NCBI GenBank assembly: GCA_029251405.1
Contig: JAQXDK010000008.1
Location: forward strand, 62,001 to 126,000
DNA: 64,000 bases
Direction of reading: 5' to 3'
Source of the DNA: Flavobacteriales bacterium
GTDB lineage: Bacteria; Bacteroidota; Bacteroidia; Flavobacteriales_D; Parvicellaceae
This document shows, one piece after another, positions 1 through 64,000 of this stretch; the stretch's first letter is position 1; each line of letters begins with the position of its first letter. A program made the translations under genes and the position numbers. Below the pieces are notes generated by a model. It was not told the DNA's origin, made no database searches, and saw only the letters and a program-made list of their open reading frames with translations.

Positions 1-1590
1 AGGAACTGGAAGCGAGCCAGCTTTTAAAATATTTGCTAAATCTTGAGCTTCTTCGATAGTTGCAAAACCTCCCGATATTTCTGTATTTCCTCCAGTAATT
101 TTTTGTCTTATAAATGGAGATGAAAAAACTTGGTCATCTAAAACAATTGCGATTATCTTACCTACTTTTTGTTCTGTCCATTTTGCCCAAACATCTGCAA
201 CATTAGAATTAAAAGATAAGGAAACAGAAGGCTTAGACTCATTATCGAAGCTTTGAGCAGCATTTACTACATCTTCCCCATTAATTTTAGGTTCTCCACT
301 AGTAGGTATCTCAATGGCCATTAATGTATGTCCGGAAAAGCTTTGCGAGGTTTCGTAATCTTCTACATCTCGAGACCATAAAAATTTATGTCTTCTTAAA
401 TTAAATATATCTCTGGCTGTTTTTGATTTAAGCATTGAATTAATCTTAGCAGTATCAACAGCTTTTGCTACACCAATGTAAGGACTGTTTGAGGAATGTA
501 TAAACCACAGCGTTCCGTTTAGAATTTTACCATCTGCAAGCATTATGGAATCTTCTATAGATTTTTCAATCGATTTTTCTTCAATAATAGAGTCGTTAAT
601 TCTCTTGTCAGATAAATATGCAAGTTGAGCGTCTGCATCTAGAGAATTTAATGAATCTTCAGAAATTTCTTTAAACTCAGTATCTAGATCGTAATTGTTA
701 TTTTTAGATACTGCTTTATTAAGTTCTAAGAATTCGTCTGTCCAATCTGCATGTGCTCCATCCCAAAATTCTAAACTTGCAGTAGATTGTAACAAATTTC
801 TGATTCTGTTTTTATCTTTTGCTCCTGGTAATTCTATTTGAAGTCTACCTGAAACTGCTAATTTCTTAATGTTAGGCTGACTAACACCAAATTTATTGAT
901 TCTTGACTCAATTATTCTATGTGTTTTCTCAACAGCATCCTGACTCAAGTCTCTGAGGGTTTGAACGATTAGATCATTTTTATTGTTAGTAGTTTTTTCA
1001 ACAGAATTAATATCCATATAATCTTTAAGTCCATTGCTAAAAAAGATCATTGGTGGATTTTTTGGATAAAGTGATTTGTAATGTGCATAAAAAAGACCTA
1101 TAAAATCATCATTATCAGCATCTAGTGTAGTACTACCTTGTTTGAAGTCCTTTAGAGCAGCATTGAAAGGAGTTTTAAAAGATAACTTAGAAGAATTACC
1201 TGCAAAATTTCTAACTAAATCTTCAATTGAAACTTCTAAAGTAACACTCATACCTCCCTGAAGGTCAAGTCCCAATCCTAATTCTTGGTCTTTACACCTC
1301 TGATAATCCAAATCAATTACTGGGTAGGTAGGTTCGTTGGCTTTTTCAGCTAAAAGCTTTTGCTCATAAAATGAGATGATTTTTAGTTTTTCTTTTTCAG
1401 AACCAATTACTAATGTATCTCCATTAACAACAAAATCGATGGCTTCATTAGCAATAGAATCGTATTTCTGTTCTGCTAATTCATGTACACTTGTCTCAAA
1501 GGATTTGGTAACCCATGAAAAAGAAAGCTGATATAAACATGCTAAAAACAATAAGATGGTAAAAACCCAAATGGCACTTCTATTTCTCAT
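1..1590 (-). CDS. secDF: Protein translocase subunit SecD/SecDF, N-terminal part (cut by window start)
   Basis: This is the membrane component that uses the proton gradient to help pull Sec substrates across the inner membrane. The reading frame runs without a stop from an ATG at 1588-1590 to the window edge, giving 530 residues. It begins with an N-terminal transmembrane segment (about residues 7-25). The SecD signature DLQGGM lies near residue 110, and the SecD periplasmic region follows, including RINKFGVSQPNIK and IQLPGA-like motifs and a stretch ending in GGFATIEEAQDLANILKAG, just before the expected second membrane helix. In Bacteroidota SecD and SecF are usually one protein of about 1000 residues, so I infer that the missing part holds the remaining helices and SecF. 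A promoter-like sequence lies 42 bases upstream. The SecD identity is firm; the fusion is inferred. Confidence 0.93.
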   Translation of the reverse strand, partial: MRNRSAIWVFTILLFLACLYQLSFSWVTKSFETSVHELAEQKYDSIANEAIDFVVNGDTLVIGSEKEKLKIISFYEQKLLAEKANEPTYPVIDLDYQRCKDQELGLGLDLQGGMSVTLEVSIEDLVRNFAGNSSKLSFKTPFNAALKDFKQGSTTLDADNDDFIGLFYAHYKSLYPKNPPMIFFSNGLKDYMDINSVEKTTNNKNDLIVQTLRDLSQDAVEKTHRIIESRINKFGVSQPNIKKLAVSGRLQIELPGAKDKNRIRNLLQSTASLEFWDGAHADWTDEFLELNKAVSKNNNYDLDTEFKEISEDSLNSLDADAQLAYLSDKRINDSIIEEKSIEKSIEDSIMLADGKILNGTLWFIHSSNSPYIGVAKAVDTAKINSMLKSKTARDIFNLRRHKFLWSRDVEDYETSQSFSGHTLMAIEIPTSGEPKINGEDVVNAAQSFDNESKPSVSLSFNSNVADVWAKWTEQKVGKIIAIVLDDQVFSSPFIRQKITGGNTEISGGFATIEEAQDLANILKAGSLPVP

Positions 1591-1631
1591 TAAAATATTT
1601 TTTGTTAATAATATAAATAAAATTGAGGGCG

Positions 1632-1662
1632 CAAATATAAAATTTCAATTGATTATTACCAA
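1632..1662 (-). promoter_or_regulatory. Putative secDF promoter (Bacteroidota type)
   Basis: Read on the minus strand, TTG is followed by a 20-base spacer and then TATATTTG. This fits the known Bacteroidota sigma-ABfr pattern of a -33 TTG and a -7 TAnnTTTG. The -7 element ends 41 bases before the secDF ATG. Confidence 0.55.
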
Positions 1663-1701
1663 CAATTATACAACAAGTTAATAATGTTATTGTTTAAGCA
1701 C

Positions 1702-1709
1702 TACATTTG
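1702..1709 (+). promoter_or_regulatory. Possible -7 promoter element upstream of the FG-GAP protein gene
   Basis: The sequence TACATTTG matches TAnnTTTG and lies 69 bases before the start at 1779. I see no TTG at the right distance upstream, so this is a half-site only. Confidence 0.3.
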
Positions 1710-1778
1710 TATCGTAATCAATATCAATTATTTAAGTTAATACCCACTAATATTTAATTATTTAACGTTGTAATTAAT

Positions 1779-4034
1779 ATGTTTCAAAAAATTCAAATAA
1801 AATTTACATCATTAATAATTTCACTACTAATTGTTTCGACTGGTCAGACCCAATTCTTTTCGCTCCGTCAAGAAAATAGTGTTCAAGTTTTAGAAAACAA
1901 CGACACTCTGTTAAATCCATGGACAGGTGGATTTAACTCCGCTCAATTTTCAAAAATAGATCTTAATAACGACCAAATTGAAGATTTATTTGTTTTCGAT
2001 AGATCTTGTAACAAAGTAATTACTTTCATCTCTTCAAATAACAAATTTATCTATGCTCCAGAGTACGAAAAAAAATTTCCGAGTACTTTAAAAAATTGGG
2101 TTCTATTAAGAGACTACAATGGAGATGGTAAAAAGGATATTTTCAGTTATGTTTCTGGGGGTATTGGAGTTTGGAAAAACACTAGTAATTCAAATGAAAT
2201 TTCATTTACTTCGCAAAGCTTTTTTCAATCCTCCATTAATAGTTTTGTAACTTATTTGCTTTCTTACCAATATAATAATGATTATAATATATATGTAGTA
2301 TCTTCTGACATACCCAGTATTTCAGATATAGATAATGACGGAGATCTTGATATTTTAAATTTTGGTGGTCAAGGTTCAAGAATAGAATATCATCAAAACC
2401 AAGCTGTACAAATTGGGAACATCGATACACTAGCATTTGAATTGAAAAATTCATGTTGGGGACATTTTAGCGAAGCAGGACTTTCAAATACTTGTACTCT
2501 ATTCGATACTTGTTTTATAAATGTTCCTAATCCACAAGATTCTATTAATGTAATTAGGAATAATTTACGACATAGCGGTTCTACTGTTCTTGCATTAAAT
2601 TTAAACAACGACCAAGTAAAAGATGTCATTTTAGGAGATGTGTCTTACAGTAATATTGTGGCACTATATAACGATGATAAAGGAATTAATATGAATACCT
2701 CTTTTGTAAGTCAAGACACTTCTTTTCCCAACTATTCTGTTCCTGCAGATTTGCATTTATTTCCAGGTGTATTCCACGAAGACGTGGATCACGACGGGAT
2801 GAAAGACTTACTGGTTTCTCCCAATACTGGCAGTGATGCTGAAGATAAAAATAGCATTTGGTTTTATAAAAATTTTGGAAATAATCAAGTACCTCAATTT
2901 TATTTGCAAGAACAGAACTTCCTTCAAAAGAACACTATAGAAGTGGGAAGAGAGTCTAAACCTATTTTCGTTGACATAAATAACGATCAATTGCAAGATT
3001 TACTTGTCAGTAATTTTGGTGAATTCGATCTTAGTGTTCCTATTCACTACAGATCTTATGTAGAATCTTACGTAAACATTGGAACCCAACAAAATCCTAT
3101 ATTTTCTAAAAGTTCTAATGATTTTCAAAATATATCCTCTCTAATAAACGAAATAAATTTAGTTCCCACTTTTGGGGATTTAGATAGTGATGGAGATCTT
3201 GATGCAATCGTTGGGGACTTTAGCGGAAGACTTCATTATCTTGAAAACACCTCTTCTAACCCAAATATTATGAGTTTAAGCGTTGGAATGTCCCCACTAA
3301 ACGATATGTTGAACAATGTTTTTGATGTTGGATACCAAGCCCATCCAACATTATTTGATATAGATGGTGACAATGACTTAGATTTAATTGTTGGTGAAGT
3401 TATCGGTAACCTAAATTTTATTGAAAATATTGGAGATTCAATTAATTTTAACTTTGATTTAAAAGACGAAAATTTTGGAGGAGTAGATGTCTCAGAATGG
3501 TGGACGAATATTGGTATTAGTTCACCAGTACTTTACAGAGACGGAAGTCAATTGGAGCTATATGTGGGTAGCCAACGAGGAACTATATTCAAATACAACA
3601 ACATAATTAATAATTTAAATGGCACATTTAATTTAGTGGACAGCCTATATCAAGGTATTAATGTTGGATCACATTCTTATCCAGCAATATTTGACATTAA
3701 TAAAGATTCATTAACAGACTTCGTAATAGGTAATAAAAGAGGAGGGTTATCTTTTTTTAGAGGAATAAACGATTCCGTAAACACCTCCATAATTAATATT
3801 GAAGACAACCTAATTAATTATGAATTATACCCAAACCCTTGCAGACAAACAATTCAGATTAAAAATACTAACCAAAATTTTGATTATGAAATTTTAAATC
3901 TTTCTGGAAAATTGATAAAAAAAGATAATTCTAATGGTGTCATTAATATTGATTTTTTAAATAATGGAATTTACTTTTTGAAATTTACAACTAAAAGAGG
4001 TTATCGTATTTTAAAGTTTGTAAAATGCCTTTAA
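1779..4034 (+). CDS. Secreted FG-GAP/VCBS repeat protein with T9SS type A sorting domain
   Basis: An exported, probably cell-surface protein of 751 residues. A signal peptide with a hydrophobic stretch at about residues 9-22 ends near TGQTQ. The body holds at least nine calcium-loop motifs of the FG-GAP/VCBS type, such as DYNGDGKKD, DIDNDGDLD, DVDHDGMKD, DLDSDGDLD and DIDGDNDLD. These motifs typically form blades of a beta-propeller. The last 75 residues or so (NYELYPNPCRQTI, then SGKLIKK and NGIYFLKF) are a classical T9SS C-terminal sorting domain, which is removed when cargo crosses the outer membrane. The substrate or ligand is unknown. The stop overlaps the next gene by 10 bases, so the two are probably co-expressed. 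Confidence 0.88.
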   Translation: MFQKIQIKFTSLIISLLIVSTGQTQFFSLRQENSVQVLENNDTLLNPWTGGFNSAQFSKIDLNNDQIEDLFVFDRSCNKVITFISSNNKFIYAPEYEKKFPSTLKNWVLLRDYNGDGKKDIFSYVSGGIGVWKNTSNSNEISFTSQSFFQSSINSFVTYLLSYQYNNDYNIYVVSSDIPSISDIDNDGDLDILNFGGQGSRIEYHQNQAVQIGNIDTLAFELKNSCWGHFSEAGLSNTCTLFDTCFINVPNPQDSINVIRNNLRHSGSTVLALNLNNDQVKDVILGDVSYSNIVALYNDDKGINMNTSFVSQDTSFPNYSVPADLHLFPGVFHEDVDHDGMKDLLVSPNTGSDAEDKNSIWFYKNFGNNQVPQFYLQEQNFLQKNTIEVGRESKPIFVDINNDQLQDLLVSNFGEFDLSVPIHYRSYVESYVNIGTQQNPIFSKSSNDFQNISSLINEINLVPTFGDLDSDGDLDAIVGDFSGRLHYLENTSSNPNIMSLSVGMSPLNDMLNNVFDVGYQAHPTLFDIDGDNDLDLIVGEVIGNLNFIENIGDSINFNFDLKDENFGGVDVSEWWTNIGISSPVLYRDGSQLELYVGSQRGTIFKYNNIINNLNGTFNLVDSLYQGINVGSHSYPAIFDINKDSLTDFVIGNKRGGLSFFRGINDSVNTSIINIEDNLINYELYPNPCRQTIQIKNTNQNFDYEILNLSGKLIKKDNSNGVINIDFLNNGIYFLKFTTKRGYRILKFVKCL

Positions 4035-4429
4035 ATAATTCCCGAACAATTATTTTTATCGATGATGAATGTGTGTTTTGCAACTATTGGGGGAAATTCA
4101 TTCTAAAACATGACAAGTCTAAAACTCTTTACATAAGCCCTTCAAGTTCTTCAATATTTAGTCATATTAAAGAGGATTGTGAAAAAATTCCAAACCCAAA
4201 AGAAACCATAATTTTACACCATCAAAACACCGTTTATGAAAGGTCAAATGCTGTTATGAAAATAGCGCTTCTTATGAGAAGCTGGCATTCGATAATCGTA
4301 ATAGGCTATATATTTCCAAGATTTCTAAGGGATTTTATTTACAACCTTATTTCAAGAAATAGAAAAAAAATAATGAAAGACAAATGTGTAATAGATGAAC
4401 TTAAAAATAAAGAGAGATATCTTTTTTAA
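4025..4429 (+). CDS. DCC-family (DUF393) thiol-disulfide oxidoreductase-like protein
   Basis: A small 134-residue protein of the DUF393/DCC1 family. The family hallmark DxxCxxC is visible near the N-terminus (D13, C16, C19), followed by Y/W-rich sequence and, around residues 90-115, the PRFLRDFIYNLISRNR segment typical of the family C-terminus. Members are predicted to adopt a thioredoxin-like fold and carry out thiol chemistry, but their substrates are largely unknown. The gene overlaps the end of the upstream T9SS protein gene by 10 bases in another frame. It converges on mdh with only six bases between the stops. There is no signal peptide, so a cytoplasmic location is likely. Confidence 0.85.
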   Translation: MPLNNSRTIIFIDDECVFCNYWGKFILKHDKSKTLYISPSSSSIFSHIKEDCEKIPNPKETIILHHQNTVYERSNAVMKIALLMRSWHSIIVIGYIFPRFLRDFIYNLISRNRKKIMKDKCVIDELKNKERYLF

Positions 4430-4435
4430 AAAAAA

Positions 4436-5365
4436 TTAAATACTTTCTAAAGCACTGTTCATATTCCTTACAGCGTCTGCACTTTTAGCAAATAAATCTT
4501 GCTCTTTTTCATTCAATTTTAAATCAATTACGTTTTCCCATCCATTTCTACCGATGACTACAGGAACGCCGATACATATGTCTTTTTGCCCATATTCACC
4601 TTCTAGGTAAACAGAACATGGAATAATTCTTTTTTGATCGTTCAAAATACTATCAACTAAAAAAGCAACTGCTGCTCCAGGAGCATACCAAGCAGATGTA
4701 CCTAACATTCCTGTTAAGGTTTTTCCTCCAACCATAGTATCTGCAGCGACTTTTTCTAAAACTTTTTCTTCAAGTAAATCATTGAATTTAATACCATTAT
4801 ACGATGCAAGTCTTGTCATTGGAATCATGGTAGTATCTCCATGACCACCGATTACCATTCCATGAATATCGTTAGATGGCTTGTCTAAGGCTAAAGACAA
4901 ATAAGTTCTGAATCTAGCACTATCTAGAGCACCGCCCATTCCTATTATTCTATTTTTTGGCAACCCACTTTCTTTTAAAGTTAAATAAGTCATGGTGTCC
5001 ATAGGATTAGAAACTATAACAATAACAGCATTAGGAGAGTGTTCTAGTATATTACTTGTAACCGTTTTGACAATTCCGGCATTTACCCCAATCAGTTCTT
5101 CTCTAGTCATTCCGGGTTTTCTAGGGATACCACTAGTAACGACTACTACGTCACTACCTGCTGTTTTTGAATAATTGTTAGTACTTCCAACAATTTTAGT
5201 ATTGAATCCCAGCAAAGATGCAGTTTGAGTCATGTCAAGAGCTTTACCTTCAGCAAAATCTTCCTTAATATCTAATAATACTACCTCACTAGCAATTCTT
5301 TTAAAAGCAATTGCATCTGCACATGTCGACCCAACATTACCTGCTCCTACTATTGTTACTTTCAT
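4436..5365 (-). CDS. mdh: Malate dehydrogenase
   Basis: NAD-dependent oxidation of malate to oxaloacetate in the TCA cycle. The 309-residue protein is of the LDH-like MDH type and has normal length. Visible residues are the GAGNVG nucleotide loop (7-12), D32 which selects NAD over NADP, the substrate loop with R82 and R88 (IPRKPGMTRE), the D148/R151 pair, and catalytic H175 in IGGHGD. Arg at position 82, where lactate dehydrogenases have Gln, supports malate rather than lactate as substrate. It lies 34 bases downstream of gyrB on the same strand and may share its transcript. Confidence 0.97.
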   Translation of the reverse strand: MKVTIVGAGNVGSTCADAIAFKRIASEVVLLDIKEDFAEGKALDMTQTASLLGFNTKIVGSTNNYSKTAGSDVVVVTSGIPRKPGMTREELIGVNAGIVKTVTSNILEHSPNAVIVIVSNPMDTMTYLTLKESGLPKNRIIGMGGALDSARFRTYLSLALDKPSNDIHGMVIGGHGDTTMIPMTRLASYNGIKFNDLLEEKVLEKVAADTMVGGKTLTGMLGTSAWYAPGAAVAFLVDSILNDQKRIIPCSVYLEGEYGQKDICIGVPVVIGRNGWENVIDLKLNEKEQDLFAKSADAVRNMNSALESI

Positions 5366-5399
5366 AATTGTATTTTTTTAAATTTTGGTTTCATTAATA

Positions 5400-7349
5400 T
5401 TATGCATCAATATTGGCATACTTAGCATTTTTTTCTATAAACTCTCTTCTAGGTGGAACCTCATCTCCCATCAACATAGAGAATATTCTATCGGCCTCAG
5501 CAGCACTATCAATATTGACTTTTCTGAGTGTTCTGTTTTCTGGTGACATTGTTGTGTCCCATAATTGTTCTGCATTCATTTCTCCAAGTCCTTTATATCT
5601 CTGTATATGAACGCTTGATTCAGATCCAGAACCTTTCATTTTGTTTACCAACTGATCTCTTTGATCATCATTCCAAGCATACTGTGCTTGTTTTCCTTTC
5701 TTAATTAAATATAACGGTGGGGTGGCAATATATAAGTATCCATTTTCAATCAATTCTTTCATGTATCTAAAGAAGAAAGTCATAATTAACGTTTGGATAT
5801 GACTACCATCAACATCAGCATCACACATGATAATTACTTTATGATATCTTAATTTCTCTAAATTAAGTGCCCTTGAATCTTCTTCAGTACCCACTCTTAC
5901 CCCAAGGGCTGTATAAATATTTTTAATCTCTTCGTTTTCGAAGATCTTGTGCTGCATGGCTTTTTCAACATTTAAAATTTTACCTCGTAAAGGCATTATT
6001 GCTTGAAAATGTCTGTCTCTTCCTTGCTTAGCTGTTCCACCTGCAGAATCACCCTCTACTAAATAAACTTCACATTCTTCAGGATTTTTAGAAGCACAAT
6101 CCGATAATTTACCCGGTAAACCAGCGCCACCCATTGGGTTTTTACGCTGAACCATCTCTCTTGCTTTTGTGGCAGCATGTCTAGCAGTTGCAGCAAGAAT
6201 TACTTTTTGAATTATCTGTTTTGCATCTTCTGGATGCTCTTCGAGATAATCACTTAACATTTCACTTACAGCTTGACTTACTGGTGCATTAACTTCTCTG
6301 TTACCCAGCTTTGTTTTGGTTTGCCCTTCGAATTGCGGTTCTTGAACTTTCACAGATACAATAGCAGTTAAACCCTCTCTAAAATCATCTCCAGAAATTT
6401 CAAATTTTAATTTTTCAAGCATTCCAGACTTATCAGCATATTTCTTTAGCGTATTGGTAAGTCCTCTTCTAAAACCTGAAAGGTGAGTTCCCCCTTCATG
6501 TGTATTGATGTTATTTACATAAGAATGTATATTTTCAGCATAAGAGTTATTGTAAATTAAAGCAACCTCTACTGGGATTCCATTTTTTTCCCCCTCAACA
6601 CTAATTACGTTTTGTATTAGTTTCTCACGATTACCGTCTAAAAACTCAACAAACTCCGCCAAACCTCTCTCAGAATAAAAATTCTCATGTAGAGCTTTCC
6701 CATCGTCATCTTTAGAAGATTCACGTTCATCTGTTAATGTGATTTTAAGACCTTTATTAAGAAATGAAAGCTCTCTCATTCTTGTGGCTAGAATCTCATA
6801 ATGATAATCCAAAGATTCAAATATTTTTGGATCTGGAAAGAAAATTACTTCGGTTCCTCTTAAATCAGTAGCACCGTCTTCTTTAACTAAATATTGCTCT
6901 TTTCCTTGTTTGTACTCTTGAACATAAATTTTACCTTCTTTATGTACACTGGCTTTTAAATCAATCGATAATGCGTTTACAACCGAAACACCAACACCAT
7001 GAAGTCCACCAGAAACTTTATAAGAATCTTTGTCAAATTTACCACCAGCACCAATCTTAGTCATTACAACTTGTAATGCAGAGACACCTTCTTTTTTATG
7101 AATACCGACGGGAATTCCCCTTCCGTTATCCATAACTCTAATACCGTTACCTTCTAAAATAGATACATTAACTTCAGTACAATGACCAGCAAGTGCTTCA
7201 TCAATAGAATTATCTACAACCTCATAAACTAGATGATGAAGTCCTCTAGAACCTACATCTCCAATATACATAGACGGACGCATTCTAACATGCTCCATTC
7301 CTTCCAATGCTTGTATACTATCCGCTGAATAATTTTTCTCTTCACTCAT
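5400..7349 (-). CDS. gyrB: DNA gyrase subunit B
   Basis: The ATPase subunit of the type II topoisomerase that introduces negative supercoils. The protein has 649 residues, the length of the short GyrB form without the large insert of gammaproteobacteria. The GHKL ATPase region contains EVVDNSIDEA near residue 45 and GGLHGVGVSVVNALS near 112. The TOPRIM domain has EGDSAGG near 425 and DADVDGSHI near 505. The C-terminal QRYKGLGEMNAEQLWDTT is the GyrB form, which argues against ParE. The ATG at 7349 gives a normal N-terminus (RMRPSMYIGD). Confidence 0.97.
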   Translation of the reverse strand: MSEEKNYSADSIQALEGMEHVRMRPSMYIGDVGSRGLHHLVYEVVDNSIDEALAGHCTEVNVSILEGNGIRVMDNGRGIPVGIHKKEGVSALQVVMTKIGAGGKFDKDSYKVSGGLHGVGVSVVNALSIDLKASVHKEGKIYVQEYKQGKEQYLVKEDGATDLRGTEVIFFPDPKIFESLDYHYEILATRMRELSFLNKGLKITLTDERESSKDDDGKALHENFYSERGLAEFVEFLDGNREKLIQNVISVEGEKNGIPVEVALIYNNSYAENIHSYVNNINTHEGGTHLSGFRRGLTNTLKKYADKSGMLEKLKFEISGDDFREGLTAIVSVKVQEPQFEGQTKTKLGNREVNAPVSQAVSEMLSDYLEEHPEDAKQIIQKVILAATARHAATKAREMVQRKNPMGGAGLPGKLSDCASKNPEECEVYLVEGDSAGGTAKQGRDRHFQAIMPLRGKILNVEKAMQHKIFENEEIKNIYTALGVRVGTEEDSRALNLEKLRYHKVIIMCDADVDGSHIQTLIMTFFFRYMKELIENGYLYIATPPLYLIKKGKQAQYAWNDDQRDQLVNKMKGSGSESSVHIQRYKGLGEMNAEQLWDTTMSPENRTLRKVNIDSAAEADRIFSMLMGDEVPPRREFIEKNAKYANIDA

Positions 7350-7366
7350 ATGTAAAATTTGATGAG

Positions 7367-7374
7367 CAAATATA
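7367..7374 (-). promoter_or_regulatory. Possible -7 promoter element for gyrB
   Basis: On the minus strand the sequence is TATATTTG, matching TAnnTTTG, and it ends 17 bases before the gyrB ATG. That implies a very short leader. No clear -33 TTG is visible. Confidence 0.35.
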
Positions 7375-7434
7375 CTATTTATAGACTATTTTTAAAGTGG
7401 AATATTACCTATAGAAAAGATACTTTTCAACATT

Positions 7435-9258
7435 TTAAAAACTAAATGTAATACCACCTAAAATATTTATTGATTGAGTAGGGAAATTAGTCCAATATTG
7501 ATACTTTTTTCCTGTAAAATTATTAAACTGTATAAAACCGGAAATTTTTTTGTTGTACCTATACTCTGCAGAAAGATTCATGTCCAGAAAAGGTTTTAAA
7601 TTATATACAAATGGTTCATTTCCTAACTCGTTAAGTAACTCCACTTCATCATTATCGTTCAAAACAATATTATTGTTAGGAATTGGCTCGTTAAAAGAGT
7701 TGACCGTTCGTTTACCCACCAGATAAATATCAGATTTTAAAACTATCTTATCAAATAAATCCATAAACCCAGATAAAGTGAAAATAAAATTTGGTCGTTG
7801 CCAAGCATGAGAGATTGTAGATGGTTCGTAAATAAAATACTCGCCTTTAGCTGCTATTTTTAATTTTTCAAAATCTTGATAGGCTATCTCGGCCATAAAT
7901 GTTGTTTGAAATAAATTATCGTATTGAAGTTGGAATTTATTACCATAAGAAGATGTATTGTCAGGAGTAAAAAAATACATACTATCCAGCTTTTGGAAAG
8001 AAGCTGATAAATTAAATGTGTATTTACTACTTAACGAACCTCTAATCCCTGCAAATAAATTACTTTTTTGGATGGTATTTTGCAGTCTTGTATCCTCAGA
8101 AATAAATGGATTTTCCAGCCTAATATCGTTGAACGTATTTCTTTTTACGTTACCTCTCCAACCCCCATAAGGAATAAAAATATTTTTAAATAAATTATAA
8201 CTCAATTCCATATCTGGAAAAATGTAAAAATTAGCTTTTTCTGTAATATTTCCCTGAATTGAAAGTCCCGCTTTTACAACTAAATTTTTCTTTCTTGAGT
8301 AAATATGTGGGTTCAATCTCAAAACCCCAGTAGTAAGACCTTTATTATTCAAAGGTTGAATGACATTATCTTCGTCTAACGATAAAGATTGAGGAGCATT
8401 TACATTATTAATATCCAACTCAAAAGTTCCCAGAAACTCTTCATCTAAAATTAACCATCCTGAGTGAGCACCAATTAAAAAATGATTTTCTGAAAGATTG
8501 TAATTACTTTGTAAATGATGGAAATCAATCCAACTTTTAATCCTTAGTTTATTAGTGTCTCTGCCTTGGTTTAATGAGTTAAGCTTTAAATGCAAATCGA
8601 ATAAATCATAATTTTGTCTTAAAGCATTGTCGTCCTCTCTAAATTGCTCTTTGGCAAGAGAATCATTGATGTCAATGCCGTAAAAACTAAACATACTATC
8701 TGAATAATCCAAGCCATAAAATTGATAGTTATTTCTAGAATAATCCATTTCACTCCATAAATCATAATTCATAAAGAATTTTTGATAGTAGCCCCCTAGA
8801 GATAAGTCTGAAAATTTAGTATTTCCCATCCCTTTGATATTTGCAAAACTACCATTAAAACTACTGTTGAAACCCCAGCTTTCGTCTCTAGATCTCTTTG
8901 AAGCATAATTCAAATCTAATAACGGAGACAAATAGGCTCCAGCACCAGCTTTTAAATAACCTCTATACAATTTATCACCAGTAGCTCTAATTTTTAATCT
9001 AGCAGGCTTAATATTTTCAATACTATAGCTAACCTGATGTTGCTTAGGCTCTAAATAGTATTTTATATCATCTATTATTGTAATCGAATCTGTATGCTCT
9101 GGAGATATGGAGGATTTCTGAATTTTAGCTATTTTTCTGTTACCTGATCCTATACCAAGAAAAGTTTCTTCTACTTTCTTTGTTTCTTGTCCTACAAATT
9201 GAGAAAAAGAAAATGTAAGAAGCAACAGCACAAAATATCTAAATTTACTCGTCTTCAT
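7435..9258 (-). CDS. Outer-membrane beta-barrel protein (TonB-dependent-receptor-like)
   Basis: A 607-residue predicted outer-membrane barrel of unknown role. I chose the ATG at 9258 because it directly begins a signal peptide (MKTSKFRYFVLLLLTFSFSQ); longer forms add an unlikely leader. The mature part is rich in alternating aromatic and polar strands. It ends with a typical TonB-receptor-like final hairpin (NNFTGKKYQYW, then GGITFSF) and a C-terminal phenylalanine, the usual barrel assembly signal. I see no plug domain and no TonB box, so the barrel call rests on strand pattern and C-terminus. The gene overlaps the end of the upstream TPR gene by 14 bases, suggesting coupled translation and a shared complex. 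Confidence 0.75.
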   Translation of the reverse strand: MKTSKFRYFVLLLLTFSFSQFVGQETKKVEETFLGIGSGNRKIAKIQKSSISPEHTDSITIIDDIKYYLEPKQHQVSYSIENIKPARLKIRATGDKLYRGYLKAGAGAYLSPLLDLNYASKRSRDESWGFNSSFNGSFANIKGMGNTKFSDLSLGGYYQKFFMNYDLWSEMDYSRNNYQFYGLDYSDSMFSFYGIDINDSLAKEQFREDDNALRQNYDLFDLHLKLNSLNQGRDTNKLRIKSWIDFHHLQSNYNLSENHFLIGAHSGWLILDEEFLGTFELDINNVNAPQSLSLDEDNVIQPLNNKGLTTGVLRLNPHIYSRKKNLVVKAGLSIQGNITEKANFYIFPDMELSYNLFKNIFIPYGGWRGNVKRNTFNDIRLENPFISEDTRLQNTIQKSNLFAGIRGSLSSKYTFNLSASFQKLDSMYFFTPDNTSSYGNKFQLQYDNLFQTTFMAEIAYQDFEKLKIAAKGEYFIYEPSTISHAWQRPNFIFTLSGFMDLFDKIVLKSDIYLVGKRTVNSFNEPIPNNNIVLNDNDEVELLNELGNEPFVYNLKPFLDMNLSAEYRYNKKISGFIQFNNFTGKKYQYWTNFPTQSINILGGITFSF

Positions 9259-12200
9259 TGTTATTATTTTCAATAGGTTTTTGCTGATCATTATCAGATT
9301 CTTCATTTTGATTACTATTCAGCGATGGATCTAAATCAATTTCAATCTCTTCTTGTATTGGTTCATCATTAATTTCTTCTAATTCTAAGCTCTTAATATA
9401 CTCTAGTTTTTGAGTAGCCTCAGCAACTAAATCTTCTTTATTGTATCCGTCATAATTTTCTATGATACTCTCCACGCTATGTTTTGCGTTGAAAAAATCT
9501 TTTTGAGCAGTAAAGTTATCTCCAAGTAATAAAATTCCTTTTGCCAACCAGTAATCGTAGGAAGGCTTCTGTTTTACCAATTCCATTATTAACGATTCGC
9601 ATAATTCGTAATTCTTACGAGAATAAGCAATTTGACATATATGATATTTAGATTCTGCAGCAGCAATACTCTTTGTGAAATTAATAATGCTGTCATAATA
9701 AATAACTGCACTGTCCAACTCATTTATCTGCTGATAAGACTGTCCTAAAAAGAGATAAGATTCTTCTTTTAGTTTATTAGTTAAATCCGAAAGAAGAAGA
9801 GTTTTTTGAGCATATTTTATTGTAGATAATGGATTATTTAAATAATGAAAACAATAAAATTGTCCTTTTACTGCTAGCGCCAAATCTTCTTGATCCATAC
9901 TTACATCTTCTAATGTTGAAAAATAACCAAGAGCATTTTTATAGTCATGTGCTTCAAATGTTATTTCTCCAGCGTATTTTAACGCCTCTGTATAGTAATT
10001 GTTATTGGGTTTTTGAGTAATAAAATCGTAATGAAATAAAGCCTCATTATTTTTCCCGTCTGCGTAGTAACAATTTGCCATAAAATAGTGAGCAGAAATT
10101 TCTCTTACAGGAGACTCAAGATTATCTAAATAGTAAGTTGCTTTTTCAGTTTGTTTTTGACAATCTCCATTATCCCTAGCCAAGACAACAGGCCTCCAAA
10201 GAGTGGAATCTTTTTCTTGTATACTAACATCAATTCCTCTTGAACTTAACCAATCATAATATCCAGTGAGGTTATCTCTCATATTGAAGACTTCCATCAT
10301 TAATTCAATTGCTAACTCATTTTCTTGCTCCGCATCTGGATAATCGTCTAAAACTTTTATCAAGTATTTTTCAGCTTCTGCTGTATTTTTTTCTTTTAAA
10401 TAGATACTTCCTAACTCAACATTCGCTTTAGAAATTAAATTATTACTAGGATAGTCATTAATAAATTTTAAATAGGTTGCTATAGACTCTTGGTTTCTTG
10501 ATTCATCCTTGTACGCCTGAGCAAGATTTAATAATGACGATACTTGGTATTTAGAATTTGGATATTTTTCGGTTAAACTTTTTAATGTATTTATTTTTCC
10601 TGCATATTCTTGAATAAGTCCTTGCGAAGTTGCCATTTGATTCAATGCGTAGCTGTGGTTATAATTCCCTATAGTTGTGGACTTTGCATAATTTTCAATG
10701 GCTAAACTGTCATTTCTGAGTAAAAAATAAGAATCCGCAATCCTTAAAAGAGCTGTTCTGTAATTGTTTGAGTCTGGGATATTATACTGATGAATATAAT
10801 TCCTGAAATATTTTAAAGCTTTTTTAAGTTCTTCCTTTTGAACTTTTGCTTCGTTTCCTTTATAAATTTCGTATGGATTGGATTTTTCAAAATAGCTGTA
10901 CCCAATATGAAAATCTAAATCCTGGAATTCATTGGTTAAAATAGCGCCATTTATATATCTGAATTTTTCATAATTCTCAACAGCTGTTAAATATTCTTTT
11001 AAATTGTAATTACTCTCAGCAATCCAAAATTGGCTCAATGCATTTAAATTTTGGTTGATTGGATACCTGTTTACTAAACCAAAATTAACAATAGCACTTT
11101 TATATTCTCTATTATGATATTGCTCAACAGCTCTGTTGAAGACGATGGATTGATATGCTTTCTGCATCCTAGGATCTTTATTTTTTATTTTCTCCATGGA
11201 TTTCAAAGCCTTGTCATAATTTTTTGTAGTCAAATAAACTTTTAATAAAAACTCATAGGCTTCTTTTGCGTCCTCAGTATTTGGATATTCATTAATAAAT
11301 TCTTGAAAAGAATTAATTGCTTCGTCATAAGGATTATAACTTAGCTCATAAGCTAGTTTTGCATAATTAAACAAAGAATTTCTCTTTATTTCATCGTCAA
11401 ATGTTAACTTACTTGCTTTCTGAAAAGCGTTTCTTGCATAATCCTTATCATCTAATTTTAGATAAGAATCTGCCATATGATAATAACATATTTGGGATAG
11501 CGAATCTTCCTTATATGCTACTCTAGAAAATAGCTCGATAGCCTTTCTAAGGTCGTTAGTCTTGTAGTAACAAAAAGCGACTTGATAGTTACTTTCCCTA
11601 CTAGATTTAGCATGTTTTTTAAATATTTTATAGTAGGTTAATGATGTTTTGTATTGCTTCTTTTTAAAGTAGGAATCTGCAATTAATTTTGCAAATTCGC
11701 CTTTTCTTTTTTCGGTTATAGAATCTAGATGTGTTGGCGCATAGGCGATAAGTTCTTCATACTTGTTTTGTTGATATAGAATTTGGGTGATGTAATACGG
11801 GATGATTGGTTTAAACATTTTGTTCGAAGCAATTTTCTTAAAGCCTTGTAAAGCAGTTTGATATTTTGCCTCCGAATAAGCAATGTGGCTGTAGTAATAA
11901 GTTGCTGGTACGTCATAATCTGTGGTTCTTTGAAGCAACTCGTTAAATAAAACTTTAGACTGCGCTAAATTCTTTTTCATAAACTTAGAGTAGCCCAACT
12001 TAAATAAGTATTCATTTTGATCCGAAATGGATAAATCGTATTGATCTACTTTTTCAAAAAACTCAATGGACTTTTTAAATTTTTTGGTTTGATAGTAATG
12101 CTTTCCTAATTGAAAATAAACATTTTTTGACTTAGGATGATCTGGATGATCAAGGGCAAATCTTGTAAGTAATGTTTCTACATTTTTATGATATAATTTC

Positions 12201-12439
12201 AGGGCGCAAACTGCAAAATAATATTCTGAATTTATTCTAATTTCGTCTTGAGGATTATTAAACTCATTAATTATGTCTTTGAAATAATATTGCGCTGTGC
12301 TGTACTTTTCTTTATCGAAAAGTTCTTGAGCTGTTTTATAGCTTCGGTAAGGATCGCTGTAAATAAGTGTTTTTTGACCAAAAACAGTATTGGCTAGCAG
12401 AATTATGAATAATGATAATAGCTTAGGAAAATTGTTCAT
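9245..12439 (-). CDS. Large periplasmic tetratricopeptide-repeat protein
   Basis: A 1064-residue exported TPR protein. The signal peptide is residues 1-22 (hydrophobic LLSLFIILLANTVFGQ). Almost the whole mature protein is built of 34-residue TPR-like helical pairs, for example AQELFDKEKYSTAQYYF near 38, ALKYFRNYIHQY, and SQIAYSRKNYELCESL-like repeats towards the end. A strongly acidic, low-complexity tail follows from about residue 1015 (EEINDEPIQEEIEIDLD, then Asn/Gln/Glu-rich). TPR arrays bind other proteins, so it is probably a scaffold for the overlapping downstream barrel protein. As I recall, this barrel/TPR pair beside gyrB and ftsE recurs in Flavobacteriales, where it is annotated only generically. 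Confidence 0.85.
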   Translation of the reverse strand: MNNFPKLLSLFIILLANTVFGQKTLIYSDPYRSYKTAQELFDKEKYSTAQYYFKDIINEFNNPQDEIRINSEYYFAVCALKLYHKNVETLLTRFALDHPDHPKSKNVYFQLGKHYYQTKKFKKSIEFFEKVDQYDLSISDQNEYLFKLGYSKFMKKNLAQSKVLFNELLQRTTDYDVPATYYYSHIAYSEAKYQTALQGFKKIASNKMFKPIIPYYITQILYQQNKYEELIAYAPTHLDSITEKRKGEFAKLIADSYFKKKQYKTSLTYYKIFKKHAKSSRESNYQVAFCYYKTNDLRKAIELFSRVAYKEDSLSQICYYHMADSYLKLDDKDYARNAFQKASKLTFDDEIKRNSLFNYAKLAYELSYNPYDEAINSFQEFINEYPNTEDAKEAYEFLLKVYLTTKNYDKALKSMEKIKNKDPRMQKAYQSIVFNRAVEQYHNREYKSAIVNFGLVNRYPINQNLNALSQFWIAESNYNLKEYLTAVENYEKFRYINGAILTNEFQDLDFHIGYSYFEKSNPYEIYKGNEAKVQKEELKKALKYFRNYIHQYNIPDSNNYRTALLRIADSYFLLRNDSLAIENYAKSTTIGNYNHSYALNQMATSQGLIQEYAGKINTLKSLTEKYPNSKYQVSSLLNLAQAYKDESRNQESIATYLKFINDYPSNNLISKANVELGSIYLKEKNTAEAEKYLIKVLDDYPDAEQENELAIELMMEVFNMRDNLTGYYDWLSSRGIDVSIQEKDSTLWRPVVLARDNGDCQKQTEKATYYLDNLESPVREISAHYFMANCYYADGKNNEALFHYDFITQKPNNNYYTEALKYAGEITFEAHDYKNALGYFSTLEDVSMDQEDLALAVKGQFYCFHYLNNPLSTIKYAQKTLLLSDLTNKLKEESYLFLGQSYQQINELDSAVIYYDSIINFTKSIAAAESKYHICQIAYSRKNYELCESLIMELVKQKPSYDYWLAKGILLLGDNFTAQKDFFNAKHSVESIIENYDGYNKEDLVAEATQKLEYIKSLELEEINDEPIQEEIEIDLDPSLNSNQNEESDNDQQKPIENNNNEDE

Positions 12440-12569
12440 TAAGTAGTTAATCAGATAACGAAATAAAGATAGTTAGTGTTAAACCTTTACAAATAACAGA
12501 ATATTATTATTTTCAACTACAATGTGTTAACATTAATTCATTTTATTAAATACCTACACTATATTATCT

Positions 12570-12577
12570 TAAATTTG
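12570..12577 (+). promoter_or_regulatory. Possible -7 promoter element for ftsE
   Basis: The sequence TAAATTTG matches TAnnTTTG and ends 22 bases before the ftsE ATG. No -33 TTG is visible at the usual distance. Confidence 0.3.
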
Positions 12578-12599
12578 AAGGTATAAAACCTACCATATA

Positions 12600-13268
12600 A
12601 TGAGTGAAGACCAATTTTTAAATTTTGAAAATATTGAGGTAAAACAGCAACAAAACACAATCCTTAAAGGAATTAATTTAACTATTAAAAAAGGGGAATT
12701 TGTATATTTTGTTGGGAAGACTGGTAGCGGAAAAAGTAGTCTTTTAAAATCTATTTATGGAGATGTTGGTATTCACAGTGGTGAACTTTCTTTTCAAGGT
12801 CAATATTTGAAAAACATTAGTCGAAAAAACATTTTAGCATTACGTAGGAAAATTGGCATCATTTTTCAAGACTTTCAGCTACTCATGGACCGTTCAGTAG
12901 CTGACAATCTTAAATTTGTTATGAAAGCTACTGGATGGAAAGGCATAAAAAAAATAAATCAAAAAATTGAAGAATTATTATCTAAAGTTGAAATGACTGA
13001 TAAAGCAGACGCATTTCCTCATCTAATTTCTGGTGGAGAACAGCAAAGAGTTGCAGTTGCTAGAGCATTGATTAACGACCCGGAATTAATAATTGCTGAC
13101 GAGCCAACAGGAAATCTAGATCCAGAAACAAGTGCTAAAATTATGTTATTATTGAAAAGTGTTGTCGGTGATCGAAAAACATTAATTATGGCAACTCACG
13201 ATTTTGAAATCATCAATAAATTTCCTGGAAGAATTGTGAAATTTGACAATAAATCTATTGTAGAATAA
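12600..13268 (+). CDS. ftsE: Cell division ATP-binding protein FtsE
   Basis: A 222-residue ABC ATPase of the MacB/LolD/FtsE group. It contains Walker [10 protein letters not shown] (39-47), a Q-loop in IIFQDFQLL, the signature SGGEQQR (about 144-150) and Walker B LIIADEPT (about 163-170), with the switch His in MATHDFE. FtsE with its membrane partner FtsX controls peptidoglycan hydrolases at the division site. The short length, the [17 protein letters not shown] region and the position next to the TPR/barrel genes fit the FtsE family better than a lipoprotein exporter, but the families are close. No ftsX is present in this window. Confidence 0.85.
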
Positions 13269-13279
13269 GTTCTATTGTA

Positions 13280-14161
13280 TTGATTAGTATTTGCATACCC
13301 ATTCATAATTACAATGCCGTTAAGCTTATAAATTCTATTTATCGACAAGCTGAAAAAATTAAAATACCTTTTGAAATAATTGCAATTGATGACGGCTCTG
13401 AGGATGAATTTATAAAACTAAATTCTTCCATATCTAATTTAAAAAATATTCAATTTATATCCTTGAAAAAGAATATTGGAAGGTCTAAGATTAGAAATTT
13501 ATTTTTAGAAAAGACTAATTTTGAAAGTCTGCTGTTTATAGATTGCGACTGTAGTATTTCTTCAGAGAACTTTTTGAAAAATTACCAAAAAAAAATGAAC
13601 AATGATGTGGTATACGGGGGTAGAAAACATCACCCAATTCCACCAAAAGATGAAAATTTAAAACTTAGGTGGTTGTATGGGATTAAAATAGAAGATCAGA
13701 CCATAGATTATAGAATTAATAACCCCTATCATTCATTTAAATCCAATAATTTTTTAATCAAGAAAAATATTCTTTCAAATATTAAATTTGATGAAGCTTT
13801 TACAGGATACGGACACGAAGACACGCTACTTTCCTTAGAACTTAAAAAAAATAAAATTAATATTTCACAAATTGATAATCCTGTATATCATGAGGGAATT
13901 GAAAGTAATATTATCTTTTTAAACAAAACAAAAGAAGGTATAGATAACTTATGTAAACTAGAAAAAAAGATGAAGGCCCTTAATGGCGTTAAATTAATAA
14001 CCTATTATAAATTTTTAAAAAAAATGAAAATGGATAAACTCTTACTGTTTATAGCACCCAGCACCATAAGACTCATAGAACTTCAATTACTTTCTCGATC
14101 ACCTTCGTTATGGCTATTCAACCTATACAAATTATTAATATATATTAGAAAAAAAGCATAA
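13280..14161 (+). CDS. Family 2 glycosyltransferase
   Basis: A 293-residue GT-A fold sugar transferase, probably making a cell-surface glycan. The N-terminus ISICIPIHNYN is the usual first strand. IDDGSED (36-42) binds the nucleotide, IDCDCS near residue 88 sits where the metal-binding DxD lies, and GYGHEDT near 177 is the acceptor-side ED motif common in GT2 enzymes. The donor and acceptor cannot be read from sequence. The start is TTG at 13280: the frame has a stop at 13250 and no ATG before the first conserved strand. It lies 11 bases after ftsE and shares one base with the next gene, so it is likely in the same transcript. Confidence 0.86.
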   Translation: MISICIPIHNYNAVKLINSIYRQAEKIKIPFEIIAIDDGSEDEFIKLNSSISNLKNIQFISLKKNIGRSKIRNLFLEKTNFESLLFIDCDCSISSENFLKNYQKKMNNDVVYGGRKHHPIPPKDENLKLRWLYGIKIEDQTIDYRINNPYHSFKSNNFLIKKNILSNIKFDEAFTGYGHEDTLLSLELKKNKINISQIDNPVYHEGIESNIIFLNKTKEGIDNLCKLEKKMKALNGVKLITYYKFLKKMKMDKLLLFIAPSTIRLIELQLLSRSPSLWLFNLYKLLIYIRKKA

Positions 14162-14919
14162 TGTATCGGCTTTTAAAACTCACATACAGAAAGTTGATTC
14201 CAAATTCTATCCATTACAGAATAGAACCTTTTATTAGATTATTTATTTATTATTTGTTTTACAAAGGAACTCTTGTTAAATGTTCCATTTGCTTATCTCA
14301 TGCCAAAAAATTCATTTCCATATCATTTAAAGAGTCGGAAGATAAATTATGCCCAAAATGTGGTTCTCTTTCTAGGTCAAGAGCTATAGTTAATTATGTG
14401 GAAGATAATTTTCAAAATGAAAAACTAAAAATTCTTGATTTTTCTCCTCATAGGAGTATGCACGATTTTTTCAAATCTAAATTTGCAAATTACATTTCAA
14501 CAGACTTTGAAAATCAATTTTATGCAGAAAAAAATTACGACATTACTGAAATTGAAGAAAAAGATAATTCATTTGATTTAATTATTTGTTTTCATGTTTT
14601 AGAGCATATTTTAGAAGATGACAAAGCAATTAATGAATTACATAGAATATTAAAGAAAAATGGAGTGCTAATTATTCAAGTTCCATTAAAAGACGGCGCT
14701 ACTTATGAAGACTTCAGTATAATAACTCCAAAAGATAGACTGGAAGCATTTGGACAAGAAGATCATGTTAGAATTTATGGACACAAGAGTATAGAAGAAA
14801 AATTAAAAGCCTTTCTATTTAGTGTTGAAACAGTCGATATCTCAAAAAATTTTAATGCACGTGAAAAAAAATTATTTGGAATTTCAGATAAAGAAATAAT
14901 ATTTAAATGCATCAAATAA
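14161..14919 (+). CDS. Class I SAM-dependent methyltransferase with N-terminal zinc ribbon
   Basis: A 252-residue protein. Residues about 40-75 carry CSIC and CPKCG separated by some 30 residues, which looks like a small zinc ribbon. A methyltransferase-11-like domain follows: LKILDFSPH is a degenerate form of the first SAM loop, then FDLIICFHVLEHI (motif with the acidic-aromatic pattern) and the INELHRILKKNGVLIIQVP strand. The glycine-rich SAM loop is replaced by DFSPHRS, a form I associate with some Bacteroidota glycan methyltransferases. The start codon overlaps the stop of the GT2 gene by one base. The gene ends directly against the convergent GT4 gene. I infer modification of a surface sugar. 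Confidence 0.8.
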   Translation: MYRLLKLTYRKLIPNSIHYRIEPFIRLFIYYLFYKGTLVKCSICLSHAKKFISISFKESEDKLCPKCGSLSRSRAIVNYVEDNFQNEKLKILDFSPHRSMHDFFKSKFANYISTDFENQFYAEKNYDITEIEEKDNSFDLIICFHVLEHILEDDKAINELHRILKKNGVLIIQVPLKDGATYEDFSIITPKDRLEAFGQEDHVRIYGHKSIEEKLKAFLFSVETVDISKNFNAREKKLFGISDKEIIFKCIK

Positions 14920-16029
14920 CTATTTAAAATTATTATAGGTTTTCACCAAAACCTCAGCTTCTTTTTCCCAATTTAAATCTGTATTCATCCTTAAAATGTT
15001 ATCAAAAAATTCACTTGTTTTTGTAAGTTCTATTGCTTCATCTAAGCCCTTTAATATTGAAATTGGACTCAATGAGTTGATTAAAACACCTGTTTTGTAC
15101 TCGTCAACAATATTTTTAATTTCGATTAAGTTAGTAGCAACAAATGGGATTTTAGACTTTGAATAATCAAAAATTTTATTAGGCAAACTGAACATATGAT
15201 TTATGTTGTTATTCTTATCTAGACTAACTCCTACATCACAATTTAATGTGTATTGCAACATCCTATTATAAGATAGTGGAGGAACAAAAAGTATCTTATT
15301 TTTTAAATCGTCTTCTGAAGCTCTTAGCTTTAAATCACTCACAACATCCCCCTTTCCAACAATACATAGAAAATATTTATCTTGACTAGCTATTGCTTCC
15401 AATAACTCTTCAGAACCTCTATGCACATTGATTCCAGATCCTTGCAAAATAACAATTAATTGGTTCTTTGGAAGACCTAAATTTTCTCTTGATTCTTCAT
15501 TTGAGATTTTGGTAGACTTAGGAATGTTTCTAATTACATTAGGTCTAATTTGATAATCTTTAAAATACAAATTTGAAATAGATTTATTAACAGTAAAAAC
15601 ATATTTTAACCTTGGGAAAATAAATCTCTCAATTGCGGTCCACACCTTTTTAACCATGTACCTATTTTGAATTTCTGGAATTCCTAAAAAATATTCATGA
15701 GAATCGTAAACTAAAATCTTTTTTTTGAAGGAACAAACTAACCACATTGGTAGTATGGTGTCTAAGTCGTTGGCGTGATAAATGTCAAATTTATTTATGA
15801 GAAGAAAAAAAAATAACCTGAGATTATATTCTGAATAAAAAAGAAATCCCTTATTGAAAAATAAATTAAATCTTTTTGTTTTATAAGGTCTTTCAAGCGA
15901 TCTTGAGGTTGCTAATTCTCTACCTACAAGTATTACTTCAAAATTATTTTGAACTAAAGTTTCGCAAACTTTTTTTACTCGCTGATCATTTGATAAATCA
16001 TTACTAACGGCTACTATTACTTTTTTGAT
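14920..16029 (-). CDS. Family 4 glycosyltransferase, start codon non-canonical (ATC)
   Basis: The open frame runs from a stop at 16048-16050 to TAG at 14920-14922. From about 16029 it encodes a typical GT4 N-terminus (KKVIVAVSNDLSNDQRVKK) followed by FEVILVGRE, FYSEYNLRLFFF and DIYHANDLDTILP. The C-terminal Rossmann half has GSGINVHRGSEEL, IVGKGD and NKIFDYSKSKIPFVATN. The first in-frame ATG (15747) would delete about 94 residues of conserved N-terminal domain. Between 16048 and that point there is no ATG, GTG or TTG before the conserved part; the natural start codon position holds ATC (16027-16029), giving about 369 residues. Either ATC is used or one base differs from the functional gene. 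It probably acts on the same glycan as the convergent GT2 and methyltransferase genes. Confidence 0.8.
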   Translation of the reverse strand: MKKVIVAVSNDLSNDQRVKKVCETLVQNNFEVILVGRELATSRSLERPYKTKRFNLFFNKGFLFYSEYNLRLFFFLLINKFDIYHANDLDTILPMWLVCSFKKKILVYDSHEYFLGIPEIQNRYMVKKVWTAIERFIFPRLKYVFTVNKSISNLYFKDYQIRPNVIRNIPKSTKISNEESRENLGLPKNQLIVILQGSGINVHRGSEELLEAIASQDKYFLCIVGKGDVVSDLKLRASEDDLKNKILFVPPLSYNRMLQYTLNCDVGVSLDKNNNINHMFSLPNKIFDYSKSKIPFVATNLIEIKNIVDEYKTGVLINSLSPISILKGLDEAIELTKTSEFFDNILRMNTDLNWEKEAEVLVKTYNNFK

Positions 16030-16121
16030 GGTGATAAATTTAAAACTTTATAAATGTATGTAATATTGTTTTAAGGGCCTCTAGGTGCAAATCCAAGAAA
16101 TTATAATTAAGTTTGAAAAAG

Positions 16122-17138
16122 ATGAAAATCCATGAAAATTTCAAACTTATTAATCACAACACTTTCGGAGTTGATGCATCCTCAAAATATTTTATTAAAA
16201 TTAAATCTGAAGCCGAACTTAATGCAGTTTTCAAATTAAAACAATTTGAAGAAACTGAAATTTTAATACTTGGTGGCGGGAGTAATATTTTGTTTACACA
16301 AAATTTTAACGGTCTAGTAATCAAAAATGAAATTAAAGGCAAAAAAGTTATTGCTGAGACCAACAGTTTTGTAAATCTTAAAATTGGAGCGGGTGAAAAT
16401 TGGCACAAGTTGGTCATGTATTGTGTGGATAATGAATGGGGAGGAATAGAGAATCTAAGCTTAATCCCTGGTAACTCTGGAACAGCACCCATGCAAAATA
16501 TTGGTGCATATGGAGTAGAAATTAAAGATACATTTGTAGAGCTTGAAGCATTTGAGATTGCAAGTGGTAAAATTGTCAAATTTTCAAAATCTGACTGTAA
16601 ATTCGGTTACAGGGAAAGCATATTTAAAAATGAAAAGAAAAATCAATTTATTATATTAAATATCACCCTTAAACTACATAAAAATCCCAACGTTAATATC
16701 GGTTATGGAGATGTTATAAAAGTTTTAGAATCCCAAAACATTAAAAAACCAAACATAAAAGATGTGAGCAAAGCAATAATTCACATTAGAAATTCAAAAT
16801 TACCAAACCCTAAAGAAATTGGAAATTGTGGTAGTTTTTTTAAAAATCCAGTAATTGATCAAAAGAAACTGGAAGAAATAAAAAAAGATTATCCGGAAAT
16901 CATATACTATCCTGTAAGTAAAACGCATGTTAAAATTGCTGCTGGCTGGTTAATTGATAAAGCTGGTTGGAAAGGGAAAACTTTCGGGAATTATGGCGTT
17001 CACAAAAAACAAGCCCTTGTATTAGTTAATTACGGAAATGCAGAGGGACAAGAACTCTATGAGCTTTCCGAAAAAATTATAACAGATATTCAAAATAAGT
17101 TTAAAATAACACTCGAGCGTGAAGTAAATATCATTTGA
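16122..17138 (+). CDS. murB: UDP-N-acetylenolpyruvoylglucosamine reductase MurB
   Basis: An FAD enzyme that reduces UDP-GlcNAc-enolpyruvate to UDP-MurNAc in peptidoglycan synthesis. The ATG at 16122 (338 residues) gives the family start MKIHENFKLINHNTFGVDA; an in-frame TTG nine bases earlier is less likely. Visible features are the FAD loop ILGGGSNILF (about 49-58), IPGNSGTAPMQNIGAYG (about 115-131), the substrate Arg in FGYRES (about 161), the catalytic-Ser segment GNCGSFFKNP (about 235-244), and AGWLIDKAGWKGK. The extended Tyr-containing region between these marks the type I enzyme. The 3' end overlaps the convergent unknown gene by 8 bases. Confidence 0.95.
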   Translation: MKIHENFKLINHNTFGVDASSKYFIKIKSEAELNAVFKLKQFEETEILILGGGSNILFTQNFNGLVIKNEIKGKKVIAETNSFVNLKIGAGENWHKLVMYCVDNEWGGIENLSLIPGNSGTAPMQNIGAYGVEIKDTFVELEAFEIASGKIVKFSKSDCKFGYRESIFKNEKKNQFIILNITLKLHKNPNVNIGYGDVIKVLESQNIKKPNIKDVSKAIIHIRNSKLPNPKEIGNCGSFFKNPVIDQKKLEEIKKDYPEIIYYPVSKTHVKIAAGWLIDKAGWKGKTFGNYGVHKKQALVLVNYGNAEGQELYELSEKIITDIQNKFKITLEREVNII

Positions 17139-18579
17139 CAATCCCCAACATAAAATTATCCATCTTTTCATTTAAAATCACAAAATAAGATGGTCCCTTT
17201 TCATAAGGATTCAATTGTTTTGGTGTAAAAGCATATTTTTCTAATTCTTTTCCTGGAAAATTAATCGCCATAGGTTTTTCATTAGGAAGACCAGATTCTG
17301 AAAAATTAATACTAGTTGTACCACTATAATTTAAAATACCATATTCAGCGGGAATTCCTTTTCTTAGCTCTAAATTGGATAATTCGTTAAAGAAATATTG
17401 AATGGATTTATTTTCATTTAAAGAAAATATTCCGACAAAGTTTAAGTTTTTATTTTTTTGATCTTTAACAACAGGGCATCCCCAAATGTAATTTCCGTTT
17501 TTATTAAATTTAATCAGAATGAAACCATTAGATTTCCAAAATGATTCATTTTTAGAACTGGTCTTAATTAAATGTTCTGCTAAGAGAAAATGATTTTCTG
17601 TTTCATCTAATGTGAAATCTTTTAAAATAAACTTGTCTAAACCGTACCCTTTCTCTTTAATTTCTTTAGAAGATTTAAAACTTTTTACAATATTTTCGCT
17701 TAATAGGTATTGATTTTTGTGAATTAAATCTAGGTCTTCGTCATACTTGAGTAGAAAAAAACCTTCATAATTATACCTCACTGGGGACGAGTAAAATCCA
17801 GATAAAACCAACTCATTCTTAGAATTGAAAAAATAGTCCAAAGCAGCTATTTTTCTTTGAGTTAATTTGATTTCTTTTTCTTTAATAATTTCTTTTCCTA
17901 ATTTATATATATAAAATTTATTGCCTTTATTCCAATACTGCTTTAATAAATACGACTGACCATTATTAGATATTAAAATTCTATTATCTCTTTTAGACTT
18001 AAATTTTAACTCTAATTTGTTGTAAATTTCATTCACTACTTTCATTGATGAATTTAATTTAAGAATCATTAAGTCTTCATTTTTATTGCTTTGGAAAGGA
18101 AGCTCCACTAAAACATTGATATGTTCTTCAAAAACTTTATTCGCAATTTTAAAATTAGAAGAGTATCCTGATTTATTGGGTTTTGAGTAGACATCTTTAG
18201 GCGGTGAAAACGTAGAATTGATGTCTAAATATCGACTTCTTAATATGGTGTTAGTTCCATCATTTATAGAAGTAAATAAAATGATGTTATCAAAAATATT
18301 TCTTATTCCAACAAAAGATTCTTTAGTAAATTCAGCATTAAAGTAATTAGCACTTTTTAAACTCTTGTTAAAGATATTTACTTTTAATACACAGTATTTT
18401 GACTTTTGTTTTTGCTGAAAAAGAATATGAGAAGAGTTATAATTGAAGCAAGAAATTGGCTTATAATCATTCTCAAATGGATGATGCTCGGAAAAGGACA
18501 ACTCTAAACCTTGAGAAAAAATAAAGTTCACTGGTAAGTTGATCAATAAAAAGATTAATGCTCTAAATATAAATTTCAT
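17131..18579 (-). CDS. Exported protein of unknown function, possible beta-propeller
   Basis: I do not recognise this family. The ATG at 18579 begins a clear signal peptide (MKFIFRALIFLLINLPVNFIFSQ), and the protein has 482 residues. The mature part is rich in short aromatic beta-strand-like segments of similar character (for example NELVLSGFYSS, YEGFFLLKYDEDL, NGFILIKFNKNGNYIWG). These resemble blades of a propeller seen in Bacteroidota exported proteins, but I see no catalytic motif. It lacks a T9SS sorting domain and a lipobox, so a periplasmic location is likely. It converges on murB with an 8-base overlap and sits 45 bases downstream of sufD, possibly as a separate unit. Confidence 0.6.
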   Translation of the reverse strand: MKFIFRALIFLLINLPVNFIFSQGLELSFSEHHPFENDYKPISCFNYNSSHILFQQKQKSKYCVLKVNIFNKSLKSANYFNAEFTKESFVGIRNIFDNIILFTSINDGTNTILRSRYLDINSTFSPPKDVYSKPNKSGYSSNFKIANKVFEEHINVLVELPFQSNKNEDLMILKLNSSMKVVNEIYNKLELKFKSKRDNRILISNNGQSYLLKQYWNKGNKFYIYKLGKEIIKEKEIKLTQRKIAALDYFFNSKNELVLSGFYSSPVRYNYEGFFLLKYDEDLDLIHKNQYLLSENIVKSFKSSKEIKEKGYGLDKFILKDFTLDETENHFLLAEHLIKTSSKNESFWKSNGFILIKFNKNGNYIWGCPVVKDQKNKNLNFVGIFSLNENKSIQYFFNELSNLELRKGIPAEYGILNYSGTTSINFSESGLPNEKPMAINFPGKELEKYAFTPKQLNPYEKGPSYFVILNEKMDNFMLGIVK

Positions 18580-18624
18580 ACGCAATTATATAATTTACGT
18601 TAAAATACAATATTTAGTGATAAA

Positions 18625-19839
18625 TTAATTATTAAGTAATCTCTCAATAATAAAATCCTGGTAGTCTATATTATTACACTTTTTAATTACCTCATTAATA
18701 AATCCTAAAATCATTAATTCTTTAGATTTCTTTAAACTAATACCTCTAGCTCTTAAATAAAAAATAGCTTCGTCATCGAATTGTCCAGTGGTAGAACCGT
18801 GACTGCATTTAACATCATCTGCATAGATTTCTAATTCAGGCTTAGAATAAATAATAGATTCTTTATCCAACAGGATATTTTTATTATTTTGAAAGGCTTC
18901 TATTTTTTGAGCATTTTCATGGACAATTACTTTTCCGTTGAAAACTCCTACTCCATTCCCTTTTACAATACCCTTGAAGTTTTCGAAAGATTTACAATTT
19001 GCTACGAAGTGATTAATTAACGTATGATTGTCAATATATTCGTTTTCTGATGGGCTAAATACACCATTTAATTCGGAGTGGCAATGCTCTCCGTTTACAT
19101 TATTCGTTACATTGTTTCTAGTAAATAAACCAGAAGTTGAGAAAGTATTGGAAATAACTTTACTTGAACGACCCTGGTTAATACAATCATTAGAAATATT
19201 AAAATTCAAATTTAAATCTTGAAATTTATCTAATACTAAAGAAGCATTTTCTTTTATAGAAATATTATTTAAGTGATTTATAAAACCGTTCTTAGATGTC
19301 GTATTTCCTATGAAATATTGTTTTAAATGAAGACTTGAATTTTCATTTAGAAATACATCTATTTTTGTGTTCACAAGACAATTATTAGAAGACACTATAT
19401 TCAAAACATTTACAGTTTCTTCAATTTTTGCGTTACCATCTACTCTAATAACTATTCCTTCACTTAAGTAAGAAGAATTTAGAAGTGAAAAATAATCTTC
19501 CTTTTTTAAATTAGTAGAATAGGGATAATTTTCTTTAGAATTAGAAATAAATGAAATATTTAACCCTTGGATATTGTCAATAAAAGAGAGATTTGGATTG
19601 AATCTACCGTTTTCTAAAACCAATATATTGCCTTCTAATTTGGGGAGATTTAAGAGGCTGAGATTTTTTACAACAAAACTAGAATCATTAATGAATGGTA
19701 TTTTTCTCAACTTTTTTAAAGGAGAATACCGCCATTCTTCCTCTTTTTTTGACGGATATAAAGTTCCTTTAAATTGATCCAATGCATTATTAGATTCTGC
19801 TTTTACTAAGGGACTGTAATTCAATTTATCTGTAATCAA
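18625..19839 (-). CDS. sufD: Fe-S cluster assembly protein SufD
   Basis: Scaffold partner of SufB and SufC in the SUF system. The 404-residue protein starts at TTG (19839), with no ATG before the conserved KKEEEWRYSPLKKL segment near residue 32. The SufBD beta-helix core and its end (SELNGVF, NHFVANCKSFENFKGIVKGNGVGVFNGKVIVHENAQKIEAFQNN, written here as separate patches of one region) and the C-terminal KCSHGSTTG with a conserved Cys-His (about residue 345) and ARGI motif are typical. It lies 13 bases after sufC, last in the sufABCD operon. Confidence 0.93.
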   Translation of the reverse strand: MITDKLNYSPLVKAESNNALDQFKGTLYPSKKEEEWRYSPLKKLRKIPFINDSSFVVKNLSLLNLPKLEGNILVLENGRFNPNLSFIDNIQGLNISFISNSKENYPYSTNLKKEDYFSLLNSSYLSEGIVIRVDGNAKIEETVNVLNIVSSNNCLVNTKIDVFLNENSSLHLKQYFIGNTTSKNGFINHLNNISIKENASLVLDKFQDLNLNFNISNDCINQGRSSKVISNTFSTSGLFTRNNVTNNVNGEHCHSELNGVFSPSENEYIDNHTLINHFVANCKSFENFKGIVKGNGVGVFNGKVIVHENAQKIEAFQNNKNILLDKESIIYSKPELEIYADDVKCSHGSTTGQFDDEAIFYLRARGISLKKSKELMILGFINEVIKKCNNIDYQDFIIERLLNN

Positions 19840-19852
19840 ATTGATGTATTTT

Positions 19853-20617
19853 TTAATTTAATGAATTAATTTTCAACCAGTCATAACCCTTTTTTTCTAG
19901 TTCTAAAGCTAAATTTTTATCTCCAGTCTTAACAATTTTACCATCATGTAATACGTGCACAAAATCAGGGACAATATAATCTAGTAATCTTTGATAATGA
20001 GTAATTACAATTGTGGCATTTTCGTTTGATTTTAACTTATTTACACCACCCGCAACAATTTTTAGTGCATCAATATCTAAACCTGAGTCTGTTTCATCCA
20101 AAATAGATAATTTAGGATTTAACATAGCCATTTGAAAAATTTCATTTCTTTTCTTCTCACCTCCAGAAAAGCCCTCATTCACCGATCTATTTTTTAATTT
20201 ATTATCTAATCCTACAAGAGCTGATTTTTCTGAGACCATTTTTAAAAAATCTTTGGCTGGTATTGGATCTTTACCAAAAAATTTATTTTTTTCGTTTAAA
20301 GCTGTTCTTAAAAAATTAATGTTACTTACTCCAGGAATTTCTATTGGGTATTGAAATGCTAAAAACACACCTTTCCAAGATCTTTCTTCAGGACTCAAAT
20401 CGGTAATATCTTCTCCTTCAAAGAAGATTGATCCGTTTGTGATTTCGTAATTATCATTACCTGCCAACAATGATGAAAGGGTGCTTTTACCAGAGCCATT
20501 CGGCCCCATAATAGCATGTATTTCTCCTTTATTAACTTTAAGATTTAAACCTTTTAATATTTTTTGATCTCCAATTTTACACTCGAGGTCTTTAATATCA
20601 ATTAATACTTCTTTCAT
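19853..20617 (-). CDS. sufC: Fe-S cluster assembly ATPase SufC
   Basis: The ABC-type ATPase of the SufBC2D complex, here 254 residues. It shows Walker A GPNGSGKST (about 38-46), the family segment FLAFQYPIEIPGVSN (about 90-104), the signature GFSGGEKKRNEI (about 148-159) and Walker B LSILDETDSGLDIDAL (about 170-185). The glutamate-threonine version of Walker B and the KKRNEI motif are specific to SufC rather than to transport ATPases. The gene lies between sufB and sufD with gaps of 13 bases on each side, so it belongs to one operon. Confidence 0.97.
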   Translation of the reverse strand: MKEVLIDIKDLECKIGDQKILKGLNLKVNKGEIHAIMGPNGSGKSTLSSLLAGNDNYEITNGSIFFEGEDITDLSPEERSWKGVFLAFQYPIEIPGVSNINFLRTALNEKNKFFGKDPIPAKDFLKMVSEKSALVGLDNKLKNRSVNEGFSGGEKKRNEIFQMAMLNPKLSILDETDSGLDIDALKIVAGGVNKLKSNENATIVITHYQRLLDYIVPDFVHVLHDGKIVKTGDKNLALELEKKGYDWLKINSLN

Positions 20618-20630
20618 TTCTTTTAATTTT

Positions 20631-22076
20631 TTAACCTACGGATCCTTCCAAACTAATCTCCAATAATTTTTGAGCTTCTACTGCAAATTCCATGGGTAAT
20701 TTATTGAGTACTTCTTTAGCGTAACCATTGACAATTAAACTTATTGCCTTTTCTTCTGAAATCCCTCTTTGCATGCAATAAAATAATTGTTCTTCTCCAA
20801 TTTTAGATGTTGTAGCTTCGTGCTCTACTGTCGCTGATGGATTTTCACACTCGATGTATGGAAAGGTATGTGCTCCACACCTGTCAGTCATCAACAAAGA
20901 ATCACATTGAGAAAAATTTCTTGCATTAATTGCTCCTTTTCCAATTTTAACTAATCCTCGATAACTGTTTTGACTTTTTCCAGCTGAAATTCCTTTGGAA
21001 ATAATTGTTGATTTAGTATTTTTTCCAACATGAATCATTTTTGTTCCTGTATCTGCTTGCTGAAAGTTATTGGTCACTGCTACGGAGTAAAATTCGCCAA
21101 CTGAATAATCACCTTTTAAGATGCACGAAGGATATTTCCATGTTACAGCCGAACCTGTTTCCACTTGCGTCCATGAGATTTTAGAGCGGTATCCACAAAT
21201 ACCTCTTTTGGTAACAAAATTATATACACCACCGACACCTTTTTCATCACCAGGATACCAATTTTGTACAGTTGAGTATTTTATTTCTGCTTGATCTAAT
21301 GAAATTAATTCTACTACAGCTGCGTGCAATTGATTTTCATCTCTTTGTGGAGCAGTGCAACCCTCTAGATAACTTACATAACTTGATTCGTCTGCAATTA
21401 AAAGTGTTCGCTCAAACTGACCAGTTCCAGATTCATTTATTCTAAAATAGGTTGATAGTTCCATTGGACATCTAACTCCTTTTGGGATATAGCAAAAAGA
21501 CCCGTCAGAAAAAACAGCACTATTAAGAGCTGCATAATAATTATCCGTGTAAGGAATTACAGTTCCCATATATTTTTGAACTAAATTGGGGTGATTTTGA
21601 ACTGCTTCTGAAAATGAACAGAATATGATTCCAAGTTCACCCAATTTTTCTTTGAAGGAAGTAGCAACAGAGACAGAATCCATTACAAAATCAACAGCAA
21701 CACCACTTAATTTTTTTTGTTCCTCGATGGAAATTCCTAACTTATCCATGGTCTTTAATAACTCCGGATCTACTTCATCTAAACTTTTTAATTCTTTCTT
21801 CTTTTTTGGAGCTGCATAATAAGAGATGTTTTGAAAATCAGGTTTTTCATACTCCACGTGTGACCAATTAGGTTCTTTCATGGTTTGCCACACTTCGAAG
21901 GCTTTTAAACGATAGTTTAATAACCACTCTGGCTCATTTTTTTTGGATGAAATAAGCCTGACAATGTCTTCATTTAACCCAACAGGAGCCTTTTCAGACT
22001 CAATATCTGTTACGAAACCAAACTCATAAGACTTATTATCTAAATCTTCTTTTAAATCTTTTTCGGTATATGACAT
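20631..22076 (-). CDS. sufB: Fe-S cluster assembly protein SufB
   Basis: The SufB scaffold on which Fe-S clusters are built, 481 residues, normal length. Family marks include [15 protein letters not shown] near residue 50, [19 protein letters not shown] near 200, YLEGCTAP near 240, [16 protein letters not shown] near 325 and C-terminal [11 protein letters not shown] with [22 protein letters not shown]. The conserved Cys in [11 protein letters not shown] and the His/Glu in [11 protein letters not shown] are the usual cluster-assembly residues. It lies 9 bases after sufA. Confidence 0.97.
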
Positions 22077-22085
22077 TTATATATT

Positions 22086-22409
22086 TTATAAAGAAAAACT
22101 TTCTCCACAACCACAGGTTCTATCTGCATTGGGATTACTAAAAATGAAGCCTTTACCATTTAAACCACCCGAAAAGTCTAGTGTAGTTCCAATTAGATAA
22201 AGAAAACTTTTTTTATCAACAACAACTTGAATTCCATTATCCACGAAAGATTTATCGTTTTCGTTTAAGATATTGTCAAATTTAAGCTCATACATAAGTC
22301 CAGAACAACCTCCTCCTTTTACACCTACACGAATAAATGGATTTTCTTTTCCATCCTCTTTCATGAGTTCTATTGCTTTGTGCTTGGCATTTTCTGTTAC
22401 TTTAATCAT
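22086..22409 (-). CDS. sufA: A-type Fe-S carrier protein (SufA/IscA family)
   Basis: A 107-residue A-type carrier that receives Fe-S clusters and passes them to apo-proteins. The three cysteines of the family are present: C35 in GGGCSG, and C99 and C101 in the C-terminal CGCG. It is the first gene of the sufA-sufB-sufC-sufD operon, ahead of sufB by 9 bases. IscA, ErpA and SufA cannot be separated by sequence alone, but the gene context supports SufA. Confidence 0.93.
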   Translation of the reverse strand: MIKVTENAKHKAIELMKEDGKENPFIRVGVKGGGCSGLMYELKFDNILNENDKSFVDNGIQVVVDKKSFLYLIGTTLDFSGGLNGKGFIFSNPNADRTCGCGESFSL

Positions 22410-22440
22410 TTAACCTTATTTAGAATAATTATAAACTAGT

Positions 22441-22448
22441 CAAATATA
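22441..22448 (-). promoter_or_regulatory. Possible -7 promoter element of the suf operon
   Basis: On the minus strand the sequence is TATATTTG, a perfect TAnnTTTG, ending 31 bases before the sufA ATG. No TTG sits at the expected -33 distance. I see no recognisable operator for an iron or redox regulator around it. Confidence 0.35.
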
Positions 22449-22546
22449 ACTATAAATTAACAGATGAAAAAAGAAAATTAAAAATGTATTTCTTTATGCT
22501 AAATGTCGTTAAACAAAAAAGATATTAGAATTTATAAGTAATGCGT

Positions 22547-22554
22547 TAAATTTG
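22547..22554 (+). promoter_or_regulatory. Possible -7 promoter element of thiL
   Basis: TAAATTTG lies only five bases before the thiL ATG. If it is real, the transcript would be leaderless or nearly so. No -33 TTG is seen. Confidence 0.25.
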
Positions 22555-22559
22555 CCGCC

Positions 22560-23597
22560 ATGAGCGAAGAAGAAAACATCATTAATCTCAAAGATTTGGG
22601 AGAATTTGGATTAATTGACAGAATTACTAAAAAAATTAAATCTTATCAGAACAGTACTCTTTTAGGACCTGGTGATGATGCTGCAATTATAAAATCTGAA
22701 AAAAATATTTTAATCTCTACTGATATGTTAGTAGAAGGAATTCACTTTGACATGTCATTTACTCCTCTTAAACACTTGGGATACAAGTCTGTAATTGTTA
22801 ACCTCAGTGACATCTACGCTATGAATGCTACACCAAGTCAGATTACAATTTCTCTTGGGATTTCGAGTAAATATACTTTAGAAGCAATAGATGAATTCTA
22901 TGATGGAGTATTTCTAGCTTGTGAAAAACACAGCGTTGATATTGTAGGAGGAGATATAACTTCTTGCTTAAATGGATTAACCATATCTATAACTGCTTTA
23001 GGAGAGGCAAATCCGAAAGATATTGTACGTAGGTCTGAAGCCAAAGAAAATGACTTATTAATCGTTAGTGGTGACTTGGGTGGAGCATACATGGGGCTTA
23101 ATGTATTGCAAAGAGAAAAAGAAGTTTGGAAGAATAATCCGAATATGCAACCTGAGCTAGATGATTTCAATTACATATTAGAAAGACAGCTGAAACCTGA
23201 AGCTAGGAAAGACATTATTGAATTATTTAAAGATTTAGAAATTAAACCCACAAGTATGATTGACATTTCAGACGGATTAGCATCAGAAATATTTCATATT
23301 TGTAAATCAAGTAACGTTGGTTGTCAAGTATATGAAAATAAGATACCCATAGATCCTGAAACTTATAAAACATCAATGGATTTCAATACCAATCCAACTG
23401 TATCTGCTTTAAATGGTGGGGAAGATTATGAGCTGCTATTTACTATTAATCAGAAAGATTATGAGAAAATTAAAAACGATCCAAAACTTACTGCAATTGG
23501 TCACATCACAAACAAAGATCAAGGAATCAATCTTATTGGTAATGGAGATACCGTTACTCCATTGAAAGCACAAGGCTGGAACCACTTCAATAGCTAA
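22560..23597 (+). CDS. thiL: Thiamine-monophosphate kinase
   Basis: Phosphorylates thiamine monophosphate to thiamine diphosphate, the active cofactor. The 345-residue protein belongs to the AIR synthase-like fold. It begins with the family pattern LGEFGLIDRI, followed by LLGPGDDAAII (about 34-44), ISTDMLVEGIHFD (about 52-64), the central GGDITS (about 128-133), and LIVSGDLGGAYMGL (about 166-179). The C-terminal half contains MIDISDGLASEI and GGEDYELLFT. Aspartates in GDDAA, STDMLVEGIHFD and ISDGL bind the magnesium ions. No other thi gene is in the window. It converges on rng with a 4-base gap. Confidence 0.95.
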   Translation: MSEEENIINLKDLGEFGLIDRITKKIKSYQNSTLLGPGDDAAIIKSEKNILISTDMLVEGIHFDMSFTPLKHLGYKSVIVNLSDIYAMNATPSQITISLGISSKYTLEAIDEFYDGVFLACEKHSVDIVGGDITSCLNGLTISITALGEANPKDIVRRSEAKENDLLIVSGDLGGAYMGLNVLQREKEVWKNNPNMQPELDDFNYILERQLKPEARKDIIELFKDLEIKPTSMIDISDGLASEIFHICKSSNVGCQVYENKIPIDPETYKTSMDFNTNPTVSALNGGEDYELLFTINQKDYEKIKNDPKLTAIGHITNKDQGINLIGNGDTVTPLKAQGWNHFNS

Positions 23598-23601
23598 GTA
23601 C

Positions 23602-25146
23602 CTATAAAGAGTTATCTCCTTCGTCTAAAAATTGGTATTGTAAAATACCTAATTCCGTCATGGGTCTTATTGTAATCCATTTCTTATACTTGAGAAACCA
23701 TTGTCTTTGAATATTTTTAACTCCTTTTTTAAGAAAAGCGTCAATAAATGGATGAACATTTAAAGTAATTGTTTTTGCAACTCCTTCTATTATTATGGAA
23801 TTCAGCAGCGATTCTATTTCATCAATTATTAAAATAGAAGCTTGAACTTCTCCTTTGCCTAAACATGTTGGACAAGTCTCGGTAGTCTTAATTTCAGTTT
23901 CGGGACGTACTCTTTGACGGGTAAGCTCAACTACTCCAAACCTACTAGGTGGTTGGATATTGTGCTTTGCCTTGTCGTCTTTCATGTATTTTCTAAAACT
24001 TTCAATAAGTTTCTTATTATTTGGACGATTGTACATGTCAATAAAATCGACTGCAACAATACCACCCATATCTCTTAGCCTCAAAAGTCTAGCTATTTCT
24101 TCAGCTGATTCTAAATTAGTTTCAAGAGCATTTAGTTCTTGATCTGGATTTGTTGCCTTACGGTTTCCGCTATTAACATCTATAACGTGCATTGCCTCTG
24201 TATGATCAATAATTAAATAAGCTCCAGATTTTAGATTAACTTTTCGTCCGAAGGTCGCTTTGATCTGTTTATTGATTCCCCTGCTTTCAAACAAACTTAC
24301 TTTACCTTGATATAATTTGACAATTTCTTCTTTTTCAGGAGCGATTGTTTTAACATAATCTTTTAATTCTAAGTACAAGGATTCATCATCTACGTGAATA
24401 CTAGTAAATTCTTTATTAAGCTCATCTCTTAGAACTGTGGTTGCTCTATTCATTTCACCAAGTAATTTCTTTCTAGGTGATGCATCCTTGAGCTCCTTGT
24501 ACATCTTAGACCACTTATTCTCTAAATCTTTGAGGTCTTGATCTAATTCAGCAACTTTTTTATTTTGGGCAACAGTTCTAATGATAACACCAAATTTTCT
24601 AGGTCTTATGCTATTTATTAAACGCTTTAACCTTTCTCTTTCAGCAGGATCCTTGATTTTTTGAGAAACAGAAATTTTTTCTGAAAAAGGAACCAACACT
24701 AAAAATCTACCTGGTATCGTGACTTCTGCACTAAGCCTGGGACCTTTAGAAGAAATGGGCTCTTTTGTTACTTGAACCGCAATTAACTGGTTGGATGATA
24801 GATGTTCTTTTACTTTACCATCTTTAAGAATATCAGCCTCAATTTTATTATATCCTAATTTATGAGTTGATTGTTTACCACTTATAGACATTTGAACAAA
24901 CTTATTCATAGATCTATACTGTGGGCCTAAATCCAAATAATGTAAAAAAGCATCTTTTTCATAACCTACATCAACAAATGCAGCGTTAAGACTTGGCACT
25001 ATTTTTTTAACTTTTCCTAAGTAAACGTCTCCAACATTAAAACGGTCGTCAAGACCCTCTTTATGAATTTCAACTAATTTGTTTTCATAAAGTAATGCGG
25101 TTACAACTTCACTTGATGATGAGTTTATAACTAATTCATACGACAC
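23602..25146 (-). CDS. rng: Ribonuclease E/G family endoribonuclease
   Basis: A 514-residue RNase G-type endonuclease that cleaves single-stranded AU-rich RNA and matures ribosomal and messenger RNA. An S1 domain spans about residues 38-130 (GDVYLGKVKKIVPSLNAAFVDVGYEKDAFLHY). The catalytic magnesium residues lie in HVIDVNSGN (about 320-328) and GGIVAVDFIDM (about 362-372). The zinc-link cysteines are in TETCPTCLGKG (about 430-440). There is no long RNase E-type C-terminal scaffold. The start is GTG at 25146, preceded by AGGAGG four bases upstream, exceptional for this genome. The small bS22 gene and HU gene lie just upstream on the same strand. Confidence 0.93.
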   Translation of the reverse strand: MSYELVINSSSSEVVTALLYENKLVEIHKEGLDDRFNVGDVYLGKVKKIVPSLNAAFVDVGYEKDAFLHYLDLGPQYRSMNKFVQMSISGKQSTHKLGYNKIEADILKDGKVKEHLSSNQLIAVQVTKEPISSKGPRLSAEVTIPGRFLVLVPFSEKISVSQKIKDPAERERLKRLINSIRPRKFGVIIRTVAQNKKVAELDQDLKDLENKWSKMYKELKDASPRKKLLGEMNRATTVLRDELNKEFTSIHVDDESLYLELKDYVKTIAPEKEEIVKLYQGKVSLFESRGINKQIKATFGRKVNLKSGAYLIIDHTEAMHVIDVNSGNRKATNPDQELNALETNLESAEEIARLLRLRDMGGIVAVDFIDMYNRPNNKKLIESFRKYMKDDKAKHNIQPPSRFGVVELTRQRVRPETEIKTTETCPTCLGKGEVQASILIIDEIESLLNSIIIEGVAKTITLNVHPFIDAFLKKGVKNIQRQWFLKYKKWITIRPMTELGILQYQFLDEGDNSL

Positions 25147-25150
25147 TGGA

Positions 25151-25156
25151 CCTCCT
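25151..25156 (-). promoter_or_regulatory. Perfect Shine-Dalgarno site of rng
   Basis: On the minus strand AGGAGG precedes the rng GTG start with four bases between. It decides that start and stands out: none of the other starts I inspected in the window carries a comparable site. Confidence 0.75.
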
Positions 25157-25169
25157 ATCTGATAATAGC

Positions 25170-25199
25170 AAAGCGGTTACAACAAATTAATGTTGCTTT
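25170..25199 (-). promoter_or_regulatory. Hairpin in the bS22-rng intergenic leader
   Basis: On the minus strand an inner stem AACA/TGTT encloses TTAATT, and an outer stem AAAGC/GCTTT closes around it with six unpaired bases on the 3' side. It lies about 14 bases before the AGGAGG. It could be a processing site or an autoregulatory leader structure, or it may be chance in AT-rich sequence. Confidence 0.35.
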
Positions 25200-25210
25200 A
25201 AAAGAATGAA

Positions 25211-25300
25211 TTACTTCTTCTTATGTCTGTTTTTTCTCAGACGCTTCTTCCTCTTATGTGTTGACATCTTATGTCTTTTTCTTTTTTTACCGCTAGGCAT
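25211..25300 (-). CDS. Small basic ribosomal protein bS22 (AURKAIP1/COX24 domain)
   Basis: A 29-residue protein running from ATG at 25298-25300 to TAA at 25211-25213: it starts MPSGKKRKRHKMSTHKRKKR and ends RHKKK, so almost every second residue is Lys or Arg. The motif KxxKRxxHKxxxHKxKKRLRxxR matches the AURKAIP1/COX24 domain found in mitochondrial mS38 and in the tiny bacterial small-subunit protein bS22. As I recall, genomes of this phylum annotate it as an AURKAIP1/COX24 domain protein, often between HU and RNase G genes as here. It is too short for most gene callers. The gene is 31 bases from HU and 64 bases from rng. Confidence 0.85.
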   Translation of the reverse strand: MPSGKKRKRHKMSTHKRKKRLRKNRHKKK

Positions 25301-25331
25301 ACTAATCTTTTAAAAATTATTATTAAATTCT

Positions 25332-25622
25332 TTACTTCTTCTTAACCTTATTTTTAACTCCCTCGACAAAAGTTTTAGCTGGCTTAAATGTTGGAACAAA
25401 ATGTTCTGGAATAATAATCGTTGTATTTTTTGAAATATCCCTACCAGTTTTTTTAGCTCTTTTTTTAACAACAAAACTTCCAAATCCACGTAAATAAACA
25501 TTTTCACCTGTTTCCATCGCATCGATAATTGTTGTCATAAATGACTCTACTGTAGCTTGAACAGCTATTTTTTCGATGCCCGTCTTTTCTGTTATTTCTG
25601 AAACTAAATCCGCTTTTGTCAT
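25332..25622 (-). CDS. HU/IHF family DNA-binding protein
   Basis: A 96-residue nucleoid protein of the HU family. It starts MTKADLVSEITEKTG, continues with the helical dimer region, and has the signature GFGSFVVKKRAKKTGRDIS (about 46-64) that enters the flexible DNA-binding beta-arm. The arm residues here are NTTIIIPEHFVPTFKP, with the intercalating Pro in the IPEH segment as in many Bacteroidota members. A lysine-rich end (KNKVKKK) follows. It binds and bends DNA without strong sequence preference. The gene is divergent from mutY and first in the HU, bS22, rng row. Confidence 0.95.
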   Translation of the reverse strand: MTKADLVSEITEKTGIEKIAVQATVESFMTTIIDAMETGENVYLRGFGSFVVKKRAKKTGRDISKNTTIIIPEHFVPTFKPAKTFVEGVKNKVKKK

Positions 25623-25655
25623 AGTTAAAATATGATTTTACTAATTAATAGCTTG

Positions 25656-25663
25656 CAAATATA
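25656..25663 (-). promoter_or_regulatory. Possible -7 promoter element for the HU gene
   Basis: On the minus strand TATATTTG matches TAnnTTTG and ends 33 bases before the HU ATG. No -33 TTG is seen at the normal distance. Confidence 0.35.
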
Positions 25664-25715
25664 ATTTTATTTATGAAAGCCATAAAGCATCGATGAGTTT
25701 TTTATTTTAGCAATT

Positions 25716-26753
25716 ATGATTGATGTTGATTTTTCTTTAAAACTTATAAAGTGGTACCTAGAGAATAAAAGGGATTTACCCTGGAGAATAACCAAAGACC
25801 CGTATCATATTTGGATTAGCGAAATAATTTTACAACAAACTAGAGTTGATCAAGGATTACCATATTATTTTAGATTTTCAGAAAAATTTCCAAACGTTGT
25901 AAGCTTGGCAAATGCAGATGAAGAAGAAGTTCTAAAATTGTGGCAAGGTTTGGGATATTACAGTAGAGCCCGAAATTTGCATTACACCGCTAAATATATT
26001 TCCAACAACTTAGATGGAAAATTCCCTAACAAATACAAAGATTTAATCAAACTAAAAGGAATTGGTGAGTATACTGCAGCTGCAATTTCATCATTTGCCT
26101 TTAATGAAAAAAGAGCTGTTGTAGATGGTAATGTATTTAGAGTATTAAGTAGGTATTTTGGTTTATTTGATGCAATCGACAGTTCGAAGGGAAAGAAAAA
26201 ATTCCAAGAATTAGCTTTTAATAACCTTCCAAAGATCAATATTGACACTTACAATCAGTCAATAATGGAATTTGGAGCTTTACAGTGTAAACCAGTAAAT
26301 CCAAATTGTGAAAATTGTGTATTACAAGATAAATGTTGGGGATATTTAAATGAAAAAATAAAAGACTTACCACTTAAAGAAAAGAAACTCAAGGTCAGAG
26401 AAAGATATTTTAATTTCATTGTAATGACAGACAAAGACTGTGTTTTAATAGAAAAAAGAATTTCTAATGATATATGGAAAAACTTATATCAATTTCCACT
26501 ATTTGAAACTAAATCAGAAAAATTTACACCTGCTGAAAAATTCATCAAAAAAAGTACGCTTGTAAAAAAATATAAAACGACACACAAGCTATCACATCAA
26601 AAACTAATCATCGTGTTCTGGCATTATTTTTCAAAAGAAAGCATTCAAGAAGACCCATTCAAAAAAATAAAACTTAAAAATTTAACAACCTATCCAGTGC
26701 CTAAAATTGTTGAAAATTATATAATGCAAAACACTAGTGATTTCAGATTATAG
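25716..26753 (+). CDS. mutY: Adenine DNA glycosylase MutY
   Basis: Removes adenine mispaired with 8-oxoguanine. The 345-residue protein contains the catalytic Glu in WISEIILQQTRVD (about residue 38), the helix-hairpin-helix LKGIGEYTAAAISSF (about 108-122), the catalytic Asp in AVVDGNVFRVLSRYFG (about 132), and a four-cysteine Fe-S cluster loop, C-x6-C-x2-C-x5-C, in CKPVNPNCENCVLQDKC (about 191-207). A C-terminal domain resembling NUDIX/MutT, used for 8-oxoG recognition, follows. The Fe-S cluster would be supplied by the nearby SUF system. As in other Flavobacteriales, mutY precedes ssb, gldE and gldD. Confidence 0.96.
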   Translation: MIDVDFSLKLIKWYLENKRDLPWRITKDPYHIWISEIILQQTRVDQGLPYYFRFSEKFPNVVSLANADEEEVLKLWQGLGYYSRARNLHYTAKYISNNLDGKFPNKYKDLIKLKGIGEYTAAAISSFAFNEKRAVVDGNVFRVLSRYFGLFDAIDSSKGKKKFQELAFNNLPKINIDTYNQSIMEFGALQCKPVNPNCENCVLQDKCWGYLNEKIKDLPLKEKKLKVRERYFNFIVMTDKDCVLIEKRISNDIWKNLYQFPLFETKSEKFTPAEKFIKKSTLVKKYKTTHKLSHQKLIIVFWHYFSKESIQEDPFKKIKLKNLTTYPVPKIVENYIMQNTSDFRL

Positions 26754-26786
26754 TTAAATTTGAATATAAATTTATAATGTCATATT

Positions 26787-27239
26787 ATGTCGGGAAGTGT
26801 AAATAAAGTAATCTTAGTAGGTAATCTAGGGAAAGACCCAGAAATTAGACACCTAGAAAATGGTGCAGCTGTAGCTAATTTTTCTATAGCAACTTCTGAA
26901 AATTACAAAGACAGAAAAACTGGTGAGAAGGTTTCACAAACAGAATGGCACAATATTGTAGCATGGAGAGGTTTAGCAGAAATTGCTGAAAAATATTTAA
27001 AAAAAGGCCATAAAGTTTACATTGAAGGGAAATTAAAAACAAGAACTTGGCAAGATCAAGATGGAAATAACAGGTACTCAACCGAAGTTATAACGGACAA
27101 TCTTACAATGCTAGGAAACGCTAACCAAAACGAAAATAAAAGCAATTACACGGAGCCCTCTAACAAGTTAAACACAGATAAAAAGCCTGCTGAAAAAGAA
27201 TTTTCTGCCCCTGGAGACGAAGATGATCTCCCATTTTAG
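26787..27239 (+). CDS. ssb: Single-stranded DNA-binding protein
   Basis: A 150-residue SSB. The OB fold occupies about residues 1-108 ([32 protein letters not shown] at its start, then [30 protein letters not shown]). A variable Asn/Lys/Glu-rich linker follows. The acidic tip GDEDDLPF is the conserved site that recruits replication and repair enzymes such as RecJ, which is encoded in this same window. The gene is 33 bases after mutY and 32 bases before gldE. Confidence 0.97.
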
Positions 27240-27271
27240 TAATACATTAAAAAATTACAATCTACATCGAC

Positions 27272-28576
27272 TTGATTTATTTATCAAATTCTTTTTTCTA
27301 TCTAAATATTCCTCAATACAATTTTGGAATTTCGGTAGTTATTGTGATTATTCTGATATTACTTTCGGCATTTCTGTCCGGTTCTGAGGTGGCAATTTTT
27401 GGTCTTACGACCGCTCAAAAAGCAAAACTTAAAGAAGATAAAAACAAAAACAGCGAACGTATTATTAATCTTTTGACTGACCCCAAAAAACTTTTAGCCA
27501 CTATTCTAATTGGAAACAACTTAGTAAATGTTGCTATAGTTATTGTTTCTTCTTTTATTATGAACGAGATTTTTGAAAACTATTATTTATCTCCACTATT
27601 AAATTTCATTGTTCAAGTTGTTGTTGTTACTTTTCTAATTCTGTTATTTGGAGAAGTTATTCCAAAAGTTTACGCAAATAACTATAACGTCAATTTTTCT
27701 AGATTGATGGCTGCTCCAATATCATTTTTAAAAATAATCTTCAGTCCTCTTAGTAACCTTCTTATTTCTAGTACTTCTATTATTGATAGAAAAATTGACA
27801 AAAAGATAGAATTGTTAAACCCCGAAGAATTAGGACATGCGTTGGATTTAACAAAAGATAGCGTCGAAAACAAGGAAGAGAAGAAAATTTTGGAGGGAAT
27901 AGTTAAGTTTGGTAACACAGATGTCAAACAAATTATGACACCGAGAACAGATGTCGTAGCATTTAATGAAGAAATTGATTACAAGACATTAATCAACGGT
28001 TTAAAAACTGTTAAATTTTCAAGAATTCCAGTATATGAAGACTCTTTTGATAAAATTAAAGGAATTCTTTATGTAAAGGATTTAATTGGAAAAATAAAAG
28101 AACCTTCTAAATACAGTTGGAATGAACTGCTCAGAGATGCTAAATTTGTGCCTGAAAATAAAAAATTAGACGATTTATTAAAAGAATTTCAAGAAGAAAA
28201 AACACATATTGCAATTGTTGTTGATGAGTATGGTGGTTCTTCCGGAATAGTATCTTTAGAAGATGTTCTTGAAGAAATTGTTGGTGACATAACAGATGAA
28301 TTTGATGAAACTGATATTTCATTTATTAAGATAGATGATAAAAATTATCTTTTTGATGGGAAAACACCTTTAATCGACCTTTATAAAATCTTAAATATAG
28401 ATGGTGAAACATTTGAGACAGCAAAAGGAGAATCGGATACCATTGCAGGTTTTTGCATTGAGCAGGCAGGTAAAATTTTATTGAAAAATGAAAAAATAAT
28501 CTTTGGAAATTTCACTTTTACTGTTGAAGCTGCTGATAAAAGAAGAATTAAAAAAATTAAAATTAAAGTTGATTAA
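27272..28576 (+). CDS. gldE: Gliding motility-associated protein GldE (CorC/CNNM-like)
   Basis: A membrane protein of 434 residues. The DUF21 domain (about 20-200) has three or four hydrophobic helices (SVVIVIILILLSAFLSGSEVAIFG first). A CBS pair spans about 220-335 (MTPRTDVVAFNE, then RIPVYEDSFDKIKGILYVKDL and EYGGSSGIVSLEDVLEEIVGDI). A CorC_HlyC domain closes the protein. Related proteins handle magnesium or cobalt. In Flavobacterium, GldE lies directly before gldD and supports gliding and T9SS function. The start is TTG at 27272 with no ATG nearby. The order mutY, ssb, gldE, gldD makes the assignment strong. Confidence 0.92.
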   Translation: MIYLSNSFFYLNIPQYNFGISVVIVIILILLSAFLSGSEVAIFGLTTAQKAKLKEDKNKNSERIINLLTDPKKLLATILIGNNLVNVAIVIVSSFIMNEIFENYYLSPLLNFIVQVVVVTFLILLFGEVIPKVYANNYNVNFSRLMAAPISFLKIIFSPLSNLLISSTSIIDRKIDKKIELLNPEELGHALDLTKDSVENKEEKKILEGIVKFGNTDVKQIMTPRTDVVAFNEEIDYKTLINGLKTVKFSRIPVYEDSFDKIKGILYVKDLIGKIKEPSKYSWNELLRDAKFVPENKKLDDLLKEFQEEKTHIAIVVDEYGGSSGIVSLEDVLEEIVGDITDEFDETDISFIKIDDKNYLFDGKTPLIDLYKILNIDGETFETAKGESDTIAGFCIEQAGKILLKNEKIIFGNFTFTVEAADKRRIKKIKIKVD

Positions 28577-29138
28577 ATACATTTTAATAACTATTTGCAT
28601 TTTAGGAACGTTCAGTTGTTCGGAAGAAATCGTTTATCCAAAACCCAAAAGTTACTTGAGAATTGACTTTCCGTTAAAAAAATATTACAACATAGTAGAC
28701 ACTTGCTATTTCAACTTTAAAATTCCAAATTATGCCGCTTGGGAAAAAAAATTTAAAAACCATCCCAACTGTAGTAAAACAATTATTTTTCCAGATTTTA
28801 AGGCAGAAGTTTTATGTGATTATATTCAGCTAGATGACAATGTTTTAGAAATCTCTGAAGAATTTAGAAAAATGGTTTACGAACACAGTTTTAAATCATC
28901 TGCTATCATAGAACGGACTTTTGAAAACGATTTAAAGGAAGTGTATGCTTTAACATACTTAGTTAAAGGGAACACAGCTTGTAACTATGCATTTACGATA
29001 ACTGATAGCAGTAAACACTTTTTTTCTGGGCAGTTAGTCTTTCAAACCCAACCGAATTATGATTCCTTAAAACCAAGCATCGATTTTATCGTAAAGGACC
29101 TTGAACAGCTGGTAACCTCTTTTAGTTGGATCAATTAA
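28569..29138 (+). CDS. gldD: Gliding motility lipoprotein GldD
   Basis: A 189-residue lipoprotein needed for gliding in Flavobacterium. I start it at TTG 28569: this gives a compact lipoprotein signal (MIKYILITICILGTFSC) whose cysteine, about residue 17, follows the lipobox GTFSC. The longer open frame beginning at 28503 lies inside gldE and gives a Leu/Lys-rich leader. The start overlaps the gldE stop by 8 bases. Family residues such as YPKPKSYLRIDFP, HPNCSKTIIFP and NTACNYAFTITDS are present. Its 3' end overlaps the convergent acyl-CoA dehydrogenase gene by 8 bases. Confidence 0.9.
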   Translation: MIKYILITICILGTFSCSEEIVYPKPKSYLRIDFPLKKYYNIVDTCYFNFKIPNYAAWEKKFKNHPNCSKTIIFPDFKAEVLCDYIQLDDNVLEISEEFRKMVYEHSFKSSAIIERTFENDLKEVYALTYLVKGNTACNYAFTITDSSKHFFSGQLVFQTQPNYDSLKPSIDFIVKDLEQLVTSFSWIN

Positions 29139-30309
29139 AAGCTTGAATACCTGTTATATCTAATCCTGTAATTAGAAGGTGAATATCGTGCGTACCTTCG
29201 TAAGTAATAACAGACTCTAAGTTAGCCATATGTCTCATTACTGAATACTCATTCATAATACCCATAGCTCCATGAATTTGTCTTGCTTCTCTAGCTACTT
29301 TCAGAGCCATATCAACATTGTTTCTTTTTGCCATAGAAATTTGAGCTGAAGTTGCTCTGTCCTCGTTTTTAAGCTGACCCAGTCTGAAAGTTAAAAGTTG
29401 AGCTTTTGAAATTTCTGTAATCATTTCAGCTAACTTCTTTTGAATCAGCTGGAAACTTGCAATAGGCTTACCAAACTGTATCCTTTCCTTAGAATATCTT
29501 AAGGCTGAATCATAGCAATCCATGGCTGCGCCAATAGCTCCCCAAGCAATTCCATATCTAGCAGAATCTAAACATGATAAAGGAGCTCCTAATCCATCTT
29601 TATTAGGTAAAATGTTTTCTTTTGGCACCCTAACATTATTAAATATTAATTCACCTGTTGATGAAGCTCTCAATGAGTGTTTTCCATGCATTTCTGGTGT
29701 TTCAAAGCCTTCCATGCCTCTTTCAACAATTACTCCTTTAATTCTGTTATTTGGATCTTTCGCCCAAACTACAGCTATGTCTGCAAAAGGAGCATTTGAT
29801 ATCCACATTTTAGCACCATTTAAAATTAGATGATCTCCATCTTCGGTAAAATTGGTAATCATTCCACCAGGATTAGATCCAAAATCTGGTTCGGTCAACC
29901 CAAAACATCCGATCATTTCTCCAGAAGCTAATTTTGGTAAATATTTTTTCTTCTGTGTTTCATTACCAAATTTCCATATAGGATACATTACTAAGGAACT
30001 TTGTACTGAAGAAGTAGATCTTAAACCGGAATCACATCTCTCTAACTCCTGCATAATTAATCCGTAAGAAATTTGGTCTAAACCAGCGCCTCCATATTCT
30101 TCTGGAATATAAGGTCCAAAACCGCCAATTGAAGCTAAACCATCCAAAATTTGGTTAGGAAATTCTGCCCTTTCATAATAATCTTCAATTATAGGTGAAA
30201 CTTCTTTTTTAACCCATGCTCTTGCAGAGTCTCTGATTAATTTATGCTCATCTGTAAGCATTTCATCCATTAGAAAATAATCATGTGCCTGATATTGATC
30301 TTTACTCAT
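29131..30309 (-). CDS. Acyl-CoA dehydrogenase, glutaryl-CoA dehydrogenase-like
   Basis: A 392-residue FAD enzyme that oxidises an acyl-CoA. Marks of the family are GCFGLTEPDFGSNPGGM (about 134-150, FAD contacts), KMWISNAPFADI (about 167-178), RIQFGKPIASFQLIQKKLAEM (about 275-295), and the C-terminal YEGTHDIHLL, whose Glu (about 372) is the catalytic base. The YEGTHDIH form and overall similarity fit glutaryl-CoA dehydrogenase, the lysine/tryptophan degradation enzyme that also decarboxylates. Substrate choice among short-chain acyl-CoAs cannot be proven from sequence. A promoter with both -33 and -7 elements lies 15 bases upstream. Confidence 0.88.
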   Translation of the reverse strand: MSKDQYQAHDYFLMDEMLTDEHKLIRDSARAWVKKEVSPIIEDYYERAEFPNQILDGLASIGGFGPYIPEEYGGAGLDQISYGLIMQELERCDSGLRSTSSVQSSLVMYPIWKFGNETQKKKYLPKLASGEMIGCFGLTEPDFGSNPGGMITNFTEDGDHLILNGAKMWISNAPFADIAVVWAKDPNNRIKGVIVERGMEGFETPEMHGKHSLRASSTGELIFNNVRVPKENILPNKDGLGAPLSCLDSARYGIAWGAIGAAMDCYDSALRYSKERIQFGKPIASFQLIQKKLAEMITEISKAQLLTFRLGQLKNEDRATSAQISMAKRNNVDMALKVAREARQIHGAMGIMNEYSVMRHMANLESVITYEGTHDIHLLITGLDITGIQAFN

Positions 30310-30323
30310 AATTTGAATTTTGA

Positions 30324-30355
30324 CAAATGTAAAAGTAATTGAAAATATAGCGCAA
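30324..30355 (-). promoter_or_regulatory. Putative promoter of the acyl-CoA dehydrogenase gene
   Basis: On the minus strand TTG, a 21-base spacer and TACATTTG fit the -33/-7 pattern of the Bacteroidota housekeeping sigma factor. The -7 element ends 14 bases before the ATG, so the leader is very short. Confidence 0.5.
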
Positions 30356-30445
30356 GTTGTTAACGGATTTTTTTAAAATTGAATATGTGTACATCTAATG
30401 AATAGTATTTTTGCTTACAAAAGCATATTTTTGATCTAAAAAAAA

Positions 30446-32374
30446 TTGATTCCTCAGGATACCATAGGTAAAATATTCGATGCTGCAGACATAGTGGAGG
30501 TCATTGGTGATTTTATTCATTTAAAAAAATCAGGTTCAAATTTTAAAGGTTTGAGTCCGTTTGCTAACGAAAAAACTCCCTCGTTTATGGTTTCTCCAGG
30601 TAAAAGAATTTTTAAAGATTTTAGTTCTGGAAAAGGAGGTAATGTTGTTACATTTTTAATGGAACATGAGCATTTGTCTTATCCAGAAGCACTTAAATGG
30701 TTAGCAAGCAAGTACAATATTGAGATCATTGAAAAAGAAGAAACAGAAGATCAACTTAAAGAAAAACATCAAAGAGAGGCTCTTTATCTTGCTCATCAAT
30801 TTGCCAATGAGTTTTTTAAACTTTCTTTAAGAGAATCAGATGAAGGTAAATCAATTGGTCTATCTTATTTAAAGAAAAGAGGATATCATTTAAAAACTAT
30901 TGACGAATTTGAATTGGGATATTCCCCAGATAATTATTCTGCATTAGAAAATAAGGCCAAAGAAGCTAATTACAACTTGGAAACTTTAAAAAAAGCGGGG
31001 TTAATAAAAGAAAACGAAAAAGGAAATTACGATTTTTTCAGAGGGAGAATAATATTTCCAATACATAATATTACAGGAAGAATCATTGGGTTTGGTGGAC
31101 GAACTTTGAGAAAGGATACTAAAGTTGCAAAATATTTCAACTCTCCAGAAAGTGAAATTTACAATAAAAGTAATGTTCTTTATGGATTATTTCAATCCAA
31201 AAATGAAATAATAAAAAATGATTGTTGCTTTCTAGTTGAAGGATACACCGATGTTATATCGCTACACCATAATGGTATTAAAAACACAGTTTCATCAAGT
31301 GGGACATCCCTGACCGAAGGACAAATCAGACTTATTAAAAGATTCACTAACAATGTTGTTATCTTGTATGATAGTGACCCTGCTGGAATAAGTGCTTCTT
31401 TTAGAGGAGTTGATATGCTGCTTAAAACAGGGTTAAATGTAAAAGTAGTTTTATTTCCTACAGGAGAAGATCCCGACAGTTATGCCAATCAAGTTTCTAA
31501 TGAAGATTTAAAATTATATTTAGAGGACAACCAAATTGATTTTATTTCTTTTAAAACAAATCATCTCTTAGAAAAAACAAAAAATGATCCTGTAAATATT
31601 TCAAAGACCATCAATGAAATAATTATTTCTATTTCCATTATACCCGACGCTGTTTCAAGATCGGTGTACATCAAAAAAACAGCTCAAGTTTTTGAAATGG
31701 ATGAGCAACTTTTGATTAACGAAGTTCAAAAAAAATTAAGATCGAAAGGGGCTACAACTACTGTAGTTCCGGTTTCCACCAAAAGTACCTTACCAAGCAA
31801 ACCTTTTGAGAAAGGAATTAAACACGACTTAGTTGAACAAGAAAAAGATCTCATTAGATTGATGTTAAATTACGGAGCTCGATCAATTCCATTAGAAATT
31901 AGAAATGAAAGTGAAGAATCCATTGAGGAATACCCCTTAGCTCAATACATAATTGAAGAAATATTAACAGATAAGTTATCCTACAGTAATGAAAAATACC
32001 AGTTGGTTTTCGATGAGTTTTTAGAAGGGCTTCAAAAAGGATTAATTTTAAATGAGCAACATTTTTCCCAAAACAATGATTTAACAGGACTGGTTGCAGA
32101 TTTAACTACCACTGAAAATACGTTAAGTTATAATTGGAAAAAAAAACACCAGATCCACACTAATTTAGAATCTGAACGCTTGAAACAAGCTGCTCATCAG
32201 TCTGTTTACATTTTCAAATTGAGAGTAACAGAAAATCTTATTTTAGAGAAACAACAATCTCTAAAAAATCTTGAATCCACTGAGTCTTACGAATCAATTT
32301 TAGAAGAAATAAAGGAATTAATAAAAGTACGTAATATATTTGCAGACGAATTAGGTATTATTGTAACTCAATAA
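30446..32374 (+). CDS. dnaG: DNA primase DnaG, zinc ligands absent
   Basis: Synthesises RNA primers at the replication fork. The 642-residue protein starts at TTG 30446. The CHC2 zinc-ribbon domain is recognisable by GSNFKGLSPFANEKTPSF and GKRIFKDFSSGKGGN, but all four metal ligands are replaced: Ser37 and Ala40 stand where Cys and His are expected, and Asp58 and Ser61 where two Cys are expected. The catalytic core is intact, with IGFGGRTL near 213, the TOPRIM strand VEGYTDVISLH near 266 and LYDSDPAGISAS near 306. The C-terminal helicase-binding region is divergent. Zinc loss with a sound core suggests a lineage-level trait, not decay. Confidence 0.93.
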   Translation: MIPQDTIGKIFDAADIVEVIGDFIHLKKSGSNFKGLSPFANEKTPSFMVSPGKRIFKDFSSGKGGNVVTFLMEHEHLSYPEALKWLASKYNIEIIEKEETEDQLKEKHQREALYLAHQFANEFFKLSLRESDEGKSIGLSYLKKRGYHLKTIDEFELGYSPDNYSALENKAKEANYNLETLKKAGLIKENEKGNYDFFRGRIIFPIHNITGRIIGFGGRTLRKDTKVAKYFNSPESEIYNKSNVLYGLFQSKNEIIKNDCCFLVEGYTDVISLHHNGIKNTVSSSGTSLTEGQIRLIKRFTNNVVILYDSDPAGISASFRGVDMLLKTGLNVKVVLFPTGEDPDSYANQVSNEDLKLYLEDNQIDFISFKTNHLLEKTKNDPVNISKTINEIIISISIIPDAVSRSVYIKKTAQVFEMDEQLLINEVQKKLRSKGATTTVVPVSTKSTLPSKPFEKGIKHDLVEQEKDLIRLMLNYGARSIPLEIRNESEESIEEYPLAQYIIEEILTDKLSYSNEKYQLVFDEFLEGLQKGLILNEQHFSQNNDLTGLVADLTTTENTLSYNWKKKHQIHTNLESERLKQAAHQSVYIFKLRVTENLILEKQQSLKNLESTESYESILEEIKELIKVRNIFADELGIIVTQ

Positions 32375-32379
32375 AGATT

Positions 32380-33498
32380 ATGGCATTTATTAATTATTTC
32401 AGTCTTGAACATTTTTTAAACTTAACACTATTTGGAATAGTTTTTCTTGTATGGCTAATTTTAAATAGATGGATAAATAAAAATTTAGAAGGTTTTCTGA
32501 AACAAAAAGGATGGCTTGTTGAGGGAAGAGAGAAATATATAAAGAAATTAATAAAGCAAATTTTACTGCTTTTATGTAGTTTTTTAGCCCTTGAGGCATT
32601 AATTATTGGACACCAAGAATTTTCCATCAGCAACATAACACATTTAGAACTTTTTGGTTTCGATTTTGAAGAAAAGTCTGATGGCACCTACAATAGATTT
32701 AGTTTTACCATAGGAAGTGTCTTCTATTTATTGTTTGTCATCATTATTTCCAAGATTTCTATAAGTATTTTTAGAGTTTTAATTCATCGATCTACTAGAG
32801 AAAAGAAATGGATTGACGAAGGTGGAACTTACACTATTATTCAATTGAGTAAGTATGTAATTTACTCTATTGCCATTTTTGTTGGTATTCAAGGTGTGGG
32901 AATTGATATCACCTTTTTAGTCGCTGGTTCTGCAGCTCTATTTGTAGGTATTGGATTTGGCCTGCAGGCAATTTTGGGAGATGTTTTCTCTGGAATAATA
33001 TTGCTCTTTGATGGAAGTATTAAAGTTGGAGATATTGTCGAAATGCCAAATGAAGAAATTTGTAAAGTTGAGCACATCTTCATTAGAACTTCCCAATTAA
33101 AAACATTGGATGGAAAAACAATTATTGTTCCCAATGGATTTTTAACTAAAGAAAATATAGTTAATTGGTCTATAAGTGATAAAATTACCAGATTTCATAT
33201 TTCCTTAGGAGTAGCATATGGGTCTGATACTAAACTAGTTAAAGAAATTTTATACCAATGCGCACTGAAGCACCCAATGGTTGAAAAAAGAAGAAATATA
33301 ACAATCGAATTAGAAGATTTTGGAGAGCATTCGCTTAGATTTAAAGTTTACTTTTGGGCTCAACAAACATGGGAAATTATTAATATTAAAAGTGATATAA
33401 GATTGGCTATTGACCAATCATTCAGGAAAAATAATATTAAAATACCATTCCCTCAAAGAGACTTGCATTTAATTTCTGATGCTAGAAAAAAAAATTAG
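32380..33498 (+). CDS. MscS-family mechanosensitive ion channel
   Basis: A 372-residue small-conductance mechanosensitive channel that opens under osmotic downshock. Three or four N-terminal hydrophobic helices (about 12-31, 52-70, 105-127, 155-170) precede the pore helix, which has the MscS pattern VAGSAALFVGIGFGLQAILGDVFSGIILLFDG (about residues 187-218). The beta domain follows (IKVGDIVEM, RTSQLKTLDGKTIIVPNGFL), then a mixed C-terminal domain ending in FPQRDLHL. It lies five bases after dnaG and its stop overlaps recJ by four bases on the other strand. Confidence 0.93.
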   Translation: MAFINYFSLEHFLNLTLFGIVFLVWLILNRWINKNLEGFLKQKGWLVEGREKYIKKLIKQILLLLCSFLALEALIIGHQEFSISNITHLELFGFDFEEKSDGTYNRFSFTIGSVFYLLFVIIISKISISIFRVLIHRSTREKKWIDEGGTYTIIQLSKYVIYSIAIFVGIQGVGIDITFLVAGSAALFVGIGFGLQAILGDVFSGIILLFDGSIKVGDIVEMPNEEICKVEHIFIRTSQLKTLDGKTIIVPNGFLTKENIVNWSISDKITRFHISLGVAYGSDTKLVKEILYQCALKHPMVEKRRNITIELEDFGEHSLRFKVYFWAQQTWEIINIKSDIRLAIDQSFRKNNIKIPFPQRDLHLISDARKKN

Positions 33499-35216
33499 GT
33501 TACTTTAATATCTTTTACTAAAATTTGCATTTTCCTATTTCCTCTAAATACATTTTCATCCAAAGTACCTACAACTTCCATAAATTGAGCATTTTTCAAA
33601 GCCTCATAATTCTCTAAACTATTAAACCATATCGCATCAATAAATTTATCTTTTTTAGCATCTGAAAACTGAAATTTAAGGTGAGATTCTCCTACTATTT
33701 TGGGAGCATAATGATTCAATAAATTTCTAAAAATAAAAGTTGGTTTTGGATTACCTACTCCAAAGGGTTCCATTTGCTTAATAATTCTAAAAATTTTAGG
33801 AGTATTATTTGCATTTAAATTTTTAAATAACAAATCCAATGACAACTCATTATCAATATGGATTTTTGGAGATAAATCTTCCATATTAATTTGATGTTTT
33901 ACCTCCTTTTCGAAAGCTTTTTGAAATAGCTCTAAATTTTCTTTTTTTAAGCTGAGACCTGCAGCATATTTATGACCACCAAATCTAACAAAAAGATGTT
34001 TTAAATTGTCAAGAACACTATAGATATCAAAGCCCTTAACTGACCTTGCTGAACCAGTTAATATATTTTCTCCTTCCGAAAGAACTATTGTTGGAAGATA
34101 ATATTTTTCTATTATTCTTGAAGCTACTATGCCAACAACTCCTTTGTGCCAGTCTTTTGAATACACTAAATTAGTAACCCTGTCAAATGGTTGCTTCTCT
34201 AATTGACTTATGGCTTCCTTTGTTATTATTTCGTCAATCTTTTTTCTTTCATCATTATTTGACTCTATAGTTTTAAGGTTTTCCAACAAACTTTCAGAAT
34301 CCGAAATTAAATAATTAGCAGCTATTTTGGCGGTAGCCAAGCGTCCTGCTGCATTAATTCGTGGGGCAATTTTAAATATTAAATCTCCGATATTAATCTC
34401 ACCTTCTTTTTTTAGATTTTTAAATAACAATTTTAATGGCTCAATAGGTTGGTCATTTAAAGCCTTTAAACCAAGATAAACAATCAAACGATTTTCATCA
34501 ATTAATGGAACTACATCTGCAGCACTTGCGACTGCAGCTAATTGAAAAAAAATCTCAAAATTTAAATTTAAATTGTACTTATGATTATAAGACTGTATAA
34601 GTTTAAGTCCAATTCCGCACCCACATAATTCCTTAAATGGGTATTGACAACCCTGCTGCTTAGGATTCAAAATTGCAATTGCTTCCGGAACGATTTCTCC
34701 TGGCTTGTGATGGTCGCAAATAATTAAATCAATTGAATTTTTTTTCATTGACTCAGATGCCAAAACATCTTTTATTCCACAATCTAATGCAATTACTAAA
34801 TTTATATTCTTATTCTTACACCATTCTACACTTTTTAATGAAATCCCATAACCTTCATTTTCTCTATGTGGTTGATAATGAAAAATGTCAGTAGTTATTT
34901 TTTGTAAAAATCTAATTATTAAGGCTACAGAACAAGTTCCATCTACATCATAATCTCCGTACACTAAAATATTTTCATTCTTTTCTACAGCCTTTTTTAT
35001 TCTTGAGACTGCTTGTTCCATACCTTTCATTAAAAAACCATCGTGAAACTGATTTGAATGAGGTCTGAAAAACTCTTGTGCCGATTTAAAAGTATTGATT
35101 CCTCTTGCAACTAAAATTTTAGAAAGAATTTGAGAAATATTCAACTCAGAAGCTAAATTTTTAACTGTTTCTTTATCAACTTCTCTTTCAATCCATATGT
35201 TTTTAGTTTGTGTCAT
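33495..35216 (-). CDS. recJ: Single-stranded-DNA-specific exonuclease RecJ
   Basis: A 573-residue 5'-3' exonuclease for recombination and mismatch repair. DHH-family motifs are YGDYDVDGTCSVAL (about 85-98), IALDCGIKD (about 145-153), ICDHHKPG (about 166-173) and, in the DHHA1 part, SARSVKGFDIYSVL and FGGHKYAAGLSL (about 412-423). An OB-like C-terminal domain follows. The aspartates and histidines of these motifs bind two manganese ions. The protein is likely recruited by the SSB tip encoded upstream in the window. Confidence 0.96.
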   Translation of the reverse strand: MTQTKNIWIEREVDKETVKNLASELNISQILSKILVARGINTFKSAQEFFRPHSNQFHDGFLMKGMEQAVSRIKKAVEKNENILVYGDYDVDGTCSVALIIRFLQKITTDIFHYQPHRENEGYGISLKSVEWCKNKNINLVIALDCGIKDVLASESMKKNSIDLIICDHHKPGEIVPEAIAILNPKQQGCQYPFKELCGCGIGLKLIQSYNHKYNLNLNFEIFFQLAAVASAADVVPLIDENRLIVYLGLKALNDQPIEPLKLLFKNLKKEGEINIGDLIFKIAPRINAAGRLATAKIAANYLISDSESLLENLKTIESNNDERKKIDEIITKEAISQLEKQPFDRVTNLVYSKDWHKGVVGIVASRIIEKYYLPTIVLSEGENILTGSARSVKGFDIYSVLDNLKHLFVRFGGHKYAAGLSLKKENLELFQKAFEKEVKHQINMEDLSPKIHIDNELSLDLLFKNLNANNTPKIFRIIKQMEPFGVGNPKPTFIFRNLLNHYAPKIVGESHLKFQFSDAKKDKFIDAIWFNSLENYEALKNAQFMEVVGTLDENVFRGNRKMQILVKDIKVT

Positions 35217-35290
35217 AATATTTGAATAAATATATGTTTTAACTACATATTATAATTACGGTGGAATTAATTATTTCTAAATAACATTAA

Positions 35291-35298
35291 CAAATGTA
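35291..35298 (-). promoter_or_regulatory. Possible -7 promoter element upstream of recJ
   Basis: On the minus strand TACATTTG matches TAnnTTTG and lies 74 bases before the recJ ATG, in the gap between two divergent genes. No -33 TTG is visible at the usual distance. Confidence 0.25.
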
Positions 35299-35329
35299 AA
35301 TCAGAAGTTAATTTATGGTAATATTGGAA

Positions 35330-35962
35330 ATGACAAAAGAACTAAAAAGCTACAGGTGGAGATATGCAACAAAAAAATTTGATTCCAATAAAAAGATCTC
35401 CAAGCCCAATATTGAATTAATAAAAGAAGCTATTAATCTAGCTCCTACATCTTATGGGCTACAACTCTTCAAGGTTTTTATAATTGAAAATCAGGAAATA
35501 AAGAATCAACTCAAAGCAGCTTCCTACAGTCAGTCTCAAATCTCAGACGCCTCTCATATATTTATATTTTGCAATAAAGCTAAAATTGATGCAGCTGATA
35601 TAGATATTTATATTAACAATAAATCACGAATCCAAAATAAACCAATTAACGAAGTTCAAGGATATGGAGATTTTCTAAAAAGTAATTTATTAAAAAAAGA
35701 GGATAATAAAATAGCTACTTGGACTACTAATCAAGTCTACATTGCACTTTCTCACTTAATGACCTTCTGTGCTTCAATCAAAATTGACAGCTGCCCTATC
35801 GAGGGTTTTGAAGCAAAAAAATATAATGAAATTCTTAAATTAAGTAACCAAAATCTAAATGCTTCAGTAGTCGCTGCAGTTGGTTATAGATCAAGCGATG
35901 ATCAATCACAATATGAAAAAAAAATTAGAAAGTCTTTTGATGAATTATTTGAAACCTTTTAA
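35330..35962 (+). CDS. NAD(P)H-dependent nitroreductase-family oxidoreductase
   Basis: A 210-residue flavin enzyme of the nitroreductase superfamily. I start it at ATG 35330, giving MTKELKSYRWRYATKKFD, which resembles the N-terminus of NfsB-like enzymes; an in-frame ATG 15 bases upstream is possible. Family features are the RYATKKFD stretch (FMN phosphate contact), LAPTSYGLQLFKVFIIEN (about 40-57), a central region with WTTNQVYIALSHLM, and the CPIEGFEAKKYNEIL motif near 160. The physiological substrate is not known. The EamA transporter gene follows immediately without a gap. Confidence 0.88.
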   Translation: MTKELKSYRWRYATKKFDSNKKISKPNIELIKEAINLAPTSYGLQLFKVFIIENQEIKNQLKAASYSQSQISDASHIFIFCNKAKIDAADIDIYINNKSRIQNKPINEVQGYGDFLKSNLLKKEDNKIATWTTNQVYIALSHLMTFCASIKIDSCPIEGFEAKKYNEILKLSNQNLNASVVAAVGYRSSDDQSQYEKKIRKSFDELFETF

Positions 35963-36844
35963 GTGGATCTGACCAAAAAAATTAATCAAATTATAACACT
36001 AATAATTTTAGGGCTTATTTGGGGAAGTTCCTTTATTTTAATGAAAAAAGGATTAAATAGTTATCCCCCAATAGAAATTACCCTCTACAGAATTTTTATT
36101 GTCTTCATGGTCTTTTTCCCACTTGGAATTAGAGATTTTTTTAAAATTCAAAAAAAAACAGCTTTAATACTGTTATTATCTGCCATTATAGGTAGTGTGA
36201 TACCTTACTTTTTATTTATCAAAGCACAAACTAAAATAGATAGCTCATTAAACGGAATTTTAAACTCTATTACTCCGTTATTTACTTTGGTTTTTGGCAT
36301 TCTTTTATTTAAAGAAAAAACAAATTTAAAAGCGATAATTGGTGTTATTTTAGGTCTAATTGGCGCCAGCGGATTAATTATTTTAAGTAAAGGAGATGCT
36401 CCTTGGACAGGCTCTTATTTATATGCAATTCTTCCTGTAATTGGCTCTGGTTGCTATGCTCTAAATATCAATTTAATAAAAAACTATTTAAAAGACATAC
36501 CTGCCTTAAAAATCACAAGCTGGTCGTTTATTTTTATTGGACCCATAGCTGGTTTAATTTTATTTTTCTATACTGATTTTACAACTCATTTATTAACTAA
36601 AGATGAAAACTACATAAACTTTTTATATATAAATATACTTGGTGTTTTAGGAAGTGGATTTGCTTTTTGGCTTTTCAATTTACTAATCAAAGAAACTTCT
36701 TCTGTATTTGCTTCTACTGTAACTTATTTAATACCTATAATTGCAATTTTCTGGGGAGTTTTTGATGGTGAGATATTTAATCTTTTTCAGGGGATCTTAT
36801 GTTTGGTTATTTTTGGTGGTATTTATTTGATTAAATCTAAGTGA
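35963..36844 (+). CDS. EamA/DMT-family transporter
   Basis: A 293-residue inner-membrane carrier with two EamA repeats of about five helices each. The first repeat starts at IITLIILGLIWGSSFILMKKGL and ends near LIGASGLIILSKG (about residue 141). The second starts near YLYAILPVIGSGCYALNINLIKNYL. The conserved glycines, FALSSF-like G-W-G-S-S-F motif and the proline-rich loop between helices 2 and 3 fit drug/metabolite transporters. The exported or imported compound cannot be inferred. The start is GTG at 35963, directly after the nitroreductase stop. Confidence 0.88.
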   Translation: MDLTKKINQIITLIILGLIWGSSFILMKKGLNSYPPIEITLYRIFIVFMVFFPLGIRDFFKIQKKTALILLLSAIIGSVIPYFLFIKAQTKIDSSLNGILNSITPLFTLVFGILLFKEKTNLKAIIGVILGLIGASGLIILSKGDAPWTGSYLYAILPVIGSGCYALNINLIKNYLKDIPALKITSWSFIFIGPIAGLILFFYTDFTTHLLTKDENYINFLYINILGVLGSGFAFWLFNLLIKETSSVFASTVTYLIPIIAIFWGVFDGEIFNLFQGILCLVIFGGIYLIKSK

Positions 36845-36847
36845 ACC

Positions 36848-38089
36848 TCATAAGCTGCTAACAAGTTTAATTATTAAAGATTGCAACTCTTCTATCTTAT
36901 TTAAAGGTAAAGTCTTCGCAATGTCCAAGGGATCATGATAAGCTTTTACCCCCCCCATCGTATAAATAAAAAGAGCAGGAATATTTTTTTTTGAAAACCA
37001 AAAATGATCAGAATTTGGAGCTTGTCCTCTAAGTTTAATTTTTGGAAAATATTTTACTTTCTCATTAATTTTCCCAATAATTTTAGTTGCTTTTTCTTGT
37101 TCAAAGGCATTAACGATTGCAATCCCATCTTCACCAGTTCCAACTATATCTAAGTTTACTAATAATTTCACGTCATCAAGGTTAATTAAAGGATTATTTA
37201 CAAAATACTTAGATCCTAATAGCCCTACTTCTTCAGCTCCAAAACAGATAAAAACCAAGTTATATTTAGGTGTTTTTTTAGAGTAATAAGAAGCCAAATT
37301 CAATAACAGACTAACCCCACTTGCATTATCATTTGCTCCAGGGAACATCAACTCCCCCATCATACCAAGATGATCATAATGTGCTGATATAATGATTGTT
37401 TTTTTTCTTTTACCCTTCAATTTGCCAACTATATTTTGAGTTTCTAAAGACTTTTTGAACTCATTTTCAACTTCTATATTTAGAGTAGTTATTGATTCCT
37501 TAATCACGTCACTTTTAATATTGATAACTGGATATGAATTATAAAATTGCGCTACCGACCACTGTAATTTTTTAGAACTTACCCACAAAATTGGATAGTG
37601 CTTATTCAAAATATTTTTTATTTCATTGTATTTAGAAAGTGTGTCTTTATTTACAACCTCACTTACGTTAAATATTAAAAAATTTCTAATACTTTTTTCA
37701 TTAACCGACAAATAAGACTTCCAATTATTTAAATCAACACTTGAAACATTGTAAACTCCTATAGCAGATCCAGAGTAAGGTTCAACAATAAAATCTTCTC
37801 CAGGAATTAATTTTTTACCGTTTATTTTAAGAGTAACTTTTTTCGGAAAAGTATTTACATCTATTTTAAAGCTTTGTAAATAGCTTTTTCTGGACAAGCT
37901 ATCTAACCCTATTTCACGATATTCATTTGATAAAAATGCAGCTGCTTTTCCATGTCCATTAGCAACATATCCTCGGCCATTAAAATAATTACTAGTTAAG
38001 GTGTCAACATAATTTATAAAACTGGTTGATTGAGACTGTAAGGAAAATTTTATTAGTAAAAAAGAAAAAAAAATGAAACACCTTTTCAT
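36848..38089 (-). CDS. Secreted M28-family zinc peptidase
   Basis: A 413-residue exported metallopeptidase. The N-terminal signal peptide is MKRCFIFFSFLLIKFSLQSQS. All five zinc-binding residues of M28 are visible: His in SAHYDHLG (about 237), bridging Asp in PGANDNASG (about 254), the Glu pair in CFGAEEVGLLGS (about 285-287, with the first as catalytic base), Asp in LVNLDIVG (about 314) and His in KAYHDPLD (about 385). An insert of about 100 residues before them resembles a PA (protease-associated) domain. The substrate, aminopeptide or dipeptide, is unknown. Its start overlaps the stop of the upstream gene in an ATGA arrangement. Confidence 0.9.
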   Translation of the reverse strand: MKRCFIFFSFLLIKFSLQSQSTSFINYVDTLTSNYFNGRGYVANGHGKAAAFLSNEYREIGLDSLSRKSYLQSFKIDVNTFPKKVTLKINGKKLIPGEDFIVEPYSGSAIGVYNVSSVDLNNWKSYLSVNEKSIRNFLIFNVSEVVNKDTLSKYNEIKNILNKHYPILWVSSKKLQWSVAQFYNSYPVINIKSDVIKESITTLNIEVENEFKKSLETQNIVGKLKGKRKKTIIISAHYDHLGMMGELMFPGANDNASGVSLLLNLASYYSKKTPKYNLVFICFGAEEVGLLGSKYFVNNPLINLDDVKLLVNLDIVGTGEDGIAIVNAFEQEKATKIIGKINEKVKYFPKIKLRGQAPNSDHFWFSKKNIPALFIYTMGGVKAYHDPLDIAKTLPLNKIEELQSLIIKLVSSL

Positions 38090-38694
38090 GTGGTTTGGTA
38101 TCTTCTTTCTACTAATTTAAATAGTCTTTTAACCTGGTTTGATTTTGTACTCCAATTAAATTTCTGAGAAAGTTCTTTTTTTAAATAATCTTGAGCCAAA
38201 ACAAGGTTTTCAAATTCATTCAATTTATGAATCGCATTAGTACATTCTTGACTATCACCACCAAATAAGTTTTCTGTCATTAAATAACGTTCATTAATTC
38301 CAATTTCTTTATTTAAGTCGATAATTGGTTGCTGCCCAAACTGATCTGCTAATGATGTTTGCGGGCTATTAGAATGCATCTCATTGACTGACTTAGAGGA
38401 TGTTAGTGGTTCTACTTTTTCGGTTTTGGCTTCTTCTTCAACAATAACATCAATTAAATTAATTTGATTTTCTTCTATTTTTTCGGTTTCTTTCTGGCTC
38501 TCTGTTTCTGATGAATCTTGATCCTTTTTTTCAGCTAAATATTGTAAAATTGAAAGCCTTTCGTGAAGAAGTCTTGCTGCAATTAACAGCGGTTGAATAT
38601 CCTTGGTACTAAGATTACCATTATTAAGCTTTACAATACCTTCATTAAGGTCTTTTGATAAATTTTCTATTGTAGAAAAATTAAACTCCTTCAT
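38086..38694 (-). CDS. Acidic protein of unknown function, Bacteroidota-type
   Basis: I do not know a function. The ATG at 38694 (202 residues) is preferred over a TTG seven codons earlier. An N-terminal helical part (about 1-60, KLNNGNLSTKDIQPLLIAARLLHERLSILQYLAEKK) is followed by a Glu/Lys/Ser-rich linker (about 61-130). A conserved C-terminal module reads LADQFGQQPIIDLNKEIGINERYLMTENLFGGD, then NEFENLVLAQDYLKK and FNWSTKSNQVKRLFKLVERRY. I recall this C-terminal module as a Bacteroidota-only family seen as a hypothetical protein, but I can give no name. It is translationally coupled to the M28 peptidase by a 4-base overlap, yet has no signal peptide itself. Confidence 0.7.
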   Translation of the reverse strand: MKEFNFSTIENLSKDLNEGIVKLNNGNLSTKDIQPLLIAARLLHERLSILQYLAEKKDQDSSETESQKETEKIEENQINLIDVIVEEEAKTEKVEPLTSSKSVNEMHSNSPQTSLADQFGQQPIIDLNKEIGINERYLMTENLFGGDSQECTNAIHKLNEFENLVLAQDYLKKELSQKFNWSTKSNQVKRLFKLVERRYQTT

Positions 38695-38815
38695 AATTTT
38701 AAGATAACAAGACAAAATTCAATATTTTTACATGAGAATCGCTAACGTTAATTGAATGTTATCAACATAACAATTTGATTAATCTAAACGTTTTACTTAA
38801 AACAACTCATAAAAA

Positions 38816-41179
38816 TTGCAAATTAACAGCTCCTACACACTAAAACAAATTTCAGAAATAACCGGTGGAGATTGTTTTGGAAAAACAGATGTGCAAATTA
38901 AAAATATTCATTTTGATAGTAGAAGATTTGCAAAAAATAACTGTCATTTATTTATCGCATTTCAAACAGCAAAAAACGATGGTCATAAGTATTTAGGGGA
39001 AGTGTATAGTAGTGGCATTAAACAGTTTTTGTTACATAAGAAACCAAAAAAAATAGAATCAGATGCTGGTTATCTTATCGTCAATGATACTTTAAAGGCG
39101 TTACAGATTTGGGCAAATCACCACCGACAAAGATTTGATATTCCAGTTTTATCCATCACTGGAAGTTATGGAAAGACCATTATAAAAGAATGGATTTATT
39201 TTTTAACGCATAGGAATTTAAAAGTTACTAGAAGTCCTAAAAGCTATAATTCTCAATTTGGTGCAGCGTTAACGCTTCTTTCAATTAAAAAAGAACATGA
39301 ATTAGCCATCGTAGAAACGGGCATCTCTTTTCCTGGAGAAATGCATACGATGAAAGAAATGATTCAACCAACTCATGTTATTTTATCAAATATTGGCTAC
39401 GAACATCGAGAAAATTTTAGTTCTTCAGAAGAATTGAAACTAGAAAAAGAAAAAATACTTCCCAATGCTCAAAGCACCTATTTTAAAAATTACGATAACC
39501 TAAAATTTAAAAGTAGAGTAAACAAAAAGGGACGAGAAATTTCATTCAACGACTACAGATACAAAGAAACTTTTCAAATAAGACAAAAGGACGAGTTTTC
39601 TTTTCAGAATTTTATTTGTTGTGTAAATTTTTTAAGCCAGATATCTTTTAGTTTAGAAGAAATAAAAAAATGGTGTTCATTATTACCAGAGGTTGCTCTT
39701 AGATTTGAAAAAAAAATTGGGATCAATAACTCAACATTGATAAATGATTCCTATCATAACAATATTCAGTCCTTAAAAATAGGATTGGAAAATTTAAAAC
39801 TAGAAAGTAAAAAAAACAATACTGTTTTAATTTTATCGGACCCCAAAGATTTAGATTTTGACTTTGCTGAACTTAGTAGCCTCATCCAATCGTATAAAAT
39901 ACCTCAGCTCATTGGCATAGGGAAAAACCTTTACCGAAACAAAAAATTATTTGTCAAGAATCATGTTTTTTATAAAACCGTCAACTCTTTTTTAGAGAAT
40001 TTCAGATCCTTAGACTTTGAGAATAAATTTATTCTAATTAAAGGCGAAAGAAGTGCAGAATTTCAAAAAATAGCATTGAAATTAACAGCAAAAAAACATC
40101 AAACTGCTTTAGAAATAAACCTATCGAATTTAATTAGAAATTTAAATTACTACCGAAAACTAGTTTCTCCTAAAACAAAAATTTTAGTAATGATTAAAGC
40201 TGCTGGATACGGAACAGGTTTAATTGAATCAGCTAAAGCTTTAGAACAAAATCATGTTAATTATTTGGGAGTTGCCTATACAGACGAAGGGATAGAATTA
40301 AGAAAAAATAAAATAAACACCCCTATTTTGGTTATGAATGTTGATTCAACGTCAATGGAAGATGTTATTGAAAATAATTTAACACCATCCATTTATAGTT
40401 TAGATCAGCTCAACCAATTTACCAATCTATTAATTAATTTAGGAATTAAAAATTATCCTATTCATATAAAAATAAATACTGGGATGAACAGGCTAGGATT
40501 CGACAAAGACCAAATAGCAATATTGTGTGATTTTCTATTGTCACAGCCTGAAATAAAAGTAGAAGGAATCTTCAGCCACCTAGCCGCTAGTGATATAGAA
40601 GATGGTCAAAATTTAACGCGTAAACAAATCAAAGAATTTAAAGACATTTCTAATACTATCGAAACCAATCTGGGTATAACCGCCCAAAAACATATTTTAA
40701 ATACTACTGGTGTTGAAAACTATGCAGAACATGAAATGGATATGGTAAGACTGGGGATAGGTGTTTATGGGATTTCTAAAAATAAAAACATTTTTACTGT
40801 AGCGTCTCTAACTACTAGAATTTCAAAAATTAGAAATATTAAAAAAGGTGCAAACATTGGATATGGACTTCAGAAATTTAATAAGGATATGAAAATCGCT
40901 ATTATTCCTGTAGGATATGCAGATGGATTTAAAAGAGGATTGGGAAATGGTATTGGCAAAGTATTTATTAAAAATTCTTTTTACAAGACTGTTGGAAATA
41001 TATGTATGGATATGGCTTTTATTGACATTTCAAATGACGATTTTAAGGTTGGAGAAAAAGTAGAAATATTTGGGGAAAATAACTCAATTATTAATAATGC
41101 TGAAGCTGTCAATACCATTCCATATGAAATAATAAGTTCTATATCTAACAGAGTTGTTAGGATTTATCATACAGATTAA
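38816..41179 (+). CDS. Bifunctional MurF / alanine racemase fusion
   Basis: A 787-residue fusion of two peptidoglycan enzymes. Residues about 1-430 are MurF, which adds D-Ala-D-Ala to the muropeptide. It has the P-loop ITGSYGKT (about 114-121, with Tyr where Asn is usual), SYNSQFGAALTLLSI, and GISFPGEM, SNIGYEHRENF. Residues about 435-787 are the PLP enzyme alanine racemase: the PLP-binding Lys is K461 in VMIKAAGYGTG, MNRLGFD and ILNTTGVENY follow, and IGYGLQ, GYADGF and NICMDMAFIDI lie near the end. The fusion is typical of Bacteroidota. The start is TTG at 38816, and its stop overlaps the flippase gene by one base. Confidence 0.93.
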   Translation: MQINSSYTLKQISEITGGDCFGKTDVQIKNIHFDSRRFAKNNCHLFIAFQTAKNDGHKYLGEVYSSGIKQFLLHKKPKKIESDAGYLIVNDTLKALQIWANHHRQRFDIPVLSITGSYGKTIIKEWIYFLTHRNLKVTRSPKSYNSQFGAALTLLSIKKEHELAIVETGISFPGEMHTMKEMIQPTHVILSNIGYEHRENFSSSEELKLEKEKILPNAQSTYFKNYDNLKFKSRVNKKGREISFNDYRYKETFQIRQKDEFSFQNFICCVNFLSQISFSLEEIKKWCSLLPEVALRFEKKIGINNSTLINDSYHNNIQSLKIGLENLKLESKKNNTVLILSDPKDLDFDFAELSSLIQSYKIPQLIGIGKNLYRNKKLFVKNHVFYKTVNSFLENFRSLDFENKFILIKGERSAEFQKIALKLTAKKHQTALEINLSNLIRNLNYYRKLVSPKTKILVMIKAAGYGTGLIESAKALEQNHVNYLGVAYTDEGIELRKNKINTPILVMNVDSTSMEDVIENNLTPSIYSLDQLNQFTNLLINLGIKNYPIHIKINTGMNRLGFDKDQIAILCDFLLSQPEIKVEGIFSHLAASDIEDGQNLTRKQIKEFKDISNTIETNLGITAQKHILNTTGVENYAEHEMDMVRLGIGVYGISKNKNIFTVASLTTRISKIRNIKKGANIGYGLQKFNKDMKIAIIPVGYADGFKRGLGNGIGKVFIKNSFYKTVGNICMDMAFIDISNDDFKVGEKVEIFGENNSIINNAEAVNTIPYEIISSISNRVVRIYHTD

Positions 41180-42639
41180 TGAAACAAAAATTTTTTTCTA
41201 ACTTAATTCTTGTTCTTGTACTTAATGTAATAATTAAGCCTATTTACATACTAGGAATTGATGCTGAAGTACTTAAAATTACCGAGTTAAATAATCCTGG
41301 ATCGTATGGAACATATTTTTCATTACTAAACCTTACATTTATTTTTAATATTTTGTTGGATATCGGTATTAACAATTTCAACACCAAGAATATCGCTCAA
41401 AACAACCAACTTTTTCAAAAACATTTTTCGAAAATTTTCACTCTCAAACTGAGCTTAAGTTTCTTGTACCTCTTTGTTCTGGTGATTGCTGGTTATTTAT
41501 TTGATTTTTCATACAAGGAAATGAAGTGGCTTATTTTAATTGGATTTAATCAAGTCTTAGTGGCAATAATACTTTATCTAAGGTCTAATCTTTCTGCATT
41601 ATTACTCTTTAAAAGAGACGGAATTTTATCAGTTGTAGATCGATTAATATTAATTTTATTTTGTGGATATTTTCTTTGGGCTAAATCCAACCATGAATTG
41701 ATCACTATTGATTTTTTCATTTATTCTCAAACATTTGCATATATGTCCACCATAATAGTTGGACTTGTTTTTTTACTTAAATATTCTTCTATTCCAAAGC
41801 TACATTGGGATCGATTATTTTTTAATCTAATTATTAAAAAAAGTTTTCCTTATGCATTATTGGTTTTTTTAATGTCTATTTATTATTACTCTGATGTTAT
41901 AATGGTAGAGCAAATAACGAACAATATTGAAGCTGTAAATTATGCTCACGGATATCGATTTTTTTTAGCTTTTAATATGCTTGGATATTTATTTGCAGGA
42001 CTGCTTTTACCGATTTTTTCAAAATTAATAAAAGACAAAGATAATGTAGTCCCAGTGTCTTGGCTTTCTTTCAAATTAATTTTTCTTTTATCTGCAATTA
42101 TTGGAGTTTCTATTTGGATTTATAAAAGTGATATATTAAGCTGGAGATATGGAATAGTAAACTATGAGCTAGATCATTCAAGCGAAACTTTTGGATGGTT
42201 GATGGTTTCTTTTATTGCAGTTTCATGTAATTATATTTTCGGAACTTTATTGACCGCTAACGAGAATCTTAAGTCGTTAAATATTCTAGCAATTTTTGGA
42301 ATCATCATAAATATATCTCTAAACTTAATTTTAATACCTAAAAGCGGGTCTGTTGGCGCAGCTTTTGCAAGTGCTTGTACTCAATTTTTCGTGTTAATAA
42401 TTCAAATATTTTTATGCTTCAGGTATTTTGAATTTAAGTTTCATTTAAAGTCTACTTTGCAAATAACATCTGCAATTATAACGTTTTTATTAGGTGCTAT
42501 TAGTTTATCTATTTATTCAAATTTAGAATGGCAATATAATTTTATTTTCACTCTTATGTTGGGATTTTTAATTGGTTTAATTCATAATATTTTTAATAGG
42601 AAAGAACTTTTTCATTTATTAAAAACATCAAAATCGTGA
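41179..42639 (+). CDS. Polysaccharide flippase (Wzx/oligosaccharide flippase family)
   Basis: A 486-residue membrane protein with about 12-14 predicted helices (hydrophobic segments near 8-25, 45-62, 88-108, 120-140, 155-170, 185-205, 230-248, and on to 470). The N-terminal pattern FFSNLILVLVLNVIIKPIYILGID is that of Bacteroidota polysaccharide biosynthesis flippases. Such proteins flip lipid-linked sugar repeats across the inner membrane. The start shares one base with the murF-alr stop. The chain-length regulator and O-antigen ligase lie just downstream, which supports the role. Confidence 0.86.
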   Translation: MKQKFFSNLILVLVLNVIIKPIYILGIDAEVLKITELNNPGSYGTYFSLLNLTFIFNILLDIGINNFNTKNIAQNNQLFQKHFSKIFTLKLSLSFLYLFVLVIAGYLFDFSYKEMKWLILIGFNQVLVAIILYLRSNLSALLLFKRDGILSVVDRLILILFCGYFLWAKSNHELITIDFFIYSQTFAYMSTIIVGLVFLLKYSSIPKLHWDRLFFNLIIKKSFPYALLVFLMSIYYYSDVIMVEQITNNIEAVNYAHGYRFFLAFNMLGYLFAGLLLPIFSKLIKDKDNVVPVSWLSFKLIFLLSAIIGVSIWIYKSDILSWRYGIVNYELDHSSETFGWLMVSFIAVSCNYIFGTLLTANENLKSLNILAIFGIIINISLNLILIPKSGSVGAAFASACTQFFVLIIQIFLCFRYFEFKFHLKSTLQITSAIITFLLGAISLSIYSNLEWQYNFIFTLMLGFLIGLIHNIFNRKELFHLLKTSKS

Positions 42640-42651
42640 TATTGGTGTTGA

Positions 42652-42683
42652 TTTGTGGAGAAGGATACTATCGCTTACATTTG
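42652..42683 (+). promoter_or_regulatory. Putative promoter of the chain-length/O-antigen ligase pair
   Basis: TTTG, a 20-base spacer and TACATTTG match both the -33 and -7 elements of the Bacteroidota pattern. The -7 element ends 24 bases before the ATG at 42708, in the 68-base gap after the flippase gene. Confidence 0.6.
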
Positions 42684-42707
42684 CAAAAAATATAATTTAT
42701 ATACATC

Positions 42708-43688
42708 ATGACATCCTCTGAACATAATTCATACGACTTAATTTCTTTTTTATGGAAGAATAGAAAACCTCTTATTGTAGTTGGAATTATTGCCTTCCTG
42801 TCCTCAGCTATTGTTTCATTGTTAATAGAAGAAAAATTTGAATCAACTGTAACATTATATCCTACCAAAACCAGCTCTGTAACCTTTAATGAAAATATTA
42901 CTGAAGACCAAAGTGTTTCAAAATTTGGTGAAGATGAAGAAGCAGAACAAATGTTACAGATATTAGAATCTAGCTCGATAAGAGAGAAAATTATCACAAA
43001 ATATAATTTAATGACACATTACGAAATAGATTTAGATGCTAAATATTTAAATACTGCATTGACCAAAACCTATATAGAAAATATAAATTTTAAAAGAAAT
43101 AATAATGGTGCTGTTTTAATTAATGTCTTAGATAAAAGTCCTGACACTGCTGCACTTATCGCAAACGACATTGCTTCATTATTTGACAGCATAAAAAACT
43201 CCATGATTCATGAAAGAGCAAAAACAGATTTTGTAATAAAAAAACAAAAATTAAATAAAATTAAAGGTCAAATGCAAAGCTTAAGAGACACCATGACTTC
43301 TTTATCTTCCATGGGAGTGGTTATTGACGATGCTTACAGAGCTTTGACTGAGGGTTATGTAAATGCAAAAGATCCTGAAATGAAAAAATCGTTTAAAATA
43401 AAAATGAATATGACAGAAAAATATGGTTCTGTTCTTAAATCATTTCAAATAAAAGCAGGTTTCTTGTCCAAAAGATTAGCAAATATGGAGACAACTTATG
43501 AACAAGCTGAAAGTGATGCTAATAGTTATTTATCACATAAATTTGTTGTTGAAAAAGCATACCCAGCTGAAAAAAAAGCGTATCCAATTAGATGGCTAAT
43601 TGTTGTATTATCAACTTTTTCTTCACTACTTCTTGGAATTTCTGGTCTTCTTATTAAGAACAAGATCGATCTATTAAAAAGTGCATGA
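42708..43688 (+). CDS. Polysaccharide chain-length determinant protein (Wzz family)
   Basis: A 326-residue inner-membrane protein that sets polysaccharide chain length. It has an N-terminal helix at about 23-43 (PLIVVGIIAFLSSAIVSLLI), a long alpha-helical periplasmic domain with coiled-coil character (about 150-270), and a second helix at about 298-320 (RWLIVVLSTFSSLLLGISGLLI). The Pro/Gly-rich segment VVEKAYPAEKKAYPIRW before it is the Wzz C-terminal motif. There is no tyrosine-kinase domain, so it is a Wzz type rather than a Wzc type. It overlaps the next gene by four bases. Confidence 0.9.
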   Translation: MTSSEHNSYDLISFLWKNRKPLIVVGIIAFLSSAIVSLLIEEKFESTVTLYPTKTSSVTFNENITEDQSVSKFGEDEEAEQMLQILESSSIREKIITKYNLMTHYEIDLDAKYLNTALTKTYIENINFKRNNNGAVLINVLDKSPDTAALIANDIASLFDSIKNSMIHERAKTDFVIKKQKLNKIKGQMQSLRDTMTSLSSMGVVIDDAYRALTEGYVNAKDPEMKKSFKIKMNMTEKYGSVLKSFQIKAGFLSKRLANMETTYEQAESDANSYLSHKFVVEKAYPAEKKAYPIRWLIVVLSTFSSLLLGISGLLIKNKIDLLKSA

Positions 43689-45133
43689 TAAGGGAGCTTC
43701 TTAGTAAAAGATTTTCCTATCTAATAATATTGGTTTTTACAGTAACCAATTCTATTTTAATATACTTCAATTTCTACTATTTACTATTACTTCCTATTTT
43801 AGTAATAACAGGATTTCTTTATATTTTTTACTTAGATGTTGTATTTCTAATCATTGTTTTTTGCACCCCTTTATCTTTTAATTTTGAAAATTTAGACATA
43901 GGTGGTGTTGGGTTTTATTTCCCAACGGAGCCAATGCTCCTAGCATTTACATTTATATATATATTTAAATCCATTTTAAATCCAGAAACTAAAAAGCAGA
44001 TTAATTATGTGAAAAGTCCAATTTTATTAATAATTATTCTTCAATTACTATGGATATTCATCACCTCTATTACCAGTGAGTATCCTTCTGTTTCATTTAA
44101 ATTTTTACTTGCAAGAAGCTGGTTTATAATACCCATGATTTTCTATGGTATTTCTTTTTTTAGAAGAGAGGAAAAATCCATTTATTATTTTTTTATTGCT
44201 TTTTTATCGTCCATGTTTATAACGACAAGCTACACTTTAATTAACCACATGTTTAATGGTTTTAGTGAGGAATCTGGACATTGGGTAATGTGGCCTTTTT
44301 TTAAAGATCATACTTCTTATGGGGCCATATTAGCTATGTCTATTCCTATTAACATTTGGACCATTTATTATACGAGAAATAAGCTTTTTAGAAATATTTT
44401 AAGCACCGGCTTCATAATTTTATTGATTGGACTTTATTTTAGTTATACTAGGGCCGCTTGGCTAAGTATATTAATAGCTGCTGTAGTCTTTTTACTTTAT
44501 TACTTTAAATTTAAGTTCAAATGGTTGGCAATAATGGTTGTTTTTCCTATGATTTTTATAGCTGTTAATTTCTCAGAATTATCCTATCTAATACAAAAAA
44601 ATGATTCTGAGCATACCACTGAAAATTTTTCCGAAAGAATAGAGTCCATGTCTAATGTCTCGTCTGACGCATCAAATCTTGAACGACTTAATAGATGGAG
44701 TTGTGCTGTAAAGTTATTTTTAAAACGTCCTTTAACTGGTTGGGGGCCTGGCACATACTCTTTTGTATATGCTCCATTTCAAAGTTCCAAAGATTTAACA
44801 ATTATAAGCACAAATTTTGGCGATGGTGGAAATGCACATAGTGAATACCTAGGACCTTTAGCAGAACAAGGAATTATAGGTTTTATAATTAATCTATTTC
44901 TTATTGGTTTTATCTTTATTTCAACTGGCCTACAATATGTAAAATGTCAAAATATTTATTATAAAAATTTAATTTTAGTAATAATTTTATCTCTTGTAAC
45001 TTATTTTTCTCATGGGGTTTTAAACAATTATTTAGATACTGATAAAGCAGCCGTTCCTGTTTGGGGTCTAGTTGGTATTTTTATAGCTATAAAACCATTT
45101 TTAGGAAGTGATTTCCATAAAGAACATAAATAA
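43685..45133 (+). CDS. O-antigen ligase / polysaccharide polymerase family membrane protein
   Basis: A 482-residue inner-membrane protein with about a dozen hydrophobic helices. The region around 255-275 (YTRAAWLSILIAAVVFLLYYF) matches the family arginine motif, and GDGGNAHSEYLGPLAEQGIIGFI (about 378-400) matches the conserved H-x-E/N-Y-L-x-x-x-x-E-x-G-I-x-G motif before a terminal helix pair. WaaL ligases and Wzy polymerases share this fold; with the Wzz partner directly upstream (ATGA overlap), polymerisation is likely, but ligation cannot be ruled out. A short hydrophilic C-terminus ends near 482. Confidence 0.82.
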   Translation: MIRELLSKRFSYLIILVFTVTNSILIYFNFYYLLLLPILVITGFLYIFYLDVVFLIIVFCTPLSFNFENLDIGGVGFYFPTEPMLLAFTFIYIFKSILNPETKKQINYVKSPILLIIILQLLWIFITSITSEYPSVSFKFLLARSWFIIPMIFYGISFFRREEKSIYYFFIAFLSSMFITTSYTLINHMFNGFSEESGHWVMWPFFKDHTSYGAILAMSIPINIWTIYYTRNKLFRNILSTGFIILLIGLYFSYTRAAWLSILIAAVVFLLYYFKFKFKWLAIMVVFPMIFIAVNFSELSYLIQKNDSEHTTENFSERIESMSNVSSDASNLERLNRWSCAVKLFLKRPLTGWGPGTYSFVYAPFQSSKDLTIISTNFGDGGNAHSEYLGPLAEQGIIGFIINLFLIGFIFISTGLQYVKCQNIYYKNLILVIILSLVTYFSHGVLNNYLDTDKAAVPVWGLVGIFIAIKPFLGSDFHKEHK

Positions 45134-45161
45134 ATTAAGTAGTTGAATATTAATTTTAATT

Positions 45162-46505
45162 ATGGGTAAAACAAAAAAGGTTTTTGAATGCAACAACTGC
45201 GGGAATCAAAGCAGTAAATGGACCGGTAAATGTACAGAGTGTGAATCTTGGAATACGCTTACAGAACAAATTTTAAGTACCAAAAAAAGTACTTTATTAA
45301 ACACCATAAAAAAACCTCAGCTGATAGATAATATTGTTGGAAATGAAGCAGATAGAATTTCAATAAATGATTTAGAATTTAATAGAGTCGTCGGTGGAGG
45401 AATTGTTAAGGGATCTGTTATTCTTTTAGGTGGAGAACCAGGAATTGGAAAATCCACCTTAAGTTTAAAGATAGCTCTAACCTTAGAAAAAAAAGTACTT
45501 TACGTTTCAGGGGAAGAAAGTAATGAGCAAATTAAACTTAGAGCTAATCGTCTAAAAGATAAGAATGAATATTGTTACATATATAATGAGACTGAAATAA
45601 ATACAATTATTAAAACAAGTGAGGAGATTAAACCACATCTAATTGTAATAGACTCGATACAAACTATTTACAATAATGAAATTGATGCAATTCCTGGAAC
45701 TATTTCTCAAATAAAACACAGTGCAGAAATTCTAATTAAATATGCTAAAGAAAGATGTATTCCAATTATCATAATTGGCCATATTACTAAAGATGGAGCC
45801 ATAGCAGGACCAAAAGTTTTGGAACATATGGTGGATACTGTATTACTTTTTGAAGGAGATAAAAACCACCTCTACAGACTTGTAAGAAGTATGAAAAATA
45901 GATTTGGAAGCACTAACGAACTGGGTATTTACGAAATGAATGAAACTGGGTTGCAAGAAGTTAACTCGCCAAGTAAAATGTTAATATCTACAAATCAGGA
46001 AGAACTTAGTGGAATAGCATTAGGATGTAGTTTAGAAGGTGTTCGTCCAATAATGATAGAGTCTCAAGCACTTACCTCTCCAGCTACGTACGGTAACCCA
46101 CAAAGATCTGCCAATGGAATAGATATTAAAAGATTAAATATGCTCTTGGCAGTTATTGAAAAAAGAGGGGGGATGAAGCTAAGTCAAAAGGATGTTTTTT
46201 TAAATATAACAGGAGGGCTTAAAGTAAAAGACCCCGCTATAGATTTGTCGTTGGTCTGTGCTATTTTATCTTCTTTTTTTGATTTTCATATAGCTCAAAA
46301 TGTATGTTTTATAGGTGAAGTTGGTTTGAGTGGCGAAATAAGACCTGTTAGCAGAATCAATGAGAGAATAAAAGAAGTTACCAAAATGGGTATCAAAATT
46401 ATTTATTTAAGTAAGTATTCAAAAATTAATATTCAAGCAAACAATCAATTCACTTTAATAAAAGTGGGGAAACTTCAAGAAATAATTCAACAGTTATTTA
46501 AATAA
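45162..46505 (+). CDS. radA: DNA repair protein RadA
   Basis: A 447-residue RecA-related ATPase that processes branched DNA in recombination. The N-terminal zinc ribbon is C-x2-C and C-x2-C in FECNNCG and CTECESW (about 8-32). The ATPase has GGEPGIGKST (about 90-99) as Walker A, and the RadA motif KNRFGST (about 246-252) lies near the end of the core. The C-terminal Lon-like domain includes GGLKVKDPAIDLSLVCAILSS and EVGLSGEIRPV. It is full length. Confidence 0.95.
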   Translation: MGKTKKVFECNNCGNQSSKWTGKCTECESWNTLTEQILSTKKSTLLNTIKKPQLIDNIVGNEADRISINDLEFNRVVGGGIVKGSVILLGGEPGIGKSTLSLKIALTLEKKVLYVSGEESNEQIKLRANRLKDKNEYCYIYNETEINTIIKTSEEIKPHLIVIDSIQTIYNNEIDAIPGTISQIKHSAEILIKYAKERCIPIIIIGHITKDGAIAGPKVLEHMVDTVLLFEGDKNHLYRLVRSMKNRFGSTNELGIYEMNETGLQEVNSPSKMLISTNQEELSGIALGCSLEGVRPIMIESQALTSPATYGNPQRSANGIDIKRLNMLLAVIEKRGGMKLSQKDVFLNITGGLKVKDPAIDLSLVCAILSSFFDFHIAQNVCFIGEVGLSGEIRPVSRINERIKEVTKMGIKIIYLSKYSKINIQANNQFTLIKVGKLQEIIQQLFK

Positions 46506-46565
46506 ACTCTTTAAAATTCTAGAAATACATAGTTTGTTTTATCTTTACACGAAATAATTAAACAA

Positions 46566-46988
46566 ATGGAGATTCTTTCTTTAGAAAAAGAAATTATAAG
46601 TGAGTTTGAAATTTTCGATAATTGGATGGAAAAATATGAATATCTAATTGATTTAGGTAAAGATTTGCCAGTTATAAACACCTCCTACAAAAAAGATGAA
46701 AATTTAATTAACGGATGTCAATCAAAAGTTTGGTTACACGCAGAATTTGTTGAAAATAAAGTGTCTTTTTCCGCAGACAGTGAAGCCATTATAACAAAAG
46801 GAATCATAGCTCTGCTAATTAGAGTTTTAAATAACCAAAATCCTAAAGATATTATAGAAGCAAAACTTAATTTTATAAATGATATTGGACTTACTAACCA
46901 TCTTTCTCCAACAAGGGCAAACGGATTATTAGAAATGGTAAAACAGATGAAAGCTTATGCTTTTACTTTAAATATTAAAAACAACTAA
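46566..46988 (+). CDS. sufE: Cysteine desulfuration protein SufE
   Basis: Accepts sulfur from the cysteine desulfurase SufS for Fe-S cluster assembly. The 140-residue protein has the acceptor cysteine C51 in LINGCQSKVWLHAE, the rest of the SufE fold and a C-terminal LSPTRANGLLEMVKQMK. It is part of a second SUF locus, 24 kb from sufABCD. No sufS gene lies in this window, so the desulfurase must be encoded elsewhere. One base separates its stop from the next start. Confidence 0.94.
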   Translation: MEILSLEKEIISEFEIFDNWMEKYEYLIDLGKDLPVINTSYKKDENLINGCQSKVWLHAEFVENKVSFSADSEAIITKGIIALLIRVLNNQNPKDIIEAKLNFINDIGLTNHLSPTRANGLLEMVKQMKAYAFTLNIKNN

Positions 46989-46989
46989 A

Positions 46990-47325
46990 ATGGAGCATGT
47001 AGAAGAATTAGCTGGTACTAAAAAGAAGATAGAACAAAAAATTATCAATGTTTTGAAAGCTATTTTTGATCCTGAAATTCCAGTTGACATTTATGAATTA
47101 GGGCTTATTTATGAAATAAGAGTTGATGATCAATTTAATGTAGAAATTATCATGACTCTAACCTCACCTAATTGTCCAGTAGCAGAATCTTTACCAAAAG
47201 AAGTAGAAGATAAGGTAGGAGAAGTACACGGAGTAATAACATCAAAAGTTAATATCGTTTTCGACCCACCATGGGACAAAGATATGATGAGTGAAGAAGC
47301 AAAATTGGATTTAGGAATGATTTAA
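46990..47325 (+). CDS. SUF-associated MIP18/DUF59 protein (SufT-like)
   Basis: A 111-residue protein of the DUF59/MIP18 family. The core motif DPEIPVDIYELGLIYEI (about 26-42) and the TLTSPNCPVAESLPKEV segment (about 58-74) with its conserved Cys are typical; the Cys is near residue 64. Members help Fe-S cluster maturation. It sits between sufE and HMG-CoA synthase, spaced 1 and 10 bases, so it is in one operon with them. Confidence 0.9.
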   Translation: MEHVEELAGTKKKIEQKIINVLKAIFDPEIPVDIYELGLIYEIRVDDQFNVEIIMTLTSPNCPVAESLPKEVEDKVGEVHGVITSKVNIVFDPPWDKDMMSEEAKLDLGMI

Positions 47326-47335
47326 AATTTAAAAA

Positions 47336-48718
47336 ATGGAATTTGGAATAGACGCAATTGATTATTATTTACCAAAATTAGCATTACAAATAAGCAGCTT
47401 AGCAGAAAAAAGAAACATTGTACCTGCAAAACTTGAAAAAGGATTAGGCTTAAAGTACATGGCTTTGCCAGATGTTAATGAAGATACTGCTTCAATGGCA
47501 GCAAATGCTTTACTCAAACTCATAGAAAATAATAATATTGACCCCCATTCAATAGGAAGAATTTATTTAGGTACCGAAAGTGCAGTCGACGCTGCCAAAC
47601 CAACAGCTACCTATGCGGTAGGAACTGTAGAAAATATTTTAAGTTCTAAATATGGTGAAAGATGTTTTAAAAATTGCGATGTTGTAGACCTGACATTTGC
47701 ATGTATAGGAGCAGTAGATGCCTTAGAAAACTGTCTCAACTGGGTTAAAGTTCATCCTAAAAAGAAAGCAATTGTAATTGCATCAGATGTTGCAAAGTAC
47801 GGTCTCGAATCTTCTGGAGAATACACCCAAGGTGCAGGTGCTGTAGCAATGCTTGTTACTTCAAATCCAAACTTAATTTCTATAAATGAAACTATTGGAA
47901 TTAGTATGGAACATGTTTCTGATTTTTTTAAACCAAGACAAGAAATCGATAATGAACATCTAAAAAAGAGTAAAACAACCGTTCAAGAACTCACCAATTC
48001 CAATAAAGAAAAAATAGAACTATATAGTGAAGAACCTGTCTTCGATGGTCAATACTCTAACGAATGCTACCAGAATAGAATTAGAGAAGCTCTTGATCAT
48101 TTTAAGTCCGAAACAAATATTAATTTTTTAAAGGAATGGAATCATTTAATTTTTCACCTCCCCTATGCTTATCAGGGAAGAAGAATGATGTTAGATATTT
48201 GGATAGAATGGATTAAGGAAAATGGAGATTTAGTGAAATTAGAAAATGAAATAGGAAAATTAGATAAAATAAATTACAAAGATTGGAAAAAAGCTGCATC
48301 AAAATCAAACTCTTATAAAATCTTTATAGACCAGAAAATTAAAGATGGAGAAATGGCATCTAGTTATATTGGTAATATGTACACAGCTTCCATTTTCATG
48401 TCTTTAATAAGCTTACTTTTCTGTGCTAATGATAAAAAAAATAAAATTTCCGGAAACACAATTGGCTTTTTAAGTTATGGTAGCGGATCAAAATCAAAAA
48501 TTTTTCAAGGTAAAATCAAAGATAATTGGGAGCATAAAATAGAGCACTTGAAAGTGATGGAAGACATTCAATCAAGAGAAATTATTAGTTTTAATTCTTA
48601 CGAAAATCTTCACAACAGATCTTTAAAATCACCTTTAATAAAACAAAACAACATTGTACTTGAAAGCTTAGATGAACGTGAAAATAAAATTGGATTTAGA
48701 TATTACAATAAAGCTTGA
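47336..48718 (+). CDS. Hydroxymethylglutaryl-CoA synthase
   Basis: Condenses acetyl-CoA with acetoacetyl-CoA to HMG-CoA, the entry to the mevalonate route of isoprenoid synthesis. The 460-residue protein has the full catalytic triad of the family: E81 in LGTESAVDAAKP, C123 in LTFACIGAVDAL and H274 in FHLPYAYQGRRM. The pattern matches mevalonate-pathway enzymes; a role in beta-branching of polyketides is less likely since no polyketide gene is nearby. Its stop overlaps the TTG start of the next gene by four bases, so the pair is translationally coupled within a SUF-type locus. Confidence 0.93.
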   Translation: MEFGIDAIDYYLPKLALQISSLAEKRNIVPAKLEKGLGLKYMALPDVNEDTASMAANALLKLIENNNIDPHSIGRIYLGTESAVDAAKPTATYAVGTVENILSSKYGERCFKNCDVVDLTFACIGAVDALENCLNWVKVHPKKKAIVIASDVAKYGLESSGEYTQGAGAVAMLVTSNPNLISINETIGISMEHVSDFFKPRQEIDNEHLKKSKTTVQELTNSNKEKIELYSEEPVFDGQYSNECYQNRIREALDHFKSETNINFLKEWNHLIFHLPYAYQGRRMMLDIWIEWIKENGDLVKLENEIGKLDKINYKDWKKAASKSNSYKIFIDQKIKDGEMASSYIGNMYTASIFMSLISLLFCANDKKNKISGNTIGFLSYGSGSKSKIFQGKIKDNWEHKIEHLKVMEDIQSREIISFNSYENLHNRSLKSPLIKQNNIVLESLDERENKIGFRYYNKA

Positions 48719-49218
48719 AAGAGATTAGAAATAGAGTAGCTGAAAGTAATCTTGTTACCTTAGAAATGAAATCTTTTAGGGGCAAGCAAGTTAGAGAATC
48801 TATTGACATCTCTAAGTGGCTTTACAATGAAATGGTCTTGAAAGAAAAGCTCTTTAGAGAATATTTAGAAAATCATAAATGGGAAGAATATGAGAATAAA
48901 TTTGTCGCAATCCATTGTTCTCATGATGTCATTGTACCTATATGGGCTTACATGCTGGTAACTAAATACTTGAAACCATACACGAATCACATCGTATTCG
49001 GAGATCAAAAAAGTCTTGAAAATAAAATATTTGAAATCAATATTGAAGCCCTAGATTTGAAACCATTTAAAGACAAACGAGTTCTTATTAAGGGGTGTAC
49101 AGATACATATATTCCAGAAAAAAGCTACGTTCAAATAAGCAACAAATTAATTGGCGTTGTTAAATCGTTAATGTTCGGAGAAGCTTGTTCTAACGTTCCT
49201 ATATACAAATCTAATTAA
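48715..49218 (+). CDS. DUF2480 family protein
   Basis: A 167-residue Bacteroidota protein of unknown role. I recognise the family by NRVAESNLVTLEM at the start, CSHDVIVPIWAYMLVTKYL near 80, and the C-terminal IKGCTDTYIPEKSYVQ and LMFGEACSNVPIYK. Three cysteines at about residues 78, 136 and 157 are conserved in the family as I recall and could bind a metal or Fe-S cluster, in line with its SUF neighbourhood; that is inference. The start is TTG at 48715, overlapping the HMG-CoA synthase stop (TTGA). The 3' end overlaps the convergent PurF-like gene by four bases. Confidence 0.83.
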   Translation: MKEIRNRVAESNLVTLEMKSFRGKQVRESIDISKWLYNEMVLKEKLFREYLENHKWEEYENKFVAIHCSHDVIVPIWAYMLVTKYLKPYTNHIVFGDQKSLENKIFEINIEALDLKPFKDKRVLIKGCTDTYIPEKSYVQISNKLIGVVKSLMFGEACSNVPIYKSN

Positions 49219-51122
49219 TAAGCTCTTTTATCGATTCCTTCTACGTAGTTAATGAATGACCTATTAACTACTTTATTACCTCCGGGTGTAGGGTAATTCC
49301 CTGTAAAATACCAGTCGCCTTTATGATTTGGACACGCTTTGTGTAAATTTTCTACTGTTTGAAAAATAATTTTCACATCAGCATTGATATTTTCATGAGT
49401 TAATAATGAAGATATTTTGTCGGACACTTCTTCGTATTCAAAAGGTTGATATATCGCTTTTACGTGATTTTCTACTTTTAAAGTTCCATTTTTTTCTGAA
49501 GATTTACATTTATTATAAACTTCCGTAATAAGATTTTCCATTCCCTTTTGCTTTATCAAATCAATGGCTGCTTGAAAGGCAATAAAATTTCCAAGTTTAG
49601 CCATGTCAATACCATAACAGTCTGGATATCTAATTTGTGGTGCTGAAGAAACTATTACTATTTTCTTTGGTTCTAAACGATCTAAAATTCTGATAACACT
49701 TTGCTTTAAAGTAGTTCCTCTAACAATAGAATCATCAATTATGACAACAGAGTCCTTATTTCTTTCTAGAGATCCATAAGTTATATCATATACGTGAGCA
49801 ACCATCTCATCTCTCGAATCATCTTGAGTAATAAAGGTTCTCAATTTAGCATCTTTAACCATTATTTTTTCAGCTCTGGTTCTTATGGATAAAATCTTAT
49901 CTAATTCATCATTGTAATTTGGGACACTAGGATTTAATTGCTTGATTTTCTTCTTTTTAACTTCAGATAAATAGTTTTCGATTTCTTTTACCATTCCATA
50001 ATAAGACATTTCTGCAGTATTAGGTATAAAAGAAAAAACCGTATTTTTTAGATCATAATCAATAGCACTTAGAACTTGATTAACGACTAATTTACCTAGT
50101 TGGAGCCTCTCTTTATAAATATCAATATCGGTACCTCTTGAAAAATAGATTCTTTCAAAAGAACATTTTGTTACTTCTTTCGGAGCATTAATTTCCACTT
50201 CTTTAAAAGAATTATCTTTTTTAATAATTAATGCATTACCCGGTTTTAGTTCCTTAATTTTTTCCCATTTAACATTAAAAGCTGTTTGAATAACTGGTCT
50301 TTCAGACGTCACTACAAAAACTTCATCGTCTTCGTACCAAAATGCTGGTCTTATCCCGTTGGGGTCTCTAATAACAAAAGAATCTCCATGCCCTAGTAAT
50401 CCAGCCATTGTGTATCCGCCATCCCAGTCTAAAGAAGCATTTTTTAGAATAGCTTCAATATCTAGATTTTTAGCAATATGTGAGGATATTTCTTTATTAT
50501 CAACTCCTTTTTCAATCAGTTCTCTAAAAATTCTTGTGTTTTCTTGATCAAGAAAATGACCTATTTTTTCAATTATTGTAACTGTATCTGAAACTTCTTT
50601 TGGGTGCTGACCAATATTTACTAATAAATCAAAAAGTTCATCTACATTAGTTAGATTAAAGTTACCAGCAACCACTAAATTTCTGGTCATCCAATTGTTT
50701 TGCCTTAAAAAAGGGTGACAATTTTCTTTTTTATTTTTCCCAAAGGTTCCATATCTTAAATGACCTAGAAATAATTCTCCGGTAAATGCTTCGTTAGCTT
50801 TTAAGTATTTAACATCATTTAATTTTTCTGGAGCGTCTTCATGTAATGTTTCAAATCGCTTATTGATGTAGGAAAAAATATCTTTTATTGGCTGGTTTTT
50901 AACACTTCTGTATCTACTAATATATCTAGTCCCCGGTTCAACATCAAATTTGATATTGGCTAATCCTGCTCCGTCTTGGCCACGATTGTGTTGTTTTTCC
51001 ATTAATAGGTACATTTTGTTAAGCCCGTAAAGAGCTGTACCGTATTTCTTTAAATAAAAGTCTAGAGGCTTTTTTAATTTAAGCAGGGCAATACCACATT
51101 CATGTTTTATAGCGTCACTCAT
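49215..51122 (-). CDS. Long PurF-like amidophosphoribosyltransferase paralogue
   Basis: A 635-residue class II glutamine amidotransferase linked to a phosphoribosyltransferase. The N-terminal HECGIALL places the nucleophile at C9, after a short leader, and HNRGQDGAG (about 46-54) is the glutaminase motif. The PRPP loop VVIIDDSIVRGTTLKQS (about 452-468) is intact. It is about 130 residues longer than normal PurF, with insertions around 75-100 and 380-420 and a C-terminal extension. In my memory Flavobacteriales often carry this longer form alongside an ordinary PurF. Whether it makes phosphoribosylamine or another product is not shown here. Confidence 0.85.
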   Translation of the reverse strand: MSDAIKHECGIALLKLKKPLDFYLKKYGTALYGLNKMYLLMEKQHNRGQDGAGLANIKFDVEPGTRYISRYRSVKNQPIKDIFSYINKRFETLHEDAPEKLNDVKYLKANEAFTGELFLGHLRYGTFGKNKKENCHPFLRQNNWMTRNLVVAGNFNLTNVDELFDLLVNIGQHPKEVSDTVTIIEKIGHFLDQENTRIFRELIEKGVDNKEISSHIAKNLDIEAILKNASLDWDGGYTMAGLLGHGDSFVIRDPNGIRPAFWYEDDEVFVVTSERPVIQTAFNVKWEKIKELKPGNALIIKKDNSFKEVEINAPKEVTKCSFERIYFSRGTDIDIYKERLQLGKLVVNQVLSAIDYDLKNTVFSFIPNTAEMSYYGMVKEIENYLSEVKKKKIKQLNPSVPNYNDELDKILSIRTRAEKIMVKDAKLRTFITQDDSRDEMVAHVYDITYGSLERNKDSVVIIDDSIVRGTTLKQSVIRILDRLEPKKIVIVSSAPQIRYPDCYGIDMAKLGNFIAFQAAIDLIKQKGMENLITEVYNKCKSSEKNGTLKVENHVKAIYQPFEYEEVSDKISSLLTHENINADVKIIFQTVENLHKACPNHKGDWYFTGNYPTPGGNKVVNRSFINYVEGIDKRAY

Positions 51123-51206
51123 TTAGAATTTTTAACTTTACAAGAGTACAATGTTTAGTTTAATAATAATCACATTTAGTAAGATAATTATAAACACTTA
51201 TTTAAT

Positions 51207-54200
51207 TTGAAAAAAATATTTAAAAATATTAACGCGTCTCAATTATTAGCAGTTATTCTGCTTATGAGCATTTCCAACTTAACCTACTCTCAAAACAAGC
51301 CTCAGTTTATTAAAAATAAGGGGCAATTCCATTCAAATATTAGTTTCAAACTTGAACACCAAGCAGGAAATATTTACTTCGAAAAAAACAGAATTAAATA
51401 TGACTTATATGAAAAAGATAAAATTAATGCAGTAAGGCACGGTGATACTAATTATAGAAATATTTATGGTCACAGATTTGAAGGTTTATTTATTGGAAGC
51501 AATGAGAATGTAGCTATTATTGGAAAAGAGAAAATAAGCAGTTATCAAAACTATTTCATTGGTGACGACACAAGTAAATGGCAATCATTTGTACCCATTT
51601 TTAATGAATTAATATATGTTAATATTTATTCAGGAATTGATGTGAAATATTTTTCAGAAGGTGGTAAATTAAAATACGATGTTATTGTTCACCCAAATAC
51701 TAATCCAGAAAAGTTTAAAATTAAATATTCTGGAATTGATAGTACATATATAAAATCAGGTCACTTAATTTTAAAAACTAGTCTTGGAAATGTAATAGAA
51801 CAAGCACCATTAGCCTATCAAATTATTAATGGTGAAAAAATAATAATTCCATGCATTTTTCAATTGAAAGATGATGTCGTAAGTTTCAAATTAAAAGGGA
51901 AATATGATAAAAGTCAAGAACTCATTATAGACCCTATATTGATATTTTCAACTTTTTCTGGTTCTAGTGCAAATAACTGGGGTGAAACAGCAACATATGA
52001 TGAAACAGGACATCTATATGCTGGCAGCATTGCTTTTGGAACTGGCTACATTGTAACTTTAGGAGCTTACGATATGTTTTTTGATGGTGGGGTAGGTTTT
52101 GGTTCTACTGGGACTGATATTTGTATTAGTAAATTTTCAACCAATGGGGATTCTTTAAGATACAGTACTTATTTAGGAGGAAATGGCAACGAAAACCCTC
52201 ATAGTTTAGTTGTTAATAACAACGATGAACTTTTTGTTCTGGGAAGTACTGGATCAGCAGATTTTCCAACAACTGCTAACAGTTACGACACCTCATTTAA
52301 TGGTGGAGATTTTTTTGGATTCATAAATTATCAAACAAGTTCTACAAGCCATTACTTAGAATATCCTAATGGTACCGACATCATTGTTACTAAATTCTCT
52401 GCCGATGGAACAAATTTACTGGGCTCAACATTTATAGGTGGTACTAAGAACGACGGTATTAATGAATCAGGAGCAAATAATTATTTAGGTAATCTGTTAT
52501 GCCATTTTTATGCAGACGAATATAGAGGAGAAATTACTTTAGACGATGCTGGAAATTGTTATGTTGCATCCAGTAGCTCTTCTTTAGATTTTCCTTTACA
52601 AAACCCAGAACAGAATACTATTGGTGGCATGCAAGATGCTGTTGGTTTTAAAATGGACCCTAACTTATCCTCACTAATGTGGAGTACATTTCTTGGTGGT
52701 TCTAATGATGATGCAGGTTATTCTATTCAGCTAAACAACAGCAACTTTCCACTATTGACAGGAGGAACTTTAAGTAGTGATTTTCCAACTACCTCTAATG
52801 CTTTAAATTCTAATTACTCTGGAAATATTGATGGATTTGTAAGGAAATATAATTCACAGAATGGTAATTTATTGGCATCTACTTATCTTGGAGACAGTGG
52901 ATATAATCAAAGCTATTTTGTGCAAGTAGACTTGAACAACGATGTTTATTTATTTGGTTTAACAAACACTACTTATCCTGTTTTTCCTACAAGTACTTAT
53001 AGCTCTGTGGGATCTCAATTTATTCATAAACTGGACTCCAACCTTTCAAGTACCTTGATGACCACTTCATTTGGTAATGGTACTTTGGGAAGAAATATTA
53101 CACCTTCTGCATTTTTAGTTTCAGATTGTGGATTAATTTACATCTCCGGGTGGGGTGGATTGTCTCCAACAGGAGGTAATACTAACAACATGCCCATTGT
53201 TAATGCTTTGCAACCAAATACAGACGGAAAAGATTTTTATCTAGCTGTATTTTCTCAAGATATGCAGTCACAAGTTTACGGAAGTTTTTTTGGTGGTGGA
53301 ACCAGTAAGGAACATGTGGATGGTGGAACCAGCAGATTTGATAAAAATGGCAAAATATATCAAGCTGTTTGTGCTGGATGTCAAGGTCTTTCAGATTTCC
53401 CAACAACTCCTAATGTTTATTCATCAATTAATGGAGCTAATAACGGATGTAATTTAGGAGCATTTAAATTTGATTTGGAAACTATTAGTGCAAGTATAAG
53501 TTTACCAAGTTATTTTTCTTGCTTACCAAGCTCTTGTAATTTTACCAATCTTTCGCAAGGAGGAAATCAATATTTTTGGGATTTTGGCGACGGAAATACC
53601 TCTAATTTACCCGATCCCTATCACACTTATTCCGATACAGGAACTTACAGTGTGACTTTAATTGTCTCCGACACTGGAAATTGTGTAATTCCTGACACCT
53701 CTAATGTTTTAGTAGATATATATGAAGTAAATAACGCCGCTGTTAATGGAGACAGTGTTTTATGCCCTGGTACTACAGTAACTTTAAACGCTTACGGAGG
53801 GACTCAATTTACATGGTCGCCTTCTAATTCACTTTCAAGTGGTTTTGGTTCACAAGTAGTTGCAAATCCAACGAACTCTACTACTTACATGCTTATAGCA
53901 GAAGATAGTTGCAGTATTGATACTGCGTATTTTATTGTAAGTATTCCTAATGATATTTTCTACACTTCTAATGATACAACTATATGTAAGGAAGATAGTT
54001 TATTTTTAAACGCTATTGGAGGAACTACTTACCGGTGGTCAGGATTTAATATTGTGAATGTTGATAGTGCCAATCCTTTAGTGAATCCTCAGCAGAACAG
54101 TACTTATTATGTAGATATTACTACTCCAAATGGATGCGTATACACGGATTCTGTTAATGTAGATGTTGATATTTCAATCCCTAATATTATACTTCAAGAC

Positions 54201-55127
54201 ACCTTAAACCTTTGTTTTGGAGATTCTACTTTAATTACATTAACGAATCTTAATAATGCAATTTGGGCACCTGTTTCAAATCCAAATGACACATCTGGAA
54301 CTAATATTTGGATAAAAAGTGATTCTAATAGCACCTATTACGTGATTTCAGAAAATGCATGTGGTCAATCTGTAGATTCCATTTTAGCTTTAGTTTTTGG
54401 TTATTCTGGAAGTGCTTTTGGCGATACAGCGATTTGTCTTGGAGACACAGCAGAAATCTACGCGCAAGACGGAATTGATTATTATTGGTATCCTAATATT
54501 AATTTATCTAATAATGATAGTAATTGGACCTATGCCTATCCCTTACAAAGCACGAATTATAAGGTGATTATTGAAAATGATTACGGTTGTAAAGATACAT
54601 TTTCAGTTGCTGTTAACGTTGCTTCAGAACCTTATGTAAACGCAGGTCTAGATTTCTGGATGTATTATGGAGAACCCATAAATTTAAATGGAATTACAAG
54701 CGCTAGTAACTTCTATTGGGAGTCTTCAGGATGGGTATCATGTCCAACTTGTTTACAACCTCAGATAAATCCCACAGAAACAACACAATATATTCTAGTG
54801 GCTGTAGACTCTTTAGGTTGTATTAGTTCGGATACAACCCTAGTTAATATTAAGGGCTCTATTTTCGTTCCTAATACATTTACTCCAAATAACGATGGTA
54901 ATAATGATGTATTCGAAATTAAAGGAGAAAATATTAAAAGTTTTGAATTGTGGATATATAATCGTTGGGGTGAAAAATTGTATTATACCAATGAAATCAA
55001 TAATTACTGGGACGGTAAATATTTAGGAAATAAGTGTAAAATTGATAGTTATATATGGGTCATTGAATATTTAGATTACAATCAAAATTACAAGAGTTTA
55101 AAGGGACACGTAAATCTTTTACAATAA
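51207..55127 (+). CDS. Large secreted SBBP/PKD/Ig-repeat protein with T9SS type B sorting domain
   Basis: A 1306-residue secreted protein. The TTG start at 51207 begins a signal peptide (MKKIFKNINASQLLAVILLM, cut near TYSQ). Residues about 30-245 form a DUF7948-like N-terminal domain (FIKNKGQF, then YVNIYSGIDVKYFSEGGKLKYD). An SBBP beta-propeller follows with repeated DFPTT motifs (about 350, 450, 530, 735). A PKD domain at about 775-830 has YFWDFGDGNTS and YHTYSDTGTYSV. Several Ig-like repeats of about 85 residues follow. The last 88 residues (FVPNTFTPNNDGNNDVF, WIYNRWGEKLY, YWDGK) are the gliding-associated type B sorting domain. Function as a surface adhesin or scaffold is inferred. Confidence 0.9.
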   Translation: MKKIFKNINASQLLAVILLMSISNLTYSQNKPQFIKNKGQFHSNISFKLEHQAGNIYFEKNRIKYDLYEKDKINAVRHGDTNYRNIYGHRFEGLFIGSNENVAIIGKEKISSYQNYFIGDDTSKWQSFVPIFNELIYVNIYSGIDVKYFSEGGKLKYDVIVHPNTNPEKFKIKYSGIDSTYIKSGHLILKTSLGNVIEQAPLAYQIINGEKIIIPCIFQLKDDVVSFKLKGKYDKSQELIIDPILIFSTFSGSSANNWGETATYDETGHLYAGSIAFGTGYIVTLGAYDMFFDGGVGFGSTGTDICISKFSTNGDSLRYSTYLGGNGNENPHSLVVNNNDELFVLGSTGSADFPTTANSYDTSFNGGDFFGFINYQTSSTSHYLEYPNGTDIIVTKFSADGTNLLGSTFIGGTKNDGINESGANNYLGNLLCHFYADEYRGEITLDDAGNCYVASSSSSLDFPLQNPEQNTIGGMQDAVGFKMDPNLSSLMWSTFLGGSNDDAGYSIQLNNSNFPLLTGGTLSSDFPTTSNALNSNYSGNIDGFVRKYNSQNGNLLASTYLGDSGYNQSYFVQVDLNNDVYLFGLTNTTYPVFPTSTYSSVGSQFIHKLDSNLSSTLMTTSFGNGTLGRNITPSAFLVSDCGLIYISGWGGLSPTGGNTNNMPIVNALQPNTDGKDFYLAVFSQDMQSQVYGSFFGGGTSKEHVDGGTSRFDKNGKIYQAVCAGCQGLSDFPTTPNVYSSINGANNGCNLGAFKFDLETISASISLPSYFSCLPSSCNFTNLSQGGNQYFWDFGDGNTSNLPDPYHTYSDTGTYSVTLIVSDTGNCVIPDTSNVLVDIYEVNNAAVNGDSVLCPGTTVTLNAYGGTQFTWSPSNSLSSGFGSQVVANPTNSTTYMLIAEDSCSIDTAYFIVSIPNDIFYTSNDTTICKEDSLFLNAIGGTTYRWSGFNIVNVDSANPLVNPQQNSTYYVDITTPNGCVYTDSVNVDVDISIPNIILQDTLNLCFGDSTLITLTNLNNAIWAPVSNPNDTSGTNIWIKSDSNSTYYVISENACGQSVDSILALVFGYSGSAFGDTAICLGDTAEIYAQDGIDYYWYPNINLSNNDSNWTYAYPLQSTNYKVIIENDYGCKDTFSVAVNVASEPYVNAGLDFWMYYGEPINLNGITSASNFYWESSGWVSCPTCLQPQINPTETTQYILVAVDSLGCISSDTTLVNIKGSIFVPNTFTPNNDGNNDVFEIKGENIKSFELWIYNRWGEKLYYTNEINNYWDGKYLGNKCKIDSYIWVIEYLDYNQNYKSLKGHVNLLQ

Positions 55128-55128
55128 C

Positions 55129-55145
55129 ATTTGTACAAGACAAAT
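55129..55145. terminator. Weak hairpin between convergent genes
   Basis: ATTTGT and ACAAAT can pair around a five-base loop between the T9SS gene and the dioxygenase gene. The stem is only six AT-rich pairs and no T-run follows directly, so a terminator role is doubtful. Confidence 0.2.
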
Positions 55146-55155
55146 AGAACGTATT

Positions 55156-55692
55156 TTAGTTTGCTACAAACCTACTGTCTGCCTGCATAACAGCTCCACA
55201 AGCATCACATTCTCTTAGCGATTCATTATTGTAAAAAGTTTTAAATACACTTAAGAAATCTTTTTCAATATCTACTAGTTGAAAGTAAGATTCATATAGT
55301 TTATGATTACAAGATTCACAAAACCACATCAAACCATCTTTCATATTCGTTCCTTTTCGAACCCTTTCAATTACTAAACCTATGGAATTTTTAGCTCTAT
55401 TTGGAGAGTGAGGAACTCTTGCTGGCAATAAGAATATTTCTCCTGCTTTTAAAGGGATTTCAACACACTTTCCATCTTGTTGTGTCTTGACCGTAATTTC
55501 TCCTTCAATTTGAAAAAAAAGCTCTTCCGTCTCGTTGTAATGATAATCTTTTCTTGCATTAGGCCCACCTACAACCATCACAATATAATCACCGGCGTCT
55601 ACATAAAGATTTTTATTGCCTACAGGTGGCTTCAATAAATCTTTATTATTTTCTATCCATTGAAATAAATTAAAAGGTGGTTTAATAGGCAT
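55156..55692 (-). CDS. 3-hydroxyanthranilate 3,4-dioxygenase
   Basis: Iron enzyme of the kynurenine pathway that opens the ring of 3-hydroxyanthranilate on the way to quinolinate and NAD, or to tryptophan breakdown. The ATG at 55692 (178 residues) gives the family start MPIKPPFNLFQW; a TTG seven codons upstream is less likely. The iron ligands are visible as H51, E57 and H95 (YHYNETEELFF and PHSPNR), and R47 contacts substrate. Two C-terminal CxxC pairs (CESC and CDAC) form the rubredoxin-like iron site of the bacterial enzyme. No other kynurenine gene is in the window; it ends the hemA operon. Confidence 0.94.
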   Translation of the reverse strand: MPIKPPFNLFQWIENNKDLLKPPVGNKNLYVDAGDYIVMVVGGPNARKDYHYNETEELFFQIEGEITVKTQQDGKCVEIPLKAGEIFLLPARVPHSPNRAKNSIGLVIERVRKGTNMKDGLMWFCESCNHKLYESYFQLVDIEKDFLSVFKTFYNNESLRECDACGAVMQADSRFVAN

Positions 55693-55714
55693 ATCTATAT
55701 TTTGATCCTTCAAT

Positions 55715-56290
55715 TTACAGAAAAAAAGAAGTTTTTTCTTTTATCTGACTATAAAAAATTTCAAATTCTTCATCAAAAGATTTCATTGAATTTTCTAATA
55801 TTTCAAAACTTGATTCTAAATTATCTGAATAATTAATTCGTTTACCAATGCCATGAAGAGCTCTTTTAATTCCCTTTTTGTGTTGATAATTATTAAGCCA
55901 ATCGTCTCTTCTCATATAGTGATACATTTCTCTTATTTTAGGAGGCATTTGATGAATCTTCTGATCTAAAATTTTGTAAAATTTAGTTATTTTTATTTCT
56001 AGATTAATGGACTTTGTCTTTTTATCAAATCTCCATAATAGATAGTCGTATAAAATATCATTAATTACACCTCCTATTTTTGGGAAACGTTGATAGAATC
56101 TTCTTTTCCCTTTTAGATATTCCGTATTATTATCCGTAAAATCATCAATAACCCTGTGAAGGACAATTCCTTTTTGAATGCTATCTGGCAACAGCAAATA
56201 GGATTTTCCTTTGACAGAATCTGCAATAAAATTCCCAAAAATAACATCGGGATCGGTTCCTGAGAGTATTAAGTGTCCTAAAAAATTCAT
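55715..56290 (-). CDS. Acyl-carrier-protein phosphodiesterase-like protein (DUF479)
   Basis: A 191-residue member of the AcpH/DUF479 family. The HD-like start MNFLGHLILSGTDPDVIFGNFIADSVKG, the LHRVIDDFTD motif near residue 45 and the Asp/His ligands D65-to-D83 region (NDILYDYLLWRF) are characteristic. AcpH removes 4'-phosphopantetheine from acyl carrier protein in E. coli; whether that activity applies here is not shown. Its start overlaps the hemC-hemD stop by four bases (ATGA), so it is translationally coupled. Confidence 0.85.
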   Translation of the reverse strand: MNFLGHLILSGTDPDVIFGNFIADSVKGKSYLLLPDSIQKGIVLHRVIDDFTDNNTEYLKGKRRFYQRFPKIGGVINDILYDYLLWRFDKKTKSINLEIKITKFYKILDQKIHQMPPKIREMYHYMRRDDWLNNYQHKKGIKRALHGIGKRINYSDNLESSFEILENSMKSFDEEFEIFYSQIKEKTSFFL

Positions 56291-57834
56291 ATTAAATTGA
56301 GAACAATATCGGCTAAAGCTAATTCACTACTTTCAGAAGCTTGATAAATATTGGTAGCACCATTATCCTTTAAGGTTTGTGTTGTTGTTGGGCCAATACT
56401 TATCGCTTTTACTCCTTTTAATGAATTGGTTTTAACATAAGCTTCTACATTACTTGGGCTTGTAAATATAAAATAGTCATGGTGTTCAATTATCTTCTTT
56501 AAAAGTTTTGTTTCGTAAGATTTTTTAACTGTCTTATTTTTTTCAAGAATTAGCTTTTGAACTGTTCCAATACTTATATTAGAAGATGGAAAAAAAACTA
56601 CATCATCCCTATCTATGGTAGATTTAAAATCTTTGGCAACATTGTTAGGGCTACCAGTACCGATAAAGCTGACTTTCAGATTTTGTGCTTTTAAATACCT
56701 TGCAGTTGCGTCTCCAAAAGCTGCTATTTTTTTATTTTTAAAAGTGCTTTTCAATTGTTTTATTGAATCGTAACAAAACGAAGAGTTAAAGAATATCCAG
56801 TCACATTTTGGAAGAAATTCTAAACTTAATTTTGTCTTCTCAATTAAAGACTGAGAAGTTATATAACAGCTGGAATTTTCAAGTAATTTTCTAAGAATAC
56901 TATCAGAATTAAGTTCCCTCGAAATCCAAACTTTTTTAGACCTCTTTTTTTGCTCTATTTTTTTAAGTATTTCTTCTGTGCTCTCAGAATCACTGAAAAA
57001 TCTAATTGGAGTTTTATCTACATTTTCTGAGAAAGTAACCCAAGTATTTCTTTTCCCATTTTGATTAATTTTAGAAAATGCGCCCATTGGAGAATGACAT
57101 CCACCTCCGATACCATTTAATATTCTCCTCTCAAAAGCCACATCACCTTCAGTTTCCTTATGATTAATTTTCGAGAGTATTTTAATCATGTATTCATCAT
57201 TATTTCTAATTTGAAGACCTAAAGCTCCTTGTGCAGGGGCTGGAATAAAAATACTTGGAGAAAGGTGAAGAACATGAAATTTTGAAACATCAATTTCAAG
57301 TCTATTTAAACCAGCTCTTGCTAAAACTATTGCATCATATAAACCATCTTTAAGTTTATTGATTCTCGTTGGTACATTGCCTCGAAGATCCTTAATTATT
57401 AAATCTTCTCTAAATAAAAGTAATTGATTTTTTCTTCTAGCGCTTGAGGTGCCTACAACACCTTTTTTTATTATATCTAAATAATTACTAGGGTCAACAG
57501 CATTTCTATGTATTAGCAAAGTATCTGAGGGGTTTTCTCTTACAGGTATCGCCCCCAAAGATAAACCCTTAGGTTGGTCCGTTTCTAAATCTTTTAGTGA
57601 ATGAACAGCTAAATCAATATCTTGATCTAATAACGCAGCTTCAATCTCTTTGGTAAAGAACCCTTTTCCTTCAATCTTATCGAAACTTAAATGCTGGATT
57701 CTATCGCCTTTAGTTTTAATAATTTTAATCTGAGAATTAATACCTAATTTAAGTAGAGTGTCTTTAACATAATTTGCTTGCCATAGTGCAAGCTTACTTC
57801 CTCTAGAGCCTATGATTATTTTTGAAGGTCTCAA
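56287..57834 (-). CDS. HemC-HemD fusion: hydroxymethylbilane synthase / uroporphyrinogen-III synthase
   Basis: A 515-residue fusion of two successive haem-pathway enzymes. Residues about 1-300 are hydroxymethylbilane synthase, with IIIGSRGSKLALWQA, KTKGDRI, GVVGTSSARRKNQLL, LRGNVPTRINKL and GGGCHSPMGAF, whose Cys (about 245) carries the dipyrromethane cofactor. Residues about 305-515 resemble uroporphyrinogen-III synthase (WISRELNSDS, WIFFNSSFCYDSIKQL, FFPSSNISIGTV, FIFTSPSNVEAYVKTN, SIGPTTTQTLKDNGA). The start is TTG at 57834, four bases after hemA. The two halves are in one frame with no stop between. Confidence 0.9.
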   Translation of the reverse strand: MRPSKIIIGSRGSKLALWQANYVKDTLLKLGINSQIKIIKTKGDRIQHLSFDKIEGKGFFTKEIEAALLDQDIDLAVHSLKDLETDQPKGLSLGAIPVRENPSDTLLIHRNAVDPSNYLDIIKKGVVGTSSARRKNQLLLFREDLIIKDLRGNVPTRINKLKDGLYDAIVLARAGLNRLEIDVSKFHVLHLSPSIFIPAPAQGALGLQIRNNDEYMIKILSKINHKETEGDVAFERRILNGIGGGCHSPMGAFSKINQNGKRNTWVTFSENVDKTPIRFFSDSESTEEILKKIEQKKRSKKVWISRELNSDSILRKLLENSSCYITSQSLIEKTKLSLEFLPKCDWIFFNSSFCYDSIKQLKSTFKNKKIAAFGDATARYLKAQNLKVSFIGTGSPNNVAKDFKSTIDRDDVVFFPSSNISIGTVQKLILEKNKTVKKSYETKLLKKIIEHHDYFIFTSPSNVEAYVKTNSLKGVKAISIGPTTTQTLKDNGATNIYQASESSELALADIVLNLI

Positions 57835-57838
57835 AAGA

Positions 57839-59065
57839 TTATTTAGAAGTTTCTTTTAGGAATATATCTTTTGCCATCTTCATGGGAACACTTATGTATT
57901 TTTTTTCCATGTAATCAACCAAACTATTGACAATATTTATTGCTTGAGGATCTAATGTTTCTAATTCTTTTACAAATACTTCCTTAAAAGCTTTTTTTCT
58001 GATTCCTTTAATGCTTTCAGGAACTGCACTCAGTGCTCTTTCTAAAGTTCTTTCTTTTTCTGCTAGATAATATTGAATAATTTGTTTTTCAATTATTGCT
58101 AAGCAACTATTAATTTCTTTACTTCTAGCTTTTAAATTTTCTTCAGCTCTAATTTTTAATTGGTCAACATTTATGATTTTGGTGTTTAATTCTTTAGAAA
58201 TTTTCTGATCGCAATCATTGGGAACAGCTAAATCTACAATTAACTTCTTATTTCTTTCTGGATTAATTTTTAGAAATTTTTCTTTAGTTAAAATAACATC
58301 TTGAGATCCTGTACAAGAAACAATACAATCAAATTCGTGGTTGGTGGTTCCCAATTCAGCAAGTGGAAATACTTTTGCTTTAAGATTTAATTGAGATACT
58401 AGTTGTTCAGCTTTTTCAGTAGATCTGTTGAAAATCAAAAACTCGTGTTGGTCATTTTTATTTATAAACTTTAGCATAGAACTGATTGTTTTACCAGCTC
58501 CAATAATCAAGAAAGTCTTTGGTTGTTTTGAAATGTATTTTTTTAATTCTAAATAGGCCAATGACACTATTGACACAGGTCTAGTTGCAATTTCACTTTC
58601 AGTGTAAACCTTTTTTGCAGTAAAAATTGTTTTTTGTATAAGCACTCTAATAAAATCTCCGCACAAATTACTTTCTCGGCATTCTTCAAAAGCCTTTCTC
58701 ACTTGGGTAATAATTTCTCTCTCTCCAACTACTAGTGAATCAATGGAAGATGCTAATGAAAATAAATGATGAACCGCTTCTTTTTCTGAAAAAATTTCAA
58801 TTTTTCTCATCGTTGGTATAAGCGATTCCTGTGAAATAAACTCACTTAATAGCGATTCTAAAAATGTTTGGTTAACTTCTGCATCTGAATTAATAATGAA
58901 CTCCACTCTGTTGCAAGTAGATAGGTACATTAATTCATTAATTTTTAATTTAGATTTTAATTTTTCTAAACGATCCATTCTAACAGAGTCGTCAAGGTGG
59001 AACTTACCAATTTCATCAAAATTAAAATTCCGATGCGTTAATGCTATAATTTGAAGTTTATTCAA
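57839..59065 (-). CDS. hemA: Glutamyl-tRNA reductase
   Basis: First committed step of C5-route tetrapyrrole synthesis: reduction of glutamyl-tRNA to glutamate semialdehyde. The 408-residue protein has the nucleophile C51 in STCNRVEF, the NADPH loop FLIIGAGKTISSML (about 190-203), and the family segments SLVVGEREIITQVRKAFE (about 115-132) and a helical C-terminal dimer arm. It heads a row: hemA, hemC-hemD, DUF479, 3-hydroxyanthranilate dioxygenase. No hemL, hemB or hemE lies in the window. Confidence 0.96.
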   Translation of the reverse strand: MNKLQIIALTHRNFNFDEIGKFHLDDSVRMDRLEKLKSKLKINELMYLSTCNRVEFIINSDAEVNQTFLESLLSEFISQESLIPTMRKIEIFSEKEAVHHLFSLASSIDSLVVGEREIITQVRKAFEECRESNLCGDFIRVLIQKTIFTAKKVYTESEIATRPVSIVSLAYLELKKYISKQPKTFLIIGAGKTISSMLKFINKNDQHEFLIFNRSTEKAEQLVSQLNLKAKVFPLAELGTTNHEFDCIVSCTGSQDVILTKEKFLKINPERNKKLIVDLAVPNDCDQKISKELNTKIINVDQLKIRAEENLKARSKEINSCLAIIEKQIIQYYLAEKERTLERALSAVPESIKGIRKKAFKEVFVKELETLDPQAINIVNSLVDYMEKKYISVPMKMAKDIFLKETSK

Positions 59066-59238
59066 TAAAAATTAATGTTCACAAAAATCGTTATTTATAT
59101 TCAATTTATTTGTCATCAATTTGTCATTGCTTGGTGTTGTTATAGAGTTATTTAGTTTTCAAGAATAGTTATTTGTTCTTAAGCACTAACATCTGCAAAT
59201 ATTCTTATTTTTACTAAATAAATAACAGATAACTAATT

Positions 59239-60528
59239 ATGAAATATCTACCTATAGACGTACAATTATTCATAAATAACAGAAAAAGGTTTAAAAAAAA
59301 TTTAAAAGAAAATAGCCTTGCTGTCTTCAACTCTAAAGATATTTATAATACTGGTGCAGATAGTACATTACCTTTCTCACAGCATAGAGACATCTTTCAT
59401 CTTTCTGGAGTAGATCAAGAAGAAAGCATCTTGGTTATATTTCCAAGCTGTAAAAATACTTCGCACAAAGAAATTTTATTTTTAAAAGAAACCAATGAAC
59501 ATATTGCAGTATGGGAAGGAGAAAAACTAACTAAAAAAAGAGCTACAGAAGTTTCAGGAATTAGCACTATCTATTGGTTGAATCAATTCGAATCTATATT
59601 TAGACAACTGGTCATAGAGAGCGAAAATATTTATTTAAATGCTAATGAACATCTCCGAACTAAAAATGAAATGGAAACTAGGGAAGATAGATTTGTGAAA
59701 AAATTTAAATCTGACTTTCCAAATCATTCTATTTTAAGGTCTGCTCCCATTATGCACAAAATACGATCAATTAAAGATCCTTTGGAAATAGAGCTAATGC
59801 AAAAAGCTTGTGATATCACAGAAAAAGGATTTAGAAGGATTTTAAAATTTGTGAAAACTGGCAAGATGGAGTATGAAATTGAAGCGGAGCTAATGCACGA
59901 ATTCTTATCCAACCGTTCTAAGGGGTTTGCGTATTCTCCAATTATTGCTTCAGGATCTTCAGCATGTGTTCTTCATTATGGTGAAAATAATAAATCATGT
60001 AACGAGGGTGACGTTATTCTAATGGATTTTGGTGCAGAGTATGCCAATTACAGTTCCGACTTAACGAGATGTGTCCCTGTAAATGGTAAATTTACCAGCC
60101 GACAAAAAGAAGTTTATAATTCAGTTTTAAGAGTTAAAAATGATGCTACCGAATTACTCAAACCAGGAGTTTTATTAAATGAATACCATAAAATGGTGGG
60201 GGAAATTATGGAGAAAGAATTAATTAAACTTCAATTAATATCTAATCAAGATGTGAAAAATCAAGATCCTAATTGGCCAGCCTACAAAAAATATTTCATG
60301 CACGGCACATCACACTATATTGGTTTGGACACCCACGATTTAGGTTCTTGGACAAATCCAATTGAAGAAAACATGGTTTTTACAGTTGAACCTGGAATAT
60401 ATATCCCTGAAGAAGGTCTAGGAATTCGACTTGAAGATGATGTGGTGGTTCAAAAAAATGGTAATCCAATAAACCTCATGAAGAACATTCCCATAGAAGC
60501 TGATGAAATTGAAGAATTAATGAACTAA
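59239..60528 (+). CDS. pepP: M24 Xaa-Pro aminopeptidase (aminopeptidase P)
   Basis: A 429-residue cytoplasmic aminopeptidase that removes N-terminal residues before proline. An N-terminal AMP_N domain (about 1-150) precedes the M24 core. The two-metal ligands are visible: Asp in VILMDFGAEY (about 260), Asp in YSSDLTRCV (about 274), His in MHGTSHYIGLDTHD (about 355), Glu in FTVEPGIYI (about 388) and Glu in IRLEDDVVV (about 405-410). The metal site is complete. The gene is one base ahead of the carboxylase gene on the same transcript. Confidence 0.92.
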   Translation: MKYLPIDVQLFINNRKRFKKNLKENSLAVFNSKDIYNTGADSTLPFSQHRDIFHLSGVDQEESILVIFPSCKNTSHKEILFLKETNEHIAVWEGEKLTKKRATEVSGISTIYWLNQFESIFRQLVIESENIYLNANEHLRTKNEMETREDRFVKKFKSDFPNHSILRSAPIMHKIRSIKDPLEIELMQKACDITEKGFRRILKFVKTGKMEYEIEAELMHEFLSNRSKGFAYSPIIASGSSACVLHYGENNKSCNEGDVILMDFGAEYANYSSDLTRCVPVNGKFTSRQKEVYNSVLRVKNDATELLKPGVLLNEYHKMVGEIMEKELIKLQLISNQDVKNQDPNWPAYKKYFMHGTSHYIGLDTHDLGSWTNPIEENMVFTVEPGIYIPEEGLGIRLEDDVVVQKNGNPINLMKNIPIEADEIEELMN

Positions 60529-60529
60529 G

Positions 60530-62065
60530 ATGAAAAATCAAGAATTAGCAAATAAAATAGCAGAATCTAAAATTGGTGGGGGTCAAAAAAGAATTGATTC
60601 TCAACATAAAAAAGGAAAACTTACTGCCAGAGAAAGAATAGAGTTACTATTGGACACAAATAGTTTTGAAGAAATTGGAGGACTAGTCACCCATAGATCT
60701 ACTAATTTCGGTTTAGAAAAAACAAAATTTTTAGGAGATGGAGTAGTTACAGGATATGGAACTGTAGACGGAAGGTTGATTTATGTTTATTCACAAGACT
60801 TTACGGTACTAGGGGGCTCTTTAGCTGAAGCTCATGCTGAAAAAATTTGTAAAATAATGGATCTAGCCATGCAAAATGGTGTTCCAATAATTGGTTTGAA
60901 TGACTCTGGGGGAGCACGTATCCAAGAGGGTGTTGTTTCTTTGGGAGGATATGCTGATATATTTTTTAGAAATACTAAGGCCTCTGGCTTAATCCCTCAA
61001 TTGTCTGCAATTATGGGACCTTGCGCAGGTGGTGCTGTATATTCTCCAGCATTAACTGATTTTATTTTCATGACAAAAAATACTTCATACATGTTTGTTA
61101 CAGGGCCAAATGTTGTAAAAACCGTGACAAATGAAGAAGTTTCAGCTGAAGAATTGGGTGGTGCAGAAACACATATGACAAAATCTGGAGTTTCTCATTT
61201 TGTTGGTGAAAACGAATTAGACACTATTGAAAAATTAAAAAAACTACTCTCTTATTTACCTCAAAACTGTAAGGAAATACCCAAAAATATTGATTACGTT
61301 TTAAATGATGAAGTTAGACCATCTCTAGACAATATTATTCCTGAAAATCCTAACCATCCCTACGATATCAAAAAAGTTATAATTACTCTTATCGATACCG
61401 ATAGTTTTTTTGAAGTTCAAAATGAATATGCTGAAAATATAGTTATTGGATTTGGTCGTCTTGCTGGAAGATCAATTGGGATTATTGCCAATCAACCAGC
61501 AGTGCTAGCAGGAGTACTTGATGTTAAGGCATCAACAAAAGGAGCTCGATTTGTGAGATTCTGTGATGCTTTTAATATCCCTTTAATGGTAATTGAAGAT
61601 GTTCCTGGATTTTTACCTGGGACAGATCAGGAATGGAATGGAATTATTTCTAACGGGGCTAAATTACTGTATGCTTTTTGTGAAGCTACAGTTCCAAGAA
61701 TTACAATCATAACCAGAAAAGCCTACGGAGGAGCTTATGACGTCATGAACTCCAAACATATTGGAGCAGATATGAATTATGCATGGCCAAATGCAGAAAT
61801 TGCCGTTATGGGCTCTAAAGGAGCAGCTGAAATTATCTTTAAGAAAGAAATTAAAAATTCAAAAAATCCTAAAGAAAAACACATTGAAAAAGAAAAGGAA
61901 TATGCAGATTTATTTGCCAACCCTTACAATGCAGCATCTAGAGGATATATCGACGAAGTTATTGAACCATCTTCAACTAGAAAGAAATTAATTAAGGCTT
62001 TTAAAATTTCAGAAAATAAAAAAATAGAATGTATTCCAAAAAAACATGGAAATATTCCATTGTAA
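60530..62065 (+). CDS. Acyl-CoA carboxylase beta (carboxyltransferase) subunit
   Basis: A 511-residue carboxyltransferase subunit of a biotin-dependent acyl-CoA carboxylase, such as propionyl-CoA carboxylase. Crotonase-fold motifs are LNDSGGARIQEGV (about 121-133), GPCAGGAVYSPALTDFIFM (about 163-181) and, in the second half, NGAKLLYAFCEATVPRITIITRKAYGGAYDVM (about 373-404, split over two conserved patches). No biotin-carboxylase subunit is in the window, so the partner is encoded elsewhere. Substrate (acetyl, propionyl or methylcrotonyl) cannot be read directly, though the length and pattern fit propionyl-CoA type. Confidence 0.88.
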   Translation: MKNQELANKIAESKIGGGQKRIDSQHKKGKLTARERIELLLDTNSFEEIGGLVTHRSTNFGLEKTKFLGDGVVTGYGTVDGRLIYVYSQDFTVLGGSLAEAHAEKICKIMDLAMQNGVPIIGLNDSGGARIQEGVVSLGGYADIFFRNTKASGLIPQLSAIMGPCAGGAVYSPALTDFIFMTKNTSYMFVTGPNVVKTVTNEEVSAEELGGAETHMTKSGVSHFVGENELDTIEKLKKLLSYLPQNCKEIPKNIDYVLNDEVRPSLDNIIPENPNHPYDIKKVIITLIDTDSFFEVQNEYAENIVIGFGRLAGRSIGIIANQPAVLAGVLDVKASTKGARFVRFCDAFNIPLMVIEDVPGFLPGTDQEWNGIISNGAKLLYAFCEATVPRITIITRKAYGGAYDVMNSKHIGADMNYAWPNAEIAVMGSKGAAEIIFKKEIKNSKNPKEKHIEKEKEYADLFANPYNAASRGYIDEVIEPSSTRKKLIKAFKISENKKIECIPKKHGNIPL

Positions 62066-62083
62066 TAACTCAATGAATTAAAT

Positions 62084-63514
62084 GTGAAAAATAATCAATA
62101 CATAAAAATTATTATTTTTTTTAGCAGCTTCACTTTACTTGGGTTTCTTATAATTCAATTCTATTGGGCAAAAAATACTTTTACAGAAAGAATAGATAAT
62201 TTTAACAATGTTATTGAGGTATGTGTTCAAGAAATTGGAGAAGAATTAAGAAATAAAATATTAACTAATTCAAAATATTTCAACCCAAATATTCAGAACA
62301 GAAAATTATCACTTGGCAACAAGAACTACAATAAAAATAATGTACTAGATAGTTTAGCCTTTGAAATCAATAATATTTCTGAAAAATCTATTACTGAAAA
62401 AAGAAAAGAGATTTTTGGCATCATTAACAACCACTTCGCATTGAATGTGAATATTAATGTCGATAATTCTTTGAAGAAAAAAGAAATATTATCCTTGTGT
62501 AACGATATACTTTCCAAACACGCGATAGAAAATGAATTTCATTTCAGTATTACTGATAAATCTGGGTTACTTATTGAATCTAATTTTGAAAATATAGATA
62601 ATGAAATTTTAACGCAATCTAACAGCTACTCAGTTGAATTTTTAAATGATGATTTATTTACTGAAAAAAGAATATTCACTCTTTACATTCTCAAATTAGA
62701 AAAATCTGTCAAAAAATCTTTTAGTCACATTCTTGTTATCTCTATTATTTTGATACTTATCATATTGGGAACTTTTATTTACAGCATCAAGATTATTCAA
62801 GATCAGGAAAAAACTACTCAAATCAAAACTGATTTCATAAATAATATGACTCACGAGTTAAAAACACCAATTGCAACTATTGGTCTTGCATGTGAGGCTC
62901 TCTCAGACTCAAGCATAAAACTTGAAAAGAAGAATAAACAGAAGTTTTTAAGTACTATAAAATCTGAAAATGAACGGTTAGGAAAATTGGTTGAAAATGT
63001 TCTTCAAAGCTCACTTTCTCAGAAAGGGAATCCAGATTTAAAACTAGAAGTTTTTAACGTTGAAGAAGTAATTACAAAAGCCATTAAATCGATCAATCTA
63101 TCTTTTAATAAGAAAAAAGGTGAAATTAAAACTGACTTTTTGGCGAAAAACATACTTATGGAAGCAGATAAACTTCATATCACAAATGTATTTTACAATC
63201 TTTTAGATAATTCTCAAAAATATTGCATCCAATCCCCTGTTGTAACCATCTCTACAAGAGACGTTATAGGAGGTATAATTATAAGAATTAAAGATAATGG
63301 CATAGGAATTGCAAGAGATAATCAAAAAAGAATATTTGAAAAACTTTATCGAGTTCCAACAGGAAATGTCCACAACGTAAAAGGATTTGGACTGGGGTTA
63401 AGTTATGTCAAAACAATTATTGACTTACATGAAGGCAAAATTATGGTAGAAAGCAAAATAAATTCTGGTAGTGTTTTCTCAATCAATTTAAAATCATCTA
63501 AAATACTTTCGTAA
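62084..63514 (+). CDS. Membrane sensor histidine kinase
   Basis: A 476-residue transmembrane sensor. Two helices (about 8-26 and 218-239) flank an extracytoplasmic domain of about 190 residues of unknown fold. The kinase part has the phosphorylated H257 in NNMTHELKTPIATI, the N-box NVFYNLLDNSQKY (about 367), the G1-box DNGIGIA (about 407-413) and the G2-box GFGLGLSYV. The start is GTG at 62084, 18 bases after the carboxylase stop. The response regulator gene follows with a one-base overlap, so the two form a two-component pair resembling RprX/RprY of Bacteroides. The signal is unknown. Confidence 0.92.
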   Translation: MKNNQYIKIIIFFSSFTLLGFLIIQFYWAKNTFTERIDNFNNVIEVCVQEIGEELRNKILTNSKYFNPNIQNRKLSLGNKNYNKNNVLDSLAFEINNISEKSITEKRKEIFGIINNHFALNVNINVDNSLKKKEILSLCNDILSKHAIENEFHFSITDKSGLLIESNFENIDNEILTQSNSYSVEFLNDDLFTEKRIFTLYILKLEKSVKKSFSHILVISIILILIILGTFIYSIKIIQDQEKTTQIKTDFINNMTHELKTPIATIGLACEALSDSSIKLEKKNKQKFLSTIKSENERLGKLVENVLQSSLSQKGNPDLKLEVFNVEEVITKAIKSINLSFNKKKGEIKTDFLAKNILMEADKLHITNVFYNLLDNSQKYCIQSPVVTISTRDVIGGIIIRIKDNGIGIARDNQKRIFEKLYRVPTGNVHNVKGFGLGLSYVKTIIDLHEGKIMVESKINSGSVFSINLKSSKILS

Positions 63515-64000
63515 TGGATAAAAAAATTAAGATCTTATTAATTGAAGACGATGAAAATCTAGGGGGTACTACCTCAGATTACTTAGCAGCTAAAGGCTTT
63601 GACTGCCAATGGGAACAAAATGGAGAATTAGGTTATAAAACATTTGTTAAAAACCAATTCGATGTTGTCATTCTTGATGTAATGATGCCGGTTAAAGATG
63701 GGTTTTCAACAGCTAAAGATATTCGTGGTATTGATAAAGAAGTTCCTCTAATTTTTTTAACGGCAAAATCCATGAAAGAAGACACTTTAAAAGGCTTTGA
63801 AGTTGGAGGAGACGATTATATTACGAAGCCATTTAATATGGAAGAATTAGTCGCTAGAGTAAATGCTATTTTAAAAAGATCTAAGATAGTTTCCGAATCT
63901 CATTATGATGATATTGAAATTGGAGAATTTACCTTCAACCCAAAAAAACAAATTTTATCGAAAGACGATTTCTCTGTAAATCTTACTACAAAAGAATCTG
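63514..64000 (+). CDS. OmpR/PhoB-type response regulator (cut by window end)
   Basis: The receiver domain is complete: LLIEDDEN with D12 and D13, the phosphoacceptor D55 in VILDVMMP, T83 in FLTAK and K105 in DDYITKPF. After about residue 130 a sequence starting IEIGEFTFNPKKQIL matches the beginning of an OmpR-type winged-helix domain; the window ends after 162 complete codons. The start at 63514 overlaps the kinase stop by one base. It is the cognate regulator of the upstream kinase. Confidence 0.92.
   Translation, partial: MDKKIKILLIEDDENLGGTTSDYLAAKGFDCQWEQNGELGYKTFVKNQFDVVILDVMMPVKDGFSTAKDIRGIDKEVPLIFLTAKSMKEDTLKGFEVGGDDYITKPFNMEELVARVNAILKRSKIVSESHYDDIEIGEFTFNPKKQILSKDDFSVNLTTKES

Follow-up and report, generated by a model that had tools for sequence, protein, structure and literature searches.

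A strong, conserved Shine-Dalgarno element precedes the RNase E/G gene in one clade of marine Flavobacteriales

In Bacteroidia the tail of 16S rRNA is hidden in a pocket formed by bS21, bS18 and bS6, and Flavobacteriales typically have one gene with a strong Shine-Dalgarno sequence (SD), rpsU (McNutt et al., 2023, PMC9976891). In Flavobacterium johnsoniae, rpsU is marked by pairing below -13 kcal/mol, and loss of bS21 raises translation of reporters with a strong SD (PMC9976891). The locus described here raises the question of what a strong SD does in front of a different gene, rng, which encodes a ribonuclease of the Rne/Rng family. It lies in a 64,000-nucleotide stretch of a Flavobacteriales genome (the window), in the minus-strand gene order HU/IHF-family gene (25622-25332), bS22 (25300-25211), rng (25146-23602):

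25332-25622, minus strand: HU/IHF-family DNA-binding protein, 96 aa (PF00216, E 2.4e-26)
25211-25300, minus strand: bS22, 29 aa, the gene immediately before rng (phmmer matches: 7jil chain 5, 9i5v chain 10)
25150-25163, minus strand: leader block ATCAGATAGGAGGT, invariant at 14/14 positions in 11 species of the genus
25150-25160, minus strand: extended SD element AGATAGGAGGT with core AGGAGG at 25156-25151, pairing with the 16S tail ACACCUCCUUUCU
25144-25146, minus strand: rng start codon GTG, the same in position and codon in most relatives
23602-25146, minus strand: rng, Rne/Rng-family ribonuclease, 514 aa (TIGR00757, E 1.3e-126; PF10150, E 5.4e-94)

The ribosome-structure chains matched by the 29-aa protein are named S22 or AURKAIP1/COX24-domain protein (7jil, 9i5v). 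The gap between bS22 and rng is 64 nt, and the two genes are probably carried on a single transcript. The initial annotation had drawn attention to bS22 directly upstream of rng. Its position is as described, but bS22 also directly precedes rng in many Crocinitomicaceae relatives whose rng has no SD; the adjacency is therefore not tied to the SD, and bS22 was rejected as its cause. Many SD-less relatives carry a terminator-like hairpin between the two genes (for example AACTTAG...CTAAGTT) that is absent from the window's clade. One 70%-complete congener contains a second RNase E/G gene (G010:C95:1593-3116, 50% identity), perhaps contamination of that assembly.

The same annotation had placed AGGAGG four bases before the rng GTG, and both letters and coordinates were confirmed: the core is followed by TCCA and then by GTG, so that the extended element (25160-25150) ends 3 bases upstream of the start codon, within the intergenic gap. 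The 16S tail was taken from two congeners, in which it ends GGAACACCUCCUUUCUAGAG with CCUCC intact; the window's own assembly has no 16S 3' end. Against this tail the element is predicted to form 7 contiguous pairs and 3 more past a U/U mismatch, at about -14.2 kcal/mol (RNAduplex). Among the 49 gene starts of the window the next best value is -6.2 and the median -0.7 kcal/mol, which bears out the claim that the other starts have no such site. Genome-wide energies were ranked in the near-complete congener G007 (six contigs), and there rng has the strongest predicted SD among 1962 gene starts. The window's own genome was covered by a pattern search: AGGAGGTN3-8RTG occurs at 35 sites, 33 of them inside longer reading frames on the same or the opposite strand, which leaves rng and a 21-codon micro-ORF whose SD is stronger. 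Similar sites are not common, and the SD that had been called lone is indeed so within the window and nearly so in the genome, the exception being the micro-ORF. However, an exponential fit to the strength distribution in G007 predicts about two starts this strong per genome. Strength alone is therefore no proof against a chance match; conservation is.

Within the genus the invariance of the leader block can be set beside fourfold-degenerate sites of rng, 13 of 135 of which are invariant (counted among ten of the 11 species), and AGATAGGAGGTN2-8RTG occurs exactly once per genome in 11/11 genomes. AGGAGG is conserved more widely as well. The rng SD is present in four genera of the family, g1 (the window's genus), g3, g4 and g5, and absent from the leaders read in the sister genera g2, g7, g8 and g9 and from each of the 64 rng leaders checked at greater distance. 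Matches to GGAGG...ATG in g2 and g7-g9 were set aside as starts, since by their sequence they appear to be in-frame Gly-Gly codons within genes. Across the four genera the core is constant, the spacer measures 4, 5 or 7 nt and the flanks vary; in g5 the AGAU extension is replaced by AAA (AAAGGAGGT) and pairing still reaches -13.6 kcal/mol, with -14.2 to -14.4 in g1 and g3 and only -10.2 in g4. Consecutive pairs number 7 in g1 (then the mismatch and 3 more), 9 in g5 and 6 in g4. In a tree of 78 rng sequences a branch with 100/100 support sets the SD-bearing genes apart from the rest, which fits a single gain. This pattern in the aligned leaders makes it very probable that the element is a functional SD maintained by selection. 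The literature searched contained no description of such an rng SD in Bacteroidota.

Other features of the leader appear less relevant. A hairpin had been described just upstream of the SD:

25170-25199, minus strand: leader hairpin of the initial annotation (z -0.31), considered outside the mechanism

Its letters are present (AAAGC 25199-25195, AACA 25194-25191, TGTT 25184-25181, GCTTT 25174-25170), but its special status did not hold. The outer arm is set off from the inner arm by a 6-nt one-sided bulge and is absent from the predicted minimum-energy fold; the outer stem is found in this genome only, not in the sister species. Compared with shuffles the leader is not more stable (mean z -0.43 over 17 leaders). 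Of 11 congeners, 10 retain the five pairs of the inner stem, one of which shows a compensating change; this is weak evidence. The hairpin was thus rejected as a regulatory structure because of its unremarkable z and genome-specific outer stem. Sequestration of the SD by the leader was likewise rejected: the rng leader contains no complement of AGGAGG, and what weak pairing is predicted varies from genus to genus. Pairing with precursor 16S rRNA beyond UCU was also discarded, as the precursor continues AGAGUAUUC, to which the leader has no match. Upstream of the SD, about ten further conserved bases (CCGCYYTGC-TAT-ATCAGA; 25161-25175) are not explained by SD pairing, and AATCAGAT is present in the SD-less leaders of g2 too.

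The second strong SD of the genome lies outside the window:

G000:C36:6156-6172, minus strand: 21-codon micro-ORF (MSIIKNSKELVRLLVPFMHAS) with the perfect 13-nt SD AGAAAGGAGGTGT

Its site, AGAAAGGAGGTGTCAAATG, is complementary to the 16S tail over 13 nt without a mismatch (-21.2 kcal/mol) and is the strongest SD found, and it belongs to the same clade as the rng SD. The element occurs in 11 of the 399 genomes of the order that were searched, all in g1 (8/11), g3 and g4, with a conserved GCTGTGACAACAGC upstream and a terminator-like hairpin downstream. Ten of the 11 copies have exactly 21 codons; the peptide differs between copies, one of which stops early. A search of Rfam at the micro-ORF gave nothing near a curated threshold. 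An invariant GGTGCCT within the micro-ORF might pair with AGGTGTC of the SD, a possible alternative fold (about columns 44-50 and 93-99 of the alignment).

How could ribosomes of this clade use such sites? As in other Bacteroidia, they appear to bury the 16S tail in the bS21-bS18-bS6 pocket and to start translation without an SD: bS21 Tyr54 is kept, and bS18 and bS6 are close to those of solved Bacteroidia ribosomes. At the gene starts of G007, SD-like matches reach about half the frequency of mock windows, so SDs have not come back into general use. An SD is missing from rpsU in the clade and in those Crocinitomicaceae relatives that were examined, and from rpsR in G007. The general reasoning of the initial annotation, that an SD where the anti-SD tail is sequestered points to control by free-tail ribosomes, is in line with McNutt et al. 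(2023, PMC9976891). Autoregulation of rpsU had been invoked as the model for rng; the analogy holds as to mechanism, but SD-based autoregulation of rpsU does not exist in this lineage, since rpsU has no SD here.

The rng SD nevertheless shares features with the rpsU system of F. johnsoniae and other Bacteroidota (PMC9976891). In both, a strong SD stands in an SD-avoiding genome with bS21 Tyr54 kept and the CCUCC tail intact, here as read in two congeners, and the avoidance elsewhere in the genome that belongs with free-tail control of any gene is seen in G007. Pairing is below -13 kcal/mol in g1, g3 and g5 and falls short of it in g4, the values coming from RNAduplex here and from another program in PMC9976891. 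In contrast to the rpsU system, which regulates a protein of the tail pocket (bS21 or bS18) through an extended SD of 9-13 consecutive pairs, the gene here encodes a ribonuclease and the pairing is interrupted; moreover, rpsU itself carries no SD, unlike in Flavobacterium. The SDs of rpsR (bS18) and of further ribosomal genes in other orders of Bacteroidia resemble the rng SD in being isolated, in pairing at -7 to -14 kcal/mol and in standing in SD-poor genomes (PMC9976891), but they precede ribosomal protein genes rather than a nuclease gene.

On these grounds, the free-tail translational switch known from rpsU may act on rng in this lineage, a reading by analogy to which we give about an even prospect. 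The SD, a genuine element that selection has maintained in one clade of marine Flavobacteriales, would turn rng into a client of just those 30S subunits that expose their tail, above all of those lacking bS21. These would be late assembly intermediates or damaged particles, and RNase E/G synthesis would rise as they accumulate. Because the Rne/Rng family matures and degrades rRNA and mRNA, a loop between the assembly state of the 30S subunit and RNA processing could result. In Escherichia coli, 5' maturation of 16S rRNA needs both RNase E and RNase G, according to the title of Li et al. (1999, cited in PMC3996153), and bS21 joins the 30S subunit late (PMC9976891). Together these make feedback from unfinished subunits onto the nuclease plausible. 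We infer the response of rng to bS21 or ribosome state, which the initial annotation had already put forward, as well as tail sequestration in the clade, the preference for bS21-free subunits and the physiological purpose. Against the switch, rng pairs more weakly than rpsU of Flavobacteriaceae (-17 to -20 kcal/mol by the same script) and with one mismatch, and it encodes no tail-pocket protein, so that a direct autoregulatory logic is missing. A wider version is more tentative: the free-tail regulon of the clade may have been rewired, rpsU having dropped out and rng and the lineage-specific micro-gene having entered, so that exposed-tail ribosomes would control RNA processing and not the supply of bS21.

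The rival that survives best, though we consider it rather unlikely, is that the SD is a plain constitutive booster at an intercistronic GTG after the very short bS22 gene and senses no ribosome state. The GTG start, the 64-nt distance and the probable common transcript fit this arrangement, and any ribosome with a transiently free tail could be helped by an SD. However, the same GTG serves the sister genera, and the same gene order is found in many relatives, in both cases without an SD, and SDs are otherwise avoided in the genome. Wild-type ribosomes of F. johnsoniae, furthermore, do not recognise SDs in vivo or in vitro (PMC9976891).

It is improbable, but less so than the explanations that follow, that the conserved block is some other element (a promoter, a site of RNase E/G self-cleavage or protein binding, or a small-RNA target) of which AGGAGG is a part without being an SD. 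Conservation does reach upstream of the SD, in the genus as CCGC..TG.TAT.ATCAGAT and in g4 and g5 as CGCTYTGC, and the bases shared with SD-less g2 point the same way. A precedent is RNase E of E. coli, which controls its own mRNA through cleavage of a structured 5' leader; both cases would place control in the leader of a gene of the RNase E/G family, whereas at rng a stable structure is unsupported and the conserved element is an SD. The AGGAGG core is the only part common to the four genera, and its distance to the start stays within 4-7 nt as everything else varies. The leader has no promoter motif of the Bacteroidetes type (TAnnTTTG) with that spacing and matches no known RNA family.

A general relaxation of tail sequestration in the clade, with SDs returning and rng as an early case, would accord with the lost rpsU SD and the two strong SDs of the genome, but SD-like matches at starts lie below the mock level and Tyr54 of bS21 is kept, so this is very unlikely. 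That the rng SD is a chance match without function, as the roughly two such starts expected per genome might allow, has next to no probability, being already contradicted by an SD that is invariant in 11 species and persists across four genera from a single origin.

A conserved SD on RNase E/G where rpsU has none would be a second kind of client, and would open to test whether bS21-lacking ribosomes regulate further genes. It would also link the assembly state of the 30S subunit to a nuclease of rRNA and mRNA. The strong, conserved SD gained by rng in this marine clade may couple RNA processing to ribosomes whose 16S tail is exposed.
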